Part shown: positions 1 to 64,000 of the stretch, piece after piece
Position numbering within the stretch: position 1 is the stretch's first letter
How the letters are laid out: each line of letters starts with the position of its first letter
DNA from: Leisingera sp. SS27
GTDB taxonomy: Bacteria; Pseudomonadota; Alphaproteobacteria; Rhodobacterales; Rhodobacteraceae
Assembly: GCF_028368855.1 (NCBI RefSeq)
Contig: NZ_JAQNCY010000009.1
Location: forward strand, 62,001 to 126,000
Direction: 5' to 3'
DNA length: 64,000 bases
Made by a program: the position numbers and the translations under genes
Notes under the pieces: model-generated
Told to the model about the DNA's origin: nothing
Database searches by the model: none
Seen by the model: only the letters and a program-made list of their open reading frames with translations

Positions 1-576
1 CAGGTCGCGCGCGCTGATCGCGGGCAGCAGTTCTCGCACCCTTTCGGCGACATAGGCGCTGTCGTCGAGGCTGGCAAAGATCACGTGGAAATTGGCGCGC
101 CCGCTGACGGTGCTGATGGAATGGCCGGTGATACGGGCCAGCCGCGCGGCATAGTCCGCAAGCGTTTCCCGGTCCTGAGCCCGCTGGCCCGCCTGAACCG
201 AGGGGCCGAATTCTGCCGCAATGCGCACCGGCCCGGACCAGCGGCCCAGGCCGCCCGAGATGCCCGCACCGCCGTATTCGTCATAAAAGGCCAGCTGTTC
301 AAAGCTTCTGGCCAGATCCTCTGCGTCATAAGGCGTGTCCGGCCCGCCGCCATCGGTGCGCAAGAGACCGCGGGTCAGCAGGTCGCGCTGCAAGGCATTG
401 TAGTAATAGGCCAGCTGGGCACTGTCGGCAGAAGGTTTGTAGACGGCAGGCTGGGGCACCGCGGGCCGGGCCTGCGGCACCAGCGATTCCGCCTGGTCAA
501 AGGGCAGGCAGGCCGTAAGAGCGGCCAGCCCTGAAAGGACCGCCGCGCTTTTCCAAAGTGTCCGGATTGCCTGCAC
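1..576 (-). CDS. DUF2927-like lipoprotein (partial, 3' end outside window)
   Basis: Reading down from a GTG at 576 gives 192 codons without a stop to the window edge, so the C-terminus is missing. The first 22 residues form a lipoprotein signal (hydrophobic core AAVLSGLAAL, lipobox LTAC), so the protein is probably anchored on the periplasmic side of a membrane. The mature part contains RSFEQLAFYDEYG, GRWSGPVRI and RLARITGHSIS, a pattern I associate with the DUF2927 family of Rhodobacteraceae. No biochemical role is known to me. The start lies 14 nt after the telA stop with a weak AAAGG ribosome site, so it is probably the last gene of the XpaC-TelA operon. The family name is from memory. Confidence 0.75.
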   Translation of the reverse strand, partial: MQAIRTLWKSAAVLSGLAALTACLPFDQAESLVPQARPAVPQPAVYKPSADSAQLAYYYNALQRDLLTRGLLRTDGGGPDTPYDAEDLARSFEQLAFYDEYGGAGISGGLGRWSGPVRIAAEFGPSVQAGQRAQDRETLADYAARLARITGHSISTVSGRANFHVIFASLDDSAYVAERVRELLPAISARDL

Positions 577-590
577 TTACGCTGCCTTTC

Positions 591-1781
591 TTAACCCGGA
601 ACTGCGGTGCCGGCGTTGTCGCCAACCCCGTCGCGCCGGGCTTTGGCAGCGGCCAGGGTGTCGCGCAGCTCCGCTTCCATTTTCTGCAGCTCTTCCTCTG
701 CCGCGGCGCGTTTGGCCTTGCCCTCATCCGCGATCCTGAGGCTGTCCTGAATGGTGCCGATCAGATCCGCATTGGCCTGTTTCACCGCTTCGATGTCAAA
801 CACCCCGCGCTCCATTTCCTGGCGGATCATCTCGTTCGACTGACGCAGGTTCGCGGCGTTGGAGGTCAAGAGTTCATTGGTCAGGTCATTGGCATCGCGC
901 ACTGCCGCCGCCGCCTGGGCCGAGCGCTGGATGGTCAGCGCCTGCGCCAGCTGGGTCTCCCACAGCGGCACGGTGTTCACCAGGGTCGAGTTGATCTTGG
1001 TCACCAGCGACTTGTCGTTTTCCTGCACCAGCCGGATCGAGGGCAGCGACTGCATGGTGACCTGACGGGTCAGCTTCAGGTCATGCACCCGGCGTTCCAG
1101 ATCATCGCGTGCGGCGCGCAAGTCGCGCAGTTCCTGCGCTTTCATCACCTGATCGCCTTCCGGGGCGGCCTGCACCTCCGCCTCTTTGGCCGGTATCGCA
1201 GTCGCGTCCAGCTCTGCCAGCTTGGCTTCGCCTGCGGCGATATAGAGCGCCAGCTCATCGTAGAATTGCAGCGTCTTTTCATAGAGAAGGTCGAGCGACT
1301 TGATGTCCTTCAGCAGGATATGCTCATGTCCCAGCAGGTCATCGGTGATCTTGTCGATCTGCCCTTGCACGGTCTCATAACGCGCGGTGAACTTGGCAAA
1401 AGGCGCAGCCTTGCCCAACAGCCTTTCCCAGAAGGTCGGCTTGCGGCGGATGTCGAGTTCGGACACCGAAAATCCGCGGATCGTGGTCACGATGTTGCGT
1501 AAGGAGTCGCCCGCAGGCCCCACATCCTTGTTGCGCACGTCGGACAGCATGGCCTGGCTGATCGTCTGAAGCTCAGCCTGGGCGGCAGAGCCGAAATGGA
1601 TGATCGAGTTGGTGTCGCCCATGTCGATCTGGTCCATCCGCTGCCGGATCGCCTTGCTGGTGGGTTCATCAGCCTGTTCCAGCGGCTGAATCTCTGTCAC
1701 GGGTTCAGGCAGTTCAATGGCGGTGACTTCCGTTACCAGGGCTTCGGCCTGGGCGGCCTTCTGTTGAACGGCTTCAGACAT
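591..1781 (-). CDS. TelA-family toxic anion resistance protein
   Basis: A 396-residue soluble protein of the TelA/KlaA family (PF05816), linked to tellurite and toxic-anion resistance and to cell-envelope stress; its biochemical mechanism is unclear. An acidic N-terminal tail (residues 1-45) precedes a long, mostly helical body with heptad-like segments. Family-typical stretches are GFSVSELDI, a short basic loop RRKPTFWERLLGK, and LLGHEHILLKDIKSLD. No signal peptide or membrane span is visible. It lies 16 nt after the XpaC-like gene on the same strand, the usual TelA-XpaC pairing, and is followed closely by the DUF2927 lipoprotein. Family membership is clear; the actual substrate or stress is not. 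Confidence 0.9.
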   Translation of the reverse strand: MSEAVQQKAAQAEALVTEVTAIELPEPVTEIQPLEQADEPTSKAIRQRMDQIDMGDTNSIIHFGSAAQAELQTISQAMLSDVRNKDVGPAGDSLRNIVTTIRGFSVSELDIRRKPTFWERLLGKAAPFAKFTARYETVQGQIDKITDDLLGHEHILLKDIKSLDLLYEKTLQFYDELALYIAAGEAKLAELDATAIPAKEAEVQAAPEGDQVMKAQELRDLRAARDDLERRVHDLKLTRQVTMQSLPSIRLVQENDKSLVTKINSTLVNTVPLWETQLAQALTIQRSAQAAAAVRDANDLTNELLTSNAANLRQSNEMIRQEMERGVFDIEAVKQANADLIGTIQDSLRIADEGKAKRAAAEEELQKMEAELRDTLAAAKARRDGVGDNAGTAVPG

Positions 1782-1797
1782 GAATGGCTCCCCTTAA

Positions 1798-2691
1798 TCA
1801 GTTCTGGTCCAAGTGGACCCCTTCACGCTGCAACCGGTCGCGCAGCACATCAATTTCAATGGTCAGGTCCGTGCGGTCTTCCACCAGCATCTTGCGGGTG
1901 CGCGCGGCAAAGTTCTGTTCCAAATCGTCCAGCAGCGCCAGATAATCGGCGCGAGCCTGGGCGTCCTGGCTGCGGGCATAGATGTCAGCGAATTTTATTG
2001 TCGCGTCGCGGGCGCCCTGCAAATAGACGGTCAGATACTTGCGTGCGGCAGTCAGGTCGCGGGGGTCTTCCTCCACCGTGCGGAACAAATCGCGGGCAAC
2101 GGATTGGAACTGTTCCACCCGCGCTTCGACAGTCCGGTCACGGGCGCGCAGGGCGGCGTCTTTCATCGCCGCAAGGTTTTCCTCGGCTTCATCCACCGCT
2201 CGGGCCACCCGGGACTGCTGGAAATCGTCGACGCCCTCGACACCCTTGTCCTGCAGCGGGTCGATGCCAAAGGCGGCGATATGCAGTCCCGCCGCCGCGG
2301 CGCCATAGATGGCGGCGATCAGAATGCCGGGTTCAGCCTTCCATGCGGCCAGTGCTGCGCCGCCGCCAGTCAGCAGCGCTGCCAGGATCTTGCGGGGAAG
2401 GGCGGGTTTGCGCGCCACTTTGCGGGCGGCATAGGCTGCCTCGGCCTTGAGCCCTTCGCGCAGCAGAAAAGCGCCGCCGGTCCACAGGCCCGCCCCGATC
2501 AGCCCCAGTGCCAGGCCGGTGGCGCCGTCGTTCAGGGACAAAAGGGTGAGGATCGCGGGCGGCACAAAGAGCACGTTGGCGCGCATCCCGGCCGGGTCCA
2601 CCTGCGCATTGCGGTAAGACTGCTGCGGGGGCGTATCCTGAGCGGCGGGTTTGCCGTCCGGGCTGTATTTGCCGCCAAAACGCTGTGCCAT
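1798..2691 (-). CDS. XpaC-like membrane protein (5-bromo-4-chloroindolyl phosphate hydrolysis family)
   Basis: 297 residues. A hydrophilic N-terminus is followed by paired membrane segments at about residues 38-75 and 100-142, then a long charged helical C-terminal half with AVDEAEENLAAMKDAA and a late coiled region. This matches the XpaC family (PF10112), which is typically encoded beside TelA. The original hydrolase name comes from an indirect phenotype and should not be taken as an enzyme activity. The ribosome site GGGAGG sits inside the last codons of a possible 24-codon ORF just upstream, which suggests translational coupling. It is the first long gene of the XpaC-TelA-DUF2927 operon. 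Confidence 0.85.
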   Translation of the reverse strand: MAQRFGGKYSPDGKPAAQDTPPQQSYRNAQVDPAGMRANVLFVPPAILTLLSLNDGATGLALGLIGAGLWTGGAFLLREGLKAEAAYAARKVARKPALPRKILAALLTGGGAALAAWKAEPGILIAAIYGAAAAGLHIAAFGIDPLQDKGVEGVDDFQQSRVARAVDEAEENLAAMKDAALRARDRTVEARVEQFQSVARDLFRTVEEDPRDLTAARKYLTVYLQGARDATIKFADIYARSQDAQARADYLALLDDLEQNFAARTRKMLVEDRTDLTIEIDVLRDRLQREGVHLDQN

Positions 2692-2695
2692 GCGG

Positions 2696-2770
2696 TCAGC
2701 CTCCCACGATCCAGCCGGTGCTCAGGCCGAACATCAGGATCAACAGGGCAGCATAGGCAAGTTTCTGCAC
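2696..2770 (-). CDS. possible 24-residue hydrophobic leader or membrane peptide
   Basis: A 25-codon frame starting with GTG at 2770 and ending TGA at 2696-2698 encodes a single hydrophobic stretch (LAYAALLILMFGLSTGWIVG) with one basic residue near the N-terminus. A purine-rich GGGGGAAC lies 6 nt before the GTG. The stop is only 4 nt before the ATG of the XpaC-like gene, whose ribosome site is embedded in the last codons. It could be a one-pass small membrane protein or a translational-coupling leader. Nothing in the family literature I know describes it, so the call rests on layout and composition alone. Confidence 0.4.
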   Translation of the reverse strand: MQKLAYAALLILMFGLSTGWIVGG

Positions 2771-2865
2771 GCGAAAGTTCCCCCAAACCGCCAGCAAAGA
2801 TTAACTGATTGGAAATCTAGGGGATAGCAGTCGGTGTTGCTAGGGGGAAGTCTGCGGGAATTGGC

Positions 2866-3876
2866 TCAGCGGCGGGGATTCTTGCCGATTGGACGTTTGC
2901 CGCCACCGCGCTGGGCGGGGCGGTCGCTGCGCGGCGCTGCGGGCTTGCCGCCCGGTTTGCCCGCTTTCGCCGGCGCCTTGCCCGCTGGTTTGCTGCCGGG
3001 CTTGCCTGCCGGGCGGCCTCCAGGCTTACCGCTGCGGGAACGGGTGGGCCGGTCGGCCGGCTTTTCCTCTTCTGGCTCCAGTCCCAGCTGGTCGCGCACC
3101 ACACGCGGGCGCAGTTCCTCGACTTCGCCCGGTTTCAGATCGCCCAGCTGGAACGGCCCGTAGGATACCCGCAACAGCCGGTTCACGCTGTAGCCGATAT
3201 CCTCCATCGCGCGGCGGATTTCGCGGTTCTTGCCTTCGCGAAGGCCCACGGTCAACCAGGCATTGGCGCCCTGCTGGCGGTCCAGCGACACGGTCATCGG
3301 CTGGAATTTCTCGCCCTCGATCACCAGGCCCTTGCGCAAGGGGGCAAAATCCTCGTCCTTGGGGCGGCCGTTGATCCGCACCCGGTAGCGGCGCAGCCAG
3401 CCGGTGGCGGGCAGCTCCAGCTTGCGCTTGATGCCGCCGTCGTTGGTCAGCAGCAAAAGCCCTTCGGAGTTGAGGTCGAGTCGGCCGACTGTCATGACCC
3501 GCGGCATATCCTCCGGCAGCTCGTCAAAGATGGTCTTGCGGCCTTTTTCGTCGCTGTTCGACGTCACAAGGCCGGTTGGCTTGTAATACAGCCACATCCG
3601 CGGCGCTTCGGCTTCCGGCAGGGGCTGGCCGTCAACGCTGATCCGGTCAGCCGCGGTCACGTTCAGGGCTGGGCTGTCGATCTTCTTGCCGTTCACCGAT
3701 ACACGGCCCTCGGCGATCATGCGCTCGGCCTCGCGGCGCGAGGCGACGCCTGCGCGCGACAGGACCTTGGCGATGCGGTCGCCCTCGGGGGCTGTGCCTT
3801 CGGGATTGGCGGTCGCCTTGCGGGGCTGGGATTTCGGGGCCGGTTTGCCCTTGGGGGATGCGGGTGTTTTGCTCAT
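2866..3876 (-). CDS. RsuA/RluB-family rRNA pseudouridine synthase
   Basis: 336 residues. An S4 RNA-binding domain (about 32-80, RIAKVLSRAGVASRREAERM) is followed by the catalytic domain with YYKPTGLVTS and GRLDLNSEGLLLLTND, where Asp134 is the expected nucleophile. NREIRRAMEDIGYSVNRL marks the RsuA/RluB/RluE/RluF family, which isomerises specific uridines in 16S or 23S rRNA. Which uridine cannot be read here; RluB-like is likely from the long basic C-terminal tail (about 265-336, rich in Lys, Pro, Gly and Arg), a common alphaproteobacterial extension. I chose the ATG at 3876; an in-frame ATG at 3894 is possible. It is divergent from tadA, with 61 nt between starts. Confidence 0.9.
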   Translation of the reverse strand: MSKTPASPKGKPAPKSQPRKATANPEGTAPEGDRIAKVLSRAGVASRREAERMIAEGRVSVNGKKIDSPALNVTAADRISVDGQPLPEAEAPRMWLYYKPTGLVTSNSDEKGRKTIFDELPEDMPRVMTVGRLDLNSEGLLLLTNDGGIKRKLELPATGWLRRYRVRINGRPKDEDFAPLRKGLVIEGEKFQPMTVSLDRQQGANAWLTVGLREGKNREIRRAMEDIGYSVNRLLRVSYGPFQLGDLKPGEVEELRPRVVRDQLGLEPEEEKPADRPTRSRSGKPGGRPAGKPGSKPAGKAPAKAGKPGGKPAAPRSDRPAQRGGGKRPIGKNPRR

Positions 3877-3937
3877 GCCCGTGCCATAGAGCATTCCGCC
3901 GTCTTGCGAAAGCGGGCATTCGCGGGCAGGAAGGGGC

Positions 3938-4387
3938 ATGGCATTCAAATCGCATATGGACAAGGCGCTGGAACAGGCGCGGGCGGCTGCAAAGCGCGGC
4001 GAGGTCCCCGTGGGCGCCGCACTGATCGCACCGGACGGGCAGGTGGCGGCGCTGGCGGGCAACCGCACCCGCGAACTGAACGACCCCACCGCCCACGCCG
4101 AAATCCTGACCATCCGCGCGGCCTGTGCGGCTTTGGGCAGCGAACGCCTCACTGGATACGACCTCTATGTAACGCTGGAGCCCTGCGCGATGTGCGCCGC
4201 CGCCATCGCCGCCGCCCGCATCCGCCGGGTGTACTACGGCGCCGCTGATCCCAAGTCCGGCGGCGTGGCGCATGGCGCCTGCGTGTTCTCCCATCCGCAG
4301 GCGCATCACGCGCCTGAGGTCTATGACGGGATTGCGGAGGGCGAGGCCAGCGCGCTGCTCAAGGAGTTCTTTGCCGGCAAACGCTGA
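3938..4387 (+). CDS. tadA: tRNA-specific adenosine deaminase TadA
   Basis: 149 residues of the cytidine/deoxycytidylate deaminase fold. TadA converts the wobble adenosine A34 of tRNA-Arg(ACG) to inosine, which is needed to read CGC and CGA-type codons. The zinc site is intact: His53 and catalytic Glu55 in HAEILTI, and Cys83 and Cys86 in PCAMC. The length fits the family. The start is set by a GGAAGGGG ribosome site immediately upstream. It is divergent from the pseudouridine synthase gene, so two RNA-modification genes share one promoter region. A generic nucleoside deaminase is less likely given the C-terminal FFAGKR region. Confidence 0.95.
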   Translation: MAFKSHMDKALEQARAAAKRGEVPVGAALIAPDGQVAALAGNRTRELNDPTAHAEILTIRAACAALGSERLTGYDLYVTLEPCAMCAAAIAAARIRRVYYGAADPKSGGVAHGACVFSHPQAHHAPEVYDGIAEGEASALLKEFFAGKR

Positions 4388-4434
4388 TCAAATAGCCGGT
4401 GACGTGCCGTCGCGGCGCCTGCCGGTTGCGCTTG

Positions 4435-4477
4435 TAGGTCAAGTGTCCTAGGCTGCTTTTAGGTCAAACGTCCTAGG
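4435..4477. promoter_or_regulatory. tandem 18-bp operator-like repeats for the adjacent TetR regulator
   Basis: Two copies of TAGGTCAAnnGTCCTAGG lie at 4435-4452 and 4460-4477, matching at 16 of 18 positions, with starts 25 bp apart. Each copy is an imperfect dyad (TAGGnC...GnCCTA). The second copy overlaps the ribosome site of the TetR gene that starts at 4485, so binding there would block its own expression. Autoregulation by the encoded TetR protein is inferred. Confidence 0.65.
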
Positions 4478-4484
4478 GGTGGGA

Positions 4485-5066
4485 ATGCAACAGCCAGCAA
4501 CCAAAGACAGGATCGCTGAGGCCGCGGACCAGCTGTTCTATGAACGCGGGTTCGAGGCCACATCGTTTGCGGATATCGCTGCGGCTGTCGGCATCTCGCG
4601 CGGCAATTTCTACTATCATTTCAAGACCAAGGACGAGATCCTTGAAGCGGTGATCGCGCGACGCTTGGCTGCAACCCGCACCATGCTGAACACCTGGCAG
4701 GCGGAAGGCGCCGGCCCGGAGCAGCGGGTCATCTGCTTTATCCGCATCCTGATCGCCAACCAGGCCAAGATCACCCTCTACGGCTGTCCGGTCGGGACAC
4801 TGGTTGCGGAGCTTGGCAAGCTGAACCATGCGGCGCAGGATCAGGCCAATGCGGTTTTCACCCTGTTCCGGACGTGGCTCTGCCGCCAGTTCGTAGAGCT
4901 GGGGTGCGGCACGGAATCGGATGCCCTGGCTATGCACCTGCTGGCGCGCAGTCAGGGGGCGGCGGCGCTGGCGCAGGCATTTGGCGATGTGGAATTCATC
5001 AACCGCGAAGTGGCGCTGATGCAGGACTGGCTCAGGGGTCAGCTGCCACAGGGTCACCCCCGTTAA
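4485..5066 (+). CDS. TetR/AcrR-family transcriptional regulator
   Basis: 193 residues. The N-terminal helix-turn-helix (about 10-55) is typical: AAVGISRGNFYYHFKTKDEIL. The C-terminal ligand-binding half contains YGCPVGTLVAELGKLN, as in regulators of small electrophile or reductase genes, though no ligand can be assigned. The ATG at 4485 fits the AGGGG ribosome site; a GTG at 4479 is also in frame. Two operator-like repeats lie directly upstream. The next gene, a YciI-like protein, starts 20 nt downstream and tag overlaps that gene, so the regulator probably controls a three-gene operon including itself. Confidence 0.88.
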   Translation: MQQPATKDRIAEAADQLFYERGFEATSFADIAAAVGISRGNFYYHFKTKDEILEAVIARRLAATRTMLNTWQAEGAGPEQRVICFIRILIANQAKITLYGCPVGTLVAELGKLNHAAQDQANAVFTLFRTWLCRQFVELGCGTESDALAMHLLARSQGAAALAQAFGDVEFINREVALMQDWLRGQLPQGHPR

Positions 5067-5086
5067 ACGCATCACAGGAGAAAAAC

Positions 5087-5380
5087 ATGTATTTCATTTT
5101 GCTGACATTCGCAGAGCAGAAAGGCCGCCTGGCCGAGTTTCTGGACGGCCACAAAGCCTGGCTGCAGCAGGGGTTCGCGGACGGGGTTTTCCTTGCCGCC
5201 GGATCCATGACTGACGGTGAGGGCGGCGCAATCCTCGCCGTGGGTGAAAGCGAAGAGGCCCTGTTTGCCCGCGTCGCGCAGGACCCCTTTGTGACCGGGG
5301 GCGTGGTGGAGCCGGAGATCATCGGCGTGGCGCCGACCATGATGGATCCCCGGCTTGATTTCCTGCGGGCCGGCGAATGA
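5087..5380 (+). CDS. YciI-like protein
   Basis: 97 residues with the ferredoxin-like YciI/DGPF fold pattern: an N-terminal beta strand MYFILLTFAE, a central His in DGHKAWLQQGFADG (the expected active-site His), then GAILAVGESEEALFARVAQDPF and a last strand before IIGVAP. YciI proteins are small cytoplasmic enzymes or dimeric domains, some with peroxidase or dehydrochlorinase activity; the substrate here is unknown. A strong CAGGAG ribosome site precedes the ATG. The stop overlaps the tag start in an ATGA arrangement. Co-transcription with TetR and the DNA glycosylase hints at a role in handling reactive small molecules, which is inference. Confidence 0.85.
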   Translation: MYFILLTFAEQKGRLAEFLDGHKAWLQQGFADGVFLAAGSMTDGEGGAILAVGESEEALFARVAQDPFVTGGVVEPEIIGVAPTMMDPRLDFLRAGE

Positions 5381-6000
5381 GCCGCCTGTACACCGCTCCT
5401 GATGGACATCCCCGTTGCGCCTGGGCCGCCTCGGCGCCCGATTTCCTGCGCTATCACGACGAGGAATGGGGCTACCCGGTGGGCGATGACATCCGCCTGT
5501 TTGAGAAGGTCTGCCTTGAAAGCTTTCAGTCCGGGCTGAGCTGGCGGACCATTCTGGACAAGCGCGAGAACTTCCGCGCCGCCTTTACCGGGTTTGATTT
5601 CAACCGGATGGCGGAGTTCGGTGCGGCGGATGTGGAGCGGCTCTTGCAGGACAAGGGCATCATCCGCCACCGCGGCAAGATCGAGGCGGTGATCAACAAT
5701 GCTGCCCGCGCTAAGGAGCTGGTGGCGGAGGCGGGGTCCCTTGCCGCGTTTTTCTGGAGCTATGAGCCGAACCCGGAAGACCTGCCGGAGCCGCAGACCG
5801 CCTCCACCAGCCCTGAATCCGTGGCGCTGTCCAAGGCGCTCAAGAAACGCGGCTGGAAATTCGTCGGCCCGACCACGGTTTTTGCGTTCATGCAGGCGAT
5901 GGGGCTGATCAACGACCACGCTCGCGGCTGCATCTGCAGGGAGAAGGCCGCCGTGGCCCGTGCGGCGTTCACCGTGCCGCAGATGAAACCGGCGGCCTGA
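5377..6000 (+). CDS. tag: DNA-3-methyladenine glycosylase I
   Basis: 207 residues. Tag removes 3-methyladenine from alkylated DNA in base excision repair. Diagnostic motifs are RCAWA, YHDEEWG, SFQSGLSWRTIL, the C-terminal WKFVGPTTVFAFMQAMG, and NDHARGC. The four zinc ligands are present by comparison with E. coli Tag: Cys14, His27, His181 and Cys185. The start codon overlaps the YciI stop by four bases, so the two are translationally coupled. Its place behind a TetR regulator suggests induction by a chemical signal rather than by Ada; that is inferred. Confidence 0.95.
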   Translation: MSRLYTAPDGHPRCAWAASAPDFLRYHDEEWGYPVGDDIRLFEKVCLESFQSGLSWRTILDKRENFRAAFTGFDFNRMAEFGAADVERLLQDKGIIRHRGKIEAVINNAARAKELVAEAGSLAAFFWSYEPNPEDLPEPQTASTSPESVALSKALKKRGWKFVGPTTVFAFMQAMGLINDHARGCICREKAAVARAAFTVPQMKPAA

Positions 6001-6009
6001 AACCTGTCC

Positions 6010-6090
6010 GCGCCGGACCGCCAGGTCCGGCGCCACGCCCAACGGGAGCGGATCTGCCTGACAGATCCGGCGACGGGCGGGAGAGTGCCT
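6010..6090. repeat. hairpin-rich intergenic element (REP-like)
   Basis: Two adjacent perfect hairpins lie between tag and the convergent hydrolase gene. The first has 10-bp arms at 6010-6019 and 6024-6033 with a GCCA loop. The second has 7-bp arms at 6050-6056 and 6062-6068. Flanking GGCGCCACGCCC and GGGCGGGAGAGTGCC can pair imperfectly around the second hairpin. It may end transcription from both sides although no U-tract follows. I recall similar elements in other Roseobacter genomes but cannot test that here. Confidence 0.55.
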
Positions 6091-6104
6091 TCACCCCGCG
6101 CGGC

Positions 6105-6797
6105 TCAGACTTCGATAGCCTTCATCACTTCCGGCTCAATGACATCGACGCCGGGCAGCCCTTCGATCAGGTCCTTGGCGTCCTGCTCCAGGACCGGGAA
6201 GCTCTTGTAGTGGCAGGGAATCACCGTTTTGAAATTGAAATAACGCTTCGCCGCATAGGCGGCTTGTTTCATGTCCATGGTGAAATGCCCGCCCGCCGAC
6301 AGGATGCCAACATCCGGCTTGTAGTAATCGCCCATCCACTCCATGTCGGCCATGATCGCGGTGTCGCCGGACAGGTAGACCGTCTTGCCCTCCGCCATCA
6401 GCATGTAGCCCACTTCCGAACCGCCGGTGCGCAGCCCGTCCTGGGTGTTGAAGGTGGAGCTGTGCGAGGCCGGCACCATCGCAACCTTGACCCCGCCCAG
6501 GTCCACCGTGCCGCCCTTGTTGAAGCCGGTGGTCTGCACCCCTTCGGTCTCGCCCCAGAGCCCCATCAGGTCGTACTGCCCCACCACCGGCACCTCCAGC
6601 CGCTTGGCCAGCGGCAGCACGTCCACCACATGGTCGAAATGCACATGGGTCAGAAGGATATGGGTAGCGCCTTCAATTGCGGCCTCATGGCTCTCCTCCG
6701 GCAGCACCGGGTTGCCGCTCAGCCAGGGGTCCACCAGCAGCACCAGGCCGCCTGCTTCGATACGGAATGAGCCATGCCCCAGCCAAATGATCTTCAT
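6105..6797 (-). CDS. UPF0173 metal-dependent hydrolase (metallo-beta-lactamase fold)
   Basis: 230 residues, the usual length for UPF0173 (YtkL-like). It starts with the strand MKIIWLGHGSFRIE. The metal-binding motif THVHFDH lies at about residues 50-56, followed by SHSSTF, the SGDTAIMADM aspartate motif and the late histidine in CHYKSFP. These mark a dinuclear zinc hydrolase of the metallo-beta-lactamase superfamily, probably cytoplasmic because no signal peptide is seen. The natural substrate is unknown. The gene stands alone, converging on the tag operon and divergent from gatC across about 190 bp that hold no other gene I can support. Confidence 0.9.
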   Translation of the reverse strand: MKIIWLGHGSFRIEAGGLVLLVDPWLSGNPVLPEESHEAAIEGATHILLTHVHFDHVVDVLPLAKRLEVPVVGQYDLMGLWGETEGVQTTGFNKGGTVDLGGVKVAMVPASHSSTFNTQDGLRTGGSEVGYMLMAEGKTVYLSGDTAIMADMEWMGDYYKPDVGILSAGGHFTMDMKQAAYAAKRYFNFKTVIPCHYKSFPVLEQDAKDLIEGLPGVDVIEPEVMKAIEV

Positions 6798-6984
6798 CGG
6801 TTTTCTCCTCCCGTTGGCCCTAATGCCGTTCTTGGCGGCAGCCTAACAGGCTGCGGGTGAAAAGGAATGCAAACGTGCCAGAAAATGGGTGCGCCACCCC
6901 GTTTGCTGCCCGGCCGCCCGTTGCAGGCTTGCAGCGCAGGCGGCACGGCGGTAAATGCCTAGCCAACACCAGATGAGGGTTTCC

Positions 6985-7272
6985 ATGTCGATTGACCAAA
7001 GCACCGCCGCCAAGGTGGCCAAACTGGCCCGGATCAAGGTCGAGGACGACGCTCTGCCGGCGCTGGCAGACGAGTTCAACAACATCCTGGGCTTCATCGA
7101 GCAGCTGAACGAGGTGGATGTCGAGGGCGTTGAGCCGATGACCTCCGTCACCCCGCAGCGCCTGAAGCGCCGCGCGGATGAAGTCACCGACGGCAACCAG
7201 CAGGACAAGGTTCTGGCCAATGCGCCGGACGCCCGCGAAGGCTTCTTTGCAGTGCCCAAAGTCGTGGAGTAG
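6985..7272 (+). CDS. gatC: Asp-tRNA(Asn)/Glu-tRNA(Gln) amidotransferase subunit C
   Basis: 95 residues. GatC is the small belt-like subunit that stabilises GatA-GatB in the amidotransferase that makes Gln-tRNA(Gln) and/or Asn-tRNA(Asn). The typical pattern is seen: AKLARIKV, then NNILGFIEQLNEVDVEGVEPM and the C-terminal LANAPDAREGFFAVPKVVE. The ATG at 6985 is chosen by alignment with the family's short N-terminus; an upstream in-frame extension adds nothing conserved. gatA follows after 87 nt. gatB is not in the window, a common split arrangement in this group. Confidence 0.95.
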   Translation: MSIDQSTAAKVAKLARIKVEDDALPALADEFNNILGFIEQLNEVDVEGVEPMTSVTPQRLKRRADEVTDGNQQDKVLANAPDAREGFFAVPKVVE

Positions 7273-7359
7273 TGAGCAGCGTCCTGGAAACCGTCCGGGG
7301 GACGGTTTCAGCTGTGAACGGGCGGAGCCCAATGACATTTGCCTAAGAGAGGCGATAAA

Positions 7360-8847
7360 ATGACCGAACTCAATAAATTGACCCTGGCAGAGGCCCGCGA
7401 CGCGCTGCGCAAGGGCGACACCACTTCCGTTGAGCTGACCGAAGCCTGCCTCAAGGCAATCGACTCGGCTGACGCGCTCAACGCATTTGTGCACAAGACG
7501 CCTGAACTGGCGATGGAACGCGCCAAGGCGGCGGACGACCGCATCAAGGCGGGCGATGCGCCGTCCATGTGCGGCCTGCCGATCGGCATCAAGGACCTGT
7601 TTTGCACCAAGGGCGTGCCGTCGCAGGCGGCCTCGAAGATTCTTGAAGGCTTCAAGCCGGAGTACGAATCCACCGTCAGCCAGAAACTGGCCGATGTCGG
7701 CTCCGTTATGCTGGGCAAGCTGAACATGGATGAGTTCGCCATGGGCTCCTCCAACGAAACCTCCGTCTACGGCAATGCCGTCAGCCCCTGGCGCCGCGGC
7801 AATGACGAGGCCCAGCTGACCCCGGGCGGCTCCTCCGGCGGTTCCGCCTCTGCCGTGGCGGCTGACCTGTGCCTGGCGGCCACCGGCACCGACACCGGCG
7901 GCTCGATCCGCCAGCCCGCCGCCTTTACCGGCACCGTCGGCATCAAGCCGACCTACGGCCGCTGCTCGCGCTGGGGTATCGTCGCCTTTGCCTCCTCGCT
8001 GGACCAGGCCGGGCCGATGACCAAATCAGTGCGCGACGCGGCGATCATGCTGGAAACCATGTGCGGCCACGACCCCAAGGATTCGACCTCTGCCGAACTG
8101 GCGGTGCCGGATTTCGAGGCGATGCTGACCGGCGATATCCGCGGCAAGAAGATCGGTATCCCCAAGGAATACCGCATGGACGGCATGCCGGGCGAGATTG
8201 AGAAGCTGTGGTCCGACGGCGCCGAGATGCTGAAGGCCGCCGGGGCCGAGATCGTTGATATCTCGCTGCCCCACACCAAATACGCGCTGCCCGCCTATTA
8301 CGTGATTGCCCCGGCTGAGGCGTCCTCGAATCTGGCGCGCTATGATGGTGTCCGCTATGGCCGCCGCGCCACGCTGGACGCGGGCGACGGCATCACCGAG
8401 ATGTACGAGAAGACCCGCGCCGAGGGCTTCGGCCACGAGGTGCAGCGCCGTGTGATGGTCGGCACCTATGTGCTGTCGGCAGGCTTCTATGACGCCTATT
8501 ACAACCGCGCCCGCCGCGTCCGCACCCTGATAAAGAAGGACTTCGAGGACGCTTTTGCCGCCGGCGTCGATGCGATCCTGACCCCGGCCACCCCGTCCGC
8601 GGCCTTTGGCCTGGGCGAGATGACTGAGGCGGATCCGGTGCAGATGTACCTCAATGACGTCTTCACCGTCACCGTGAACCTGGCGGGCCTGCCCGGCGTC
8701 GCGGTGCCTGCGGGCCTGGACAGCCAGGGCCTGCCGCTGGGGCTGCAGCTCATTGGCAAGCCCTGGGAAGAGGGCGATCTGCTGAACACTGCCTATGCGC
8801 TGGAGAATGCGGCGGGCTTTGTAGCCAAGCCGCAGCAATGGTGGTAA
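7360..8847 (+). CDS. gatA: Asp-tRNA(Asn)/Glu-tRNA(Gln) amidotransferase subunit A
   Basis: 495 residues of the amidase-signature family. GatA releases ammonia from glutamine and passes it to GatB for amidation of misacylated tRNA. The catalytic triad is visible: Lys78 in GIKDLF, cis-Ser158 in [11 protein letters not shown] and nucleophile Ser182 in [10 protein letters not shown], with the same 24-residue Ser-Ser spacing known from GatA structures. [23 protein letters not shown] near the C-terminus is typical of GatA rather than of generic amidases. The start ATG follows AGAGAGGCGATAAA; an upstream TTG is also in frame but has no ribosome site. It is downstream of gatC in the same direction. 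Confidence 0.97.
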
Positions 8848-8887
8848 ACATCTGCGCAAGCAATTGAGCAGAGCTGACAGGTACCCC

Positions 8888-9673
8888 ATGCGCGCATTCG
8901 CATCTTACGCCGCCGCAGGCAGCCTTCTGGTTATGGCTGCCTGTTCCCCCCAGGTTCCGGACAGCGTCGCGGGCGTTGGCATCGACGGCGACCCGTTCGC
9001 GCCGCCGCCGGCCGCAGGCACCACGATCAATGGCGATCCGCTTGTGCCGCCGGCGCGGGTGTCCACCGAAACCGTTCCTTCCCACGCCGGGACGGCACCG
9101 CGCAGCACCGCCTCCACCACTGCAGCCGGAACCTTCAGCACCGCTGCGGCGTCGTCCAGCGACGCCGACATCGCGCGCCAGACAGAGGCAGCCCTGGCAG
9201 CTTCGCGCAGCAGTTCCAGCACTGGCACTGCGCCGCTGGATGCAAGCCCCTCCAACCCGGCACCGGAGCTGATCGGCAACGCGGGGATCTCGGACGAGAA
9301 CGACTTTCAGGCGGTGTCCGCCCGCCAGTCGATCGAAAGCGATGCCGAACGTTTGCAACGCCAGCGGTCGCAGTATCAGCAGGTGCAGCCCACCGCAGTG
9401 CCGGAACGTGGCGGTGATACCGGGCCGAACATCGTGAAATATGCGCTCAGCACGTCCAATCCCAAGGGGGTGCGCCTCTATACCCGGGCGGGCATCAACC
9501 TGCGGGCCCGCAGCCAGCGCAACTGTGCTGAGTTCGCTTCGCCTGACCAGGCCCAGATTGCTTTCCTGGAAAGCGGCGGCCCTCAGCGCGACCGCAAGGT
9601 GCTGGACCCGGATGGCGACGGCTTTGCCTGCGGCTGGGATCCGGCGCCCTACCGGCTGGCCGTCCAGAACTGA
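8888..9673 (+). CDS. lipoprotein with C-terminal Excalibur-like calcium-binding domain
   Basis: 261 residues. A signal of about 19 residues ends in VMAAC, so a lipid anchor at Cys is likely. Residues about 25-130 are low complexity (Ala, Pro, Ser, Thr), a flexible linker. The last 60 residues resemble the Excalibur domain: RNCAEFASPDQAQIAFLE, then DPDGDGFACGWD, a DxDxDG calcium-loop pattern flanked by two Cys that could form a disulphide. Such domains sit on secreted or envelope proteins. The gene ends TGATG, overlapping the start of a peptidoglycan amidase, so a joint cell-wall role is suggested. I chose the ATG at 8888 because the signal peptide begins there. Confidence 0.75.
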   Translation: MRAFASYAAAGSLLVMAACSPQVPDSVAGVGIDGDPFAPPPAAGTTINGDPLVPPARVSTETVPSHAGTAPRSTASTTAAGTFSTAAASSSDADIARQTEAALAASRSSSSTGTAPLDASPSNPAPELIGNAGISDENDFQAVSARQSIESDAERLQRQRSQYQQVQPTAVPERGGDTGPNIVKYALSTSNPKGVRLYTRAGINLRARSQRNCAEFASPDQAQIAFLESGGPQRDRKVLDPDGDGFACGWDPAPYRLAVQN

Positions 9674-10362
9674 TGCCGCCTGATGCGGGCAGGGCTGACC
9701 AGCCCGGCGCCATCTGGCACGCCAGCGCGAACTTCGGGCCGCGCAGGGACGGTCTGACGCCGTCCCTGATTGTATTGCACTACACTGCCATGGACAGTGC
9801 GCGTGCGGCACTGGAGCGGCTTTGCGATCCCGCGGCGGAGGTCTCCGCCCATTATCTGATCGGTGCAGACGGCACCCTTTGGCAGATGGTCGCCGAGAGC
9901 AGCCGCGCGTGGCATGCCGGTGCCGGAGAGTGGGCCGGGCAGGACGATGTCAACTCCCGTTCCATCGGCATCGAGCTCGACAACCGCGGCACGCATCCGT
10001 TCAGCGAGGCGCAGATGGCAGCGCTGGAGGCGCTGATGCGCGGTGTCATGCTGCGCTGGGGCATTCCGGCTGAAGGGGTAATCGGCCATTCCTGCATGGC
10101 GCCGGGCCGCAAATGCGATCCCGGCCCGCGCTTTGACTGGGCGCGCCTTGCCCGGCAGGGGCTGGCTGCAGGGTCGGCAGGCTCGGCAGTTCCGGAAAAG
10201 GTGGCATTCCCGCGTTTCCGGGCTGCAGCCGCCGCGGCCGGCTTTACGGCTCCGGCAGAGGACGAAACGCTTCTGACCGCAGTGCGGCTGCGATTCCGCC
10301 CTTGGGCACGCGGCCCGCTCTGCACCGAGGACTTTCTGCCTCTTGGTCCTCTGGTCCGCTAG
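9673..10362 (+). CDS. N-acetylmuramoyl-L-alanine amidase (Amidase_2 family)
   Basis: 229 residues with an Amidase_2/PGRP-like zinc fold. Expected zinc ligands are His36 (IVLHYTA), His139 (IGHSCMAPG) and Asp149 (KCDPG), as in AmiD-type enzymes that cleave the bond between MurNAc and the stem peptide. AHYLIGADGTLWQMV and SRAWHAG are also family-typical. No obvious signal peptide is present, so it may be a cytoplasmic enzyme recycling anhydro-muropeptides (AmpD-like) or may use another export route. It overlaps the stop of the Excalibur-type lipoprotein by one base. The C-terminal 60 residues after the domain are Ala- and Arg-rich with no recognised motif. Confidence 0.92.
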   Translation: MPPDAGRADQPGAIWHASANFGPRRDGLTPSLIVLHYTAMDSARAALERLCDPAAEVSAHYLIGADGTLWQMVAESSRAWHAGAGEWAGQDDVNSRSIGIELDNRGTHPFSEAQMAALEALMRGVMLRWGIPAEGVIGHSCMAPGRKCDPGPRFDWARLARQGLAAGSAGSAVPEKVAFPRFRAAAAAAGFTAPAEDETLLTAVRLRFRPWARGPLCTEDFLPLGPLVR

Positions 10363-10371
10363 GGCCGGGCT

Positions 10372-10495
10372 TTAGCGAGGCTCTGCCTCGCGCTCCGGGA
10401 TATTGGGGGCCAGATGAAGGGCGGATCCAATATTCATCTGGCTGAAAATATCCTGGGGTGAATTGGCCCTTCGCCAAGAGGGGCAAAGCCCCTGC
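10372..10495. repeat. multi-hairpin intergenic element before rnpB
   Basis: This gap holds no gene but several inverted repeats. A nested hairpin has outer arms GGATATT (10398-10404) and AATATCC (10447-10453) and inner 10-bp arms at 10409-10418 and 10433-10442. GGGGC-AAA-GCCCC follows at 10480-10492, and a small GAGGC/GCCTC hairpin precedes. It could end amidase transcription. The pattern resembles a dispersed Roseobacter intergenic element I recall, which is unverified here. Confidence 0.55.
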
Positions 10496-10510
10496 CGCTG
10501 CACTATCCGC

Positions 10511-10539
10511 TTGACGCCGCGCGCCGTTGTTCCTACGCC
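10511..10539 (+). promoter_or_regulatory. rnpB promoter
   Basis: A -35 box TTGACG (10511-10516) and a -10 box TACGCC (10534-10539) are separated by 17 bp. The -10 box ends 8 nt before the predicted 5' end of the RNase P RNA at 10547, which fits a sigma-70-type promoter well. The C-rich -10 is usual for alphaproteobacteria. Confidence 0.7.
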
Positions 10540-10546
10540 TCCCGTC

Positions 10547-10956
10547 GCGCAGAAGGCTGGATGGCCGCCGGCGCGGGGAGACCTGCGCGGGAGGAAAGTC
10601 CGGACTCCATGAAGCAGCGGTGCCGGGTAACGCCCGGGCGGGGAAACCCGACGGAAAGCGCCACAGAAAACAGACCGCCAGCCTCCGGGCTGGTAAGGGT
10701 GAAACGGTGGGGTAAGAGCCCACCGCGCCCCTGGCAACAGGGGCGGCACGGCAAGCCCCACCGGGAGCAATGCCAAATAGGGTCCCCGCGCGGGCAGGTT
10801 CCGGGTTTCCGGGATACCGCCGCTAGGTTCGCTTCAGCCGAGAGGGACCGGGTTGGCAGCTTGAGCGGCGCAGCAATGCGCCGCCTAGATGAATGGTCAT
10901 CGATCCCTGCTTTACGGGGCAGGGGGGACAGGATCCGGCTTACAGGCCTTCTGCGC
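10547..10956 (+). ncRNA. rnpB: RNase P RNA (bacterial class A)
   Basis: The catalytic RNA of RNase P, which matures tRNA 5' ends. The conserved core is evident: GAGGAAAGTCCGGACTCC (P4/J region) at about 10590 and, near the 3' end, AGATGAATGGTCATC followed by ACAGGATCCGGCTTACAG. The ends are set by the terminal P1 helix: GCGCAGAAGGC at 10547-10557 pairs perfectly with GCCTTCTGCGC at 10946-10956, giving about 410 nt, a normal length. Open frames crossing this region are therefore not genes. A promoter with correct spacing lies just upstream. No U-tract terminator is seen before the rpmG promoter. Confidence 0.97.
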
Positions 10957-10987
10957 ATTAATCCCTCAGAGAATGGGGAGAATCCTA

Positions 10988-11015
10988 TTGACTTGGGGGC
11001 TGGGGACGGTAAAAG
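10988..11015 (+). promoter_or_regulatory. rpmG promoter
   Basis: TTGACT at 10988-10993 and TAAAAG at 11010-11015 are separated by 16 bp and lie 62 bp before the rpmG start. This gives the L33 gene its own promoter independent of rnpB. Match quality is moderate. Confidence 0.5.
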
Positions 11016-11076
11016 CCGGGCTTCAGATAGGAATTTACCGAGAGGCCCCTGCCTTTTCGGACGCAGGAGAAGCACC

Positions 11077-11244
11077 ATGGCGAAGCCGACCACAATCAAG
11101 ATCCGCCTGAACTCGAGCGCGGGCACCGGCCACTTCTATGTGACCAAGAAAAACGCACGCACCATGACCGAGAAAATGGTTGTGCGGAAGTACGACCCGG
11201 TTGTGCGTAAGCACGTCGAGTACAAAGAAGGCAAAATCAAGTAA
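11077..11244 (+). CDS. rpmG: 50S ribosomal protein L33
   Basis: 55 residues, beginning [20 protein letters not shown] and ending [11 protein letters not shown]. This is the zinc-free (C-minus) L33 type because no Cys pairs are present. It is a component of the large ribosomal subunit near the E site. The ATG follows a CAGGAGAAGCACC ribosome site. A separate promoter lies between rnpB and this gene, and a strong hairpin with a U-tract ends the unit 27 nt downstream. Confidence 0.97.
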
Positions 11245-11270
11245 GCCTTCTTTGCTGACTGATTTCCGGA

Positions 11271-11302
11271 AACGGGTCGCGCTGCGCGGCCCGTTTTCTT
11301 TT
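11271..11302 (+). terminator. rho-independent terminator of rpmG
   Basis: Arms AACGGG and CCCGTT enclose an inner CGCG/CGCG stem and are followed directly by TTTTCTTTT. It lies 27 nt after the rpmG stop. Confidence 0.85.
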
Positions 11303-11440
11303 GTGCGCACGGCCGCATGGGCCCGCTGCCTGCAATTGTCGGAAAATGCTGCGCGCATTGTCCCGCGCCCCGGCACCTTCTTGCCCCAATTCACACCTAG
11401 CCTGATGCCCTGGGTGAACAAGTGAACGGGTGAATGTGCA

Positions 11441-11857
11441 GTGCGGGTTTTCTTCTTGGCAGCGGTAATATCAGTGGCCGGTGCGCCGGTCTCCAGTTTT
11501 TTCGAGACCAAGCCGGGCGTGCCGCTGCCCCCGGCGGTCAGCGCTGAGCCTTTGCCTGCGGCCGCAAAAAATACAAGGCAGCAGGCACAGGCGCAGCAGA
11601 TCGTTTCCGAACATGGCGTCCGCATCAACGGGCGGAAACTGACTTTGAGCCTTGTTCGCGACGGCAGCGCCGGAGTGGCTGTGCTGCAGGCTGCCAGGAC
11701 AAGCGCAGTGCCAGTGCTGCCCGTGATTGCGGAGGTCGAATTTCTGGAAATGATCCGCAGCGCTTCCGGTTGCCGTGTGAACGGGCTCCCGCAGAGAGTT
11801 GCCGGCCGGCAGGGGACACTTGCCATCTCCGCCGGCCTTGATTGCTCAGGCGCCTGA
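11441..11857 (+). CDS. hypothetical exported protein
   Basis: 138 residues from a GTG start. Residues 1-20 (MRVFFLAAVISVAGAPVSSF) look like a signal peptide, followed by a Pro- and Ala-rich linker to about residue 45. The rest contains KLTLSLVRDGSAGVAVLQAA and two Cys near the end (SGCRVNGL and LDCSG) that could form a disulphide. I do not recognise a family. It lies between the rpmG terminator and a convergent GNAT gene, with only 2 nt between their stops. No clear ribosome site is seen, which lowers confidence in the exact start. Confidence 0.55.
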   Translation: MRVFFLAAVISVAGAPVSSFFETKPGVPLPPAVSAEPLPAAAKNTRQQAQAQQIVSEHGVRINGRKLTLSLVRDGSAGVAVLQAARTSAVPVLPVIAEVEFLEMIRSASGCRVNGLPQRVAGRQGTLAISAGLDCSGA

Positions 11858-11859
11858 CC

Positions 11860-12333
11860 TCAGGCGCGCCATTCAGCGACGGTCAGCACAGGCTCCATCT
11901 CCATGCCCTGCATCAGCGCGGCTGAGGCGCCGTTGAATGGCGCATAGGTGGCCGCAATCACAGTGGCCCCATTTGCCAGCGCCTGCGTCCTCATGGCCTC
12001 CACCAGCGCCTTGCCCACGCCCATGCGGCGCCAGGCTTCGATGACGGAAATGTGGTGCAGCATGGCGCGTGTCTCAGCCGCGCGGACGGGCAGGGCGGGG
12101 CGGTTCTGCAGTTCATAGATCAGGTAGCCCAGAAGCGCTCCCTGCGGGCTCTCAGCGGCCAGCGCATGGACGTTGTCCTGCTGCAGCCAGCCTTGCAGCC
12201 AGGCGGCCAGGTCGCCGCCGCCAGGGGCTGGAATGTGGCGCTCCGGCTGGTGCTCGGCGTGCAGCGCGTGCAGGTCCTGCAAGAGCGGCAGCAGGCGGTC
12301 TGCCTCTGCCGCCGGGATCTCAATGATTTCCAT
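11860..12333 (-). CDS. GNAT-family N-acetyltransferase
   Basis: 157 residues. The acetyl-CoA binding region is recognisable: HHISVIEAWRRMGVGKALVEAM (beta-4 strand and the R/Q-x-x-G-x-G/A pyrophosphate loop) at about 92-113, followed by ATYAPFNGASAALMQGMEMEP, the usual AxxFYxxxGF-like helix. It should transfer an acetyl group from acetyl-CoA to an amine or thiol; the acceptor is unknown. It is cytoplasmic. It converges on the 11441 gene and is followed upstream by a terminator of the next minus-strand gene, so it is transcribed alone. Confidence 0.85.
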   Translation of the reverse strand: MEIIEIPAAEADRLLPLLQDLHALHAEHQPERHIPAPGGGDLAAWLQGWLQQDNVHALAAESPQGALLGYLIYELQNRPALPVRAAETRAMLHHISVIEAWRRMGVGKALVEAMRTQALANGATVIAATYAPFNGASAALMQGMEMEPVLTVAEWRA

Positions 12334-12364
12334 GGGTGTGTCCCCTGTTATTGTTGTTCAAATG

Positions 12365-12393
12365 AAAAGGGGCGGATCCTTGCGGTCCGCCCC
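12365..12393 (-). terminator. terminator of the Bax-inhibitor-like gene
   Basis: On the minus strand GGGGCGGA and TCCGCCCC form an 8-bp stem (12369-12376 and 12386-12393) with a 9-nt loop, followed by a TTTT run. It sits 26 nt downstream of the 12419 stop. Confidence 0.8.
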
Positions 12394-12418
12394 TCGCTGT
12401 TTGGTATGTGGCCTGCGG

Positions 12419-13195
12419 TTATTCGCGGTTGCCAAGCAGTTGGAGCAGCATCATGAACATGTTGATGAAGTCCAGATACAGGCTCAGCGCGCCCATGATC
12501 GCGGACTTCGCCAGCCACTCCTGGTCGCCCGCGTGGGCCATCTGCAGGTAGTCGTTCTTGATGCGCTGGGTGTCATAGGCGGTCAGGCCTGCAAAGATCA
12601 GCACGCCGATCACGGAGATCGCAAACGCCATGGCGGAGGACGCCAGGAAAATGTTGACGATCGAGGCCACGATCAGGCCGATCAGACCCATGATCAGGAA
12701 GGAGCCCATGCCGCTGAGGTCCTTCTTGGTGGTGTAGCCCACCAGCGACAGGCCCGCGAAGGCGATGGAGGTGATCAGGAACACCTGCACGATGCTCTCG
12801 CCGGTGAAGACCAGGAAGATCGAGCTGATCGACAGGCCCATCACGGTGGCAAAAACATAGAACAGCAGCTGAACGCCGGCAGCGGACATGCGATTAGCGG
12901 CCGCACCGATGCCGAAGATGAAGGCCAGCGGCGCAAACATGATAACCCAGCGCAGCGGCGACAGGTAAATTGCTGAACCCAGGCTGGTCAGATACTTGCC
13001 AGTGCTCAGTTCAGCCACGGCATTGGCCGGGTCCGAGGTGACGGCCAGGCCTGCAACCGCCCAGGCGGCCAGGAAGGTGATGAACGTGCCTGCCGACATG
13101 GTGGCATAGACTTTGTTCATATGGGCGCGGAGGCCCTCATCAATCTGCTGGGCGCGGGCGCCCGCAGCAGAGCGGATGGTGTCGAATTGTGCCAT
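12419..13195 (-). CDS. Bax inhibitor-1/YccA family membrane protein
   Basis: 258 residues with about seven hydrophobic segments. The family hallmarks are MNKVYATMSAGTFITFLAAW in the first span, SSIFLVFTGESIVQVF, and late GLTAYDTQRIKNDY followed by ALSLYLDFINMFMMLLQLLG. BI-1/YccA proteins are inner-membrane calcium-leak or stress proteins, and YccA binds FtsH in E. coli. The ATG at 13195 is the usual start; an upstream extension would add an Arg-rich tail with no ribosome site. It is monocistronic, with its own terminator, and is preceded by the terminator of the DUF1127 gene. Confidence 0.92.
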   Translation of the reverse strand: MAQFDTIRSAAGARAQQIDEGLRAHMNKVYATMSAGTFITFLAAWAVAGLAVTSDPANAVAELSTGKYLTSLGSAIYLSPLRWVIMFAPLAFIFGIGAAANRMSAAGVQLLFYVFATVMGLSISSIFLVFTGESIVQVFLITSIAFAGLSLVGYTTKKDLSGMGSFLIMGLIGLIVASIVNIFLASSAMAFAISVIGVLIFAGLTAYDTQRIKNDYLQMAHAGDQEWLAKSAIMGALSLYLDFINMFMMLLQLLGNRE

Positions 13196-13320
13196 ATTGA
13201 ATGGTCTCCGTAATCTACTCCCTCGCTGCCGACACACGAATGGGACCGCGGGCCTCAGCTTTCCCGCCAAATATCGGGTGAAGCAGGCTTCGGTTCAAGT
13301 ATTTCAGACAAAGAAATACA

Positions 13321-13359
13321 TGAAAAAACAACCAAACGGGCCGCGCTGCGGCGGCCCGT
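13321..13359 (-). terminator. terminator of the DUF1127 gene
   Basis: On the minus strand ACGGGCCG pairs with CGGCCCGT around a short GC-rich loop, followed by a T-rich tract (TTTGGTTGTTTTTT). It lies 34 nt after the 13393 stop. Confidence 0.75.
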
Positions 13360-13392
13360 CCGGAATAGTGCGCCAGGAATGGGGCGGCTTTC

Positions 13393-13614
13393 TTAGAAAC
13401 GCCAGTGATCCGGTGCTTTCCAGAACCCGCCGCGGGCCTCTGCGTCCGCCTGTGCACGGGTCACGCCGATGTCCTTCAGCGCGCGGTCATCCAGCCGTGC
13501 CAGCTGTCGGCGCTGGCGCCAGGCAGCCATGTGCAGCCGCAGGCGGGCGGTCAGGGACAGCTGGGGCTTGGCGCCGTGGCAAGAGGTGGTGCAGGTAGAG
13601 GTCGCGAGGGTCAT
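13393..13614 (-). CDS. DUF1127 small Arg-rich protein
   Basis: 73 residues. The C-terminal 45 form the DUF1127 (YjiS-like) motif: RQLARLDDRALKDIGVTRA followed by an acidic turn and WKAPDHW. Known DUF1127 proteins are small, basic and strongly regulated; some act in RNA turnover or in phosphate and carbon metabolism in alphaproteobacteria. The N-terminal 20 residues include TSTCTTSCHG, which is not part of the domain. It is divergent from a LysR regulator across 125 bp of AT-rich DNA, so that regulator is the obvious candidate controller. A terminator follows it. Confidence 0.85.
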   Translation of the reverse strand: MTLATSTCTTSCHGAKPQLSLTARLRLHMAAWRQRRQLARLDDRALKDIGVTRAQADAEARGGFWKAPDHWRF

Positions 13615-13639
13615 TGGCTTGGTCCTTCAGTTGGGTTTG

Positions 13640-13739
13640 TGATGCATCCCTTCTGGGTGATCAATTGTGTTGATGAATATGGGGTGCTATGGCATATTTT
13701 GAAAACGAATGTTTTTGATCCAATGAATCAGGTTCTGTG
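13640..13739. promoter_or_regulatory. AT-rich divergent promoter region (DUF1127 / LysR)
   Basis: This stretch is markedly AT-rich against its surroundings. It contains the inverted repeat AAAAC-GAAT-GTTTT at 13702-13715, a plausible LysR-type binding core between the two divergent genes. The assignment is by position and symmetry only. Confidence 0.4.
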
Positions 13740-14621
13740 ATGGTAAGAAATCTCGATATCACCACGCTCCGCTCTTTTGTGGCGGTGGCGGAATACGGCG
13801 GGGTGACCCGTGCCGCCGGTTTTCTGCATCTGACCCAGTCGGCGGTCTCCATGCAGATGAAGCGGCTGGAGGAGCTCTTGGGGCTGGAATTGCTGGACCG
13901 GTCCGGCCGCACCATTGCGCTGACGGCCGAGGGCGAGCAGATGCTGGGCTATGCCCGCAAGATGGTTGCGCTGAATGATGAGGTGATCAGCCGGCTGACC
14001 GACCAGGCCTTTGAGGGCGAGGTTCTGCTGGGGGTGCCGCATGATGTGGTGCACCCGGTCATCCCGCAGGTGCTGAAGCGGTTCAGCCTCAGCTATCCGC
14101 GGGTCAATGTGAACCTCTGCACCTCAAATACCCGGGATCTCAAGACCGAGTTCGCGCGCGGTGCCTTTGACCTGATCCTGACCACCGAAACCGGCGCGGG
14201 CGAGGGCGGTGAGACCATTCACAGCATGCCCCTGCGCTGGGTTGGCGCGCCGGACGGGGCGGTCTGGCGGCAGCGGCCCCTGCGGCTCGGCTTCTGCCGC
14301 AACTGCAGTTTCCGCCCGGTGGCGACTGCGGCGCTGGATGAGGCCGGTATCGAATGGGAAATGGCGCTGGACAGCGACTCGGACCGCACTGTCGAGGCAA
14401 CGGTCAGCGCCGACCTGGCCGTCGGAGTGCTGCTGGAGGGCACCCAGCCGTCCTATCAGGAACTGATCGGCCCGGGCTGCAGCCTGCCGGAACTGCCGAT
14501 GCAGCATATCAACCTGTACGGGGCGGAGCGCGTGCATGCGCCCTATGTCGAGGAACTGGCGGCGTTCATCCGGCAGGGTTTCCAGGGGCTGTGGTCAACA
14601 CCGCTGCGCGCCGCCAGCTGA
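13740..14621 (+). CDS. LysR-family transcriptional regulator
   Basis: 293 residues. The winged HTH at residues 5-64 is typical: LRSFVAVAEYGGVTRAAGFLHLTQSAVSMQMKRLE. The effector domain runs from about 92 with GVPHDVVHPVIPQVLKRF, and TLTTE-like DLILTTETGAG marks the first subdomain. The effector is unknown. The ATG at 13740 is preferred to an overlapping GTG at 13737. The gene is divergent from the DUF1127 gene, the usual LysR-target arrangement, and converges on a quinone oxidoreductase gene across a hairpin-rich spacer. Confidence 0.9.
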   Translation: MVRNLDITTLRSFVAVAEYGGVTRAAGFLHLTQSAVSMQMKRLEELLGLELLDRSGRTIALTAEGEQMLGYARKMVALNDEVISRLTDQAFEGEVLLGVPHDVVHPVIPQVLKRFSLSYPRVNVNLCTSNTRDLKTEFARGAFDLILTTETGAGEGGETIHSMPLRWVGAPDGAVWRQRPLRLGFCRNCSFRPVATAALDEAGIEWEMALDSDSDRTVEATVSADLAVGVLLEGTQPSYQELIGPGCSLPELPMQHINLYGAERVHAPYVEELAAFIRQGFQGLWSTPLRAAS

Positions 14622-14638
14622 ACCGCTGGCAGGGCGGA

Positions 14639-14776
14639 GCTCCCGCGCCCGCAGGCTGCCCTGGCTTTGCCAGCGCACCCTTGGCGGTCTTGGGCCAGGC
14701 TCAGCGCCACAGGCGCTGAGCCTGGCCCAACCGCTGCAGTGCATTTCGCAGAAATGCGCTGGTTGCGGGCGGGAGC
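14639..14776. repeat. multibranched inverted-repeat element between convergent genes
   Basis: An outer stem (GCTCCCGC-g-CCCGCA at 14639-14653 with TGCGGGCGGGAGC at 14764-14776) encloses three hairpins. These are CTGGC-ttt-GCCAG at 14661-14673, a perfect 19-bp stem with a 3-nt ACA loop at 14690-14730, and GCATTTC-gca-GAAATGC at 14741-14757. The layout resembles a multi-way junction. It separates two convergent genes and could act as a bidirectional terminator. No coding potential is seen. Confidence 0.7.
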
Positions 14777-14799
14777 CCTTACGGCGGCCGCTGGGATTG

Positions 14800-15765
14800 T
14801 CAGTTGCCGCCCATGGTGATCACCACTTTGCCGGTGGACTTGCGGCTGCGCAGCAGTTCCAGCCCTTCCGCGGCCTGCGCCAGCGGCAGGGTGTGGCTGA
14901 TGTGCGGCTTGATCAGGCCCTCGCCGTGCCAGGCAAACAGCGTCTCAAAAGACTGCCGCACCGCTTCGGGGCGGAACTTCATGTAGCCGCCCAGGTAGAA
15001 GCCGATCACCGTCAGGTTCTTTACAAGCAGATGGTTGGCCGGGATCTGCGGCACTTCGCCTCCGGCGAAACCGACCGGCAGCAGCCGTGCTCCGGGATTG
15101 GCAGAGCGGAAAGCGGCTTTCCAAACGTCGCCGCCAATGGCGTCGTAGACCACATCTGCCCCGCCAAGCGCCTTGACCGCACTGCGCAGGTCCTCGCCGG
15201 CATCGATCAGATGGTCAGCGCCTGCGGCCGCGGCTGTATCCAGCTTGTCCTGGCCGCGGGCCTGGGCGATCACGGTTGCCCCCATCAGCTTGCCGATTTC
15301 CACCGCGGTCAGCCCGACGCCGCCTGCGGCTCCGGTCACCAGCAGGGTCTCACCAGGCTGCAGGCGGGCACAGTGATCCAGGGCCATATGGCTGGTGCCA
15401 TAAGCGATCTGTATCGCCGCGGCATGCTCAAAACTCATCGTGTCCGGGATCCGGGTCAGCCGCGCGGTATCAAAGACACCCGCTTCGGCCAGTCCGCCGG
15501 AGCCGCCGAACACTGCCACCCGGTCGCCAATGGCAAAACCTGCGGTGCCGCTGCCAAGCGCCGTCACCACCCCGGCCGCTTCCAGCCCCAGGGTGAAGGG
15601 GGGCTCAGGTGTATCCTGATAGGTGCCCTTTATCATTAGCAGATCGGCAAAGTTCAGGCCGCAGGCATGAAGGGCAACGGCCGCCTTGCCCGCTCCGGGT
15701 GCCGGACATTGCGTTTCCGTCAGCACTGGCGGTGTGCCAATCGCGGAGACTTGGAAAGCCTGCAT
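14800..15765 (-). CDS. zinc-free quinone oxidoreductase (MDR family)
   Basis: 321 residues of the medium-chain dehydrogenase/reductase superfamily. The GroES-like N-terminal domain has LHACGLNFADLLMIKGTYQ and FTLGLEAAGVVTALG. The Rossmann domain has LLVTGAAGGVGLTAVEIGKLMGATVIA with the AAxGGVG nucleotide motif, probably NADPH. Structural and catalytic zinc cysteines are absent, as in QOR-type enzymes that reduce quinones or enones. It is cytoplasmic. It stands alone, 351 bp from the HTH gene that starts at 16117 and converging on the LysR gene. An acryloyl-CoA reductase-like or other enone-reductase role cannot be ruled out. Confidence 0.9.
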   Translation of the reverse strand: MQAFQVSAIGTPPVLTETQCPAPGAGKAAVALHACGLNFADLLMIKGTYQDTPEPPFTLGLEAAGVVTALGSGTAGFAIGDRVAVFGGSGGLAEAGVFDTARLTRIPDTMSFEHAAAIQIAYGTSHMALDHCARLQPGETLLVTGAAGGVGLTAVEIGKLMGATVIAQARGQDKLDTAAAAGADHLIDAGEDLRSAVKALGGADVVYDAIGGDVWKAAFRSANPGARLLPVGFAGGEVPQIPANHLLVKNLTVIGFYLGGYMKFRPEAVRQSFETLFAWHGEGLIKPHISHTLPLAQAAEGLELLRSRKSTGKVVITMGGN

Positions 15766-16116
15766 GTGTTCTCCTCACCTTTTGCGGGAATCAGTGTGAT
15801 TCGCCGGGGCACACTGCCGGTGCGCACCTGCGGCCTGCACCTCGCTATTTCTGGGGAGGTACGCGATCCGCAGCCGGTTGGCAATAAAACGTTTGGAAAA
15901 ATGCTGCGTGAAATCATGCGCTTGGGGTGTTGGACCTCGTCATGCGCGACGGCAGTCTTGCAATCAACCGCAAGGGTTGTACACTTTTGCTCAGAGGTTG
16001 AAGACTGATCGCGCTGATGGGGAAACGTGTTTCCGGCAGGCATTGCAAGCTGCCAGAACGGTTTGATTGGTAGAGCGGTCCGGGTTTTGGCCAAAATGAC
16101 AGTTTAGGAGAAACGC
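15766..16116. other. 350-bp divergent intergenic region, no gene seen
   Basis: The spacer carries the promoters for the oxidoreductase (minus) and the HTH regulator (plus). I see no convincing ORF with a ribosome site, no RNA gene and no strong -35/-10 pair. AACC-gcaag-GGTT at about 15969 is a weak dyad. A long leader for the HTH gene is possible. Confidence 0.5.
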
Positions 16117-16488
16117 ATGGCTCATCCCGTAGACGTGCACGTGGGAAAGCGTATCCGTCACCGCCGGTGGCTGATTGGAATGACGCAGCAGCAACTTGCC
16201 GAGCAGGTCGGCATTAAATTCCAGCAAATCCAGAAATATGAAACCGGTGCCAACCGGGTCAGCGCTTCCCGTTTGTGGGATATTTCCGACGCGCTGGAAG
16301 TCCCGGTGAGCTTCTTCTTCGAAGGCTTGCAGGAAGAGGGCAAGGCCCCGGCGGAAAAGGCCTCCGTGCCAGAGGACCTGATGGGTGACAAGGAAGCCCT
16401 TGATCTGGTGCGGTCTTATTACTCGATTCCTGAAAATCAGCGCCGCCGCCTGTTTGAACTGGCCCGCGTGCTGAGCGACGTCGCCTGA
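16117..16488 (+). CDS. XRE-family HTH transcriptional regulator
   Basis: 123 residues. The Cro/C1-type HTH occupies about 9-65: GKRIRHRRWLIGMTQQQLAEQ, then KFQQIQKYETGANRVSASRLWDIS. The C-terminal tail has a conserved-looking motif YYSIPENQRRRLFELARVLS that may mediate dimerisation or phospho-signalling contacts. Proteins of this type are widespread single-copy regulators in alphaproteobacteria; the targets are unknown here. A clear TTAGGAG ribosome site precedes the ATG. A perfect GC-rich palindrome follows at once as its likely terminator. Confidence 0.9.
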   Translation: MAHPVDVHVGKRIRHRRWLIGMTQQQLAEQVGIKFQQIQKYETGANRVSASRLWDISDALEVPVSFFFEGLQEEGKAPAEKASVPEDLMGDKEALDLVRSYYSIPENQRRRLFELARVLSDVA

Positions 16489-16494
16489 GACGGG

Positions 16495-16518
16495 ACAGGG
16501 GCCGGATCCGGCCCCTGT
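16495..16518 (+). terminator. hairpin after the HTH gene
   Basis: A perfect 24-bp palindrome gives a 10-bp GC-rich stem (ACAGGGGCCG and its complement) with a GATC loop, 6 nt after the stop codon. There is no U-tract, so it may be a weak terminator or a 3'-end stabiliser. Confidence 0.55.
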
Positions 16519-16597
16519 AGGGGAATTGCTGCGCGGAACCGGTGAGTGGCGGGGTTTGCGCTTGCAATGAAAGCGCCTGAGTGGCACCCGTTCGGGT

Positions 16598-17398
16598 ATG
16601 ACACAGGCATCACTCACGGACCTCGACGTAGCGAACAGGATGGCAGACGCGGCACGCGCTGCCATCCTGCCGCATTTCAGAACCCCCTCCCTGAATACCG
16701 AGAACAAGCTCGAAAGCGGGTTTGATCCGGTGACCGTGGCCGACCGCGCTGCCGAACAGGCGATGCGTACGGTGCTGGCAGATCTGCGCCCTGATGACGG
16801 CATTTTGGGCGAAGAGTTCGGCGCCGCGGCCGGCAGGTCCGGCCGCACTTGGGTATTGGATCCGATCGACGGCACCCGCGGCTTCATCAGCGGCACACCG
16901 ACCTGGGGAGTGCTGATTGCGCTGGCTGATGACAATGGTCCGTTTCTCGGCGTGATCGACCAGCCTTACACCGGCGAGCGTTTTTGCGGCGGGGCGGAGA
17001 TTGCTGCAATGACAGGTCCGTTGGGTGAAATGCCGCTGCGGACCCGCAGCACTGCTGCACTTTCCGAAGCAATTCTGTTCACCACATTTCCCGAAGTCGG
17101 AACCGAGGACGAACGGGCAGGGTTTGAACGCGTCGCAAAGCAAGCCAAGCTCACGCGCTATGGCATGGATTGCTATGCCTATGCGCTGGTGGCGGCAGGC
17201 CAGGCGGATCTGGTGATCGAGGCGGGTCTCAACGCCTATGATATTCAGGCGCCAATAGCTGTGATCCAGGCGGCGGGCGGCATCGTGACTGACTGGGACG
17301 GAAACCCGGCACACAACGGCGGCCGGGCTCTGGCCGCAGCCAATGCGGATATTCACGCCGCGGCTCTGGAACTGTTGCGGCAGACGCAAGCGGGTTGA
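16598..17398 (+). CDS. inositol-monophosphatase-family phosphatase, HisN-like
   Basis: 266 residues. The lithium-sensitive phosphatase motifs are present: GILGEEFG (metal-binding Glu), WVLDPIDGTRGFI (DPIDGT motif) and NAYDIQAPIAVIQAAGG near the C-terminus, where Asp is the third metal ligand. Best family fit is the histidinol-phosphatase HisN type (SGTPTWGVLIAL and FCGG), which removes phosphate from L-histidinol phosphate in histidine synthesis. Other small phosphate esters are possible. It is cytoplasmic and Mg-dependent. It is transcribed in the same direction as the HTH gene but is separated from it by a hairpin. Confidence 0.85.
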   Translation: MTQASLTDLDVANRMADAARAAILPHFRTPSLNTENKLESGFDPVTVADRAAEQAMRTVLADLRPDDGILGEEFGAAAGRSGRTWVLDPIDGTRGFISGTPTWGVLIALADDNGPFLGVIDQPYTGERFCGGAEIAAMTGPLGEMPLRTRSTAALSEAILFTTFPEVGTEDERAGFERVAKQAKLTRYGMDCYAYALVAAGQADLVIEAGLNAYDIQAPIAVIQAAGGIVTDWDGNPAHNGGRALAAANADIHAAALELLRQTQAG

Positions 17399-17506
17399 AA
17401 CGGGCGGCCCCGGCCTCTAGTTTCAACGAAGGCCGGTTCTTCGCCCGTTTTCCATCGGCCGATCACACATTCCCATGAAGCGGGCTGTCTATTGGAGTGT
17501 GTGGAT

Positions 17507-18844
17507 ATGACAGAGATTCTGATTCAAAACGCCGATACCGTCCTGACGATGGACGATGCCCGCCGTGTGCTGCGCGGTGCGGATGTGCTGATCCGCGGCG
17601 GTGTGATTGCCGGGGTGGGGCAGGGGCTGCAGACCAGCGGCGACGTGGTCTCAGGCCGCGGTTGCGTCGTCACCCCAGGCCTGGTGAACACCCACCACCA
17701 CCTGTACCAGAACCTGACCCGCGCGGTGCCGGGCGGACAGGACGCGCTGCTGTTCGGCTGGCTGCAGACCCTGTACCCGATCTGGTCGCGCTTTGGTCCG
17801 GACGAAATGTTCATCTCCGCCCAGCTGGGTCTTGCCGAACTGGCGCTGTCCGGCTGTACCCTCAGCTCCGACCACCTGTATCTCTACCCCAATGGCTCCC
17901 GGCTGGAGGATACAATCCACGCGGCCCGCGATGTGGGTCTGCGCTTCCACCCCACCCGCGGCGCCATGAGCATCGGCGAAAGCGACGGCGGCCTGCCGCC
18001 GGACAGCCTGGTCGAGGATGAGCGAGCCATTCTCGACGACATGATCCGGGTGGTGGATGCCTTTCATGATCCATCTGAAGGTTCCATGTGCCGTGTAGGC
18101 CTGGCGCCGTGCTCGCCGTTCTCCGTCAGCCGCGAGCTGATGCGGGATGCCGCCCTGCTGGCCCGCGACAAAGGCGTGATGCTGCACACACACCTGGCCG
18201 AGAACGATGAGGATATCGCCTATTCCGAGGCTAACTTCGGCTGCCGCCCCGGCCAATACGCAGAGGAGCTGGGCTGGACCGGCGATGATGTCTGGCACGC
18301 GCATTGTGTTAAGCTTGACGCGCAAGAGATTGATCTCTTTGCCAGAACCCGCACCGGGGTTGCCCATTGCCCGTGTTCCAACTGCCGCCTTGGCAGCGGT
18401 ATTGCGCCAGTGCGTGCAATGCGGGATGCAGGCGTGCCGGTGGGTCTGGGCGTTGACGGTTCTGCCAGCAACGACATGGCCAGCCTCAGCGCCGAGGCGC
18501 GTCAGGCCATGCTGCTGCAACGGGTTGCAAACGGGGCCGACGCTATGAGCGCATATGAAGCGCTGGAAATCGCCACCCGCGGCGGTGCTGACGTGCTGGG
18601 GCGTCCCGACTGCGGCCGGCTCGAGCCGGGAAAGCGCGCCGATATTGCCATCTGGGACACCAGGGGCGTGGCCTCCAGCGGCAGCTGGGACGCCGCCGCC
18701 TTGCTGTTGGCCGGCCCAACCCGGGTCAAACACCTGTTTGTCGAAGGCAGGCAGATCATCCGCGGCGGCGAACTGACGACCTTGGAGCTGCCGCGGCTGA
18801 TCGAACGCCACGGCAAGCTGGCGCACAAGCTGATGGAAGGATGA
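17507..18844 (+). CDS. 8-oxoguanine deaminase (amidohydrolase family)
   Basis: 445 residues of the amidohydrolase superfamily. Metal ligands are seen in VNTHHHLYQN, HTHLAEN, HAHCVKLD and GVDGSASND. The sequence around LSSDHLYLYPNGSRLEDTI, FHPTRGAMSIGESDGGLPPDSL and CPCSNCRLGSGIAPVRAM matches the 8-oxoguanine deaminase group (EC 3.5.4.32), which converts 8-oxoguanine to urate. A triazine-hydrolase-like or cytosine deaminase role is less likely. I chose the ATG at 17507 since the conserved ILIQNADTVLTMD begins soon after. A CAP-domain gene follows after 4 nt, and a guanine deaminase converges from 20.6 kb. Confidence 0.9.
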   Translation: MTEILIQNADTVLTMDDARRVLRGADVLIRGGVIAGVGQGLQTSGDVVSGRGCVVTPGLVNTHHHLYQNLTRAVPGGQDALLFGWLQTLYPIWSRFGPDEMFISAQLGLAELALSGCTLSSDHLYLYPNGSRLEDTIHAARDVGLRFHPTRGAMSIGESDGGLPPDSLVEDERAILDDMIRVVDAFHDPSEGSMCRVGLAPCSPFSVSRELMRDAALLARDKGVMLHTHLAENDEDIAYSEANFGCRPGQYAEELGWTGDDVWHAHCVKLDAQEIDLFARTRTGVAHCPCSNCRLGSGIAPVRAMRDAGVPVGLGVDGSASNDMASLSAEARQAMLLQRVANGADAMSAYEALEIATRGGADVLGRPDCGRLEPGKRADIAIWDTRGVASSGSWDAAALLLAGPTRVKHLFVEGRQIIRGGELTTLELPRLIERHGKLAHKLMEG

Positions 18845-18848
18845 CACA

Positions 18849-19289
18849 ATGAAGAAACGGCAGCTTGGCGCAGCCTTTCTCTTATTGTGGGCAGCCCAGG
18901 CGCAGGCGCAGGACGTGGACCATGCTGCTGCGCTGGCCGGGGTCAACGGGCTGCGTGAAGGCTCCGGCCTGCCGCCGCTGGCTTATTCCGCCGCTCTGGA
19001 ACAGGCCGCGCTGGCCCATGCAGGGGACATGGCGCGCAATGGGTTCTTTTCTCACACCGGCAGCAGCGGCAGCACGCTAGGCACCCGGCTGACGCGCGCT
19101 GGCTACGGCTGGTGCGCGGCGGCCGAGAACATTGCAAAGGGCCAGCCAGGGCTGACTGAAGCGATGGCCAGCTGGCAGGCTTCCCGAGGTCACCGCAAAA
19201 ACATGCTCAGCCGCGAGGTGACCGAGGTCGCCGTCGCCCGCGGCGCGGGCAATATCTGGGTTATGGTGCTGGCCCGCCCGGGCTGCTGA
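18849..19289 (+). CDS. secreted CAP-domain (SCP/PR1-like) protein
   Basis: 146 residues. The first 21 form a Sec signal peptide ending AQAQAQ. The CAP domain follows: LREGSGLPPLAYSAALEQAALAHAGDMA, SHTGSSGSTLGTRLTRAGY, AENIAKG and the late GHRKNMLSREVTEVAVA, with the usual His (GFFSHTG), Glu (AENIA) and His (GHRKNML) cavity residues. Bacterial CAP proteins are periplasmic or secreted and mostly of unknown function. It begins 4 nt after the 8-oxoguanine deaminase stop, so it is probably co-transcribed, which gives no functional link by itself. Confidence 0.9.
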   Translation: MKKRQLGAAFLLLWAAQAQAQDVDHAAALAGVNGLREGSGLPPLAYSAALEQAALAHAGDMARNGFFSHTGSSGSTLGTRLTRAGYGWCAAAENIAKGQPGLTEAMASWQASRGHRKNMLSREVTEVAVARGAGNIWVMVLARPGC

Positions 19290-19299
19290 TCCGGCGCTG

Positions 19300-20595
19300 C
19301 TAGCTGCGCTTGACCGGCTGGCCGCCGATCCAGACCTCGGCAATGGCCCGGTCATCACCCATCATGATGGTCGGGAACACTGCTTCCCACACATCTCCGG
19401 CCCGCCCGGACCGCTGGGCGATGGCTGGGGTGGAGGCCAGGTCCAGCACCACCAGATCTGCTTCCATGCCTGCCGCGATGTTGCCGATCTTGCCTTCCAT
19501 CCGCAGTGCCGTGGCCGATCCTTGCGTCGCCAGCCACAACAGCTGCGCCGCGTGCAGCGGGGTGCCGCGCAGCTGGCCGACCTCATAGGCCGCTGCCATC
19601 GTGCGCAGCATTGAGAAACTCGACCCGCCGCCGGTGTCGGTGGCAAGGCCGATCCGCTGGCCTTCGGCCATCAGTCCTGCCATGTCGAACAGGCCGGAGC
19701 CGATGAAGGTATTGGATGTCGGGCAATGGATCAGCGCCGCACCGAATTCCCGCAGCCGGTGCCGCTCGCGCTCCTCCAGGTGGATTGCATGGCCATACAG
19801 CCCTTTGGCACCGAGAAGGCCGAACTCCTCATAGGTATCCAGGTAATCACGGGCCTGCGGAAACAGCGATTTCACCCACTCGATCTCATCCGTCTGCTCG
19901 CTGAGATGCGTCTGCATCAGGCATTCCGGATGCTTGGCCCACAGCGCCCCCATTGCCTCCAGCTGTTCCGCGGTTGAAGTGGGCGAAAACCGCGGGGTGA
20001 TCGCATATTCCAGCCGGTCCACGCCGTGCCAGCGTGCAATCAGCGCCTCGCTGTCGTCATAGGCTGACTGCGCGGTGTCGCGCAGCCCCTCCGGCGCATT
20101 GCGGTCCATGCAGGTCTTGCCCGCCACCACCCGCTGCCCGCGCACCTGCGCGGCGGAGAAAAGCGCATCCACGCTTTCCGGGTGGATTGTGCAATAGCTG
20201 CAAACCGTTGTGGTGCCGTGGGCTGTGGTCAAGTCCAAGTACCGGCTTGCGATTTCGTCTGCATAGCTGCGGTCGCTGAACCGCATCTCCTCGGGGAAAG
20301 TATAGCTGTTCAGCCAGTCGATGAGCCGCTTGCCCCAGCTAGCAATGATAGCGGTCTGCGGGTAATGCACATGGGCATCGACGAACCCCGCCAGGATCAG
20401 CTTGCCGGCATGATCCACGAGCTCCGCCTCCGGCAGCAGCGCCTGCATCTCTGCCAGCGTGCCGGCGCCCGCAATCTTCCCGTCCTTCAATGCGACGGCT
20501 TCCCGCAGCAGGGTTGCGTCCTCTGGGCGCTCCCCGGAAAAGGGAGAGGCGGCAAAGGCAAGAACTTGCCCCTTCAGGATGAAACCGGTGCCCAT
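19300..20595 (-). CDS. guaD: guanine deaminase
   Basis: 431 residues of the amidohydrolase superfamily. Guanine deaminase converts guanine to xanthine and ammonia with one zinc. Hallmarks are FVDAHVHYPQT (first two His), WLNSYTFPEE, TTTVCSYCTIHPESVDALF, MQTHLSEQTDEIEWVKSLFP, YGHAIHLEE and LATDTGGGSSFSML (metal Asp). The length is normal. It converges on the CAP-domain gene with a 10-nt gap and lies opposite the 8-oxoguanine deaminase, which together give a local purine-salvage or catabolism pair. No xanthine dehydrogenase genes are in the window. Confidence 0.95.
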   Translation of the reverse strand: MGTGFILKGQVLAFAASPFSGERPEDATLLREAVALKDGKIAGAGTLAEMQALLPEAELVDHAGKLILAGFVDAHVHYPQTAIIASWGKRLIDWLNSYTFPEEMRFSDRSYADEIASRYLDLTTAHGTTTVCSYCTIHPESVDALFSAAQVRGQRVVAGKTCMDRNAPEGLRDTAQSAYDDSEALIARWHGVDRLEYAITPRFSPTSTAEQLEAMGALWAKHPECLMQTHLSEQTDEIEWVKSLFPQARDYLDTYEEFGLLGAKGLYGHAIHLEERERHRLREFGAALIHCPTSNTFIGSGLFDMAGLMAEGQRIGLATDTGGGSSFSMLRTMAAAYEVGQLRGTPLHAAQLLWLATQGSATALRMEGKIGNIAAGMEADLVVLDLASTPAIAQRSGRAGDVWEAVFPTIMMGDDRAIAEVWIGGQPVKRS

Positions 20596-20737
20596 GCGCT
20601 GAACCCTTTCCTTGCAAATTGGCTCCGCGCAGGATACCCGCCGAAGGGGTGCGGGTAAATTGCGGCATTGCCATTGTTTTCCAGTGGCGGGCTCTTCTAT
20701 TTTGCACGCAAAGACCAGGAAATACCGGGGGCATCAG

Positions 20738-22126
20738 ATGAGCAGCGGCGACAACATCACCGGCGACCAGTCTCAGGAAGATGCCTATGACCTCGACCGC
20801 AGGATGGTCGCGCAGGTTCTGGACGCGGTGGAGCAGGGCGATCAGCAAACCCTGACAGAGCTGCTGGAAGACCTGCACGCAGCCGACATCGCCGACCTTC
20901 TGGAACAGATCGATTCCGACGACCGGACCAGGCTGATCCGCCTGTATGACCGTGAATTCGACGGCGAGATTCTGTCGGAACTGGATGAAAGCATCCGCGA
21001 AGAAGTCATCGAGATCCTCAACCCGCTGGTGCTGGCCGACGCGGTCCGGGAGATGGACAGCGACGACGTCGTCGACCTGCTGGAAGATCTGGAGGTGCCG
21101 CAGCAGGAAGCCATTCTGGACGCGCTGGAAGACGCTGACAGGGTCGCGGTCGAACAATCGCTAAGCTACCCGGAAAACTCCGCCGGCCGCCTGATGCAGC
21201 GCGAGGTGGTGATGGCGCCCGAGCATTGGAACGTCGGGCAGGCCATTGATTTCATGCGCAACTCCGACGATTTGCCGGAGCAGTTCTATCATGTGGTGCT
21301 GGTCGATCCGCGTCTGCATCCCGTTGGCAATGTCACCCTGGGCCGGATCATGGGCGCCAAGCGCCATGTGACCCTGACTGATCTGGTCGAGGATACCTTC
21401 CAGGTCATTCCCGCCGATCAGGACGAGGAAGACGTTGCCTACGCCTTCAACCAGTACCACCTGATCTCGGCCCCGGTGGTCGATGACGAGGGGCGGCTGG
21501 TCGGCGTGATCACCATCGACGATGCGATGATCGTGCTGGACGAGGAGCACGAGGAAGACATCCTCCGCCTCGCCGGTGTTGGCGAGGAAAGCTCGCTCGC
21601 CGACCGGGTGATCGAGACCACCAAGCGCCGCTTTCCCTGGCTGGCGGTGAACCTGGTGACGGCGGTGCTGGCCTCGCTGGTGATTGCCCAGTTCGAGGCA
21701 GCGATTGCCCAGATCGTGGCGCTGGCCGTGCTGATGCCAATCGTTGCCTCCATGGGCGGCAATGCCGGTACCCAGTCGCTGACCGTTGCGGTGCGCGCCA
21801 TTGCCACCCGCGACCTCACCGGCTCTAACGTCTGGCGCGTTATCCGCCGGGAAGTGCTGGTGGGCCTGGTCAACGGGGTGATCTTTGCCATCGTCATGGG
21901 GCTGGTGGGGCTGGCCTGGTTCGGCTCCCCGATGCTGGGCGTGGTGATTGCCGTCGCTATGGTGGTCAATCTGGTCGTGGCGGGGTTGGCGGGCACGGTG
22001 ATCCCGGTTCTATTGGAGAAAACCGGAATTGACCCGGCGCTGGCCTCCGGCGCATTTGTGACCACAGTGACCGATGTGGTGGGCTTTTTCGCCTTCCTGG
22101 GCCTTGCGGCCGCTCTTTTGCTTTAG
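20738..22126 (+). CDS. mgtE: magnesium transporter MgtE
   Basis: 462 residues. The N-terminal cytoplasmic MgtE_N domain (about 20-125, repeats such as LLEDLHAADIADLLEQ and DVVDLLEDLEVPQQEAILD) is followed by tandem CBS domains (about 130-255, with GVITIDDAMIV) that sense Mg2+. The membrane part has five spans from about 280, including MPIVASMGGNAGTQSLTVAVRA, the pore motif of the family. It is a Mg2+-gated inner-membrane channel. The ATG at 20738 follows a GGGGG ribosome site; upstream in-frame codons are not conserved. The folate gene follows after 9 nt. Confidence 0.95.
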   Translation: MSSGDNITGDQSQEDAYDLDRRMVAQVLDAVEQGDQQTLTELLEDLHAADIADLLEQIDSDDRTRLIRLYDREFDGEILSELDESIREEVIEILNPLVLADAVREMDSDDVVDLLEDLEVPQQEAILDALEDADRVAVEQSLSYPENSAGRLMQREVVMAPEHWNVGQAIDFMRNSDDLPEQFYHVVLVDPRLHPVGNVTLGRIMGAKRHVTLTDLVEDTFQVIPADQDEEDVAYAFNQYHLISAPVVDDEGRLVGVITIDDAMIVLDEEHEEDILRLAGVGEESSLADRVIETTKRRFPWLAVNLVTAVLASLVIAQFEAAIAQIVALAVLMPIVASMGGNAGTQSLTVAVRAIATRDLTGSNVWRVIRREVLVGLVNGVIFAIVMGLVGLAWFGSPMLGVVIAVAMVVNLVVAGLAGTVIPVLLEKTGIDPALASGAFVTTVTDVVGFFAFLGLAAALLL

Positions 22127-22135
22127 GAGACCGCC

Positions 22136-22693
22136 ATGACGGATCTGACTGAAATCAAGGCCGCCGCCCGCAAGGCCGCCTTTGCCCGCCGCAAGGAGGC
22201 TCATGCCCGCAACATTCCCGGCGCCGCAGGCCACCTGTCAGAGGTTCTGGCCGGCTACCGCGGCGTGCCGCTGTCGGGCTACATGCCGATCCGGACTGAG
22301 ATCGACCCGCTGCCCGCGATGGCCGAGGCTGCGGCGCACGGGCCCGTTGGCGTGCCGGTGATCCTGGGCGCGGGGCAGCCGCTGAAGTTCAGCCGCTGGC
22401 AGCCCGAAGGCGCGCTGCGCGAAGGGCCCTTTGGCGCCATGGTGCCTGAGGTCGATGACTTCTTTGAGCCGGAAATCCTGGTTGTCCCGCTGGTCGCCTT
22501 TGACGCCAAGGGCGGGCGGCTCGGCTATGGCGGCGGTTTCTACGACCGCACGCTGGAACTGTTGCGCGGTAAGCGGGGCACGCTGGCCATCGGATTTGCC
22601 TTCGATGGTCAGGAGGCAGAAAACCTGCCATTGGAGCCGACCGACCAACCGCTGGACATGATCGTCACCGAAAGCCGTATTTTGCAGTTCTGA
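22136..22693 (+). CDS. 5-formyltetrahydrofolate cyclo-ligase
   Basis: 185 residues. This enzyme uses ATP to convert 5-formyl-THF into 5,10-methenyl-THF. The N-terminal helix is Lys/Arg-rich (KAAARKAAFARRKEAHARN). The substrate region has LSGYMPIRTEIDP and the C-terminal catalytic motif is LVAFDAKGGRLGYGGGFYDRTL, the classic ATP-binding signature. Length and order fit the MTHFS family. It sits 9 nt behind mgtE and is probably co-transcribed; supply of Mg-ATP is the only obvious link, which is speculative. Confidence 0.93.
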   Translation: MTDLTEIKAAARKAAFARRKEAHARNIPGAAGHLSEVLAGYRGVPLSGYMPIRTEIDPLPAMAEAAAHGPVGVPVILGAGQPLKFSRWQPEGALREGPFGAMVPEVDDFFEPEILVVPLVAFDAKGGRLGYGGGFYDRTLELLRGKRGTLAIGFAFDGQEAENLPLEPTDQPLDMIVTESRILQF

Positions 22694-23024
22694 CGCGCCA
22701 GCGGGCTGCCGGAAAACGATGCAGGCACAGCGGCAGTTCTGAAAGGGCGTAGTTCAAGAACCAGAATGCGCGGCATAGAGGAGCTTTGGTATCCCGCGGA
22801 GTATCGGGCTCTTCCAAGAGCACTGCCCCAAGATGCGGCAAATGGCAGAGCAGTGCGCTTGCGCGCGAATGCGTCTCGCGCGTGCTCCGGGCCGCGACAA
22901 CGTTGCGCCAGTGAATTGCCATAGCCGGTTTTTCAGCGCCCATCCTGCCAAGGCGAACATAAAGTGAAATTGTGAGGACGGACCAGTAAAGCGCCGGAAG
23001 CATGATCCTGCTTCTTCCGCTTGC
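22694..23024. other. 330-bp intergenic region, no gene supported
   Basis: The gap between the cyclo-ligase and the convergent cytochrome c gene contains short open frames in several phases, none with a ribosome site or recognisable motif. One minus-strand frame has WSVLTISLYVRLGRMGAEKP at its start, which might be a decayed membrane-protein fragment. I could not assign it and do not call a gene. Confidence 0.4.
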
Positions 23025-23465
23025 TTAGTTGGTGCCGTTTGCCCTTTGCAGTTCCCGCACATACCGGGTGATGCTCTTGACGTCTCCGTCTGTCAGCCCC
23101 TGTTGCGGAGGCATGCTGCCGAAGTTCCAGTGGTGTGCCCTCACGCCATTGCGGACCGCGCGCAGGAAGGCCGCGTCGCCATGGTGGGATGGTTCATAGA
23201 TCTTGTGAACAAGCGGCGGCCCCATACCGTTGCGCCCCGCGCCATTGTCGCCATGGCATTCGGCGCAGACCGCATCAAAGGCACGCTTGCCGATAACTGC
23301 TGGAGCGCTCAACTCCGGCGGCAATTGGACAGCGGCAAGCGGGGCGCCCGGCTCCAGAACTGTGCGCTGCGTGGTTGCACCTTTTCCGCCTGCGCTGCTG
23401 TACACAAAGTAAGCTGCCGCCGCTGACACGGTTGCGGCAGCTGTAATGGCAATAATTTTCCTCAT
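23025..23465 (-). CDS. small membrane-anchored or periplasmic cytochrome c
   Basis: 146 residues. The N-terminal hydrophobic segment (about 5-23) is a signal or anchor. One c-type heme site CAECH (Cys67, Cys70, His71) and a distal Met118 in FGSMPPQ define a class I mono-heme cytochrome. ITRYVRELQRAN is the C-terminal helix that packs on the N-terminal one. It would carry electrons in the periplasm. It is the last gene of the minus-strand copper-type cluster, 15 nt after the ABC membrane-domain gene, and might accept electrons from or deliver them to the multicopper oxidase or other redox partners; that is inference. Confidence 0.9.
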   Translation of the reverse strand: MRKIIAITAAATVSAAAAYFVYSSAGGKGATTQRTVLEPGAPLAAVQLPPELSAPAVIGKRAFDAVCAECHGDNGAGRNGMGPPLVHKIYEPSHHGDAAFLRAVRNGVRAHHWNFGSMPPQQGLTDGDVKSITRYVRELQRANGTN

Positions 23466-23480
23466 GAGGCTCTCTTTTTC

Positions 23481-24731
23481 TTAGTTGGGGAGTGAAATGC
23501 CGCGCGCGGCAGGAGTTGGGGGAAGGCTGTGCCGGCTTGCTGCAGGCGCCGGCCCGCGTGCCCCGCCGGAGCGGGATGCAAAGGCGCGGATTTCCTGATA
23601 GCGGATCCGCACATCTTCGCTTTGCTGGTAGAAACGGAACAGATCCTTCAACGGAGAGGAGTAATCCTTGTGCGCCGCCAGCATCGCCACAAGCGCACCC
23701 AGCGAAACCCGCTCCTGCAGCACGAAGTAACCGCCCAGCGAATAGAAAAGGAACGGGGTGAGGGCGGTCAGGAAGTTGTTGATGGCCTTGGCCAGAAATT
23801 TCAGCCGGTGAATCTGCAGGCGCAATTGCTGCAGTTGCCGGAAGCCTTGTGAAACAGGCAGCGTGCCTTGGCCTGCCTCCCGCATTTGCTGGTCAAGATG
23901 AACGCCAAGCTGGCGCATCGCTCGGATCCTTTCGCGGGACACGGCATTCACCTGCCGCTGCAGCCGCGGCACGATGATCAGCTGCAGCGGAAGCACCGTA
24001 AGGGCGGCCGCGGCGAGGATCGGATCCTGCACGAACATGAACAGGAGGATTGTCGCCAGGGTGCCGCCCTGCAGCAGCGGAACGGCCAGCAGTTCAGAAG
24101 CAAAGCCGCCGACTGGTTCAACCTCGGCGCCGAGAACCGGCATGATGGCGGGCTGGCGTTGCGCGGGCTGATCCCGCCGCCATTGGCGGTAGACCGCCAG
24201 CCGTATCCGGCGCGCGAAGCGTTCGGCGGCCCGTCCTTTGCAGATGTTAAGCCAGTATTTGTTGAGGCCATTGAGCAAAATTGCCGCCAAATAGGCACCA
24301 CAGAGCAGAAACAGCAGCGAAACTTGTGTAAGCTCATACTGCAGGACCGGAACCGCGCCGTCCTGGCCTTCTAAGACACGGTTCACGATCTGTTTGGGCA
24401 GTTCGAGCGTGAGGTACAGGATCGGCATGGCAGTGAGGCTGAGCAGGACAAGGGCCGCCTGCTGCTTGCCAGTGGCGCGCATTATCTGCCGCGGCAGGCT
24501 GGGCCAATTGCCGGCTGCGTTCAGCACCGGAGGGCGAACATTTGCAGAAGCCGCCTGATGCCGCCTGCGCAGCAGCATGGCCGCGTGGACAGCAAGGGTT
24601 GCCGCCAGCAGCGCAGGGGCAAGAACCAGCACCAGATGCATCATCGGATGCAGCCAGGCCGGCGCGCTGCTGTCGTAGCTGAAACCCAGCGCCGCCGCCG
24701 CGTCATGCGCAAGAGTGTGAAATTCAGGCAT
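23481..24731 (-). CDS. ABC exporter transmembrane domain without ATPase domain
   Basis: 416 residues. An extra N-terminal span (about 28-52) precedes a type I ABC exporter membrane domain of about six helices: QAALVLLSLTAMPILYLTLE, LLFLLCGAYLAAILLNGLNK, ILLFMFVQDPILAAAALTVL and FLFYSLGGYFVLQERVSLGALVAML. The stretch ALVAMLAAHKDYSSPLKDLF is the usual end of such domains. The protein then stops after a Pro/Ala-rich tail where a nucleotide-binding domain would normally begin. No Walker A, signature LSGGQ or Walker B is present here or in the 456 bp downstream. It lies between the cupredoxin and cytochrome c genes. It may pair with an ATPase encoded elsewhere or have lost transport function. Confidence 0.8.
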   Translation of the reverse strand: MPEFHTLAHDAAAALGFSYDSSAPAWLHPMMHLVLVLAPALLAATLAVHAAMLLRRRHQAASANVRPPVLNAAGNWPSLPRQIMRATGKQQAALVLLSLTAMPILYLTLELPKQIVNRVLEGQDGAVPVLQYELTQVSLLFLLCGAYLAAILLNGLNKYWLNICKGRAAERFARRIRLAVYRQWRRDQPAQRQPAIMPVLGAEVEPVGGFASELLAVPLLQGGTLATILLFMFVQDPILAAAALTVLPLQLIIVPRLQRQVNAVSRERIRAMRQLGVHLDQQMREAGQGTLPVSQGFRQLQQLRLQIHRLKFLAKAINNFLTALTPFLFYSLGGYFVLQERVSLGALVAMLAAHKDYSSPLKDLFRFYQQSEDVRIRYQEIRAFASRSGGARGPAPAASRHSLPPTPAARGISLPN

Positions 24732-24786
24732 CGTTTTCTCAGGTCTGTGTACCGGGAGGCGGGGATGGCCCGCCTCCCGTCTTAGC

Positions 24787-25485
24787 CTATTTCAGCGCTG
24801 TCACGGTCAGCTTGCCCTTGATCCGCTCGGCGAGAAATTCGATGGCGTCGCCGGCCTTCAGCTGGTCCAGCATCGCGTCATCGGCGACCCGGAAAACCAT
24901 GGTCATTGCCGGCATGTCCAGGTCCACCAGTTCTTCGTGTATGATGGTGACCTTGCCGGACTTGGCGTCGACCTTTTTGACCGTGCCCGCGGTAAAGGTG
25001 CCGCCGCCGTCCGCCAGAACAGCGACCGGCCCGTGCATGCCGGATTCATAGTGGCCCGGAATCAGGCAAGCGAACTCGAAGGTGCCTTCGTTGGAGAAAG
25101 TCCAGACCACTTCGCCGCTGGCGCCCGGGTCCAGGCGCACCGAGTTCGGGTCGTCATGCTCCATCTCCATCTTTGCCATCATCGCCTTGTGATGGACATT
25201 GCGCTCAGCCGTATCCAGCACGAACTCATGCTCCAGCTCGCCAGCGTTGGTGATCACGAATTTGACCGTTTCGCCCCTGGCAAAGGAGAAACTGGACGGC
25301 TCGAACAGCATCTCGCCGTCGTCGGTTTCCTTCATGGTGACGGCGACTTCCCGGTCCGCATGGGCGGCTTCGCCGGGCTTGCCGACTTCCATCTCATCGT
25401 GATGGCCGCCGCCGTGAGTGCCGCCGGCAAAAGCCGGAGCAGCGAAAAGAGCGCCAGCAAGGGCTGCGGATAGTATCTTGTTCAT
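24787..25485 (-). CDS. cupredoxin-CusF fusion, periplasmic copper-binding protein
   Basis: 232 residues. A signal peptide (1-20, ends APAFAG) is followed by a His-rich linker (GGTHGGGHHDEME). Residues about 45-150 form a plastocyanin-like cupredoxin: EHEFVLD gives one His, and FEFACLIPGHYESGM gives the Cys, His and Met of a type 1 copper site. Residues about 160-232 form a CusF-like domain with VTIIHEELVDLDMPAMTMVF: His and two Met of the Cu(I) site are kept, but the Trp that caps Cu(I) in E. coli CusF is replaced by Met. The fusion probably binds copper in the periplasm and may pass it to the oxidase or the TolC-linked exporter. Confidence 0.9.
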   Translation of the reverse strand: MNKILSAALAGALFAAPAFAGGTHGGGHHDEMEVGKPGEAAHADREVAVTMKETDDGEMLFEPSSFSFARGETVKFVITNAGELEHEFVLDTAERNVHHKAMMAKMEMEHDDPNSVRLDPGASGEVVWTFSNEGTFEFACLIPGHYESGMHGPVAVLADGGGTFTAGTVKKVDAKSGKVTIIHEELVDLDMPAMTMVFRVADDAMLDQLKAGDAIEFLAERIKGKLTVTALK

Positions 25486-25523
25486 GTCTGTTTCCTCGTC
25501 AGATTTGATTGGATGCCAAAGGG

Positions 25524-26882
25524 TCAGCCCTTGGCGGATGGTTTCGGGGAAATACGGGTCTGTGCGTCTTCGGCGCGGGTAAAGTCCGGCAGTTCGCCGG
25601 TCCATTCATAGGCCTGGGTGCCGGGCGGGTTTTCGTACCAGCCGGGATCGCTGTAGTCGTTTGCATCAATGCCTTCGCGCACCTTCACGACCGAGAACAT
25701 GCCGCCCATTTCCAGCGGCCCGTAGGGCCCCCAGCCGGCCATCATCGGCACGGTGTTGTCGGGCAGCGGCATCGACATCTCGCCCATATCCGCCATGCCT
25801 GCGGTGCCCATCGGCATGTATTCGGGCTGCAGGTTACGGATCTGGCCCGTCAGCTTGCGCTTGTCGGTGCCGATGAAGGTCGGGACGTCGTGGCCCATCG
25901 CGTTCATCGTGTGGTGCGACTTGTGACAATGGATCGCCCAGTCGCCCGGATGCACCGCGTCAAACTCATAGGCGCGCATGGCGCCGACGGGGATGTCGAT
26001 CGACACCTCCGGCCAGCGGGCGCTTTCGGGCACCCAGCCGCCGTCGGTGCAGGTGACCTCGAAGTCGTAGCCATGCATGTGGATCGGGTGGTTGGTCATG
26101 GTCAGGTTGCCGGTCCTGACGCGCACCCGGTCGCCCTGATTGACCACCAGCGGGTCGATGTCGGGGAAGATCCGGCTGTTCCAGCACCACAGGTTGAAGT
26201 CCGTCATCTCCATCACCCGCGGCACATAGGAGCCCGGGTCGATGTCGAAGGCGTTAAGCATGATCAGGAAATCCCGGTCCACCCGCATGAAATCCGGGTC
26301 CTTGGGATGCACGATGAACATGCCCATCATCCCCATCGCCATCTGCACCATCTCATCCGCGTGCGGGTGGTACATGAAGGTGCCGGATTTGATCAGGTCG
26401 AACTCATAGACAAAAGTCTTGCCGGGCGGGATGCCCGGATGGCTGAGGCCGCCGACCCCGTCCATGCCCGAAGGCAGGATCATCCCGTGCCAGTGCACCG
26501 TGGTATGTTCGGGCAGCTTGTTGGTCACGAAAATCCGCACCCGGTCGCCCTCCACCGCCTCGATGGTGGGGCCGGTGGATTGGCCGTTATAGCCCCACAG
26601 ATGCGCGGTCATGCCCTCGGCCAGCTCGCGCTCGACCGGTTCCGCGACAAGGTGGAATTCCTTCACGCCGTTGTTCATCCGGAACGGCAGGGTCCAGCCG
26701 TTCAAGGTGACCACCGGGTTGTAGTCCGGCCCGGTCGCGGGGGTCAGCGGCGGCTGGGTGGCGGCGCTGTCCATGGTTGCGGCCTCAGGCAGGCCCATGT
26801 TGGCGGTCTTGCCCCAGGCCTGGCTGGACACCAGCGCAGCACCCGCGGCACCGGCCCCAAGCAGTTGACGTCTGTTCATCAT
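25524..26882 (-). CDS. Tat-exported multicopper oxidase (CopA/CueO/laccase type)
   Basis: 452 residues. A Tat signal (NRRQLLGAGAAGAAL) begins the protein. All four copper motifs are intact: TVHWHG, MYHPHADEM, HPIHMHG and HCHKSHH followed by Met as axial ligand. These give one type 1 site and the trinuclear oxygen-reducing cluster. Met-rich segments (MVQMAMGMMGMF and MPMGTAGMADMGEMSMP) resemble those that bind Cu(I) in CueO and PcoA. It would oxidise toxic Cu(I) or a phenolic substrate in the periplasm. I start at the first of two adjacent ATG codons, 9 nt after AAAGGA. It lies 14 nt after the TolC-type gene. Confidence 0.95.
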   Translation of the reverse strand: MMNRRQLLGAGAAGAALVSSQAWGKTANMGLPEAATMDSAATQPPLTPATGPDYNPVVTLNGWTLPFRMNNGVKEFHLVAEPVERELAEGMTAHLWGYNGQSTGPTIEAVEGDRVRIFVTNKLPEHTTVHWHGMILPSGMDGVGGLSHPGIPPGKTFVYEFDLIKSGTFMYHPHADEMVQMAMGMMGMFIVHPKDPDFMRVDRDFLIMLNAFDIDPGSYVPRVMEMTDFNLWCWNSRIFPDIDPLVVNQGDRVRVRTGNLTMTNHPIHMHGYDFEVTCTDGGWVPESARWPEVSIDIPVGAMRAYEFDAVHPGDWAIHCHKSHHTMNAMGHDVPTFIGTDKRKLTGQIRNLQPEYMPMGTAGMADMGEMSMPLPDNTVPMMAGWGPYGPLEMGGMFSVVKVREGIDANDYSDPGWYENPPGTQAYEWTGELPDFTRAEDAQTRISPKPSAKG

Positions 26883-26896
26883 GTTATGTGATCCTT

Positions 26897-28357
26897 TCAA
26901 TGGCCTGCGCCGTTGCCGGCGGCGATTTCAGCGCTGCCGCTCTGCGGGGCTGATCCTGCGCTGCCGCCGTAGATCGCGGCGCTGACATTTGCCTGGGCCA
27001 GCCAGAAATCGCGCTTGGCATTGGCCGCCTCCAGCGAACCCGCCAGCTTCTCGCGCACGTCGGTCAGCAATTCGAAGGTGCTGGTGATCATGCCGTTGTA
27101 ACTGAGCAGCCCTTCCTCCTCGATTGTCCTGCGCAGCGGCACCAGCACATCGCGGTAGTGGCGCGCGATCTCATAGGAGGAGTGATAGGCCAGCTCTGCG
27201 CTGCGGGCCTCAGACCGGACATTGACCGCCCGTTCCGCCAGAGCATTCGCCGCCTGCAAATATGCGAGCTCTGCCTTACGCATCCGGGCCTTGCCGGTGT
27301 CGAATACCGGAATGGCGAACTCCAGTTCCAGCTGGGGCAGGGTTTCCGTATGGGTTTCGCCATCCTCCCTCTCACGTTCCGCCTCGGCCCCGGCAATCAG
27401 CTCCAGATCAGTGACCAGCCGGGTCCGGTCCGTCAGGCCAAAGGCGCGGGCCTGTGCTTCCAGACCGAGCTTGGCGACTTTCAGATCGACACGGTTTGCC
27501 AGTGCCGCCTTTTCGATCGACGCAACCCGCGGCAGGGACTTCGGCAGGGGTGGCAGCGCATCGGGCACATAATAGCTGGCATCGCTGCCCCACAGGCCCA
27601 TCAGGTGTGTGAGTTCTTCCTTGGCCAGCTGCGCCTCCAGCCTGGCACGGGCGAGTTGGCCCGCTAGCTCCGCATTGAAGGCGAACTCCCGCGCCTGTCC
27701 CGCCTTGTTCAGCGCACCGGTCTTGCCAAGCTGGCTGGCCAGCTCGGCCCCGGCTGCAGCCGTCCCGCTGGCCTTGCGCAGATAGCTCAGCCGTTCAAAC
27801 GCGGCCACGGAATTGATCCAGGCAGTCCGGGTCTGGCCTGCCAGCGCCAATGTATCGTTCACTGCGTTCAGCTGCGCCTGCTGAAACCGCGCCTCAGCCA
27901 CCGCGATGCGCTGTTTGCGGGTCTTCACGTCCAGCAGGTTCACGGCAATGGTCGATTCCAGCGCCCGGTACAGGCCCAGTTCCGGCGCGCCGATCCCCAT
28001 CAGGCCGATTGAGACCACGGGGTTTTCCGGCGTCATCTGCTGCCAAACGTCTGCAGCCGAAAGGCCAACCGCAGCAAAAGACGCCTGCAGCCCCTTGTTG
28101 TTCAAAAGCGCCGCCTGCACAGCCGTATCCGCAGAGATTGTCTTGCCATGAACCAGTTGCCGCACTTCCTCGGCCAGCGCTTCGGTCTGGGCCTGTGTCT
28201 GCGCAAAGGCCGTGCGCTTGCCGATGGCGGCCGAGGTCTGGCTGGCGACCTCCTGAAACCCGGCTTGTGGGCTGGTGAATTTTTCCGGCACCGCCGCAGA
28301 ACAGGCGGCCAGAACCAAGGGCGACGCCAGAAGGACGTGCCAAGTTTTTGCTGACAT
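26897..28357 (-). CDS. TolC-family outer membrane efflux lipoprotein
   Basis: 486 residues. The signal ends in LVLAAC, so Cys19 is lipidated as in CusC/OprM-type channels. Two OEP repeats follow, each with long helices: about 75-270 (ALLNNKGLQASFAAVGLSAADVWQQMTPENPVVS) and about 285-460 (RVDLKVAKLGLEAQARAFGL, then TYPICAL coil-rich AELAYLQAANALAERAVNVR). The C-terminal tail is Gly/Ala/Ser-rich. It should form a trimeric outer-membrane duct for a tripartite exporter, but no RND pump or adaptor is present in the window. Its start overlaps the stop of the small lipoprotein (TGATG). Confidence 0.93.
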   Translation of the reverse strand: MSAKTWHVLLASPLVLAACSAAVPEKFTSPQAGFQEVASQTSAAIGKRTAFAQTQAQTEALAEEVRQLVHGKTISADTAVQAALLNNKGLQASFAAVGLSAADVWQQMTPENPVVSIGLMGIGAPELGLYRALESTIAVNLLDVKTRKQRIAVAEARFQQAQLNAVNDTLALAGQTRTAWINSVAAFERLSYLRKASGTAAAGAELASQLGKTGALNKAGQAREFAFNAELAGQLARARLEAQLAKEELTHLMGLWGSDASYYVPDALPPLPKSLPRVASIEKAALANRVDLKVAKLGLEAQARAFGLTDRTRLVTDLELIAGAEAEREREDGETHTETLPQLELEFAIPVFDTGKARMRKAELAYLQAANALAERAVNVRSEARSAELAYHSSYEIARHYRDVLVPLRRTIEEEGLLSYNGMITSTFELLTDVREKLAGSLEAANAKRDFWLAQANVSAAIYGGSAGSAPQSGSAEIAAGNGAGH

Positions 28358-28578
28358 CAGTTAGTCCCCTGCTGCTCGTTGACTTTACGCCAGGATGCGG
28401 GACCGCTTGGCTCGTGGCTTTCAAACCCCGAAAAGGGAGACCGGTAGTTCAAGCTGCGGTAGGGGCCAGTTGGTGCGGCAGCCTTCTGCAAGGCAGCAGC
28501 ATCGGGCAGCAACGCCGGTGAATTGGCGCACGCGCCCAGCAGCAGGGTGCCTGCCCCGGCCAGTAGAAGATATTTCAT
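28357..28578 (-). CDS. small lipoprotein
   Basis: 73 residues. Residues 1-17 (MKYLLLAGAGTLLLGAC) are a textbook lipoprotein signal with lipobox LGAC. The mature 56 residues are polar, with PYRSLNYRSPFSGFESHEPSGPASW, and have no recognised fold. The stop overlaps the ATG of the TolC-type gene, so the two are translationally coupled. By position it is a companion of the outer-membrane channel, possibly a small periplasmic partner. I do not recognise a family. Confidence 0.75.
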   Translation of the reverse strand: MKYLLLAGAGTLLLGACANSPALLPDAAALQKAAAPTGPYRSLNYRSPFSGFESHEPSGPASWRKVNEQQGTN

Positions 28579-28661
28579 GTGATTTTCCTGAGAATTATCC
28601 GCACGGCTCCTGCATCTGCGTGCAGGAGGGGGTTAGAGACCGCAGAAGCGGTTCAGAAATC

Positions 28662-29051
28662 TCAGGTTCTTGGAGGCCGCAAATGCGCGAGCTGTTCCCG
28701 GGACGGCAGCTGCGCATTTTCCTGCTTCCAGCGAATTGGCTGGGTTACAAAGAATTCTTCCGGCTGCAGAGACAGCACGGCGACCGCCATGCAGGCACCT
28801 GCGCAGCAATTCGCACTGTCAGGGTTCAGGGGTGCGTCCTGGCCATTCGCTATACCGGTCCGGGCAGCATCATGTGCCGCATCGGCCATTGCTGGACCAG
28901 TATGGCTGTCCCCGGAATGCAGGGCAGCGGCATTGCTGTGGTGACCTGCAATGGAATGCGCAGCGGATGGCAACGTAAAACCCAGCGCCAGGATCGCTGC
29001 ACACGCAACGGTCAGCCTGATGAGCCGGAAAATATCTGCCAGAAACGCCAT
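28662..29051 (-). CDS. His-rich secreted or membrane protein, first gene of the copper-type cluster
   Basis: 129 residues from the ATG at 29051, chosen because AGGAG lies 10 nt before it. Residues 10-30 (LIRLTVACAAILALGFTLPS) form a signal or anchor. The next 50 residues are rich in His and Ala (AHSIAGHHSNAAALHSGDSH), followed by CCAGACM, a cluster of Cys and Met. Both patterns suit metal binding. It resembles the short DUF2946-like proteins often found next to copper genes, but I cannot confirm that. It is the promoter-proximal gene of the minus-strand cluster, 83 nt before the small lipoprotein. Confidence 0.65.
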   Translation of the reverse strand: MAFLADIFRLIRLTVACAAILALGFTLPSAAHSIAGHHSNAAALHSGDSHTGPAMADAAHDAARTGIANGQDAPLNPDSANCCAGACMAVAVLSLQPEEFFVTQPIRWKQENAQLPSREQLAHLRPPRT

Positions 29052-29403
29052 GCCGGTATTTCTCCTGACGGGACTGGTCCGCGTCAAGACGGCAATCATG
29101 CATTGGGAGCACAAATTTGCGTAATTCAGACATGTTTTTCCTCAGATTTCCGGCTTGGCCGCAGGCCTTTGGACGGATCCTCCAACTCTCCAGCGCAGGA
29201 GGGTTGAGGCCGGGCGCAAGTGGTGATTCGTGTGCTGGGCTGGTCAGTTAGGCCGGTATCCGACATCTGCCGAACTGCCTGTTTCCACGTCGCTGAAATC
29301 TGGGGAATACTGCGCGGCGCAAGGAATGCGTCCGGCACCACATGGCGGTGAAATCGTACCGCGGGGCCTTGCTCTTTGGCACCGCGTTGCCTACCAGCCG
29401 GGC
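29052..29403. other. 350-bp divergent promoter region
   Basis: This gap separates the copper-type cluster (minus) from the metallophosphoesterase gene (plus). Frames crossing it have no ribosome site or recognisable product. On the minus strand TTGACG followed by a GGAC-CA-GTCC dyad lies about 20-40 bp before the first gene and could be the regulated promoter. No MerR-type regulator gene is nearby. Confidence 0.35.
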
Positions 29404-30216
29404 ATGCGTATTCTTTTCCTTGGCGATGTGATGGGCCGCGCGGGGCGCCGTGCCATCACCGAAACCCTGCCGCGGCTGCGTGACGAGTGGCGGCTCGATT
29501 TTGTTGTGGTGAACGGCGAAAATGCCTCCAACGGCATGGGGCTGAGCGGCGAGCATGCCAAGCTGCTGCTGGATGCAGGCGTCGATTGCCTGACGCTGGG
29601 GGACCACGCCTTCGATCAGAAGGACATGCTGCAGTTCATCGAGAAAGAACAGCGCATCATCCGGCCTCTGAACTTTGCCAAAGGCGCGCCTGGCCGTGGC
29701 TTCAGGCTGTTCACCGCGCCGGGCGGACGCAAGGTGCTGGTGGTTCAGGCGCTGGGGCAGGTATTCATGAAACGTGCCTTCGACGATCCTTTCGGTGCGG
29801 TGGAGGCAGTGCTGAAATCCCATCCGCGCGGCGGGCTGGCGCAGGCGGTCATCGTCGACATGCATTGCGAGGCCACATCTGAGAAGATGGCGATGGGCCA
29901 CTTCTGCAACGGCCGTGCCTCGCTGGTGGTGGGCACCCATACCCACGTGCCCACGGCAGATGCACAGATCCTGTCCGAGGGCACGGCCTATCTGACTGAC
30001 GCCGGCATGTGCGGCGACTACAATTCCGTCATTGGCATGGATAAGGCCGAGCCGATGCGCCGGTTCCTGACCGGCATGCCCAAGGTCCGCTTTACCCCGG
30101 CGAACGGCGAGGCGACGCTGTCCGGCGTGTTTGTCGAGACCGATGACCGCACCGGCGCGGCCAAGCAGATTCGCATGGTGCGCAACGGCGGACTGCTGCA
30201 GGAAGCCGCCCCCTAA
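29404..30216 (+). CDS. TIGR00282/YmdB-family metallophosphoesterase
   Basis: 270 residues. The metal-binding motifs are clear: MRILFLGDVMGRAGRR (Asp), VVNGENASNGMGL (Asn-Glu), LGDHAFDQ, DMHCEATSEKMAMG, VVGTHTHVPTAD and LTDAGMCGDYNSVIGM. YmdB-type enzymes hydrolyse 2',3'-cyclic nucleotides in Bacillus; the physiological substrate here is not known. It is cytoplasmic. I chose the ATG at 29404 because the conserved first strand starts there; the frame is open further upstream but not conserved. It is divergent from the copper-type cluster and followed by a 209-bp gap. Confidence 0.93.
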   Translation: MRILFLGDVMGRAGRRAITETLPRLRDEWRLDFVVVNGENASNGMGLSGEHAKLLLDAGVDCLTLGDHAFDQKDMLQFIEKEQRIIRPLNFAKGAPGRGFRLFTAPGGRKVLVVQALGQVFMKRAFDDPFGAVEAVLKSHPRGGLAQAVIVDMHCEATSEKMAMGHFCNGRASLVVGTHTHVPTADAQILSEGTAYLTDAGMCGDYNSVIGMDKAEPMRRFLTGMPKVRFTPANGEATLSGVFVETDDRTGAAKQIRMVRNGGLLQEAAP

Positions 30217-30425
30217 GCCGCACTTTGTGCCCTTGGCCCGGCTTGTTGACGGGAGGAATTGCTGCTGTGGCGGCCGTTTGCCGTAAAAAATCCCGAATGC
30301 AGGCGGTTAAGCGGCTGCAATTGCGGAAATTCTTGCTCAGGCTTCCGGTTTCGGGGAAACTGCGCGATGGCGGTGCGTCTGCGGGGCGCAGTCTGCCTTG
30401 AACAAAATGGGCAAAGTCACGGTAT

Positions 30426-32204
30426 ATGCAGTACTTCCAACTTGGTGACACCGGCAGCGCATTTCTGGCGCTGGCCATAGTCCTGGCGATGTTCGTGGCA
30501 TTCCTGCGCGAAACCTATCCGACTGAAGTTGTGGCGCTGACCGGCGTGGCGGCGATGCTGGCCACCGGCATTCTGCCCTATGGCGAGGCACTGCCGGTTC
30601 TGTCGAACCCGGCGCCCTGGACCATTGCCGCGATGTTCATCATCATGGGGGCGCTTGTGCGCACCGGGGCGCTGGATGCATTTACTCAGATCGCCAAGAA
30701 ACAGGCGGAGGTAAACCCCAAGCTGGCCGTGGCCCTGCTGATGGCGTTTGTCGTCACCGCCTCTGCCGTGGTGTCCAACACGCCGGTGGTTGTGGTGATG
30801 ATCCCGGTCTTCATCCAGATCGCCCGCACCCTCAATGTCTCCGCCTCCAAGATGCTGATACCGCTCAGCTATGCGGCGATCCTCGGCGGCACGCTGACGC
30901 TGATCGGGACTTCGACCAACCTGCTTGTGGATGGTGTGGCCCGCGCCCAGGGGCTGAAGCCTTTCACGATTTTCGAGGTCACGCCGCTGGGGCTGATCCT
31001 CGTTGCCTACGGTATGATCTACCTGCGCTTCATCGCGCCGCGCCTGCTGCCTGCGCGCGACAGCATGGCAGAGCTGCTGAGCGACAAATCGAAGATGAAA
31101 TTCTTCACCGAGGCGGTCATTCCGCCCGAAAGCAACCTCATCGGCCGCGAAGTCACCGGCGTGCAGCTGTTCAAGCGTCCCGGCGTGCGCCTCATTGACG
31201 TGATCCGCGGCGATGCCTCGCTGCGCCGCAACCTCAAGGGCGTGGAGCTGCAGGTCGGCGACCGGGTGGTGCTGCGGACCCGGATGACAGAGCTTCTGAG
31301 CCTGCAGTCCAACAAGGAGCTGAAGCGGGTCGATCAGGTCTCCGCCATCGAAACCCAAACCGTCGAAGTGCTAATCACCCCCGGCTGCCGCATGGTCGGC
31401 CGCAGCCTCGGCGCCCTGCGCCTGCGCCGCCGCTATGGTGTCTACACGCTGGCAGTGCACCGGCGGAACCAGAATATCGGCGTGCAGCTTGACGATCTGG
31501 TGGTACGGATCGGCGATACCCTGCTGCTGGAGGGCGCGCCCGCCGATATCCAGCGCTTGGCGGCTGACATGGACCTGGCCGATGTCTCGCAGCCGACCCA
31601 GCGCGCCTACCGCCGCAGCCACGCGCCGATTGCGGTCGTTGCGCTGCTTGGCATCGTGCTGCTGGCGGCCTTCGGGGTTGCACCGATCCTGATGCTGTCA
31701 CTGCTGATGGTCTCGCTGGTCTTTATCACACGCTGCATTGACGCGGATGAGGCGTTTTCCTTTGTTGACGGGCGGCTGCTGGCGCTGATCTTCTCAATGC
31801 TGGCCATCGGAGCGGCGCTGGAAAGCTCAGGCGCGGTGGCCCTGATCGTCAACGCCATCGCGCCAGGCTTGTCGATGCTGCCGCCGTTCCTGCTGGTCTG
31901 GGCGGTTTATCTGCTGACCTCGGTGCTGACGGAGCTGGTGTCCAACAACGCCGTTGCCGTGGTTGTCACCCCGATTGCTATCGGCCTCGCGCAGGCGATG
32001 GGCGTTGATCCGCGCCCCCTTGTGGTGGCGGTGATGGTCGCGGCCTCGGCGTCTTTTGCGACCCCGATCGGCTATCAGACCAACACGCTGGTCTATGGCC
32101 CCGGCGGCTATAAGTTTACCGATTTCTTGCGCGTCGGCATTCCGCTGAACCTGACCGTCGGCATGGTCGCCTCGCTGCTCATTCCGTTCTTCTGGCCGCT
32201 CTGA
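30426..32204 (+). CDS. SLC13-family permease with two TrkA-C domains
   Basis: 592 residues. The N-terminal half has about five spans with the DASS-like motifs VVSNTPVVVVMIPV and LTLIGTSTNLLVDG (SNT substrate/sodium motif). Two RCK/TrkA-C regulatory domains occupy about 210-295 and 305-385 in the loop. The second membrane half has ELVSNNAVAVVVTPIAIGLA and TPIGYQTNTLVYGPGGY, a repeat of the transport signature. The family imports dicarboxylates, sulfate or citrate with sodium; the substrate is unassigned. The neighbouring convergent gene at 32470 is a paralogue of the same length and layout. A short gap upstream holds the promoter. Confidence 0.92.
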   Translation: MQYFQLGDTGSAFLALAIVLAMFVAFLRETYPTEVVALTGVAAMLATGILPYGEALPVLSNPAPWTIAAMFIIMGALVRTGALDAFTQIAKKQAEVNPKLAVALLMAFVVTASAVVSNTPVVVVMIPVFIQIARTLNVSASKMLIPLSYAAILGGTLTLIGTSTNLLVDGVARAQGLKPFTIFEVTPLGLILVAYGMIYLRFIAPRLLPARDSMAELLSDKSKMKFFTEAVIPPESNLIGREVTGVQLFKRPGVRLIDVIRGDASLRRNLKGVELQVGDRVVLRTRMTELLSLQSNKELKRVDQVSAIETQTVEVLITPGCRMVGRSLGALRLRRRYGVYTLAVHRRNQNIGVQLDDLVVRIGDTLLLEGAPADIQRLAADMDLADVSQPTQRAYRRSHAPIAVVALLGIVLLAAFGVAPILMLSLLMVSLVFITRCIDADEAFSFVDGRLLALIFSMLAIGAALESSGAVALIVNAIAPGLSMLPPFLLVWAVYLLTSVLTELVSNNAVAVVVTPIAIGLAQAMGVDPRPLVVAVMVAASASFATPIGYQTNTLVYGPGGYKFTDFLRVGIPLNLTVGMVASLLIPFFWPL

Positions 32205-32223
32205 ACCTGCCCAAGCCAGCAAA

Positions 32224-32244
32224 AAGGCGGCGAAACTCCGCCTT
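32224..32244. terminator. hairpin between the SLC13 gene and the small ORF
   Basis: AAGGCGG (32224-32230) and CCGCCTT (32238-32244) form a 7-bp stem. The run of A on its left gives a U-tract only on the minus strand, so it should best stop transcripts arriving from the convergent 32470 gene. Confidence 0.6.
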
Positions 32245-32321
32245 CTGTGACCGCGGTTACATGAAACTGTTAAACTATTGCCCATATTGAGAGGAGCAGT
32301 CTCTTCATAAGGGCCAAACCC

Positions 32322-32447
32322 ATGAGTTTCAGAAAAGTGTTTTTGTTTGTCGTTCTCGCAGGCTCCACTGCGATTGCTCTGGTGTCGCAAGTCCAGACCA
32401 GCGGCGCCGCCCGTGCGGTGCCTCTTCAGCAGGAACAATCGCAATAA
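32322..32447 (+). CDS. 41-residue small membrane-anchored or exported protein
   Basis: A 42-codon frame with AAGGG 8 nt before the ATG. The peptide has a basic N-terminus (MSFRKV), one hydrophobic stretch (FLFVVLAGSTAIALVS) and a polar tail ending in QQEQSQ. It reads as a one-pass membrane or cleaved exported protein. It lies between two convergent SLC13 genes, on the opposite strand to the 32470 gene and 22 nt from its stop. No family is recognised. The preceding AT-rich 50 bp could hold its own promoter. Confidence 0.5.
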   Translation: MSFRKVFLFVVLAGSTAIALVSQVQTSGAARAVPLQQEQSQ

Positions 32448-32469
32448 CGAGGCCGAGCGCCGGCTGTTC

Positions 32470-34245
32470 CTACAGTGGCCAAAATACCAGAATGGCCGGT
32501 ATGGACACAGCGATAACCAGCGCTTCCAGCGGCAGTCCCATCCGCCAGTAGTCGCCGAAATGATAGCCGCCAGGCCCCAGCACCAACGTGTTGTTCTTGT
32601 GCCCGATCGGGGTCAGGAACGCGGCTGAAGCCGCCACTGCCACCGCCATCAGGAAGGGGTCCGGAGAGACCCCTAGCGTTTCCGCCATTTGGATGCCGAC
32701 AGGCGCTGCCACAATCGCCGTGGCGGTGTTGTTCAGCACATCCGACAGTGTCATGGTGACCACCATCAGCACCGTCAGTACCGCCCAGGCGGGCAGGCCC
32801 GCGGTCAGGCCGGTCAGCGCGTTGGCGATCAAGGCCGTGCCGCCGGAGCTATCTAGCGCAGCCCCCAGCGGGATCATCGACCCCAGCAGAACCACGACCG
32901 GCCATTCCACGTGGTCATAGATCTCTGCCACCGGCAGGATCTTCAGCAGCACATAGCCGATGGCCACCAGCCCCAGCGCCACCGGCAGGTACAGCAGCCC
33001 GACAGAGGCCGCCAGCACTGCGGCGGCAAACAGCCCGATGGCGGCCCAGGTCTTGTCGTTGGCGGTCACCGCAAGCCCGCGCGCGGCCAGCGGCAGGCAG
33101 CCCAGCCAGTCCGCCACATCGGCGCTGCGCCCGCGCGGGGTCAGCAGCAGCAGGATATCACCGGCCTGAACCTCTGTCTGACGGATATGGCGGGTGATCC
33201 GCGTGCCCTGGCGGGAAATCCCGAGCAGCACCGCGCTCTGGCGCCAGGCGAGCCCGATGGACTGCGCGGTCCGCCCGCGGATGCGGGCGGTTTCCGGCAC
33301 CACCAGTTCTGTCAGCTCCAGCCCGTCACCTGCCGCCGTCAGCTTCTCGGCCCGCGCAGCATCAGCAAACTCCAGCTTCAGCGCGCTGCGGAACTCGTCC
33401 AACGCCTCAGGCTCTGCCTCGATCACCAGCGTGTCGCCCTCGCGCAGCGTGGCAGCAGCAGAGCGCCCATAACGCCGCTTGCCGTCCCGGATCAGGCCCA
33501 GGATGGCAACATCGGCTTTCTCGGCTTCCTCATCCAGCTCGCCCAGCCGCTTGCCAACCAGCTCAGAGCCTTCGCCCACCGTCAGCTCGGCGATATAGGG
33601 CGCCAGCTGGGCCTCCGAGGCACCGGCCGCGTTCTCCCTCGCGGGGATCAGCCGCCAGCCGATCAGCGCCACAAAGGCAAGCCCCGCCAGCGCGGCAATT
33701 CCGCCGACCGGGGCGAAATCGAACATCTTGAACGGCTCACCCAGCGTCTCGCCGCGGATTGCGGCAATGATTATGTTGGGAGGCGTGCCGATCAGCGTGA
33801 CCATGCCGCCCAGGATGGTGGCAAAGGACAGCGGCATCAGGCTAAGCCCCGGCGCACGGCCCGCCTTCCTGGCGGTCTGGATGTCGACTGGCATCAGCAG
33901 CGCCAGCGCAGCCACATTGTTCATGAAGGCAGACAGCACAGCGCCAACCCCGCCCATCAGCGCGATATGGCCGCCCAGGCCGCGGGCACTGTCCACCAGT
34001 GTCCGGGTGATCAGGAACACGGCGCCGGACCGCACCAGCCCGGCGGAGACGATCAGCACCAGCGCCACCACCAACGTCGCCGGGTGGCCGAACCCCGCAA
34101 ACGCCTCGCCCGCAGGCACAACCCCCAGCACCACGCCTGCCATTAACGCGGCAAAGGCCACCAGATCGTAGCGGAAACGCCCCCAAAGGAGCAGAGCAAA
34201 GACGGCAGCAAATAACGCAAATAAAACGGCTTGATCATATGTCAT
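32470..34245 (-). CDS. SLC13-family permease with two TrkA-C domains
   Basis: 591 residues. Membrane signature motifs are [15 protein letters not shown] and [18 protein letters not shown] in the first half and [20 protein letters not shown] with [20 protein letters not shown] in the second. Two RCK/TrkA-C domains lie in between at about 205-290 and 305-380 ([16 protein letters not shown] and ILLLLTPRG). This is the SLC13/DASS-like sodium:anion symporter group often called YfbS or SdcS-like; sulfate and dicarboxylates are candidate substrates. It differs enough from the convergent 30426 paralogue to suggest another substrate. The promoter region is shared with the divergent yebC. Confidence 0.92.
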
Positions 34246-34367
34246 GGCGCCAGCTTATCCCCGAAACCCCGCGGAACAAGGGCAAAGCGGAGCAGGGGCG
34301 CTTGAAAGCCCCCGCCTTGCAGGGCTATATGGGCGCCAATTCAGATATTCAGCAGCAAGGATGCACC

Positions 34368-35108
34368 ATGGCAGGCCATTCAAAATGGGCTAACATTCAG
34401 CACCGCAAGGGCCGTCAGGATGCGGCACGGTCGAAACTGTTTTCCAAGCTGGCCAAGGAGATCACCGTGGCCGCCAAGATGGGCGACCCCGATCCCGACA
34501 AGAACCCGCGCCTGCGCCTGGCCGTGAAAGAAGCCAAGAGCCAGTCCGTCCCCAAGGACGTGATTGAACGCGCCATCAAGAAGGCCATCGGCGGCGACGC
34601 CGAGAACTATGACGAGATCCGTTACGAGGGTTATGGCCCCAACGGTGTTGCGGTCATCGTCGAAGCGATGACCGACAACAAGAACCGCACCGCCTCCAAC
34701 GTGCGTTCCACCTTCTCCAAGAACGGCGGCAACCTGGGCGAAACCGGCTCTGTCGGTTTCATGTTCGACCGCAAGGGCGAGGTGACCTATCCGGCCTCCG
34801 CAGGCGACGCCGACACTGTTATGATGGCAGCGATCGAAGCAGGCGCCGAGGATGTCGAAAGCTCCGAGGACGGGCATATCATCTACTGTGCTGACAGTGA
34901 TCTCAACGACGTCTCCAACGCGCTGGAGGCCGAGCTGGGCGAATCCGAGTCGACCAAACTGGTCTGGAAACCCAGCACCACCACCGAGCTGGACCTGGAA
35001 GGCATGCAGAAGCTGATGAAGCTGGTCGATGCGCTGGAAGACGACGACGACGTGCAGCGCGTCACCACCAACTTCGAGGCCACTGACGAGGTGATGGCGC
35101 AGCTCTGA
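34368..35108 (+). CDS. yebC: YebC/PmpR-family DNA-binding regulatory or translation factor
   Basis: 246 residues. The sequence starts [19 protein letters not shown], the invariant beginning of the family, and contains [21 protein letters not shown] and TKNRT-like [22 protein letters not shown]. YebC proteins were first described as transcription regulators; later work ties some members to rescue of ribosomes stalled at proline-rich motifs. It is soluble. The ATG at 34368 is preceded by AAGGA. In many alphaproteobacteria yebC neighbours ruvC, which is not the case here. A strong terminator follows. Confidence 0.96.
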
Positions 35109-35130
35109 GCCGGCGCTTGACCTGATTTTC

Positions 35131-35159
35131 AAGGCCCGCCAGCCCGGCGGGCCTTTTTC
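35131..35159 (+). terminator. rho-independent terminator of yebC
   Basis: A 10-bp stem AAGGCCCGCC / GGCGGGCCTT with a 5-nt loop is followed by TTTTTC, 22 nt after the yebC stop. Confidence 0.9.
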
Positions 35160-35195
35160 GCTTCAAAGCGCACGAAAAAGAACAAGGGCTGCACG

Positions 35196-35669
35196 ATGCA
35201 GATCAGAGAGTTCCGCCCCGAAGACGCTGCAGCGCTGGCGCAGATCTTTCATGACGCGGTCCATGTCATAGGCGCCCGGGACTACAGTCCCGAACAGCTC
35301 AGCGCCTGGAGCCCGGAGCCTGCCCCGGCAGAGGTTTGGGCCAGCCGCGCCGCTGATGGCCGCCGGGTCTTTGTCGCCGCGGATGCGCAGGACCAGCCGC
35401 AGGCTTTCATCGAACTGGAGACGGACGGGCATATCGACTGTTTCTACTGCCAGCCTGAGGCGGCGGGCACCGGTACGGGAGCGATGCTGTACGAGCGGCT
35501 GGAAGCCGAAGCCCGCAGTCTCGGTCTCACCGCACTTTTTGTGGAGGCCAGCGAGGCTGCCCGCCGGTTCTTTCTGCGCCGGGGGTTTACGGCTGAAACC
35601 CGGCGCGAAATCGAACGCCGCGGAGTGACCCTGCATAACTACCAGATGACCAAGCAACTCACCCGCTGA
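35196..35669 (+). CDS. GNAT-family N-acetyltransferase (YafP-like)
   Basis: 157 residues. MQIREFRPEDAAALAQIFHDAVHVI is a typical GNAT opening. DCFYCQPEAAGTGTGAMLYERLEAEA gives the acetyl-CoA pyrophosphate loop, and the C-terminal ASEAARRFFLRRGF is the motif for the last helix. The start DAVHVIGARDYSPEQLSAWSP resembles the YafP/ElaA-like group of acetyltransferases, whose substrates are mostly unknown. It is cytoplasmic. The gene follows the yebC terminator and converges on the ClpP-fold protein gene. Confidence 0.85.
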   Translation: MQIREFRPEDAAALAQIFHDAVHVIGARDYSPEQLSAWSPEPAPAEVWASRAADGRRVFVAADAQDQPQAFIELETDGHIDCFYCQPEAAGTGTGAMLYERLEAEARSLGLTALFVEASEAARRFFLRRGFTAETRREIERRGVTLHNYQMTKQLTR

Positions 35670-35693
35670 CCTTCGGTGCCGAGGTGTCAGTGA

Positions 35694-36542
35694 TCAGCGC
35701 GTGCCCGCTCTGATGAGCCCGCCACGATGCAACTCATCTCTGCTGGGCACCCATAGCTCTGCGCTGGGCATTTCAAATATCTGTTCAGCAAACTCCATAC
35801 TGACCCCTTGCTGCAGCAGGAAGGCGCGATCCTTCTCTTGTTCGCGCCGCAGGTCGATCTGCGGCAGCCCGCTCTCGAACTGCAGCGCATAGCTGTGAAA
35901 GCCGAGCTGCCCGCCGGTCCCCAATGTGCGCTGGCTGCCAGCGGCAAAAACCAGCGTGCAGGCAGAAGCGCATAGCCCTGCCGCACGGGTGTTCCAGCCC
36001 TGCTCAAGGATCAGCCGTGCAGCGCCGCGGGCCTCGGCAATCAGCCCGCCGGGGCCGGTCAGATCCATCTGCATCAGGCCCGGGTTGTCTTCGGCCAACT
36101 TCCGCAGCCGTTTTGTCAGGCCAAAGGTAATTTCGCCGTCAAAGACCAGCGTCCTGCCATCCGCGGAAACCGTGAGCTGATAAAGTGCCTCACGCTCCAG
36201 CCTCAACTGCTCGGCATAGGCAGGCTCCTCCACCTCGCGGGCAATCAGCAGGGCATCCCACCACTGGGTCAGCGACGCAAAACCCGCAAACAGCAGCAGC
36301 AGGTAACCGCCCCAGACCGGGGCCATGGCACCGGTGCTGCGGACATGGTCGTCAGCGCTGAGCTGATAGGCGCGAAACTGCCACAGGTGGAGCAGCGCAT
36401 CGGCCGCCATCAGCGCATAGGCCAGTATCAGCGGCAGTTTGATCCATTGGTTCAGCGCCAGCCAAACCAGCAGCACAGCTGCCCGCGGCAGCACCACCTG
36501 CAGCGCCAGGCTGCGGGGCAGGGCGGCAGGGGCGCCCTTCAT
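35694..36542 (-). CDS. membrane protein with ClpP/SppA-like protease fold (COG3904-like)
   Basis: 282 residues. Three or four hydrophobic segments occupy about residues 12-125 (VVLPRAAVLLVWLAL, LILAYALMAADALL and WGGYLLLLFAGFASL). The C-terminal part has the crotonase/ClpP pattern: LTGPGGLIAEARGAARLI, then LCASACTLVFAAGSQR, where Ser in CASAC is the expected nucleophile, and LGFHSYAL, where His is the expected base. Active sites probably face the periplasm. Substrates are unknown. I chose the ATG at 36542 because the upstream frame lies inside the nitroreductase gene. It follows that gene by 13 nt and is probably co-transcribed. Confidence 0.75.
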   Translation of the reverse strand: MKGAPAALPRSLALQVVLPRAAVLLVWLALNQWIKLPLILAYALMAADALLHLWQFRAYQLSADDHVRSTGAMAPVWGGYLLLLFAGFASLTQWWDALLIAREVEEPAYAEQLRLEREALYQLTVSADGRTLVFDGEITFGLTKRLRKLAEDNPGLMQMDLTGPGGLIAEARGAARLILEQGWNTRAAGLCASACTLVFAAGSQRTLGTGGQLGFHSYALQFESGLPQIDLRREQEKDRAFLLQQGVSMEFAEQIFEMPSAELWVPSRDELHRGGLIRAGTR

Positions 36543-36555
36543 CCTGCAGCCGGTT

Positions 36556-37248
36556 TCATTCAAACACCTGGCAGATCTGCTCCAGCGGCTTCTTGAGCTT
36601 GGCAACGGAAGGCACCACGGCATCCTCTGCCGGGTGGCCCGCAGCGATGATCATAGTGGGTTTTTCTGAAGGAGGGCGGCCAAGGGCGCCGTTCAGGAAT
36701 TTCATCGGGTTCGGCGTGTGGGTCAATGTGCACAGCCCAGCCGTATGCAGCGCCGTCAGCAGCACACCGGTGGCAATGTTCACGCTTTCTGGCACATAGT
36801 AATTCTTGTATCGCGTGCCATCCGCAAACTCTCCCCAGCGCTGGGCAAATACCACGATCAGCCAGGGCGCTGTGGTCAGATGCGGCTTATCGGCAGTGGT
36901 GCCGATTGGCTCCAGCGCCTTGATCCACTCATCACCGGCGCCGCCCGCATAAAACCGGCGCTCTTCCTCCTCGGCCTCTGCGCGGATCTGCGACTTCAGC
37001 GCGGGGTCGGAGATTGCGGCAAAGAACCATGGCTGGTGATTGGCGCCCGAGGGTGCGGTTCCGGCGGCACGGATGCACGTCTCGACCACTGCCCGCGGCA
37101 CGGGCTGTTCGGTGAAGTCCCGCACCGTGTGCCGCCGTTGCATATGCGCCAGGAACGCAGCGGCCTTTTCCTGCATCTGAGCGTCGGAATATTCCGCCCT
37201 GTCGGGGAGCGGCAGCGGATCATAGCTGAGCGCGTCTTTGGCAAACAT
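36556..37248 (-). CDS. nitroreductase-family flavoenzyme (BluB/iodotyrosine deiodinase-like branch)
   Basis: 230 residues. FMN-binding motifs are RRHTVRDFTEQPVP near residue 38 and GTAPSGANHQPWFF near 66, followed by the long insertion EEERRFYAGGAGDEWI and NYYVPESVNIATGVLLTALHTAGL. The C-terminal segment PMKFLNGALGRPPSEKPTMI is typical of the branch of nitroreductase-fold enzymes that includes iodotyrosine deiodinase. It uses FMN and NAD(P)H; the electron acceptor is unknown. It lies downstream of the ArgP-like regulator gene's 3' end on the same strand (16 nt) and upstream of the ClpP-fold gene. Confidence 0.9.
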   Translation of the reverse strand: MFAKDALSYDPLPLPDRAEYSDAQMQEKAAAFLAHMQRRHTVRDFTEQPVPRAVVETCIRAAGTAPSGANHQPWFFAAISDPALKSQIRAEAEEEERRFYAGGAGDEWIKALEPIGTTADKPHLTTAPWLIVVFAQRWGEFADGTRYKNYYVPESVNIATGVLLTALHTAGLCTLTHTPNPMKFLNGALGRPPSEKPTMIIAAGHPAEDAVVPSVAKLKKPLEQICQVFE

Positions 37249-37264
37249 AGGCGGTCTTTCCGGA

Positions 37265-38149
37265 TTAGCTCTGCGTCAAATACTCTCTTGCCGATTTCTG
37301 CACGGCGCGGGTCACCTCGGCAAGGGCCGGGGCCATCACCCGCGCCACCTGCCAGGTCAGCGGCACCGGCAGCGTGGTCTCCGGGATCAGCGGCACCAGA
37401 CGGCCCGCGCGGATGTCCCCTTCAACCATTGCCAGCGGGTTCATCCCCCAGCCCAGGCCTGCCGCGGCCGCATCAATGAACGCCTGTGTCGATGGCAGAA
37501 AATGCGCGGGCGGTGCCAGACCGGGGGCCACATTGCGCTCCAGCCACAGCCGCTGCAGGTTGTCCTTGGCGTTAAAGATCAGGCAAGGGGCCTTTGCGGC
37601 GGCCTCCGGTGTCACCCCGCCGGGAAACCAGCGGTCCATAAAGGCCGGGCTTGTGGTTGCCACATACTCCGGCGCACCCAGCGGATAGGCGTCAAAACCG
37701 GTCACGGGTTTGGAACTGGCGGTCACAGCAGCAGAGACCTCGCCGCGTTTCAGCCATTCGGCGCTGTAGTCCTGGTCATCCACCAAGAGATCGAACAGCA
37801 CGCCCTCCACCGCGGCCATCGCATCAATGAACCAGCTCGCCAGGCTGTCGGCAGTGACCGCAATCCGCAGCCGTACCGGGCCGTGGCCTGCCTCCAGCGC
37901 CAGTTCCCGCGCCAGCTGCGCTTCCAGCAGGCCAATGTCTTCGGCATGTTTGGCAATCCTGAGGCCTGCCGTTGTGCCGGTGCAGGGCGATCCGCGCAGT
38001 ACCAGCGCGGTGCCGGTCCTGTCCTCCAGCGCCTTGATCCGCTGTGAAATGGCTGAAGGCGTCACATTCAGGGAATGCGCCGCCGCCTCAAACGAGCCAA
38101 GACGCAGCACCGCGCTCAGTGCTGCCAGCTGGCTGGGGTCCATCTGCAT
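37265..38149 (-). CDS. ArgP/IciA-type LysR regulator
   Basis: 294 residues. The N-terminal HTH is LAALSAVLRLGSFEAAAHSLNVTPSAISQRIKALE. The effector domain has RIAVTADSLASWFIDAMA, typical of ArgP, which in E. coli responds to lysine and arginine and activates argO. The divergent gene is an ArgO/LysE-type exporter, so the pairing supports ArgP. Two ATG codons lie at 38149 and 38143; I use the first. A perfect dyad covers this start codon and may allow autorepression. It is a cytoplasmic DNA-binding dimer or tetramer. Confidence 0.88.
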   Translation of the reverse strand: MQMDPSQLAALSAVLRLGSFEAAAHSLNVTPSAISQRIKALEDRTGTALVLRGSPCTGTTAGLRIAKHAEDIGLLEAQLARELALEAGHGPVRLRIAVTADSLASWFIDAMAAVEGVLFDLLVDDQDYSAEWLKRGEVSAAVTASSKPVTGFDAYPLGAPEYVATTSPAFMDRWFPGGVTPEAAAKAPCLIFNAKDNLQRLWLERNVAPGLAPPAHFLPSTQAFIDAAAAGLGWGMNPLAMVEGDIRAGRLVPLIPETTLPVPLTWQVARVMAPALAEVTRAVQKSAREYLTQS

Positions 38150-38162
38150 TAGAAGCTCTAAT
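38148..38162. promoter_or_regulatory. LysR-type dyad overlapping the ArgP-like gene start
   Basis: ATTAGA-AGC-TCTAAT is a perfect 15-bp inverted repeat at 38148-38162. A looser TTAA-n5-TTAA repeat lies at 38167-38179. The region is AT-rich and sits between the divergent regulator and exporter genes, as expected for a T-N11-A type LysR site. The assignment is by position and symmetry. Confidence 0.6.
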
Positions 38163-38238
38163 CTACCCTTAAGCTCTTTAACTGGATTAATGTCATGGCG
38201 GGCGGTAGTCAAACCCCATCACAACGATGGAGACTGCA

Positions 38239-38841
38239 ATGCCCCCCAGCCTGATTGCCGGATTTGCCCTTGGCCTCAGCCTGATCATGGCGATCGGCGC
38301 CCAGAATGCCTTTGTCTTGCGCCAGGGATTGCGGCGCCAGCATGTGTTCTGGATCTGCCTGACCTGTGCCGGGTCCGACGCGCTGCTGATAACCGCGGGG
38401 GTCCTGGGCTTCGGTTCCCTGGCGGTGGCGGTGCCCTGGTTCGAGCAGGCGATGCGCTGGGGCGGCGCGGCCTTCCTGATCTGGTACGGTGCCCGCGCCC
38501 TGCGCAGCGCCTGGCGCGGAGGCGAAACGCTGGAGGCCGCGCAAGAAGGTGCAGGCGCGGCGCTGCTGCCGGTGCTGGCCACCGTTCTGGCGCTCACTTG
38601 GCTGAACCCACATGTCTATCTGGACACGGTGGTTCTGCTGGGCTCGATCTCTGCCCAGTATCCCGACCCGCTGATTTTCGCCGCCGGAGCCGCCGTCGCC
38701 AGCTTCACATTCTTCTTCTCACTGGGCTATGGCGCCAGCCTGCTGGCCCCGGTCTTTGCCCGCCCGCGCGCCTGGCAGATGCTGGACGCCCTCGTCGGCC
38801 TCACGATGTGGGCGATTGCCGCCAAGCTCCTGTTGATGTGA
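38239..38841 (+). CDS. argO: LysE/ArgO-family amino acid exporter
   Basis: 200 residues, six hydrophobic segments. LIMAIGAQNAFVLRQGLRRQH is the diagnostic LysE/ArgO motif at the first loop; TWLNPHVYLDTVVLLGSIS marks the second conserved loop. It should export arginine or lysine from the cytoplasm, driven by the membrane potential. I chose the ATG at 38239 because GGAG lies 6 nt before it; an in-frame ATG at 38227 contains that ribosome site. The divergent ArgP-type regulator probably controls it. A hairpin follows the stop. Confidence 0.9.
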   Translation: MPPSLIAGFALGLSLIMAIGAQNAFVLRQGLRRQHVFWICLTCAGSDALLITAGVLGFGSLAVAVPWFEQAMRWGGAAFLIWYGARALRSAWRGGETLEAAQEGAGAALLPVLATVLALTWLNPHVYLDTVVLLGSISAQYPDPLIFAAGAAVASFTFFFSLGYGASLLAPVFARPRAWQMLDALVGLTMWAIAAKLLLM

Positions 38842-38851
38842 CGAATAGCAC

Positions 38852-38884
38852 TTGTGCGCAGGCGGGCCTAACGCCTGCGCACAA
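38852..38884 (+). terminator. hairpin after the exporter gene
   Basis: A perfect 13-bp stem (TTGTGCGCAGGCG and its complement) with a 7-nt loop lies 10 nt after the stop. There is no U-tract, so its strength as a terminator is uncertain. Confidence 0.6.
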
Positions 38885-38925
38885 AAGCCCTACCTTTCCC
38901 CCATGACAGCCGACAGGAGGGAAGG

Positions 38926-39870
38926 ATGAGCTGGAACCCGGCACTGGAACCGCAATGCCCTGATGCGGGCAGCCTTGATGCCATCGAGACGGTGATCATT
39001 CCGCGCGCCCGCGACATCGGCGGATTTGAGGTCCGCCGTGCGCTGCCTGCACCGCGCCGCCAGATGGTCGGGCCGTTCATCTTCTTCGACCAGGCCGGGC
39101 CTGCCGAGTTTTTGACCGGCCAGGGCATCGACGTGCGCCCGCATCCCCATATCGGCCTCGGAACTGTCACCTACCTCTATCAGGGCGAGTTTGAGCACAT
39201 GGACTCCCTCGGCACGCACCAGATGATCTATCCGGGCGAGGTGAACTGGATGGTTGCGGGACAGGGCGTCTCCCATTCCGAGCGCACCTCTGCCGCAACC
39301 CGCCAGAACCCAAGCAGCCTGTTCGGCATTCAGACCTGGATCGCGCTGCCCGACAGTCACGAAGATGTTCCAGCGGCCTTTGAGCACCATGGCAAGGAGG
39401 CGCTGCCGGTACTGGAGGGCGAGGGCAAGACCGTGCGCCTGATCCTCGGCAATGCCTGGGGTGAGAAAGCCCCGGCAACCCTTTATTCAGAAACCTTTTA
39501 TGCCGATGTGATGCTGCACCCGGGTGCCAGGCTGCCGCTGCCTACCGATCACGAGGACCGGGGGCTCTATGTTACGCAAGGCTCGGTGCAGATCGCCGGC
39601 GACACCTTTGAGGCGGGCCGCATGATGGTGTTCCGCCCTGGCGATGAGATCACCGTGACCGCCGGGCCTGAGGGCGCCCGGCTGATGGCGCTGGGCGGTG
39701 AGACGCTGAACGGGCCGCGTTATATCTGGTGGAATTTCGTTGCCTCCTCACGCGACCGGATCGAAGCGGCCAAGGTTTCCTGGGCTGCAGGCGACTGGCG
39801 GCATGGCCGCTTCCAGCTGCCGCCCGGCGATGACGAAGAATTTATCCCGCTTCCCGAGGGCCGGAAATAA
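38926..39870 (+). CDS. pirin-family bicupin protein
   Basis: 314 residues. The metal site is visible in the first cupin: HPHIGLGTVTYLYQGEFEHMDSLG with three His candidates, and the Glu in VSHSERT. GPFIFFDQAGPAEF and MVAGQGVSHSE are family hallmarks. The second cupin (about 190-290) lacks the metal motif. Bacterial pirins include quercetinase-type dioxygenases and proteins that bind pyruvate dehydrogenase; no substrate can be assigned here. It is cytoplasmic. The ribosome site GGAGGGAAGG precedes the ATG. Confidence 0.92.
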   Translation: MSWNPALEPQCPDAGSLDAIETVIIPRARDIGGFEVRRALPAPRRQMVGPFIFFDQAGPAEFLTGQGIDVRPHPHIGLGTVTYLYQGEFEHMDSLGTHQMIYPGEVNWMVAGQGVSHSERTSAATRQNPSSLFGIQTWIALPDSHEDVPAAFEHHGKEALPVLEGEGKTVRLILGNAWGEKAPATLYSETFYADVMLHPGARLPLPTDHEDRGLYVTQGSVQIAGDTFEAGRMMVFRPGDEITVTAGPEGARLMALGGETLNGPRYIWWNFVASSRDRIEAAKVSWAAGDWRHGRFQLPPGDDEEFIPLPEGRK

Positions 39871-39920
39871 TTCACATGTGAAGCCTTGCGCCGCCGCCCG
39901 AACGGGTGTTCTGTCAGCCC

Positions 39921-40841
39921 ATGAGCCAATCCTCCGCCCCCGTCCAGCATGCACAGAACCCGCTCAGGGGCGTGTTCTGGATGGTTGTGACCGGCCTCTG
40001 CTTCGTGGCGGTGACAGCTCTGGTCAAATCGCTCGGCACCCGCATCCCGCCTGCCGAAAGCGCCTTTTTGAGGTATCTCCTCGGGCTGGTGTTCCTGATC
40101 CCGATGGCTGGCGCGCTGCGCAGGGCGCATCTCACCCCGCGTCTTTGGGCGCTGTTTGCCGGACGCGGTGTGGTGCACACGGCGGGTGTGATCCTGTGGT
40201 TCTACGCCATGACGCAGATCCCGCTGGCTGAAGTCACGGCGATGAACTACCTGTCGCCGGTCTATGTCACGCTGGGAGCTGCCCTGTTCCTGGGGGAGAA
40301 GCTGGCCTTCCGCCGCATCTCCGCCATCGCTGTTGCGCTGATCGGCGCGCTGATCATCCTGCGTCCGGGCTTCCGTGAGGTCTCCTCTGGCCACATCGCC
40401 ATGCTGTTCACAGCGGTTTCCTTTGGTGCCTCCTACCTGATCGCCAAGTTCACCGTTGGCAGCAACAGTCCGGCGGTGGTGGTTGGGATGCTGTCGGTCT
40501 TTGTCACCATCGGCCTTGCCCCCTTTGCCCTGGCAGTCTGGGTGACACCGACACTGGCAGAGGTTGCGATCCTTTTCGGTGTCGCCTGCTTCGCCACCGC
40601 GGGCCACTACACCATGACATTGGCCTTTGCCGCCGCGCCTGTGGCTGTCACCCAGCCGGTCACATTCCTGCAGCTGGTCTGGGCCACTCTGCTGGGCGCC
40701 TTGGCCTTTGGGGAGCCTGCAGACATCTGGGTCGTCTCCGGCGGCGGGCTGATCCTGGCTGCGGTCAGTTTCATTTCCCTGCGTGAAGCCAGGATCAAAA
40801 AGAAGGCTCTTTCATCTTCCGGTAATGCCGCGGGCGTTTAA
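39921..40841 (+). CDS. EamA/DMT-family transporter
   Basis: 306 residues with ten predicted spans arranged as two EamA repeats: about 20-140 (VFWMVVTGLCFVAVTALVKSL, then YLSPVYVTLGAALFLGEKL) and about 155-290 (PAVVVGMLSVFVTIGLAPF, ending PVTFLQLVWATLLGALAFGE). DMT proteins export or import small metabolites or amino acids with protons; the substrate is unknown. The ATG at 39921 is preferred to a GTG at 39906 because the earlier codons add no conserved sequence. The gene lies 50 nt after pirin on the same strand, possibly with its own promoter. Confidence 0.9.
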   Translation: MSQSSAPVQHAQNPLRGVFWMVVTGLCFVAVTALVKSLGTRIPPAESAFLRYLLGLVFLIPMAGALRRAHLTPRLWALFAGRGVVHTAGVILWFYAMTQIPLAEVTAMNYLSPVYVTLGAALFLGEKLAFRRISAIAVALIGALIILRPGFREVSSGHIAMLFTAVSFGASYLIAKFTVGSNSPAVVVGMLSVFVTIGLAPFALAVWVTPTLAEVAILFGVACFATAGHYTMTLAFAAAPVAVTQPVTFLQLVWATLLGALAFGEPADIWVVSGGGLILAAVSFISLREARIKKKALSSSGNAAGV

Positions 40842-40906
40842 TCGCCTTGTTGACGTTACTGACCCTGGTAGCCTCTTGCGCCTGCGGAGGATTGCAGGAG
40901 CCTTGA

Positions 40907-41920
40907 ATGATGAAATGCCTTTGGCTGCCTGCACTGCTGCTGGCAGCATTTCTTAATCTGGCGGAGGCCCAGGCGGGTGCCAGGATCTGCAATGATACGG
41001 ATGCCTTGCACCATCTGGCAGTGGTCCTGCGCGACCGTGGCGGCTGGGTGGCGCAGGGCTGGCAGCATCTGCATCCGGGTGAATGCATGGAGGCGGCGCC
41101 GCGCCAGTATCAGGGCAAGTTTCTCTATTTCCGCTCCGAAAGCCCCGGATACCGTTTCCGTGATGACAGTGTGCGGTTCTGTACTGCACCGGGCCGGTTC
41201 CGCATCCCGCATGGTGGCGATTGCACCGGCGAAAATCAGGTGCCCCTGCGCTTTGCCAAGGCATCCTCAGATCAGAAGGTCTTGCTCAGTAAACGCTCAG
41301 CCGGCGGTGCGGGACGGGCTGCGGCACGGGGGAAGGACCCGCATCATCTGCGGACAGGCGGGCAGCACTATACGGCTGAGGTCATCTTTCAGGGCTGCAG
41401 GCTGAACCCCCGCAAGGAAACCGCTACCTGCCAGTTCGTTGGCGACGGCATGGAGCTCGCCGCACAGGGCCGGCTGCAGGTCAGCGACCCGCTCTTTACC
41501 TACTTGCTGGGTGTGCTGCGCGGCACTTCAATGGTGATCGACGGCGAGATGACCTCCCGTTTCGGGTCGTTCGGTGAACTGGATCTTCACAGCGTGACGC
41601 CGCGGGTGCCGGGCCGCCTGGATGAAATCTTGCATCAGATGCAGGGCCGGTGGCAGTCTGAGCGCAATCCGCTCGACCGGTTCATCGTTTCCGGTGCCGT
41701 GCGCCGGGCCAGCTATGGAGGGCGCCAGATGACGCCGGAGTTCCTCTCGGTGCGGACCAGCTGTGAAGGGAAGGCGCGCGGTGAGGGTGAGTATCTCCAG
41801 GCCTGGGACAGTCTGCGCGGAAGCAGCCTTTGCTACCGGATCGAGGCGCTGACACAGGACCGGATAACGCTGGTCTATATTCCCAATGGCATCCGGCTGG
41901 ACTACCGGCGGATTCGCTGA
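40907..41920 (+). CDS. secreted DUF1036-type protein
   Basis: 337 residues. The signal peptide is residues 1-24 (LWLPALLLAAFLNLAEAQAG). The region 25-105 resembles DUF1036: ICNDTDALHHLAVVLRD, GWQHLHPGECMEA and FRSESPG, where Trp and PGEC are typical. The rest (about 130-337) is not recognised and contains several Cys that could pair (QGCRL, TCQF and TSCEG). DUF1036 proteins are periplasmic and uncharacterised. AGGAG precedes the ATG by 6 nt. It converges on betI, separated by a short hairpin that overlaps the betI stop. Confidence 0.7.
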   Translation: MMKCLWLPALLLAAFLNLAEAQAGARICNDTDALHHLAVVLRDRGGWVAQGWQHLHPGECMEAAPRQYQGKFLYFRSESPGYRFRDDSVRFCTAPGRFRIPHGGDCTGENQVPLRFAKASSDQKVLLSKRSAGGAGRAAARGKDPHHLRTGGQHYTAEVIFQGCRLNPRKETATCQFVGDGMELAAQGRLQVSDPLFTYLLGVLRGTSMVIDGEMTSRFGSFGELDLHSVTPRVPGRLDEILHQMQGRWQSERNPLDRFIVSGAVRRASYGGRQMTPEFLSVRTSCEGKARGEGEYLQAWDSLRGSSLCYRIEALTQDRITLVYIPNGIRLDYRRIR

Positions 41921-41921
41921 A

Positions 41922-41943
41922 CCCCTGACCCCAGGATCAGGGG
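41922..41943. terminator. hairpin between the DUF1036 gene and betI
   Basis: CCCCTGA (41922-41928) and TCAGGGG (41937-41943) form a perfect 7-bp stem across the gap of convergent genes, overlapping the betI stop codon. There is no clear U-tract. Confidence 0.5.
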
Positions 41944-42512
41944 ATCACCAGGTCCACCACCCGGTGCGCCGCGGCACGGGCCTCATCCGGGTCCAGCGCT
42001 TCTTCCGACTGTGCCGCCTGCAGCCAGACCCCGTCCATGTAGCACTGCAGCGCCTGGCGCGCGGTCTCCACCCGGTCCTCTGGCAGCAGGGCCCGCAGTT
42101 CGGCAAGGAAATGGCTGCGGACCCGGGCCCGGTTGATTCGATGCAGGCGGCTGAGGCGCGTTGAGTAAGGGGCATTTGCCCAGAACTGCATCCAGATGCT
42201 GCACTGGGGGACGGTGAACAGACCGTCCGCAAAGTTCGCATCCATCACCGCATACAAGCGCTCGCGCGGGGTGCGCGCGGTTGCATAGCCTGCACTCATC
42301 GCTTGCCGCAGCTTGCCCAGAAGGTGCAGCATGGTGGCTTCCATCAGCCCTTCCTTGGAGCCGAAATAATAGTTGATGGAGGCCGCTGACGCTCCGGCTT
42401 CCCGTGCGATTTCTGCCATGGTTACAACACCGTAGCCGCGCTTGTGCACGGCAACGATGGTGGCTTCGATCAGCTCTTCGTTGCGGATGTCCCGGATGCG
42501 TTTCCTGCTCAT
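41937..42512 (-). CDS. betI: choline-responsive repressor BetI
   Basis: 191 residues of the TetR family. The HTH (about 25-55) is TMAEIAREAGASAASINYYFGSKEGLMEATM, with the BetI-like AASINYYFGSK recognition. The C-terminal BetI half has YAVMDANFADGLFTVPQCSIWMQFWANA. BetI represses bet genes until choline binds. The start codon is set at the ATG beginning MSRKRIRD, the usual BetI start. It is divergent from the BCCT-betC-betB-betA operon, with a dyad in between that may be its operator. Confidence 0.9.
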   Translation of the reverse strand: MSRKRIRDIRNEELIEATIVAVHKRGYGVVTMAEIAREAGASAASINYYFGSKEGLMEATMLHLLGKLRQAMSAGYATARTPRERLYAVMDANFADGLFTVPQCSIWMQFWANAPYSTRLSRLHRINRARVRSHFLAELRALLPEDRVETARQALQCYMDGVWLQAAQSEEALDPDEARAAAHRVVDLVIP

Positions 42513-42571
42513 GATTAAGTTGTGCGGCAATTGGGGCGGCGTTTCAACTGTTGTTCGCGCGATTCTGAAAC

Positions 42572-42587
42572 TTGAATGACCGTTTAA
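42572..42587. promoter_or_regulatory. probable BetI operator
   Basis: TTGAATGACCGTTTAA at 42572-42587 is an imperfect 16-bp dyad (TTnAAnG..CnTTnAA) in the 159-bp gap between divergent betI and the bet operon. BetI sites known from other species are AT-rich dyads of this type. The assignment is by position and symmetry. Confidence 0.5.
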
Positions 42588-42671
42588 AAAACTGTTTGGC
42601 GCTTCAGTCTGCTGTGATATGTAACCGATCCATGTCTGAGGGCGGAAACCGCCCGGAAATGGGAGGGACAT

Positions 42672-43880
42672 ATGACTTCAATCATCTCGTTCGGGATTCT
42701 GCTGGCCTTTGCGCTGGTGGCGTTCTGCGTGATCAAGTGGTGGAACGTCCGCAACGTCGGCGTGACCCCCGTTCACCTTTTCACCTTCATCGCAATCCTG
42801 TTCACCTCCGGTCTGGACGTGGGCCTGATCATGTTCCCGCTGGCCTGGGACTTCCCGCTCTATGCGGACACCGCGGCGGAACCGGCCTATGGCTTCACCA
42901 ACCCGCTTGCGCTGGAGTTCGGCTTCTGGGGCTTCCTGATCTGGGGCTTCTATTTCCTGACAACCTTCTATTTCTGCGTGGTGGAACCGCGGGTGAAGTT
43001 CTTTGAGATCCCGCTGGTGAAATGGATCAACAACATCGTGATCATCGGCACCTGCGCCTTCACCGGCGCGCTGTTCCTGATCTACCTGCCGTATTACGCC
43101 ACCTTCATGGGTGACGGCGAAACCGTGATCCCGGCTTTCTATGTCATCACCTTCCTGGTGATCCTGTTTGCCGCCTTCTCCTCCACCGACATCAAATACG
43201 TTCGTATTCTGTCGGTCGGCTCCACTGCGCTGTTCCTGGCGCTGATCCTGGGCATGTGGGCCTATGCAGGCATGGGCCTTGGCGCCTTTGCGGACACAGC
43301 GTCCAACATCGGCGGCTACTTCGCCAACATCCACAAATTCATCCTGCCGCTGACCGACTATCATGAATTCTACCTGTTCTGGTGGTTCGCGTGGTCGATC
43401 ATGATCGGCCAGTTCACCTCCCGCTTTGTCGGCGGTCTGCGCACCTGGCAGGTTCTGGCAGCGCTGCTGATCTTCCCGTCGATCCCGCTGGGTGTGTGGT
43501 TCTCGGTCCTGTACTACTACCACCTGAACAGCATCGAAACGACGCTGCTGATCAACGTCTCCATGGTCGCTGTGGGCATCATCTTTGTGGTCAACTCCTT
43601 TGACTCGCTGATCCGCCTTTACACCGACAACCTGAACCTGACGGCCAAGCGTTTCGGCACCATTCCTTACGTGCTCGGCAACGCGGTTGTGCTCTTTGGC
43701 CTGACCCTGGCATTCCAGAGCCAGTGGCTGCAGATCCAGTGGATCGGCACCATCGTGATCGCCATCTACGTGGCCTGCCTGGCTTACATCGTGGCCTTCA
43801 AGCGCAGCGAAGTCATGAGCATCGACGCCTCGCCCGAGGAAAACACGCTCGACTTCGAAAAGATCAAGACAGCCCACTAA
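42672..43880 (+). CDS. short BCCT-like transporter of the bet operon
   Basis: 402 residues, shorter than typical BCCT carriers (about 500-700), with roughly 10-11 spans. The BCCT signature region is kept: EFYLFWWFAWSIMIGQFTSRF and RTWQVLAALLIFPSIPLGVW, matching the TM8 choline-box segment. The third-helix glycine motif, usually GMGIG, is GLDVG here (Gly47, Asp49, Gly51), a marked change at the substrate and sodium site. It should import choline, choline-O-sulfate or a related solute for the operon. It is divergent from betI, and betC follows after 125 nt. Substrate specificity is open. Confidence 0.75.
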   Translation: MTSIISFGILLAFALVAFCVIKWWNVRNVGVTPVHLFTFIAILFTSGLDVGLIMFPLAWDFPLYADTAAEPAYGFTNPLALEFGFWGFLIWGFYFLTTFYFCVVEPRVKFFEIPLVKWINNIVIIGTCAFTGALFLIYLPYYATFMGDGETVIPAFYVITFLVILFAAFSSTDIKYVRILSVGSTALFLALILGMWAYAGMGLGAFADTASNIGGYFANIHKFILPLTDYHEFYLFWWFAWSIMIGQFTSRFVGGLRTWQVLAALLIFPSIPLGVWFSVLYYYHLNSIETTLLINVSMVAVGIIFVVNSFDSLIRLYTDNLNLTAKRFGTIPYVLGNAVVLFGLTLAFQSQWLQIQWIGTIVIAIYVACLAYIVAFKRSEVMSIDASPEENTLDFEKIKTAH

Positions 43881-44005
43881 GGGCGGTCTCCCGGCTGGGC
43901 CCCAAGTTTCCCCGAATGACGGGACCGGCCACCAAACTGCCTGGCAGCGCCTTCGGGCCTGCCAGGCGCCTTTGCAAAGCATCGCCAATACTTGGGAGGT
44001 CCGCG

Positions 44006-45514
44006 ATGAGTGCCCCGAATATCCTGATCCTGATGGTTGACCAGTTGAATGGGACGCTTTTCCCGGACGGCCCCGCCGAGTGGCTGCATGCTCCGAACCT
44101 GAAAAAGCTGGCGGAACGCTCCACCCGCTTCAAGAACGCCTATACCGCGTCGCCGCTCTGCGCCCCGGGCCGCGCCTCCTTCATGTCCGGCCAGCTGCCT
44201 TCGCGCACCGGCGTCTATGACAACGCCGCCGAATTCCGCAGCGACATCCCGACCTACGCCCACCACTTGCGCCGCGCCGGGTATTACACTTGCCTCTCGG
44301 GCAAGATGCACTTTGTCGGCCCCGACCAGCTGCACGGGTTCGAGGACCGGCTGACCACCGACATCTATCCGGCCGATTTCGGCTGGACCCCGGACTACCG
44401 CAAGCCGGGCGAGCGGATCGACTGGTGGTACCACAACATGGGGTCCGTTACCGGGGCAGGGGTGGCGGAAACCTCCAACCAGATGGAATACGACGACGAG
44501 GTCGCCTACAACGCCACCGCCAAGCTGTATGAGCTGTCGCGCGGCCTCGACGAGCGCCCCTGGTGCGTCACCGTCTCCTTCACCCATCCGCACGATCCCT
44601 ATGTGGCGCGCCGCAAGTACTGGGATCTTTATGAGGACTGCGAGCACCTGCTGCCTGAAGTCCCCGCCATGGACTACGAGGACCACGACCCCCACGCCAA
44701 GCGGATCTTTGACGCCAACGACTGGCGCAGCTTCGACATTACTGAAGAGAACATCAAACGCTCCCGCCGCGCTTACTTCGCCAATATTTCCTATCTGGAT
44801 GACAAGATCGGCGAGATCCTGAACGTGCTGGAAACCACAAGGCAGGAAGCGATCATCCTGTTCGTCTCCGACCACGGCGACATGCTGGGCGAGCGCGGCC
44901 TCTGGTTCAAGATGAGCTTCTACGAGGGCTCCTCCCGCGTGCCGCTGATGATCTCGGCGCCGGACCTGCCCGTGGGCCTGATTGAGACCCCGGTGTCCAC
45001 GCTGGACGTGACCCCGACGCTGGGCGCGCTGGCCGGTGTCGACATGGCAGAAATCGAACCCTGGACCGACGGCCAGAACCTGGTGCCGCTGGCCAATGGA
45101 ACGGAACGCACCGAGCCGGTCGCCGTGGAATACGCGGCTGAGGCGTCCTACGCGCCGCTGGTGTCGCTCCGCTACGGCAAGTGGAAATACAACCGCTGCG
45201 CCCTGGATCCCGACCAGCTGTTTGATCTGGAAGCCGACCCGCACGAACTCAACAACCTGGCAGATGATCCGGCCCATGCCGGCACGCTGGAATCCTTGCG
45301 CGCCAAGTCGGAGGCCCGCTGGAACCTGGAAACCTTCGACGCAGAGGTGCGCGCCAGTCAGGCCCGCCGCTGGGTCGTCTACGAGGCCCTGCGCCAGGGC
45401 GGCTACTACCCCTGGGATTACCAGCCGCTGCAAAAAGCCTCGGAGCGCTACATGCGCAACCACATGAATCTCGACAACCTCGAGGAAAGCAAACGCTTTC
45501 CCCGCGGAGAATAA
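44006..45514 (+). CDS. betC: choline-sulfatase
   Basis: 502 residues. Type I sulfatase with the formylglycine motif CAPGR at Cys52 (SPLCAPGRASFMSGQLPSR) and N-terminal metal Asp (MVDQLN). THPHDPYVARRKYWDLY, VSDHGDMLGERGLWFKMSFYEG and the C-terminal stretch ending RNHMNLDNLEESKRFPRG are typical of BetC. It hydrolyses choline-O-sulfate to choline and sulfate in the cytoplasm, feeding BetA and BetB. GGGAGG before the ATG is a good ribosome site. It lies within the bet operon, upstream of betB by 56 nt. Confidence 0.95.
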   Translation: MSAPNILILMVDQLNGTLFPDGPAEWLHAPNLKKLAERSTRFKNAYTASPLCAPGRASFMSGQLPSRTGVYDNAAEFRSDIPTYAHHLRRAGYYTCLSGKMHFVGPDQLHGFEDRLTTDIYPADFGWTPDYRKPGERIDWWYHNMGSVTGAGVAETSNQMEYDDEVAYNATAKLYELSRGLDERPWCVTVSFTHPHDPYVARRKYWDLYEDCEHLLPEVPAMDYEDHDPHAKRIFDANDWRSFDITEENIKRSRRAYFANISYLDDKIGEILNVLETTRQEAIILFVSDHGDMLGERGLWFKMSFYEGSSRVPLMISAPDLPVGLIETPVSTLDVTPTLGALAGVDMAEIEPWTDGQNLVPLANGTERTEPVAVEYAAEASYAPLVSLRYGKWKYNRCALDPDQLFDLEADPHELNNLADDPAHAGTLESLRAKSEARWNLETFDAEVRASQARRWVVYEALRQGGYYPWDYQPLQKASERYMRNHMNLDNLEESKRFPRGE

Positions 45515-45570
45515 CCATAGCAACTACTCAGCATCTCCCCTGCTGAAGACCCCCGCTGGAGACACACAAA

Positions 45571-47028
45571 ATGACACATCCCGCACAGCCCAAGGCCAGC
45601 CACTTCATCAACGGCGAATACGTCGAGGATACCGCCGGCACCCCGATCCCGGTGATCTATGCCGCGACAGGTGAGCAGATCGCCACTGTCTACGCCGCCA
45701 CGCCGGCAATCGTCGAACAGGCGCTCTCCACCGCCAAGGCGGCCCAAAAAGAATGGGCCAAGATGACCGGCACCGAGCGCGGCCGCATCCTGCGCCGCGC
45801 TGCCGACATTACGCGCGAGCGCAACCATGAACTCAGCGTTCTGGAAACCTACGACACCGGCAAGCCGCTGCAGGAAACCCTGGTGGCTGACGCCACCTCC
45901 GGCGCCGACGCGCTGGAATACTTCGGTGGCCTCGCGGGCTCCCTGACCGGCGAGCACATCCCGATGGGCGAGGACTGGGTCTACACCGTGCGCGAGGCGC
46001 TGGGCCTCTGCGTCGGCATCGGCGCCTGGAACTACCCGACCCAGATCGCCTGCTGGAAAGGCGCACCGGCGCTGGCCTGCGGCAACTCGATGGTGTTCAA
46101 ACCCTCCGAGACCACGCCGCTTTGCGCCCTGAAAGTGGCCGAGATCCTGCACGAGGCCGGCGCCCCGGCCGGTATCTATAACGTCATCCAGGGCATGGGC
46201 GAGGTCGGCGGTGCGCTGGTTGCCGACCCGCGTGTTGACAAGGTCTCGCTGACCGGCTCGGTGCCGACCGGCAAGAAGGTTTATGCCGCCGCAGCGGCAG
46301 GCATGAAACACGTCACCATGGAACTGGGCGGCAAGTCGCCGCTGATCATCTTTGATGACGCCGACATCGACAACGCCGTCGGCGGCGCCATCAACGGCAA
46401 CTTCTACTCCTCCGGCCAGGTCTGCTCCAACGGCACCCGAGTGTTCGTGCAGAAAGGCATCAAGGAGAAATTCCTGGCCCGCCTGGCGGAGCGTACCGGC
46501 AACGCCATCCTCGGCGACCCGATGGATGAGGCCACCAGCTTTGGCCCGATGGTCACCGAGAACCAGATGAACATCGTTCTGGGCTATATCGAAAAGGGCA
46601 AGGAAGAAGGCGCCCGCGTTGTCTGCGGCGGCGCGCGTGCGGACATGGACGGCTACTACATCCAGCCGACCGTCTTTGCCGATGTGACCGACGACATGAC
46701 CATCGCGCGCGAGGAAATCTTCGGCCCCGTCATGTCCGTCCTTGACTTCGACACCGAGGAAGAGGTGATCGCCCGCGCCAATGACACCGAGTTCGGCCTG
46801 TCCGCCGGCGTTTTCACCAACGACTTCAGCCGCGCCCACCGGGTGATCGGCCAGCTGGAAGCGGGCAGCTGCTTCATCAACTCCTACAACGATGCGCCGG
46901 TCGAGGCGCCGTTCGGCGGGGTCAAGGCATCGGGTGTGGGCCGCGAGAATTCGAAAGAGGCGATCAAGCACTTCAGCCAGGTGAAATCCGTCTACGTCCG
47001 CATGGGCGACGTCGAAGCGGCGTTCTGA
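45571..47028 (+). CDS. betB: betaine-aldehyde dehydrogenase
   Basis: 485 residues of the aldehyde dehydrogenase superfamily. Catalytic residues are Glu251 (MELGGKSP) and Cys285 ([11 protein letters not shown]), one residue off the E. coli BetB numbering. The NAD-binding segment includes [20 protein letters not shown] and [11 protein letters not shown]. It oxidises betaine aldehyde to glycine betaine with NAD. Glycine betaine is an osmoprotectant and also a carbon and nitrogen source in Roseobacters. The gene sits between betC and betA in the same operon. Confidence 0.96.
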
Positions 47029-47131
47029 GCCGGGCAGTAAGAATGGCAGGTGCCGCTGCGGCGGCCCTGCACCGAACTAAGGCAGAGCCGGGCAGGCGGG
47101 CAGCCCCCGGTCTCAGCGACGGAGAGAAGAA

Positions 47132-48787
47132 ATGAACGCGGATTATGTGATTGTCGGAGCCGGCTCTGCGGGTTGTGCCATGGCCTACCGGCTCAGCGAA
47201 GCCGGCAAAAAGGTGCTGGTGATCGAACACGGCGGCACCGATGCCGGGCCGTTTATCCAGATGCCGGGCGCGCTCAGCTACCCGATGAACATGCCGTTTT
47301 ATGACTGGGGCTACAAATCCCAGCCCGAACCGCATCTGGGCGGCCGTGAGCTGGTCTGCCCGCGCGGCAAGGTGATCGGCGGCTCCTCCTCGATCAACGG
47401 CATGGTCTATGTGCGCGGCCACGCAGGCGACTACAACCACTGGGCCGAGTCGGGCGCCGCAGGCTGGTCCTATGCCGACGTGCTGCCCTACTTCAAACGC
47501 ATGGAAACCTGGAACGACCGCGGCCACGGCGGCGATGCGGACTGGCGCGGCAAGGACGGTCCGCTGCATGTGACCCGCGGCCCCCGCGACAACCCGCTGC
47601 ACGACGCCTTCGTCAAGGCGGGCGAGCAGGCGGGCTACCCGGTCACCTCCGACTACAACGGTGAGCAGCAGGAGGGTTTCGGCCCGATGGAGATGACGGT
47701 CTACAAGGGCCGCCGCTGGTCCGCCGCCAACGCCTATCTGAAGCCCGCTCTGAAACGCGAGAACTGCGACCTGATCCGCGCCTTCGCCCGCAAGGTGGTG
47801 ATCGAGGACGGCCGCGCCGTGGGTGTCGAGATCGAACGCGGCGGCAAGGTTGAGGTGATCCGCGCAAATGCCGAGGTGATCCTGGCCGCGTCCTCGCTGA
47901 ACTCCCCCAAGATGCTGATGCTCTCGGGCATCGGTCCGGCCAAGCACCTGGCCGAGCATGGGATCGACGTGGTCGCCGACCGCCCTGGCGTCGGCCAGAA
48001 CCTGCAGGACCACCTGGAATTCTACTTCCAGTTCGCCTGCAAGCAGCCGATCACCCTGTTCAAGTACTGGAACCTGCTGGGCAAGGGCCTTGTCGGGGCC
48101 CAGTGGATGTTCACCAAGACCGGCCTGGGCGCTTCGAACCAGTTCGAAAGCGCCGCCTTCATCCGCTCCGACAAGGGCGTCGACTACCCCGACATCCAGT
48201 ACCATTTCCTGCCAATCGCGGTCCGCTATGACGGTCAGGCGGCGGCAGAGGGGCATGGCTTCCAGGCCCATGTCGGCCCGATGCGCTCACCCTCGCGCGG
48301 CGAGGTCACGCTGGCGTCGAAAGATCCCAAGGACGCGCCGAACATCCTGTTCAACTACATGTCGACCGAGCAGGACTGGATCGATTTCCGCAAATGCGTG
48401 CGCCTGACGCGCGAAATCTTTGCCCAGGACGCAATGAAGCCGTTCCTCAAGCACGAGATCCAGCCGGGCACCGATCTGCAAACCGACGACGAGATCGACG
48501 GCTTCCTACGCGAGCACGTGGAAAGCGCCTATCACCCCTGCGGCACCTGCAAGATGGGCGCGGCGGATGATCCGATGTCGGTCGTTGACCCGGAATGCCG
48601 TGTCATCGGTGTCGACGGCCTGCGCGTTGCCGACAGCTCGATCTTCCCGCGGATCACCAACGGCAACCTTAACGGCCCCTCGATCATGACCGGAGAGAAG
48701 GCCTCCGACCACATCCTGGGCCGCCGCCTGCCGTCCTCCAACGCAGAGCCGTGGTTCAACCCGAACTGGCGTGAAGCGCAACGCTGA
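47132..48787 (+). CDS. betA: choline dehydrogenase (GMC flavoprotein)
   Basis: 551 residues. FAD-binding [24 protein letters not shown] at the N-terminus; GMC signatures [18 protein letters not shown] and [18 protein letters not shown]-terminal catalytic His region [12 protein letters not shown]. BetA oxidises choline to betaine aldehyde and can continue to betaine, donating electrons to the respiratory chain. The ribosome site GGAGAGAAG lies 3 nt before the ATG. It ends the bet operon and is followed by a strong terminator, so choline-O-sulfate and choline both lead to glycine betaine in this operon. Confidence 0.97.
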
Positions 48788-48805
48788 TCCTGTTGCACTG
48801 CCAGC

Positions 48806-48848
48806 AAGCCGCCCGCCACCTCCCCTTTGTGCGGGCGGCTTACTTTTT
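48806..48848 (+). terminator. rho-independent terminator of the bet operon
   Basis: An 11-bp stem AAGCCGCCCGC / GCGGGCGGCTT with a 14-nt loop is followed by TACTTTTT, 18 nt after the betA stop. Confidence 0.85.
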
Positions 48849-48951
48849 CCTCAAAAATCAGCGCCTTTCCCGCATCTTTTGATCCGCGTCAAAGTGGCGG
48901 GCCGGGGAAGGCAATACCCTGCAGACGACCCTAGGAAGAAGGAGCGAGCAG

Positions 48952-49191
48952 GTGTCCAACACTCCCCATGAACTGGCCGAGGAATTCCCGGAAAAAGCGG
49001 CGCTGATGAGCCAGCTGAAACAGTCGGATGCGCATTTCGCCAAGCTGTCGGATGAATACCACGAAGTGAACCGCGCCGTGCACCGGGCGGAAACCAACGT
49101 GGAGCCGGTCAGCGCCCAGGCCGAAACCGATCTGCGCAAACAGCGTGCCGCGCTGAAGGATGAGATCTGGGGGATCCTGTCGAAGGCCTGA
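48952..49191 (+). CDS. DUF465/YdcH-family small protein
   Basis: 79 residues from a GTG start preceded by AAGAAGGAGCGAGCAG. The family pattern is seen: LAEEFPEKAALMSQLKQSD, HFAKLSDEYHEVNRAVHR and LRKQRAALKDEIWGIL. DUF465 (YdcH-like) proteins are short coiled-coil proteins of unknown function found in many proteobacteria. It has its own small unit between the bet terminator and a GGGGCACC terminator downstream. Confidence 0.9.
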   Translation: MSNTPHELAEEFPEKAALMSQLKQSDAHFAKLSDEYHEVNRAVHRAETNVEPVSAQAETDLRKQRAALKDEIWGILSKA

Positions 49192-49218
49192 GACCTTCAG
49201 GCAGGCGGTAAAACGCAG

Positions 49219-49246
49219 GGGGCACCAATGGTGCCCCTTTTCTATC
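49219..49246 (+). terminator. terminator of the DUF465 gene
   Basis: GGGGCACC and GGTGCCCC form a perfect 8-bp stem with an AAT loop, followed by TTTTCTATC. It lies 27 nt after the stop. Confidence 0.85.
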
Positions 49247-49285
49247 TTTCCCCTTCGGCCTTGCTGCAAGGGGCGGCTGCGCCAA

Positions 49286-49765
49286 TTACGCGCGGGTGAA
49301 ATCCATGGTCCAATTTGTTTCCCAGGTCTTGCCGCCGTCCCGTGACATGGCCTGTTCCCATCGCGGTGTTTCTGTGTCCGTTTGCAGCCACAGGAACCGG
49401 ATTGACACGGGTTCGCCGCGCAGCGTGTCCTCTGCAAAGAAAGATCCGGTGCCGTCCTCGAACCTGCCAACCACGGGAACATCCAATTGGTGCGGGGCGT
49501 TTGCCGACAGCCACCAGATCGCCCAGGTCCCGCTGGCAGGATCAAAAGACCGCAAGGCAATGGCGCGGTACGCTCCCCCGGGGAAGTTGAGAAGGTTGTC
49601 TTCCACATTGCCATTGCCGCCCAGTACCGCCCGGGTTTCCGAGGTTCCCTGAAACTCTTCCCATTCGCGGCAGCCAGTCAGCCGCTCTTTCAGCCTGCGG
49701 TGACGCACATTCCAACGGCCGGTTTCAAAATCGAAATCCCGGGATGTGCTGAGCTTCTCTTCCAT
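49286..49765 (-). CDS. DUF1579-like conserved protein
   Basis: 159 residues, probably a small beta-barrel of the lipocalin-like type. Conserved-looking stretches are RDFDFETGRWNVRHRRLKERLTG, PGGAYRAIALRSFDPASGTW, WWLSANAPHQLDVPVVGRFEDG and RWEQAMSRDGGKTWETNWTMDF. Proteins of this kind occur widely and are uncharacterised; DUF1579 is my recollection of the family. The start is set at the ATG 7 nt after AAAGG. It converges on the DUF465 gene and stands alone. Confidence 0.75.
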   Translation of the reverse strand: MEEKLSTSRDFDFETGRWNVRHRRLKERLTGCREWEEFQGTSETRAVLGGNGNVEDNLLNFPGGAYRAIALRSFDPASGTWAIWWLSANAPHQLDVPVVGRFEDGTGSFFAEDTLRGEPVSIRFLWLQTDTETPRWEQAMSRDGGKTWETNWTMDFTRA

Positions 49766-50206
49766 GGGGTGCCTTTCTTCCGATGGTGAATTGCGTTCCT
49801 GTTTTGTTCTCAATTGCTGAAAAAGTCAACGATACCCTCGCGCTCAGCAATTGATTGGACGCAGGACAGTCCGCGTGCGTTCTTTTGATGGGTGATGCCT
49901 TCTTTGCGCGTTTCGCTGGTTCTGCCCTCATTTCTGCCGCGCAGCCGAGCGCCTCTTCGCCGCTCACGCGGGAATGGCGCTCTGGTTTCAACCTATGTGC
50001 GAATCGCAGTTGCCGGATTGATCTTGATTTGGAGACAGTGTTCAAATTCAACAGGGAATGTTGGAAGGATTCTCCGTAATTTCCGGCAAATCAGGTTAAA
50101 TTAAGGCAAATTCGTCAAAAATGTGACCGGTCGCTCTATATCTTGCCTGCAGCAGGAAATACGGTCTCAGAGTGCCTGCTGTGCAGTTGTGTGAAGGAGT
50201 AAACCA
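49766..50206. other. 440-bp intergenic region, no gene supported
   Basis: No frame here has both a ribosome site and a recognisable product. The last 120 bp are AT-rich and contain the likely promoter of the small gene at 50207. There are no strong hairpins with U-tracts. Confidence 0.5.
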
Positions 50207-50467
50207 ATGGGACAGGTCTATCAGCCGGGGCGCTGGCAAGAGATCGAAGGCGTACCCGACGAAACCTCTGATGCGGACATGCTGGCAGCGGTCCGCAGCG
50301 TGGTCAGAACGGCCGCTGAAGACCCGGTGCAAGAGCAGAAACCCGCTCCCGGCCGGGTGCAGCAATGGCAAACAGCCGAAGCAGTTCAGCCCAATCAGCC
50401 GCCGCGGGCAGCGGCCGCAAAGGACCGTGCGCTGATGTCCCGCTTGCTGAACCGTCTGCGCGCCTGA
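50207..50467 (+). CDS. small conserved-type hypothetical protein
   Basis: 86 residues. A strong GAAGGAG ribosome site lies 8 nt before the ATG. The sequence starts GQVYQPGRWQEIEGVPDE, then is rich in Gln, Ala and Pro, and ends with a basic amphipathic helix KDRALMSRLLNRLRA that could bind a membrane or nucleic acid. No domain is recognised. It has its own AT-rich upstream region and converges on the ScfR-type regulator gene. Confidence 0.65.
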   Translation: MGQVYQPGRWQEIEGVPDETSDADMLAAVRSVVRTAAEDPVQEQKPAPGRVQQWQTAEAVQPNQPPRAAAAKDRALMSRLLNRLRA

Positions 50468-50548
50468 ATTTCCCGCTTCCTCGGCCAAGGATGCTCGATT
50501 GTCCTTGGCAAATATCCTGAAAGAAATTTGCCGCCGCCAGCGGCGCCC

Positions 50549-51937
50549 TCAGCTTACCTCATAGGGCAGAACACCGCGCTGGTCGGTGTTGATCGTCAGA
50601 CGCCGTTCCAGCGGCGGCACAGAGCGCTGGTGGCAATCCTTGCGCTCGCAGATGCGGCAGGAGATGCCGATCGGCTCATAGGCGCTGTCCTGGCTCACAT
50701 CCATCCCGTCCGCATAGACCAGCGCGTCCGCGTGGCGCACCTCGCACCCCAGGGCAATCGCATAGCGCCGCACCGGCGCGCCGAACGAGCCGCCCGGCTT
50801 GGACACATCCCGCGCCAGCGAGATATAGCGCACCCCGTCCGGCGTCTCCGCCAGCTGGCGCAGGAACCGGCCCGGGGTCTCAAACGCCCGGTGAACGTTC
50901 CACAGGGGGCAGGCGCCGCCAAAGCGGGCAAATTGCAACCGCGTGGCTGAGTGCCGCTTGGTGATCGTTCCCGCCTGATCCACCCGCACAAAAAAGAACG
51001 GCACCCCCTTGGCACCGGGACGCTGCATGGTCGACAGCCGGTGCGCAATCTGTTCAATCGAGGCGCCAAATCGGATCGCCAGCAGCTCCAGGTCATGCCG
51101 GCAGGCCTGCGCCGCCTCCAGAAACCGTGTGTAGGGCATCAGCGCCGCACCCGCGAAATAATTGGCCAGGCCGATCTTGGCGATGGCGCGGGCCTCCTCG
51201 CTTTGAAACTTTGCAAAATCGAGGGTGGCTTCCAGCAAGGTGTTCTGCCCCAGGAGCGCCACCTGCAGTAGCATCTGGAACAGCTGCGTCTGCGGCGCGG
51301 AGCGGTTCGACAGATGCAGCACCTGCGCCTCGGCGTCGTAATGGCGCAGCCCCTCCATTTCGGTCTGGCGCACCTTGATACCGCCGCGCTCCAGCTCTGC
51401 AATCGCTGCCGCGCGGATGTCGCTGGTGGCCGCAAACCGCTCAGCAGCGTGGTCCACCGCGTCGATGTAGTTGTCGCAGTAGTGGAAGAAATCGCGCACC
51501 TCTTCCCATGGGCTGGCCTGAATGCGCGCATCCTCCCGCCCCAGCGCCTCATCCAATGAGGCAAGGCGTTCATGGGTCTGCCGGTAGGCCCGGTGCAGCG
51601 CCAGAAACGCCCGCGCCAGCGCCGGCGCGTTTGAGGCGGTCAGCCGCAGATCCGCCAGCGGCGGCGCATCATCGGCAAACACCGGATCCGCCATCGCCTC
51701 GCGCATGTCACTGACCAGCCGTTCGCTGTCCCCAGCTGACAATTCGGTCACATCCATGCCGAATTCCTGCGCCAGCGCCAGCACCACCGTGGTTGACACC
51801 GGGCGGTTGTTGTTCTCCATCTGGTTCAGATAGGGCAGGGAGACCCCCAGCTTGGCAGCAAAATCCTTTTGCGTCAGCTCCAGCCGCTGCCGCATCTCGC
51901 GCAGCTTGGCGCCTGCGTAAAGTTTTTGGGTGGCCAT
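50549..51937 (-). CDS. pccR: ScfR-type regulator of propionyl-CoA metabolism (PccR-like)
   Basis: 462 residues. An XRE-type HTH (about 9-62, REMRQRLELTQKDFAAKLGVSLPYLNQMENN) is followed by a long helical DUF955-like central part and a C-terminal DUF2083-like segment with cysteines (ISCRICERKDCHQRSVPP) that could bind a metal or cofactor. This is the short-chain fatty acyl-CoA regulator family (RamB, MccR, PccR). In Rhodobacter, PccR adjoins pccB; here 6 kb of other genes separate them. Three TTTGCAAA-type repeats lie just upstream, like those before pccB, so it probably regulates itself and pccB. Confidence 0.85.
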   Translation of the reverse strand: MATQKLYAGAKLREMRQRLELTQKDFAAKLGVSLPYLNQMENNNRPVSTTVVLALAQEFGMDVTELSAGDSERLVSDMREAMADPVFADDAPPLADLRLTASNAPALARAFLALHRAYRQTHERLASLDEALGREDARIQASPWEEVRDFFHYCDNYIDAVDHAAERFAATSDIRAAAIAELERGGIKVRQTEMEGLRHYDAEAQVLHLSNRSAPQTQLFQMLLQVALLGQNTLLEATLDFAKFQSEEARAIAKIGLANYFAGAALMPYTRFLEAAQACRHDLELLAIRFGASIEQIAHRLSTMQRPGAKGVPFFFVRVDQAGTITKRHSATRLQFARFGGACPLWNVHRAFETPGRFLRQLAETPDGVRYISLARDVSKPGGSFGAPVRRYAIALGCEVRHADALVYADGMDVSQDSAYEPIGISCRICERKDCHQRSVPPLERRLTINTDQRGVLPYEVS

Positions 51938-51947
51938 GAGGTGAGCC

Positions 51948-51985
51948 TTTGCAAATCCATTTCTTGCGAATGGTATAATTGCAAA
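51948..51985. promoter_or_regulatory. TTTGCAAA-type repeats upstream of the ScfR-type gene
   Basis: Three related 8-mers lie at 51948 (TTTGCAAA), 51963 (CTTGCGAA) and 51978 (ATTGCAAA), spaced exactly 15 bp apart. They sit just upstream of the regulator's start and resemble the repeats before pccB, so autoregulation is likely. Confidence 0.7.
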
Positions 51986-52012
51986 CTCACCCCTGCAAGC
52001 CCGTGACCGGGA

Positions 52013-53224
52013 TCATGCGCGGATCTGCCGCTCCCGCCAGACCACCAGCAGAATGGCAACCAGCCCCATCGTCGCGGTGGCGAACATGATCACCAAAAGC
52101 GGCACCGCGGTCGATCCCGGCACCAGCAGCATCCCCGCAAAGGCGCTGAGCGCGGCGCCTGCGCCGATCATGATGGCGCCGCTGAGGCCTGAGGCGGTGC
52201 CTGCCAGATGCGGCCGCACCGAAATCGCGCCGGCAGTTGCATTGGGGATCGCCATGCCGTTGCCCAGCCCGACAAAGCACATCAGGCCAAAGAAGGTGAA
52301 CACGCTGTCTGCGCCTGCCATTGCAATCAGCAGCGACATCAGAACCCCGCCGCCATTGATCACGCAGCCCCACAGCACCATGCGGTTGACGCCTAGCCGT
52401 GTGGAAAACCGTCCGGAAATGAAGTTGCCGGCAAAATACCCCACCGCAGGCGCCGAGAACCAGACGCCCAGCTCCGCGGTGCTGAGGCCGTAGACCTCGG
52501 TGCCGACAAAAGGCGCGCCGCCCAGATAGGCAAAAAACGCACCCGACGCCAAACCGGACGACAGCGAATAGCCCCAGAAACGCGGCGAGCGCAGCAGTTC
52601 CGGATATTCGCGGAACTGCGCCACCAGCGTCTTGCCGCTCTTGTGCGCGGTTTCGCCGAAATCGCTGAAGGTGATGAGCAGCGTCGCCGCGCCGACCAGG
52701 AACAACAGCCAGAAATTGGCTTGCCAGCCCATCCACTGATCCAGGAAGCCGCCAATGGCGGGGCCGATCATCGGCACCACCGCCATGCCCATGGTGACAT
52801 AGCCGATCATGCTGGCGGCTTCGTTGGTGTCATACATGTCGCGCACCGCGGCGCGGCTCAGCACCATGGTTGCGGCCACCGCCGTCTGCGCCACCCGGAA
52901 CAGCAGGAACAACTCTGCCGTCGGCGCAAATATGCAGCCCAATGTGGACAGCAGGAACAAAACGATGCTGATCAGAATGACCGGACGCCGCCCCATCTGG
53001 TCGGAAATCGGCCCTACAAAGATCTGCACCACCGCATTGCCCGCCAGATAGAGCGCCACCGACAGCTGCATCACCCGGTAATCCACCGCGTAATACTCTG
53101 CCATCCCTGCCAGCGACGGCAGATGCAGGTTCATGCCAAGCGCAGACAGGCCTGCCAGCAGGATCAGGGTGAAAATGCGCGGAGGCGTCCGCTGGCCAGG
53201 GGCCCGGGTATCATATGTGGACAT
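52013..53224 (-). CDS. Bcr/CflA-family MFS drug-efflux transporter
   Basis: 403 residues with 12 predicted spans. The first repeat has PSLAGMAEYYAVDYRVMQLSVALYLAGNAVVQIFVGPISDQMGRRPVIL, typical of Bcr/CflA proton antiporters (motif A-like GPISDQMGRRP). RAAVRDMYDTNEAASMIGYVT is the usual fourth-helix region. It would export drugs or metabolites with protons. It lies on the same strand as, and upstream of, the ScfR-type gene (75 nt between) and could share regulation with it. It is divergent from the large toxin-like gene at 53402. Confidence 0.92.
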   Translation of the reverse strand: MSTYDTRAPGQRTPPRIFTLILLAGLSALGMNLHLPSLAGMAEYYAVDYRVMQLSVALYLAGNAVVQIFVGPISDQMGRRPVILISIVLFLLSTLGCIFAPTAELFLLFRVAQTAVAATMVLSRAAVRDMYDTNEAASMIGYVTMGMAVVPMIGPAIGGFLDQWMGWQANFWLLFLVGAATLLITFSDFGETAHKSGKTLVAQFREYPELLRSPRFWGYSLSSGLASGAFFAYLGGAPFVGTEVYGLSTAELGVWFSAPAVGYFAGNFISGRFSTRLGVNRMVLWGCVINGGGVLMSLLIAMAGADSVFTFFGLMCFVGLGNGMAIPNATAGAISVRPHLAGTASGLSGAIMIGAGAALSAFAGMLLVPGSTAVPLLVIMFATATMGLVAILLVVWRERQIRA

Positions 53225-53401
53225 ACCATCGGGTTAGAGCAGTCGGCCGGGGTTGTCCATCTGCCGCATGTGCAGCGGCGCACAGGGGTGACGCCGCGTC
53301 AGAAGACACTTGCCTGCCAAACAATGCGCCGCCTATGCTGGGGGCACTACTGCATTTTTTCTTGTTTTTCAGTCCCGTCCTATTTGCTGCCGAGGTGATC
53401 C

Positions 53402-56176
53402 ATGGCCAATGCCCCCGATCCGCTTGCCAACAACCCTGCCATCCGCCTCTGGGCTGAACGCTTCTATGACGCCAAGGCGTGGGACATGCCGGACACGCCG
53501 GAAGCCGGCGGGGAGGTGCTGGAAGCGCGGCGCACCACGGCACTGGCAGAGCTGGACAAGACCGGCGTGCCCGCTGCACTCAGCTCGGGTGCCCGGCGCA
53601 GCCTGGCCGGCGGGCGCAAGGCGCTGAAAAAGCAGATCCTAGGCGCTGACGCGGCGGAGGCCTTTGATCAGATTGACAGCGGCATTCAGGCGCTGAAAGA
53701 CCAGATCACCGCCCAACTGGCCATTGCCGCCGCCCGCGGCAAGGCGCAGGCCGCGCTTGCCGCGGCAGAGGAAAAATTCGCCAAGGAGCGCGACAGCCTT
53801 GACCAGGGCGCGTTCACCTTCCTCGAAATTCTGATCAAGGCCGCGCAAAAGGCCATGGCCGCCGCCGTCTCAGCCGCCGATTTCGAAGCGGTGGAGGCGC
53901 AGGCCAAGGACATCGCCGCCAAAGCAGAGGAGGCCCGGGCCTATGGAGTCTTCTTTGACAATTGGACCCGTGCCACGCTGTTGCTGATCAAGCCGATGGA
54001 TGATCCGGCCAAGGAAACCGCAACCACCGAACGCGCGGCACGGATGGCGGCCGCGGCAGCGCTCTCGAAGACGGGGGATTTCGATGGTGCCAAGGCGGCG
54101 CTGGAGGTCTGGAAAAGCAACCTTGATACCGAGGACCACCTGGCGGCTGCTGTCAGCTTCGACGCCCTTCTGTGCGGCTACGAAGCAAATCACCACAAGC
54201 GCTGCCAGAACATCCTCAGCAGCCAGTTGCGCGACACTGGTGACTTCCGCAATCACCTGAAAGACGCCAAGAAACTGGCCTATGAAGACAGCAAGTTCCC
54301 GGAGGCAGAGGCCAAGCTGAACGCCCTGATCGCCTATGGCACCAAGGAGCGCGCGGCACTGGCCAAGTTCCTGCGCGGGTTTGATATGTCGATGATGCCG
54401 AATGCGGAGTTCCGCAATGCGGTGCTGGCGGCCCAGACCAAGCAGGCCGCTGCCGGGGACAATGATCCCAAGAAAGCGCTCAAGGATCTGAAGTCCTGGG
54501 TCAATTCGCATCCCGCGATCATGGGGCAAAGCTATTCCACCCAGATCCTCAAGGCCCTGCAGAAGCGCTATGACGCGCTGAAGCAAGTGCTGAAGGAGCC
54601 TGAGCTGACAGACTTGAACACCACCTGGGAGGCGCACAGACTGCTGGCCGAGGCCGGTGACTTCGACATGAACACCGGTGCGCCGCAGCACCACGCCAAG
54701 CTCGATCAGCTGTTCAAGCTGGAAGCGATAACCGACAGCCGCCGCGAAATGGACGCGATCCTGCGCCGGCATCCGGCGGCGGAGGGGTATGATTTTCACA
54801 GGCCGGTGACCGATGCCCTGGCCGGGGCGAACTATCCGGCGGCAGTTGCGGCTGCGCCGGGGGCGCTGGAAAAACTGCAGATGATGCCAGGCTATCTTGC
54901 CCTGCGCCAGACTGCGCTGGACTTGCTGGCCGCGCTGCCCGGTGATCCGGCAGACCTGCGCAGCACGCTTGATGACGCAATGCAGGCGGCAGACCTCACC
55001 GCCCGCGGCGGCGACCCGGCCAAGGCAGCGTCGGACCTGCGGGGCGTGCTGGACGGAACCGACTATCTGGATCTGGCGCTTGCCATGACCGACTACAATG
55101 CCAAACTCGCCAAGGTCCAAAAGGAACACACCCGGACCAAGAAGTATCTCAAGCTGCCGGAGGCCGAAAACGCACTGGACGCCTCGCTCAAGACCGCCAC
55201 CGACCGGGCCGGTGATGACGGGGAGTACGGCGACGCCTTCCTGCTGCTCGATCAGCACCTGACGCTTCTGAAGCAGGTGAAGCCGATGGCGACCGCACGG
55301 TTTCAGGTGCAGGGCATTCTTGGCGCGCTGCGGCGGGCAGGGGTGGAGGCGGAAAAACTGGACCCGTTCGAACTCCGCGCCGCCGCCGCGGAAGCAGAGG
55401 CCGCCAAGCCTGACTTTACCGAAGCCAGAACGCTGTTTGACGCGCTGCGCGGGGATCTTGCCGATCTCAGCACCGAGACGGCAGAAGCCTGCGAAGCCGC
55501 GGATGGGGCAGGCAGCAACGCAGGCCACTCCCTGGACCGCCACGGTCCGGATGTCAGCGACGAGGACCTGATCACCCGCCTCAAGACCGGCAAGCCTCCG
55601 AACGCCCATTCCGATGATGAGCGCTCCTATACCGGCGCCTCGTCCAAGTTCCACAGCCCGCAGGACTGGCTCGCGGGGCGCGAGCTGGCGGCGCAAGCGG
55701 CGCTGGCCAACGGCATCGACATCACAGAGACGGAAATGACTTTCACCGGGGATCCGCTGACCGACCCGGACGAAAACGCCGATTTCACCGTCGAGCACGG
55801 CCGCCCGATCGATAAGGCCTATATCGGCCACAAGAAACATGTGCGCCTGGATGACAGCGGCGAGCCGATCTCCGACAAGACCTATGAAACCTTCGAGGAG
55901 ATCGAGGGGCTGACCCGCGCCTATGTGAACTTCATCTGGGAGCCGGAGCTTTTGCCGGACGAGACCACCGGCCACCCCGCGCCGGGCACGCATTACGACG
56001 AGGAAAAAGCGCAGGATAACGCCGACTACGTGGCAAAGTACACCACCCGCCACGGGGCCCCGCCAGCCCGGATCAGGGGCCGCTGGGTGATGATGCAGCA
56101 ATACCCGGTCGCTGACGGCTGGGACAACGAAACCAAGACCTACACCAATGGCAATCCGGGGAACATGATCCCATGA
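53402..56176 (+). CDS. 924-residue helical protein with C-terminal RNase-toxin-like region (candidate polymorphic toxin)
   Basis: No signal peptide or membrane span. Residues 1-690 are almost all helix-forming and Ala/Lys/Asp-rich, with recurring GDFDGAKAAL-type units about 30-40 residues long (for example KTGDFDGAKAALEVW, RGGDPAKAASDLRGVL and DDGEYGDAFLLLDQHL). From residue 708 the character changes: GHSLDRHGPDVSDEDLITRL (His709, His714, Arg726) then GASSKFHSPQDW (Ser747-748) resembles the BECR/RNase A-like CdiA toxin pattern H-x-x-x-R-H ... D-E-x-L ... R-L ... S-S-x-F. Residues 790-924 have HGRPIDKAYIGHKKHVRLDD and RWVMMQQYPVADGW. The next ORF overlaps by 4 nt, as immunity genes do. The toxin role is inferred. 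Confidence 0.45.
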   Translation: MANAPDPLANNPAIRLWAERFYDAKAWDMPDTPEAGGEVLEARRTTALAELDKTGVPAALSSGARRSLAGGRKALKKQILGADAAEAFDQIDSGIQALKDQITAQLAIAAARGKAQAALAAAEEKFAKERDSLDQGAFTFLEILIKAAQKAMAAAVSAADFEAVEAQAKDIAAKAEEARAYGVFFDNWTRATLLLIKPMDDPAKETATTERAARMAAAAALSKTGDFDGAKAALEVWKSNLDTEDHLAAAVSFDALLCGYEANHHKRCQNILSSQLRDTGDFRNHLKDAKKLAYEDSKFPEAEAKLNALIAYGTKERAALAKFLRGFDMSMMPNAEFRNAVLAAQTKQAAAGDNDPKKALKDLKSWVNSHPAIMGQSYSTQILKALQKRYDALKQVLKEPELTDLNTTWEAHRLLAEAGDFDMNTGAPQHHAKLDQLFKLEAITDSRREMDAILRRHPAAEGYDFHRPVTDALAGANYPAAVAAAPGALEKLQMMPGYLALRQTALDLLAALPGDPADLRSTLDDAMQAADLTARGGDPAKAASDLRGVLDGTDYLDLALAMTDYNAKLAKVQKEHTRTKKYLKLPEAENALDASLKTATDRAGDDGEYGDAFLLLDQHLTLLKQVKPMATARFQVQGILGALRRAGVEAEKLDPFELRAAAAEAEAAKPDFTEARTLFDALRGDLADLSTETAEACEAADGAGSNAGHSLDRHGPDVSDEDLITRLKTGKPPNAHSDDERSYTGASSKFHSPQDWLAGRELAAQAALANGIDITETEMTFTGDPLTDPDENADFTVEHGRPIDKAYIGHKKHVRLDDSGEPISDKTYETFEEIEGLTRAYVNFIWEPELLPDETTGHPAPGTHYDEEKAQDNADYVAKYTTRHGAPPARIRGRWVMMQQYPVADGWDNETKTYTNGNPGNMIP

Positions 56177-56550
56177 AAATCCGCAAGGAACTGATCGAAG
56201 GCTACACGCGGCTCCTGACCATGGGGAGGGCTGTGAATGCGCCTGATCCGATGGCTGATCTGGCGCAATTCGACGCCGACATCCGCGCCATGCACAAACG
56301 CGCCCATAAGGAGGGCAACCTGGATTGGCTGCGTCTCGCTTTGGATGCGCTAATCGCCAGTCCGGACGGGCGCATCAGCCAGTTTGCAGGTCAGCAGTAC
56401 CCGTTTTCCGGCCCGGAGCTGGAGGCGCTGTTCCGCCGTGCCTATGGCATGATCTGGCCGGACCAGCCGCTGTCAGAGCCCGGTGACGAGGCCGATCTGG
56501 AGTTTGTCGAAATGAGCGCAGAGGAGTGGGACGCCTTCACCGGCGCCTGA
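56173..56550 (+). CDS. small protein overlapping the toxin-like gene (candidate immunity protein)
   Basis: 125 residues, acidic at the C-terminus (PGDEADLEFVEMSAEEWDAF). The start codon overlaps the stop of the 924-residue gene (ATGA). The N-terminus is basic (MKIRKELIEGYTRLLTMGR) and the middle helical, with NLDWLRLALDALIAS. I recognise no family. Size, acidity and strict coupling to a toxin-like C-terminus fit an immunity protein, but this is inference from context. A third gene follows after 10 nt, so the three form one unit. Confidence 0.5.
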   Translation: MKIRKELIEGYTRLLTMGRAVNAPDPMADLAQFDADIRAMHKRAHKEGNLDWLRLALDALIASPDGRISQFAGQQYPFSGPELEALFRRAYGMIWPDQPLSEPGDEADLEFVEMSAEEWDAFTGA

Positions 56551-56560
56551 GGGAATTGCC

Positions 56561-57769
56561 ATGTCCGACCAGTCTTTTGACGCCGATGCCGTCCTGAAAC
56601 TCATCAAGAAATCCAAGGCCTCCGGTAAGGAGCTGCCCTTTGCCTTCGGCTTGGGGGCCAAGCCCGAGAACTGCGGGCTGATGATCGACTTGCGTAAGCC
56701 GGGCAAGGTGCTGCGCGGCGACCTGAAGAAAATGCCGGGTATCAAGAAAACCTGCTTCGGCACCCTTCGGGTGGAGGAGAACGAGGTTCTCTTGCAGCCC
56801 GTAAAACCGCTGAAGGGCATCGTCAAGCAGCTCAAGAAGCGGTTCATGAAGGAGGGAATGGTCAAGTTTAAACCAGTCCTGATTGGCCCCGACGGCAGCG
56901 TAATTGACGAGGAAGCCTTGCCGGATGACGACGCCGAAGCGCAGGAGACCGCCGCACCGGCGCAGGCGGACGACGGTGTTGCCGCAGCTCTGAAGCAGCG
57001 CATCGCCGCTGCTGCGGAAACGGTAAAGGCGCTGGGCAACCCGGATCTTACCGGTAAGCTCGCGCCGGAAGTAAAGGCCAGCGTCAAGCTCTTGGGGCAG
57101 GGCGATCATGAGGGCTGCGCCGCCCGCCTGACACGTCTGGAGGCAGCACTGGCCAAGCTTCAGGGGCAGTCTGCAAAACCCTCATCAGATCAGGAGCAGT
57201 CGGCCCGGCTCAGCAAGCTTCTGAAGGAACAGGCAGCCAGGATCAAAGCGCTGCCGCCGGAAAAGGCCGCACCTCTGGCGGCCCGGGCCAAGGAAATTGC
57301 CGCACAGCTGAAATCCGGCGCGCTGGGGGATGCCGCCGCTGGATTGAAGGTGCTGGCACAGGCCCTGAAGACCCCGGCTGCGGCTGAAGCGCCCGGGGAG
57401 GATGTCATGGCAATCTGGCAGGCCGCCAAGGAAGACGTGGACCGCGGCATCTCCGTATTGCAGGCCGCGCTGCGCTCCCAGAACCATCCGGTGCTGGCGC
57501 GGATCGCTGATGCCGGGCTGGCAGGCGTCACAGGCGGCAATCAGACCGCGCTGATGAAGGCGCTGTTCGAGATGAACTCCGCCGGCGGCGAGGCCCGCAA
57601 GACAGCGGCGCAGGCACTGCTGGCGCAGGTTGCCGCCTACGGCAAGTTTCTCAAGGATGATCCGGTGATTGCGCTGGTGGAGGAGAACCCCTTTGGCATC
57701 TCCGCGCCAGTCCGGGCGCCGCTGGGCAACGCCCTGCGCCAGATCGCCGGAATTGCCAAGGCCGCCTGA
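56561..57769 (+). CDS. 402-residue partner protein of the toxin-like cassette
   Basis: 402 residues, no signal peptide. The N-terminal about 115 residues form a compact-looking domain: KELPFAFGLGAKPENCGLMI, RKPGKVLRGDLKKMPGIK, TCFGTLRVEENEVLL and FKPVLIGPDGSVI, rich in beta strands and basic residues. The rest (about 140-402) is helical and Ala/Lys/Gln-rich, with units like QGDHEGCAARLTRLEAALAK and GALGDAAAGLKVLAQALK that resemble the repeats of the 924-residue protein. It may act as an adaptor, chaperone or second component. I recognise no named domain. It lies 10 nt downstream of the small protein gene. Confidence 0.55.
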   Translation: MSDQSFDADAVLKLIKKSKASGKELPFAFGLGAKPENCGLMIDLRKPGKVLRGDLKKMPGIKKTCFGTLRVEENEVLLQPVKPLKGIVKQLKKRFMKEGMVKFKPVLIGPDGSVIDEEALPDDDAEAQETAAPAQADDGVAAALKQRIAAAAETVKALGNPDLTGKLAPEVKASVKLLGQGDHEGCAARLTRLEAALAKLQGQSAKPSSDQEQSARLSKLLKEQAARIKALPPEKAAPLAARAKEIAAQLKSGALGDAAAGLKVLAQALKTPAAAEAPGEDVMAIWQAAKEDVDRGISVLQAALRSQNHPVLARIADAGLAGVTGGNQTALMKALFEMNSAGGEARKTAAQALLAQVAAYGKFLKDDPVIALVEENPFGISAPVRAPLGNALRQIAGIAKAA

Positions 57770-57815
57770 CCGCCGCTTTCCGGTCCTGAGAAGGGGCCGG
57801 AAGTTGTCCTCTGAC

Positions 57816-57871
57816 TTTGCTAATTTTCAACTTTGCCAACCGCGTATGCAAACGGTTTGCAAATTTGCGAT
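57816..57871. promoter_or_regulatory. cluster of TTTGC-type operator sites before pccB
   Basis: Five TTTGC-type words lie in 56 bp: TTTGCTAA (57816), TTTGCCAA (57832), TATGCAAA (57845), TTTGCAAA (57856) and TTTGCGAT (57864). The palindrome TTTGCAAA is the clearest. The same word occurs before the ScfR-type regulator gene. pccB starts 66 bp further on, so this is its likely regulatory region. Confidence 0.7.
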
Positions 57872-57936
57872 AATGTCCTTTGGCTTCGCCGCAGCGCAAT
57901 ATATGGTCGCGCTGAAACTGACAGGGGACATGAGCC

Positions 57937-59469
<1,533 letters not shown>

Positions 59470-59477
59470 GTGGGTAA

Positions 59478-59858
59478 ATGACGGATCAGAGCGAAATCGA
59501 GGCAGTGACTTTCGGTGCAGATCGCACGCCGCTGGAATATCTCGATTTCTTTGAGATTTCCAACGGCTCCGATGCTCGCGAAGTTATGCTTGCCGTGTTC
59601 CGCTCTGATCTTGGCAGCATACTGAATGCCCGTGCGCCATCTCCGCAGGAAGCGGCGTCGATACGCCAAACCGTCTCTCTCATGGTGCAGCTTGCCGCTA
59701 CGACTGACGCAGGCCTTCCTGACGACTACTTCGTGGAACTGGCAGACGGAGCTGAGGCAGACTACCGGACCATTCCGCCAACGCGGCGGGTGGTCTTTGG
59801 CCTCGACAACGAAAGCTGGCAAACCGCCGATCTGAACCGGATTGAAGTGTCTGAATGA
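59478..59858 (+). CDS. hypothetical protein
   Basis: 126 residues, acidic (pI visibly low: many Asp and Glu), no signal peptide. MTDQSEIEAVTFGADRTPLEYLDFFEISNGSD is followed by a helix with RSDLGSILNARAPSPQEAASIRQTVSLMVQLA. No family is recognised. It starts 8 nt after pccB and its stop overlaps the next start (ATGA), so it is co-transcribed with pccB. A role near propionate metabolism is suggested by position only. Confidence 0.6.
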   Translation: MTDQSEIEAVTFGADRTPLEYLDFFEISNGSDAREVMLAVFRSDLGSILNARAPSPQEAASIRQTVSLMVQLAATTDAGLPDDYFVELADGAEADYRTIPPTRRVVFGLDNESWQTADLNRIEVSE

Positions 59859-60283
59859 ACCGCACCCCCTGGCATATCACCCGCACGGACGGCGCCCTGA
59901 CGCTGTCGCGCCGCCTGCCTGCGCGGTTCGACGTGGCGGTGGAAACGGTGCTGCCTGCCGCTGATCCCCTGCGGCTGGCGCACCAGATCCGCCAGGACAT
60001 GTGGCGTAAGCTGCAGTCCCTGCGCGGTTTCTCCCCGGTGGTCGAAATAACCGCCGAAGGGCAGGGGCTGCGGGTGCGTGCAGGCGGCCAGGTGATGGGC
60101 CGGGTGCCCGCCAATGCCGCCGGGCAGATCGCGGACGTTCTGGATAACCCCGCCCGCCGCGCCCGCTGGATCCGCCATGCCAGCCGGGTGCAGGGCGCCC
60201 AACTGCCCGATTCCCGTGCAGATGCGAAGGATTCGCGCAGAATCGCGGCAAAAATTGACATGAAGAGCGAATCAGCGTCATGA
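59855..60283 (+). CDS. hypothetical basic protein
   Basis: 142 residues, Arg-rich. LPARFDVAVETVLPAADPLRLAHQIRQDMWRKLQSLRGFSPVVEIT suggests a mixed alpha/beta fold, and the C-terminus is basic (DSRADAKDSRRIAAKIDMKSES). No signal peptide and no recognised domain. It overlaps the genes on both sides by 4 nt (ATGA at 59855 and ATGA at 60280), so it belongs to the pccB transcript. The type is common among Rhodobacteraceae pcc loci in my recollection. Confidence 0.65.
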   Translation: MNRTPWHITRTDGALTLSRRLPARFDVAVETVLPAADPLRLAHQIRQDMWRKLQSLRGFSPVVEITAEGQGLRVRAGGQVMGRVPANAAGQIADVLDNPARRARWIRHASRVQGAQLPDSRADAKDSRRIAAKIDMKSESAS

Positions 60284-60774
60284 TCCGCCCCAGCCGATAT
60301 CAGACAGCGCGCGCCACTTGCGCAGCGCCTGCAGCTCCGGCCGGAGGAGCCCGGGCAACCGGGGGCCGGGGCTGCGGATATCTGGCGGCGATCCCTCTTG
60401 TTTTCTGGACTTTAACCGCCGCCGCGGCGGATGCCGTGCTTGTTCCCTCGGGCCAGCCGGTGACGCTGTCGGAGGTGCTGCTGGACGATGCCCCCGGCCA
60501 GCCCGGCGAAACCTGGGCGCGGTTCCGCTTCCTGGCGCCGCAGATCGCCCGCGGCACCGGCACCGTCAGCTATGAAGCAGCGGCCCCCGACATGGACCAT
60601 CTCTGCGGCAGCATCGCGCTGCCCTATCTGGCCGAGCACGGCCTGTCCGCGGCGCGGGTGGTGATCTCGCTTTCCGACCGGATGGTGCCCTTTGGCGCCC
60701 AGGACCCTGAGGCGACGCAGTTTTTTGAGGCCTACCGCCCCGAAGGCGCAGCCTGCATGTGGGAGGCTTTCTGA
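60280..60774 (+). CDS. DUF6497-like exported protein
   Basis: 164 residues. An unusually long basic N-terminus (1-35) precedes a hydrophobic segment (YLAAIPLVFWTLTAAAADA) that can act as a signal peptide or anchor. The mature part has VPSGQPVTLSEVLLDDAPGQPGETWARFRFLAPQIA and two Cys (DHLCGSI and GAACMWEAF), which could form a disulphide. I associate this pattern with DUF6497, found next to pccB in Rhodobacteraceae. Function unknown. The start overlaps the previous stop; a later start nearer the hydrophobic segment cannot be excluded. Confidence 0.65.
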   Translation: MIRPSRYQTARATCAAPAAPAGGARATGGRGCGYLAAIPLVFWTLTAAAADAVLVPSGQPVTLSEVLLDDAPGQPGETWARFRFLAPQIARGTGTVSYEAAAPDMDHLCGSIALPYLAEHGLSAARVVISLSDRMVPFGAQDPEATQFFEAYRPEGAACMWEAF

Positions 60775-60988
60775 TGTTTCCACAATATCTTGCGGGCCAT
60801 GGGCTAAACCGGCGGAATCTTGCGGCTTTGCAGCCACAGCCCGGTCAATTGCCGCGATTTGCATGTGACTTGCCTGCAAAGCCGGGTATCCTCGCCGCGG
60901 GCAGCCGCGCGGCTGCCTTTGCATTGAGGTTGAGGCACGCGGACGGCAGCGCCGCCGCAGGTTTCTCAAAATTTATCAGGAGACAGAA

Positions 60989-61129
60989 ATGTCCAAGAGC
61001 ATCAAGCTTATCGCCCTGGCAGGCCTGCTGGCCGCCGTCACTGCCTGCGCCCAGCAGGAAGAAGAGTTCGTCGTTGTCGAGCCGCAGCCGGTCAGCGAAG
61101 AACCGGTTTTCACCGGCAAGTACAACTAA
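60989..61129 (+). CDS. 46-residue small lipoprotein
   Basis: A 47-codon frame with AGGAGACAGAA before the ATG. Residues 1-18 (MSKSIKLIALAGLLAAVT) with following AC form a lipoprotein signal; lipobox VTAC. The mature part has only 27 residues and is acidic (QQEEEFVVVEPQPVSEEP). It is probably a periplasmic-side lipid-anchored peptide. Such tiny lipoproteins are common near pcc genes in this group, from memory. It lies in a gap of 420 nt otherwise without genes. Confidence 0.7.
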   Translation: MSKSIKLIALAGLLAAVTACAQQEEEFVVVEPQPVSEEPVFTGKYN

Positions 61130-61198
61130 TCACTTCAGGGGTCCGGCCCTGCGGCCGGCCCCCGCCGCCCCGTGGGGTGCCGGACCGGAGGCACCCAA

Positions 61199-61543
61199 AT
61201 GCTGAAACACCGCGGGTTTCCGGGCCGTATGCCCGGCACAGATTTTCAATTCACCATCCGCCGCCCCAACCCCAAAGGGGTCACGCCGCTGACCCGGCGC
61301 GAGCGCTTCCGCGACCGCAAGAACGTCGACAGGCGTGTCGATCAAACGTTCATGCAGGCGCTGTGGGAACATTTCGGCGATCAGCCGTTTGAGCGCGGCA
61401 ACCTTGATGCTGGCCGTCTCAGCTGGCTGTTCGGCCGCGAGGTGATCCCGGCCGAAGATCCCTTTGATCCCGAAAGCTATGAGGCGCTGCTGGTCATCAA
61501 CGAGGCGGTTGCGCGCGCGTCCTTCCCGGAGGCGTTTGACTGA
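61199..61543 (+). CDS. hypothetical basic protein
   Basis: 114 residues from an ATG 7 nt after GGAGG. MLKHRGFPGRMPGTDFQFTIRRPNPKG is Arg-rich; RERFRDRKNVDRRVDQTFMQALWEHFGDQPFERGNLD looks helical; the end is WLFGREVIPAEDPFDPESYEALLVINEAVARASFPEAFD. No domain or signal peptide is recognised. An alternative start at 61172 adds 9 residues without a ribosome site. A large nested hairpin follows at once. Confidence 0.6.
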   Translation: MLKHRGFPGRMPGTDFQFTIRRPNPKGVTPLTRRERFRDRKNVDRRVDQTFMQALWEHFGDQPFERGNLDAGRLSWLFGREVIPAEDPFDPESYEALLVINEAVARASFPEAFD

Positions 61544-61550
61544 TGGCGCG

Positions 61551-61618
61551 GCCCCGGACGCATATGATGGCAAAGGCACCGCGGATTGCTCCGCGATGCC
61601 TGCTGCAGCGTCCGGGGC
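61551..61618. terminator. nested hairpin between convergent genes
   Basis: An 11-bp outer stem (GCCCCGGACGC at 61551-61561 and its complement at 61608-61618) encloses GGCA/TGCC and CGCGGA-TTGC-TCCGCG inner stems. It lies between the stops of the 61199 gene and the porin gene. No U-tract follows on either side. Confidence 0.55.
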
Positions 61619-61626
61619 GCCGCGTC

Positions 61627-62769
61627 TCAGAAGTTCAGCTGCACTGCCAGCTGGACACGGTCACCGTCGAACGTATTGCCGGAAGCCGCGTCATTGCGTT
61701 CGCCGAAGATGTACTCGGCGCTGAGCGTCAGATTGTCGGTGGGGCTGTAGAACGCATTCACGTGAATGGTCTCCAGCTCAGTGAACGACAGGCTGCCGGT
61801 CGAGGTCGCCAGATCGTAATCCTCGCGCCCGTAGCCGATACCGACGTTCCATTTGTTGCCGATGTCCTGGCGGAACTCGAGGGTGTAGCCCTCGACGTCG
61901 TTTGCCTGGCCGCCGACAATGGCATCGCCAACGCCGATCAGCAGCGGGCCAAGGGCTTCACCGTTCACATAGGTGGCCTGGAACAGCCCGCCGTCCCACG
62001 GGGTGATAGAGCCCGACAGGGTGACACCGGTCTGGTCCACTTCAACGCCGCCGCTTTCGATGGTGCCGGTCAGGCCGGCAATCCGTGCCGTGAACCGGTC
62101 ATTGCTGTACTGCGCAGCTGCGGTGAACACCGGATCGCTGGACGCGGAGCTGTTTTCCTCCAGCGACAGGCTGTAGTCGAAGCCCTCGCCAAAGCTGTTG
62201 CTGTAGCGGATCTGCGGCACCCGGGCAAAGGCAATGCCGACCGGCCCGTTGAACTCCACGCTGGTGGGGTACTGCCCCAGCGGCATGAAGTTGGTCCAGG
62301 TCTGCCCGAAGGTCCAGTGATCGCCGACCTGGATGTTGGCATGGCGCAGCCGCAGTTCGGACCGGCCGCCCGAGGCAAACAGGTCGAATTCCAGCTGCCC
62401 CTGCAGGGTTCCGATATCGCTTTCGGTGGTCGTGCGGATACCCAGACGCGACTGGCGCACCGTGGCGCCGAAGTCGCCGTCGGTGGCGTTGACCGGCTCG
62501 CCGATATTGTTGACGAAGGCCGTGTCGCCTTGGATGAAGTCAAAGTCGTAATAGAAATCGGCCTTGGCATAGCCGTAAATATCGACCGCCGTATTGCCCA
62601 GCCGGAAATCGCCGGGGATGCTGGCTGCCTGCTGGTTTTCGGCCTCCAGGGCCTCGATCCGCGCGCGCAGATCCTGCAGTTCGGACGTGGTGTCCGCCTG
62701 CGCCAGACCAGCGCTGCCGGCAAGTGCAGCAGCAGCCAGGACAAAGCGTCCCTTAAGCACCTGTTTCAT
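61627..62769 (-). CDS. DcaP-like outer-membrane porin
   Basis: 380 residues. Signal peptide 1-25 (ends GLAQAD) is followed by a short coiled coil (DTTSELQDLRARIEALEAENQ) typical of DcaP trimers, then a beta-barrel rich in alternating polar/nonpolar strands: VDIYGYAKADFYYDFDFIQGD, SRLGIRTTTESDIGTLQGQLEFDLF and the final strand DRVQLAVQLNF, ending in Phe as porins do. It should let small anionic or dicarboxylate solutes cross the outer membrane. It converges on the 61199 gene and has a 680-bp upstream region. Confidence 0.9.
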   Translation of the reverse strand: MKQVLKGRFVLAAAALAGSAGLAQADTTSELQDLRARIEALEAENQQAASIPGDFRLGNTAVDIYGYAKADFYYDFDFIQGDTAFVNNIGEPVNATDGDFGATVRQSRLGIRTTTESDIGTLQGQLEFDLFASGGRSELRLRHANIQVGDHWTFGQTWTNFMPLGQYPTSVEFNGPVGIAFARVPQIRYSNSFGEGFDYSLSLEENSSASSDPVFTAAAQYSNDRFTARIAGLTGTIESGGVEVDQTGVTLSGSITPWDGGLFQATYVNGEALGPLLIGVGDAIVGGQANDVEGYTLEFRQDIGNKWNVGIGYGREDYDLATSTGSLSFTELETIHVNAFYSPTDNLTLSAEYIFGERNDAASGNTFDGDRVQLAVQLNF

Positions 62770-63446
62770 GGGGTTATCCCTCCTCCTTCAGTGACGTGCG
62801 GCCACGCTTCCACGAGAAAAACGAGGGGGGAAATGACGTTGAGGCGAGCCGCTGTGAGGATTCGCGCCCGAAAACGTGACAGATCCTCGCGGCGCAGTCC
62901 CGCCGCTGTGACCCGTCAGTGCAAGCTGTTGGCGCTGCCGGTTTTTTCCCGCGGCGGCCTGCCTTTCCGCTCACGCGCTGCAACCGGCAGCACTGCGGCC
63001 GGGGCTGTCTGGCGCCAGTCTTGTCACAGCGATGTGACGCCGCTGACGCGCAATCGCGCCGGACGCCCTGCTCAGCCCGGCAATTTCGGCGTGAAACTGC
63101 ACATGCTTTGCGTGTTTCAGCAGGAATCTGCCAAAAACCGGGAGCCCTTGGTTCAGGGGCTTACAGCCGCCGCCCGCCGGTGCATCGTAAGTCAAGCAGC
63201 GCAGCCACGCTGCTGTGCCGAGCATCTGTTCCGGCCCCTTCGCCTGAACGGGCAGGTACGCGCCCCCATCCGCGGCCTGCCCGTCTTTTATCCCCTTCAG
63301 GCATTGGCGGAAGCTTGCCGTATCTCCCCCCCGGTGCGGCAAGCCTCCGCTCAACATCCGCAGTTTGTGTCCGCAGCGTTGCACCGTTCCCTGCAGCCTG
63401 CAAATTCGGCCGGGACAGTAACGTCCCCGGAAGAAGGAACCTGGAC
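62770..63446. other. 680-bp intergenic region with one strong hairpin
   Basis: No gene is supported: frames that cross here are extensions of antisense porin frames. An imperfect 14-bp inverted repeat (GCGGAAGCTTGCCG at 63307-63320, partner at 63337-63350, one mismatch) is the main structure. The region should hold the porin promoter (minus) and that of the lipoprotein gene at 63447 (plus). A small RNA is possible. Confidence 0.45.
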
Positions 63447-63650
63447 ATGCGGGCAAAATCTCTCATCGCGGCGCTCTCGCTCTGCGGCCTCGTGGCGGCC
63501 TGTGGCGACACCACCGGCGAACGCATCATCTACGGCGGCGGCGCAGGTGCGCTTGGCGCAGCCGTGCTGGATGCCAACCTGGTCACCGGCGCCGCTGTCG
63601 GCGTGGCCGCAAACCTCATCTACTGCGAGCAAAACCCGCGCAAGTGCTGA
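63447..63650 (+). CDS. small glycine-zipper-like lipoprotein
   Basis: 67 residues. The signal ends in LVAAC (Cys19), a lipobox. The mature 48 residues have YGGGAGALGAAVLDANLVTGAAVGVAANLI, a Gly/Ala-rich zipper-like segment, and two Cys near the end (YCEQNPRKC) that can form a disulphide. It is probably an envelope lipoprotein. AAGAAGGAAC precedes the ATG. A terminator follows, then pccA. Confidence 0.75.
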   Translation: MRAKSLIAALSLCGLVAACGDTTGERIIYGGGAGALGAAVLDANLVTGAAVGVAANLIYCEQNPRKC

Positions 63651-63707
63651 CGCACCTGCCGCCGCTCTGAACAGCAGCCCGTCGCGGGCCGCTTCTGACA
63701 TCGCGCA

Positions 63708-63744
63708 AACGCCGCGTCCGGGCTCTCCCCGGGCGCGGCGTTTT
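63708..63744 (+). terminator. rho-independent terminator before pccA
   Basis: AACGCCGCG and CGCGGCGTT form a 9-bp stem (63708-63716 and 63734-63742) with an inner CCGGG/CCCGG stem, followed by TTTTGC. It lies 58 nt after the lipoprotein stop and 35 nt before the pccA start. Confidence 0.8.
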
Positions 63745-63778
63745 GCATTCCGGAAGACCAAGGAACAAGGGACTGCCT

Positions 63779-64000
63779 ATGTTTGATAAGATCCTGATCG
63801 CCAACCGGGGCGAGATCGCCTGCCGTGTGATCAAAACCGCGCGCAAGATGGGTATCAAGACCGTCGCCATCTACTCCGACGCCGACAAGCAGGCCCTGCA
63901 TGTGCAAATGGCCGACGAGGCCGTCCACATCGGCCCGCCGCCCGCCAACCAGTCCTATATCGTCATCGACAAGGTGATGGAGGCGATCCGCCAGACCGGC
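63779..64000 (+). CDS. pccA: propionyl-CoA carboxylase alpha (biotin carboxylase) subunit, N-terminal part
   Basis: 74 codons are present; the rest lies beyond the window. [42 protein letters not shown] is the N-terminal lobe of an ATP-grasp biotin carboxylase. PccA carboxylates biotin on its C-terminal domain with bicarbonate and ATP and then passes CO2 to PccB. The start follows AAGGAACAAGG. Its identity as PccA rather than AccC or PycA rests on the upstream pccB. A terminator 35 nt upstream separates it from the lipoprotein gene. Confidence 0.9.

Follow-up and report, generated by a model that had tools for sequence, protein, structure and literature searches.

A conserved, copper-linked protein with a predicted ABC exporter membrane domain probably works without ATP

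A gene of Leisingera sp. SS27 encodes a 416-residue protein with the predicted fold of an ABC exporter transmembrane domain (TMD), lacks a nucleotide-binding domain (NBD), and belongs to an old, conserved family linked to copper genes. It was recognised by its open reading frame, a profile match and its predicted structure, and lies at positions 23481-24731 (minus strand) of the window, the 64,000-nucleotide stretch of DNA analysed here. Since the gene is a member of a conserved copper-linked family, its product probably operates independently of ATP, the likeliest role being that of a transporter driven by an ion gradient. The more specific reading, to which we assign a probability of about one half, is that of an ATP-independent, proton-driven, homodimeric transporter of copper or a copper ligand acting with a cupredoxin/CusF protein. 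The usual account of Gram-negative copper resistance invokes P-type ATPases, RND pumps, and oxidases or chaperones of the periplasm. If confirmed, a conserved exporter fold that does without ATP in copper clusters would add a membrane component of a new kind to this set.

The gene is part of a cluster of seven uninterrupted genes (23025-29051), all on the minus strand as judged from the sequence and its reading frames. Its description as a seven-gene cluster of copper type in the initial annotation is borne out by the intact frames and by Pfam matches. From the higher to the lower coordinates, these genes encode a secreted, His- and Cys-containing envelope protein of 129 aa (28662-29051), a 73-aa lipoprotein with an LLGAC lipobox (28357-28578), a TolC-family outer-membrane protein of 486 aa (26897-28357; OEP, 2e-9) whose lipobox, LVLAAC, was read from the sequence, a 452-aa multicopper oxidase (25524-26882; Cu-oxidase_3, 2e-39; Cu-oxidase_2, 4e-29), a 232-aa fusion of a plastocyanin/CopI-like cupredoxin with CusF (24787-25485; Copper-bind, 6e-10; CusF_Ec, 1e-23), the TMD protein, and a 146-aa c-type cytochrome with one CxxCH haem site and an N-terminal signal or anchor (23025-23465; Cytochrom_C, 1.7e-12). 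The 129-aa and 73-aa proteins match no Pfam family above cut-off and are both present in cluster relatives. The NCBIfam CopI matches of the fusion fall under their cut-offs, as does the weak TAT signal match of the oxidase (TAT_signal, 0.004). A 20-bp dyad upstream of the cluster (ACCCTCC-N6-GGAGAGT; 29185-29204, minus strand) is a candidate operator. With a search pattern drawn up after inspection of the sequence, it is found at a single place in the 64 kb (the two rows obtained are one dyad on both strands), and 10 of the 13 upstream regions, that of the window included, have a matching dyad at position -152 relative to the first gene. The reported lack of a pump holds for this cluster but not for the genome, which has two copper P-type ATPases elsewhere, nor for the clusters of relatives, in which a Cu-ATPase (11/66) or CusA (17/66) occurs within 6 kb.

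The TMD protein alone scores under the cut-off against Pfam ABC_membrane (24.3 bits, cut-off 28), and a PDB search with it as a single sequence gave no match. A 73-row profile of its family matches ABC exporters (Sav1866, E 1e-9). In the AlphaFold2 model (pLDDT 79.6, pTM 0.73), residues 74-390 align with the TMD of TmrB (6ran_B residues 4-321) over 302 residues (Z 24.3, rmsd 3.0), which places the stop codon at the TMD/NBD junction. The TmrB alignment and the Sav1866 match both point to the six-helix TMD of a type IV ABC exporter, and confirm the earlier proposal of an exporter membrane half ending where the NBD is expected to start. The gene itself supplies none of the NBD, with its Walker A, LSGGQ and Walker B motifs, that an ATP-driven ABC transporter carries fused or alongside. 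The modelled six-helix core spans residues 78-389 (23565-24500, minus strand), and its intracellular loops, near residues 187-195 and 285-290, are short. The term "membrane half" is apt for this complete core but understates the protein, which is not a bare TMD: residues 1-77 (24501-24731, minus strand) add an acidic segment and one helix. This extension is modelled as a short helix (2-14) and one long extra helix (27-62); alone it gives nothing credible against Pfam (best E 0.08). Its acidic segment carries the near-invariant residues H9, W26, H28 and H32, which are peculiar to the copper family, and the N terminus is predicted to be periplasmic.

Orthologous loci were kept in 72 cases spanning 29 named genera. 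Homologues with the same end point, which the initial annotation had suggested searching for, were readily found: all 67 aligned copper-family copies are TMD-only, 382-453 aa long, and stop shortly after TM6. Within the genus, the dN/dS of the gene is 0.145-0.212, indicating purifying selection; the oxidase and TolC genes evolve more slowly. Of the 66 copper-family loci (16 of which have less than 2 kb of DNA on one side), 64 have a copper gene within 6 kb, compared with none of 21 paralogue (class II/III) loci, the consistent linkage expected of a copper resistance cluster component. L063, class II by tree and with no copper gene within 6 kb, was left out of these controls, as was the class III gene in L120, which adjoins a class I copper cluster and so has copper genes nearby. 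At 54/66 loci, a cupredoxin/CusF gene precedes the TMD gene in the same orientation, no more than 600 bases away. The TMD gene occurs in tractable strains, as SPO_RS21695 in Ruegeria pomeroyi DSS-3 and on plasmids of Phaeobacter inhibens; 9 of the 30 plasmid records listed label it, misleadingly, "ABC transporter ATP-binding protein". No relative of the protein was found in viral contigs. Among the matches listed in the open-licence literature, which leaves most subscription journals outside, nothing describes the protein, its transport, its expression or a role in copper.

The loops that contact the NBD in exporters are altered throughout the family. Intracellular loop 2 (ICL2) is 37-41 residues long in 67/67 copper-family copies, against 44-47 in the canonical exporters of the genome and 46 in all 28 NBD-bearing homologues. 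ICL1 has 28 residues in the copper family, 32 in class III and 27-35 in the canonical exporters (one partial row set aside); at 27 residues the first loop is short in one of the 12 canonical rows too, and the length of ICL1 by itself therefore proves little. The ICL1 coupling motif F-x5-G/A-E/Q is present in 0/67 copper-family copies versus 27/28 NBD-bearing homologues. Loop lengths, motif and the short loops of the model agree in the absence of the two coupling helices that type IV ABC exporters have in intracellular loops 1 and 2. Homologues with an intact NBD, which would have pointed to an isolated truncation, were looked for, and the 28 longer homologues sampled all have a decayed NBD: LSGGQ is absent from all 28 and GxxxxGK[ST] from 27. 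The canonical exporters used as controls for these motifs (12 rows, two of them one gene) were picked by Walker A, which leaves their signature motif as the sole independent control. The structure model of a dead-NBD relative, built from six sequences only, is poor (pLDDT 64.9). A tree of the TMD-only and dead-NBD families gives 43/61 for the dead-NBD group and 82/49 for the copper family, with long branches flagged. A set of charged and polar residues is conserved in the copper family, mostly also in the dead-NBD relatives, and not in the canonical exporters of the genome; the conserved membrane and gate charges are E110, K113, E170, R174, R177, E203, E205, K311, K315 and K355.

That the protein is a decaying relic of an ABC exporter is largely refuted and the least credible of the alternatives. 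In one genome of the genus (G008) the other six genes are retained but the TMD gene is reduced to a fragment, and in another (G001) it is broken, suggesting that the gene is dispensable at times; no full-length or near-full-length copy exists in 5/21 genomes of the genus, and the C-terminal tail is variable (dN/dS 0.5 in one pair). However, the other 66 aligned copies, as low as 38% identity, share the same boundary, and dN/dS for the whole gene is well below 1. The conserved end point and selection rule out an isolated truncation or pseudogene, and the view that the gene is not in simple decay is upheld. Barely more probable is a half-transporter that recruits its ABC ATPase from another locus of the genome, one of two roles offered by the initial annotation. 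Split TMD/NBD genes do occur in the YddA family, according to PMC13316013, but the altered coupling loops of all 67 copies and the signature-less NBDs of homologues make an ATPase supplied in trans unlikely on sequence grounds. Moreover, the 6-kb surroundings of the TMD gene include an ABC ATPase gene at only 4/66 loci; these four genes differ in length (343, 913, 362 and 270 aa), and all are separated from the TMD gene by about 4 kb or more. TMD gene copies on plasmids could also be stranded from a fixed partner. An NBD encoded next door is ruled out by the same scan. Among the controls, 13/21 have an ABC ATPase match within 6 kb: 10/12 class III loci, whose own NBD-like region lies inside the stretch, and 3/9 class II loci.

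The main rival, which we consider unlikely though worth serious attention, is the other role first suggested, a non-transport scaffold or docking platform. Here the exporter fold would be kept as an anchor, and a periplasmic His/Trp segment would gather cupredoxin/CusF, oxidase and cytochrome c for copper or electron transfer. The copper-family-specific His and Trp residues lie mainly in the N-terminal segment, redox genes are close (a multicopper oxidase at 57/66 loci and a cytochrome c at 35/66 in the 6-kb scan), and an energy source is not identifiable by sequence. Near-invariant charged and polar residues are nevertheless spread throughout the core helices, and purifying selection on the core (dN/dS 0.12, one pair) exceeds what an anchor would be expected to need. 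It is more doubtful still that the protein is a secondary transporter of a non-copper substrate, such as a thiol, peptide, haem or metallophore, serving the envelope copper system or the cytochrome c. The cytochrome c gene is directly downstream at 31/66 loci, and the haem transporter CydDC is among the Foldseek neighbours, as are peptide exporters. However, a cytochrome c accompanies far fewer loci than some copper gene does (35 against 64 of 66), and fold neighbours are uninformative on substrate.

For the preferred proton-driven copper or copper-ligand transporter, the dimer, transport itself, its direction, substrate, proton coupling and energy source are all predicted. The protein would form an inner-membrane homodimer, and the six core helices of each subunit would line a cavity with alternating access, like that of type IV ABC exporters. 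The proton gradient would drive movement through the conserved membrane and gate charges, from E110 to K355, in place of the NBD. Copper exchange with the cupredoxin/CusF protein, the product of the gene immediately upstream, could take place at His9, Trp26, His28 and His32, which the N-terminal segment and extra helix may place on the periplasmic side of the membrane. Oxidation, binding or expulsion of envelope copper would then fall to the oxidase, cytochrome c, TolC-type channel and lipoproteins. A wider evolutionary account, possible but held at somewhat less than even odds, is a second, independent passage from ABC exporter to ATP-free transporter. The ATPase would have decayed first, leaving widespread dead-NBD proteins; the TMD-only family would then have lost its coupling loops, gained the periplasmic His/Trp segment, become a copper or copper-ligand transporter with cupredoxin/CusF chaperones, and spread in marine alphaproteobacteria on chromosomes and conjugative plasmids. 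SbmA/BacA is the known natural case of an ABC exporter membrane domain turned secondary transporter, and the present family would test whether this has happened more than once.

Among known systems, the type IV ABC exporters (TmrAB, BmrCD, PCAT1, MsbA, CydDC) share the six-helix core with the model (Z 21-24 over about 300 residues), but differ in possessing ATPase domains and coupling helices. The resemblance to CopI/CusF/CopA-type periplasmic copper resistance clusters lies in the cupredoxin, CusF, multicopper oxidase, CopB and TolC-type protein. In the NosDFY system, NosF supplies the ATPase. By description, this copper maturation system resembles the cluster in having an ABC membrane protein, one that serves a periplasmic copper enzyme (PMC7558416); the passages of that review covered here do not mention a protein like the present TMD protein next to CopI or CusF.

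An ATP-independent secondary transporter is an option beyond the two of the initial annotation, with precedents in SbmA/BacA and the LmrA and MsbA membrane domains. According to PMC2704374 and PMC4979069, LmrA-MD and MsbA-MD, cut near the NBD boundary where the present protein also ends, show proton-coupled secondary-active transport; unlike it, they are artificial truncations of full ABC transporters, with drugs and salts as substrates. SbmA/BacA (SLiPT) proteins, as described in PMC13316013, descend from ABC transporters, have lost the NBD and coupling helices, have gained TM0 and are proton-driven. The TMD protein likewise has a type IV fold without NBD or coupling helices, an extra N-terminal helix and conserved glutamates (E110, E170, E203, E205), candidates for a counterpart of the SLiPT glutamate ladder. 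Instead of the two extra helices TM0a and TM0b, its model has the one long helix and the short one. Membership of SbmA/BacA by sequence is ruled out: with the E-value limit set at 10, PF05992 (SbmA_BacA) is not among the matches listed, HMMER filters dropping most weak matches, and hhalign against a PF05992 protein gives a probability of 1.2%. PF05992 matched 3/31 genomes, that of the window not among them, and the two matching proteins inspected carry an NBD, which makes them BclA/YddA-type and not true SbmA. Most members of the YddA family are described in PMC13316013 as full-length ABC transporters, whereas the longer relatives of the TMD family have decayed NBDs. The best reading is that the TMD family is separate in origin from SbmA/BacA, from which it is further set apart by its copper gene context.

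The copper-type cluster (23025-29051, minus strand) starts at 29051 and runs down to 23025. In that order it encodes a secreted protein of 129 aa, a lipoprotein of 73 aa, a lipobox-bearing TolC-type protein, a multicopper oxidase (MCO), a cupredoxin-CusF fusion, a 416-aa membrane protein (23481-24731, minus strand) and a cytochrome c, with 55 and 15 bases on either side of the membrane protein gene. A profile built from 73 sequences matched Sav1866 and other exporters. The AlphaFold2 model (pLDDT 79.6, pTM 0.73) predicts core helices at residues 78-120, 136-186, 196-235 (with one break), 237-284, 291-338 and 344-389, and additional helices at 27-62 and, short, at 2-14. Because model residues 74-390 align with TmrB residues 4-321 (Z 24.3, rmsd 3.0, 302 residues), the protein contains the entire ABC exporter membrane domain (TMD) and ends at the junction with the nucleotide-binding domain (NBD). 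The initial annotation had placed the end of the gene at this boundary, and homologues indeed stop at the same point. The N terminus is predicted to be periplasmic, since helix 27-62 runs into the cytoplasmic start of TM1; residues 1-26 carry on family average 0.8 K+R versus 3.9 D+E.

The protein belongs to a copper-linked TMD-only family, here class I. Ten sampled proteins of a second TMD-only family, class II, are 27-39% identical to it. These are of about 304-323 aa (L058:9338-10309, L059:9045-9986, L061:5479-6393 and L066:9604-10530, among others), occur in the same bacterial family and have no copper genes nearby (0/9 loci counted). Class III homologues (28 sampled, some near-copies of one another) combine a TMD with an NBD-like region. 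The LSGGQ motif is absent from all 28, and GxxxxGK[ST] is retained in one alone (L168); this motif loss is no proof that ATP use is lost. Class III is a putative pseudo-ABC family. Proteins of this type, of ~870-1050 aa, are widespread in alphaproteobacteria among the matches listed. The example from the same genome (L042:5929-8925, contig C25), the sole one compared with Pfam, also has a cyclic-nucleotide domain, which is C-terminal, and a separate 155-aa gene lies beside the class III gene in L068 and L069. The three classes form one group versus the ordinary ABC exporters of the genome (support 100/99), with no resolved branching order among them. The second intracellular loop, measured from anchor to anchor, has 37-41 residues in class I (67 rows: 66 loci and the window) and is short in class II too (34-40), with 46 in class III (28/28) and 44-47 in the ordinary exporters. 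Class I proteins have a first loop of 28 residues, compared with 32 for class III and a range of 27-35 among the ordinary exporters, leaving out one partial row with a meaningless value of 2; the coupling motif of this loop, F-x5-G-E/Q, is found in 0/67 class I proteins, and F-x5-G/A-E/Q in 27/28 of class III. Co-occurrence of NBD genes was examined locally, around the TMD loci. Elsewhere in the genome, a 199-aa open frame (G000:C23:382706-383128) matches the first half of ABC_membrane only and is perhaps a broken exporter.

The TMD gene is present in 16 of 21 genomes of the genus (this one included), with 54-87% identity to the window protein. It is broken in one, G001, near residue 370 (L033/L048), the TMD end and cytochrome c start lying on another contig. 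Outside the genus, class I is patchy, since it was found in at least six of 248 genomes in a wider survey of the bacterial family. Among the matches listed from a class-wide sample of 385 genomes, with at most four candidates scored per genome, clear cases are this genome, G372 and G642, and G475 is partial.

A scan of named genomes confirmed 242 stretches, and the best 80 were retained; of these, 72 belong to class I and 8 to a longer paralogue. Context was counted at 66 of the 72, leaving out L079 (broken), L086, L092, L093 and L097 (each with the same protein as another locus) and L139 (skipped by the gene caller, yet an open frame ending 414 aa past the match start). Within 6 kb at these loci, 16 of which have less than 2 kb of DNA on one side, lie cupredoxin/CusF (60/66), MCO (57/66), cytochrome c (35/66), TolC (30/66), CopB (19/66), CusA (17/66) and Cu-ATPase (11/66). 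At least one copper gene was found at 64/66, the exceptions being L135 and L142 (the latter at a contig edge), versus 0/21 loci of paralogous families; outside these controls stand L063, with no copper genes, and L120, where a class III gene (10699-13797) adjoins a class I copper cluster, the sole place seen with both paralogues adjacent. Cupredoxin/CusF ends less than 600 bases upstream of the TMD gene on the same strand at 54/66 loci, and cytochrome c lies less than 400 bases downstream at 31/66. The R. pomeroyi genes run multicopper oxidase, copB, cupredoxin and TMD, and the opposite strand encodes a copper P-type ATPase. A variant set (L140:344-3993, L138, L136) comprises a CusF-like gene, the TMD, a PCu(A)C-like protein (weakly matched in L138, where it was tested), cytochrome c' and a second, larger c-type cytochrome (tested in L140); the TMD therefore pairs also with another copper/haem gene set. 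A BNR-repeat-like protein of ~430 aa follows cytochrome c at L053:6899-8182 and L092:10773-12089, and other related clusters have a gene of similar length, judged by length only, at this position.

Upstream of the cluster, a 20-bp dyad (29185-29204), presumably similar to CueR-type operators, is the sole match in 64 kb, with 0.06 expected (one mismatch allowed) for a pattern chosen after the sequence had been seen. Counting the window, 10/13 upstream regions have a matching dyad 152 bases ahead of the first gene; L027 and L034 have weaker variants.

The window lies within contig C30 of a 4.8-Mb genome. The cluster has moved between genomic sites, because the flanking genes tested (YmdB, 5-FCL, MgtE) have no match in loci L022-L052, 20 of which are class I loci from the genus. 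Some relatives are plasmid-borne, for example on the megaplasmid of R. pomeroyi and on conjugative plasmids of Phaeobacter. In plasmid records H1-H7, H28 and H29, the TMD-only protein is labelled 'ABC transporter ATP-binding protein' despite having no ATP-binding domain.

Comparisons inside the genus give the TMD gene a dN/dS of 0.145-0.212; the oxidase has 0.03-0.07, TolC 0.06-0.10 and cytochrome c 0.10-0.44. For one pair, the value is 0.12 in the TMD core and 0.5 in the tail. In G008, the other six genes are kept and the TMD gene is a fragment with stops (L052:9495-9943, between cupredoxin-CusF and cytochrome c), a loss that counts against a vital role.

Class I has near-invariant residues at E110, K113, E170, R174, R177, E203, E205, Q221, Q250, K311, K315, N319 and K355; they are mostly kept in class III (E or D at position 110 in 24/28) and are not conserved in the ordinary exporters. 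The N-terminal extension, missing from class III, carries H9 (64/67), W26 (66/67), H28 (64/67) and H32 (64/67). H354 occurs in 58/67 class I proteins, with Tyr at that position in 25/28 of class III. SbmA/BacA illustrates that a type IV TMD can shed its NBD and coupling helices and be proton-driven; there, E193 acts at the gate on the cytoplasmic side (PMC13316013). Likewise, LmrA-MD and MsbA-MD are examples of proton-coupled transport by bare TMDs cut near the same boundary (PMC2704374, PMC4979069). By analogy with these proteins, we infer that the class I protein is an ATP-independent transporter, which would exchange either copper itself or a ligand of copper with cupredoxin/CusF. Alternatively, it may be a scaffold.

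Membership of the SLiPT (SbmA/BacA) family by sequence was rejected: PF05992 did not match the TMD protein and profile comparison gave an hhalign probability of 1.2%. The TMD protein has the fold of ABC exporters but is missing their ATPase and coupling loops; as a transporter, it would probably work in a manner like that of SbmA/BacA.
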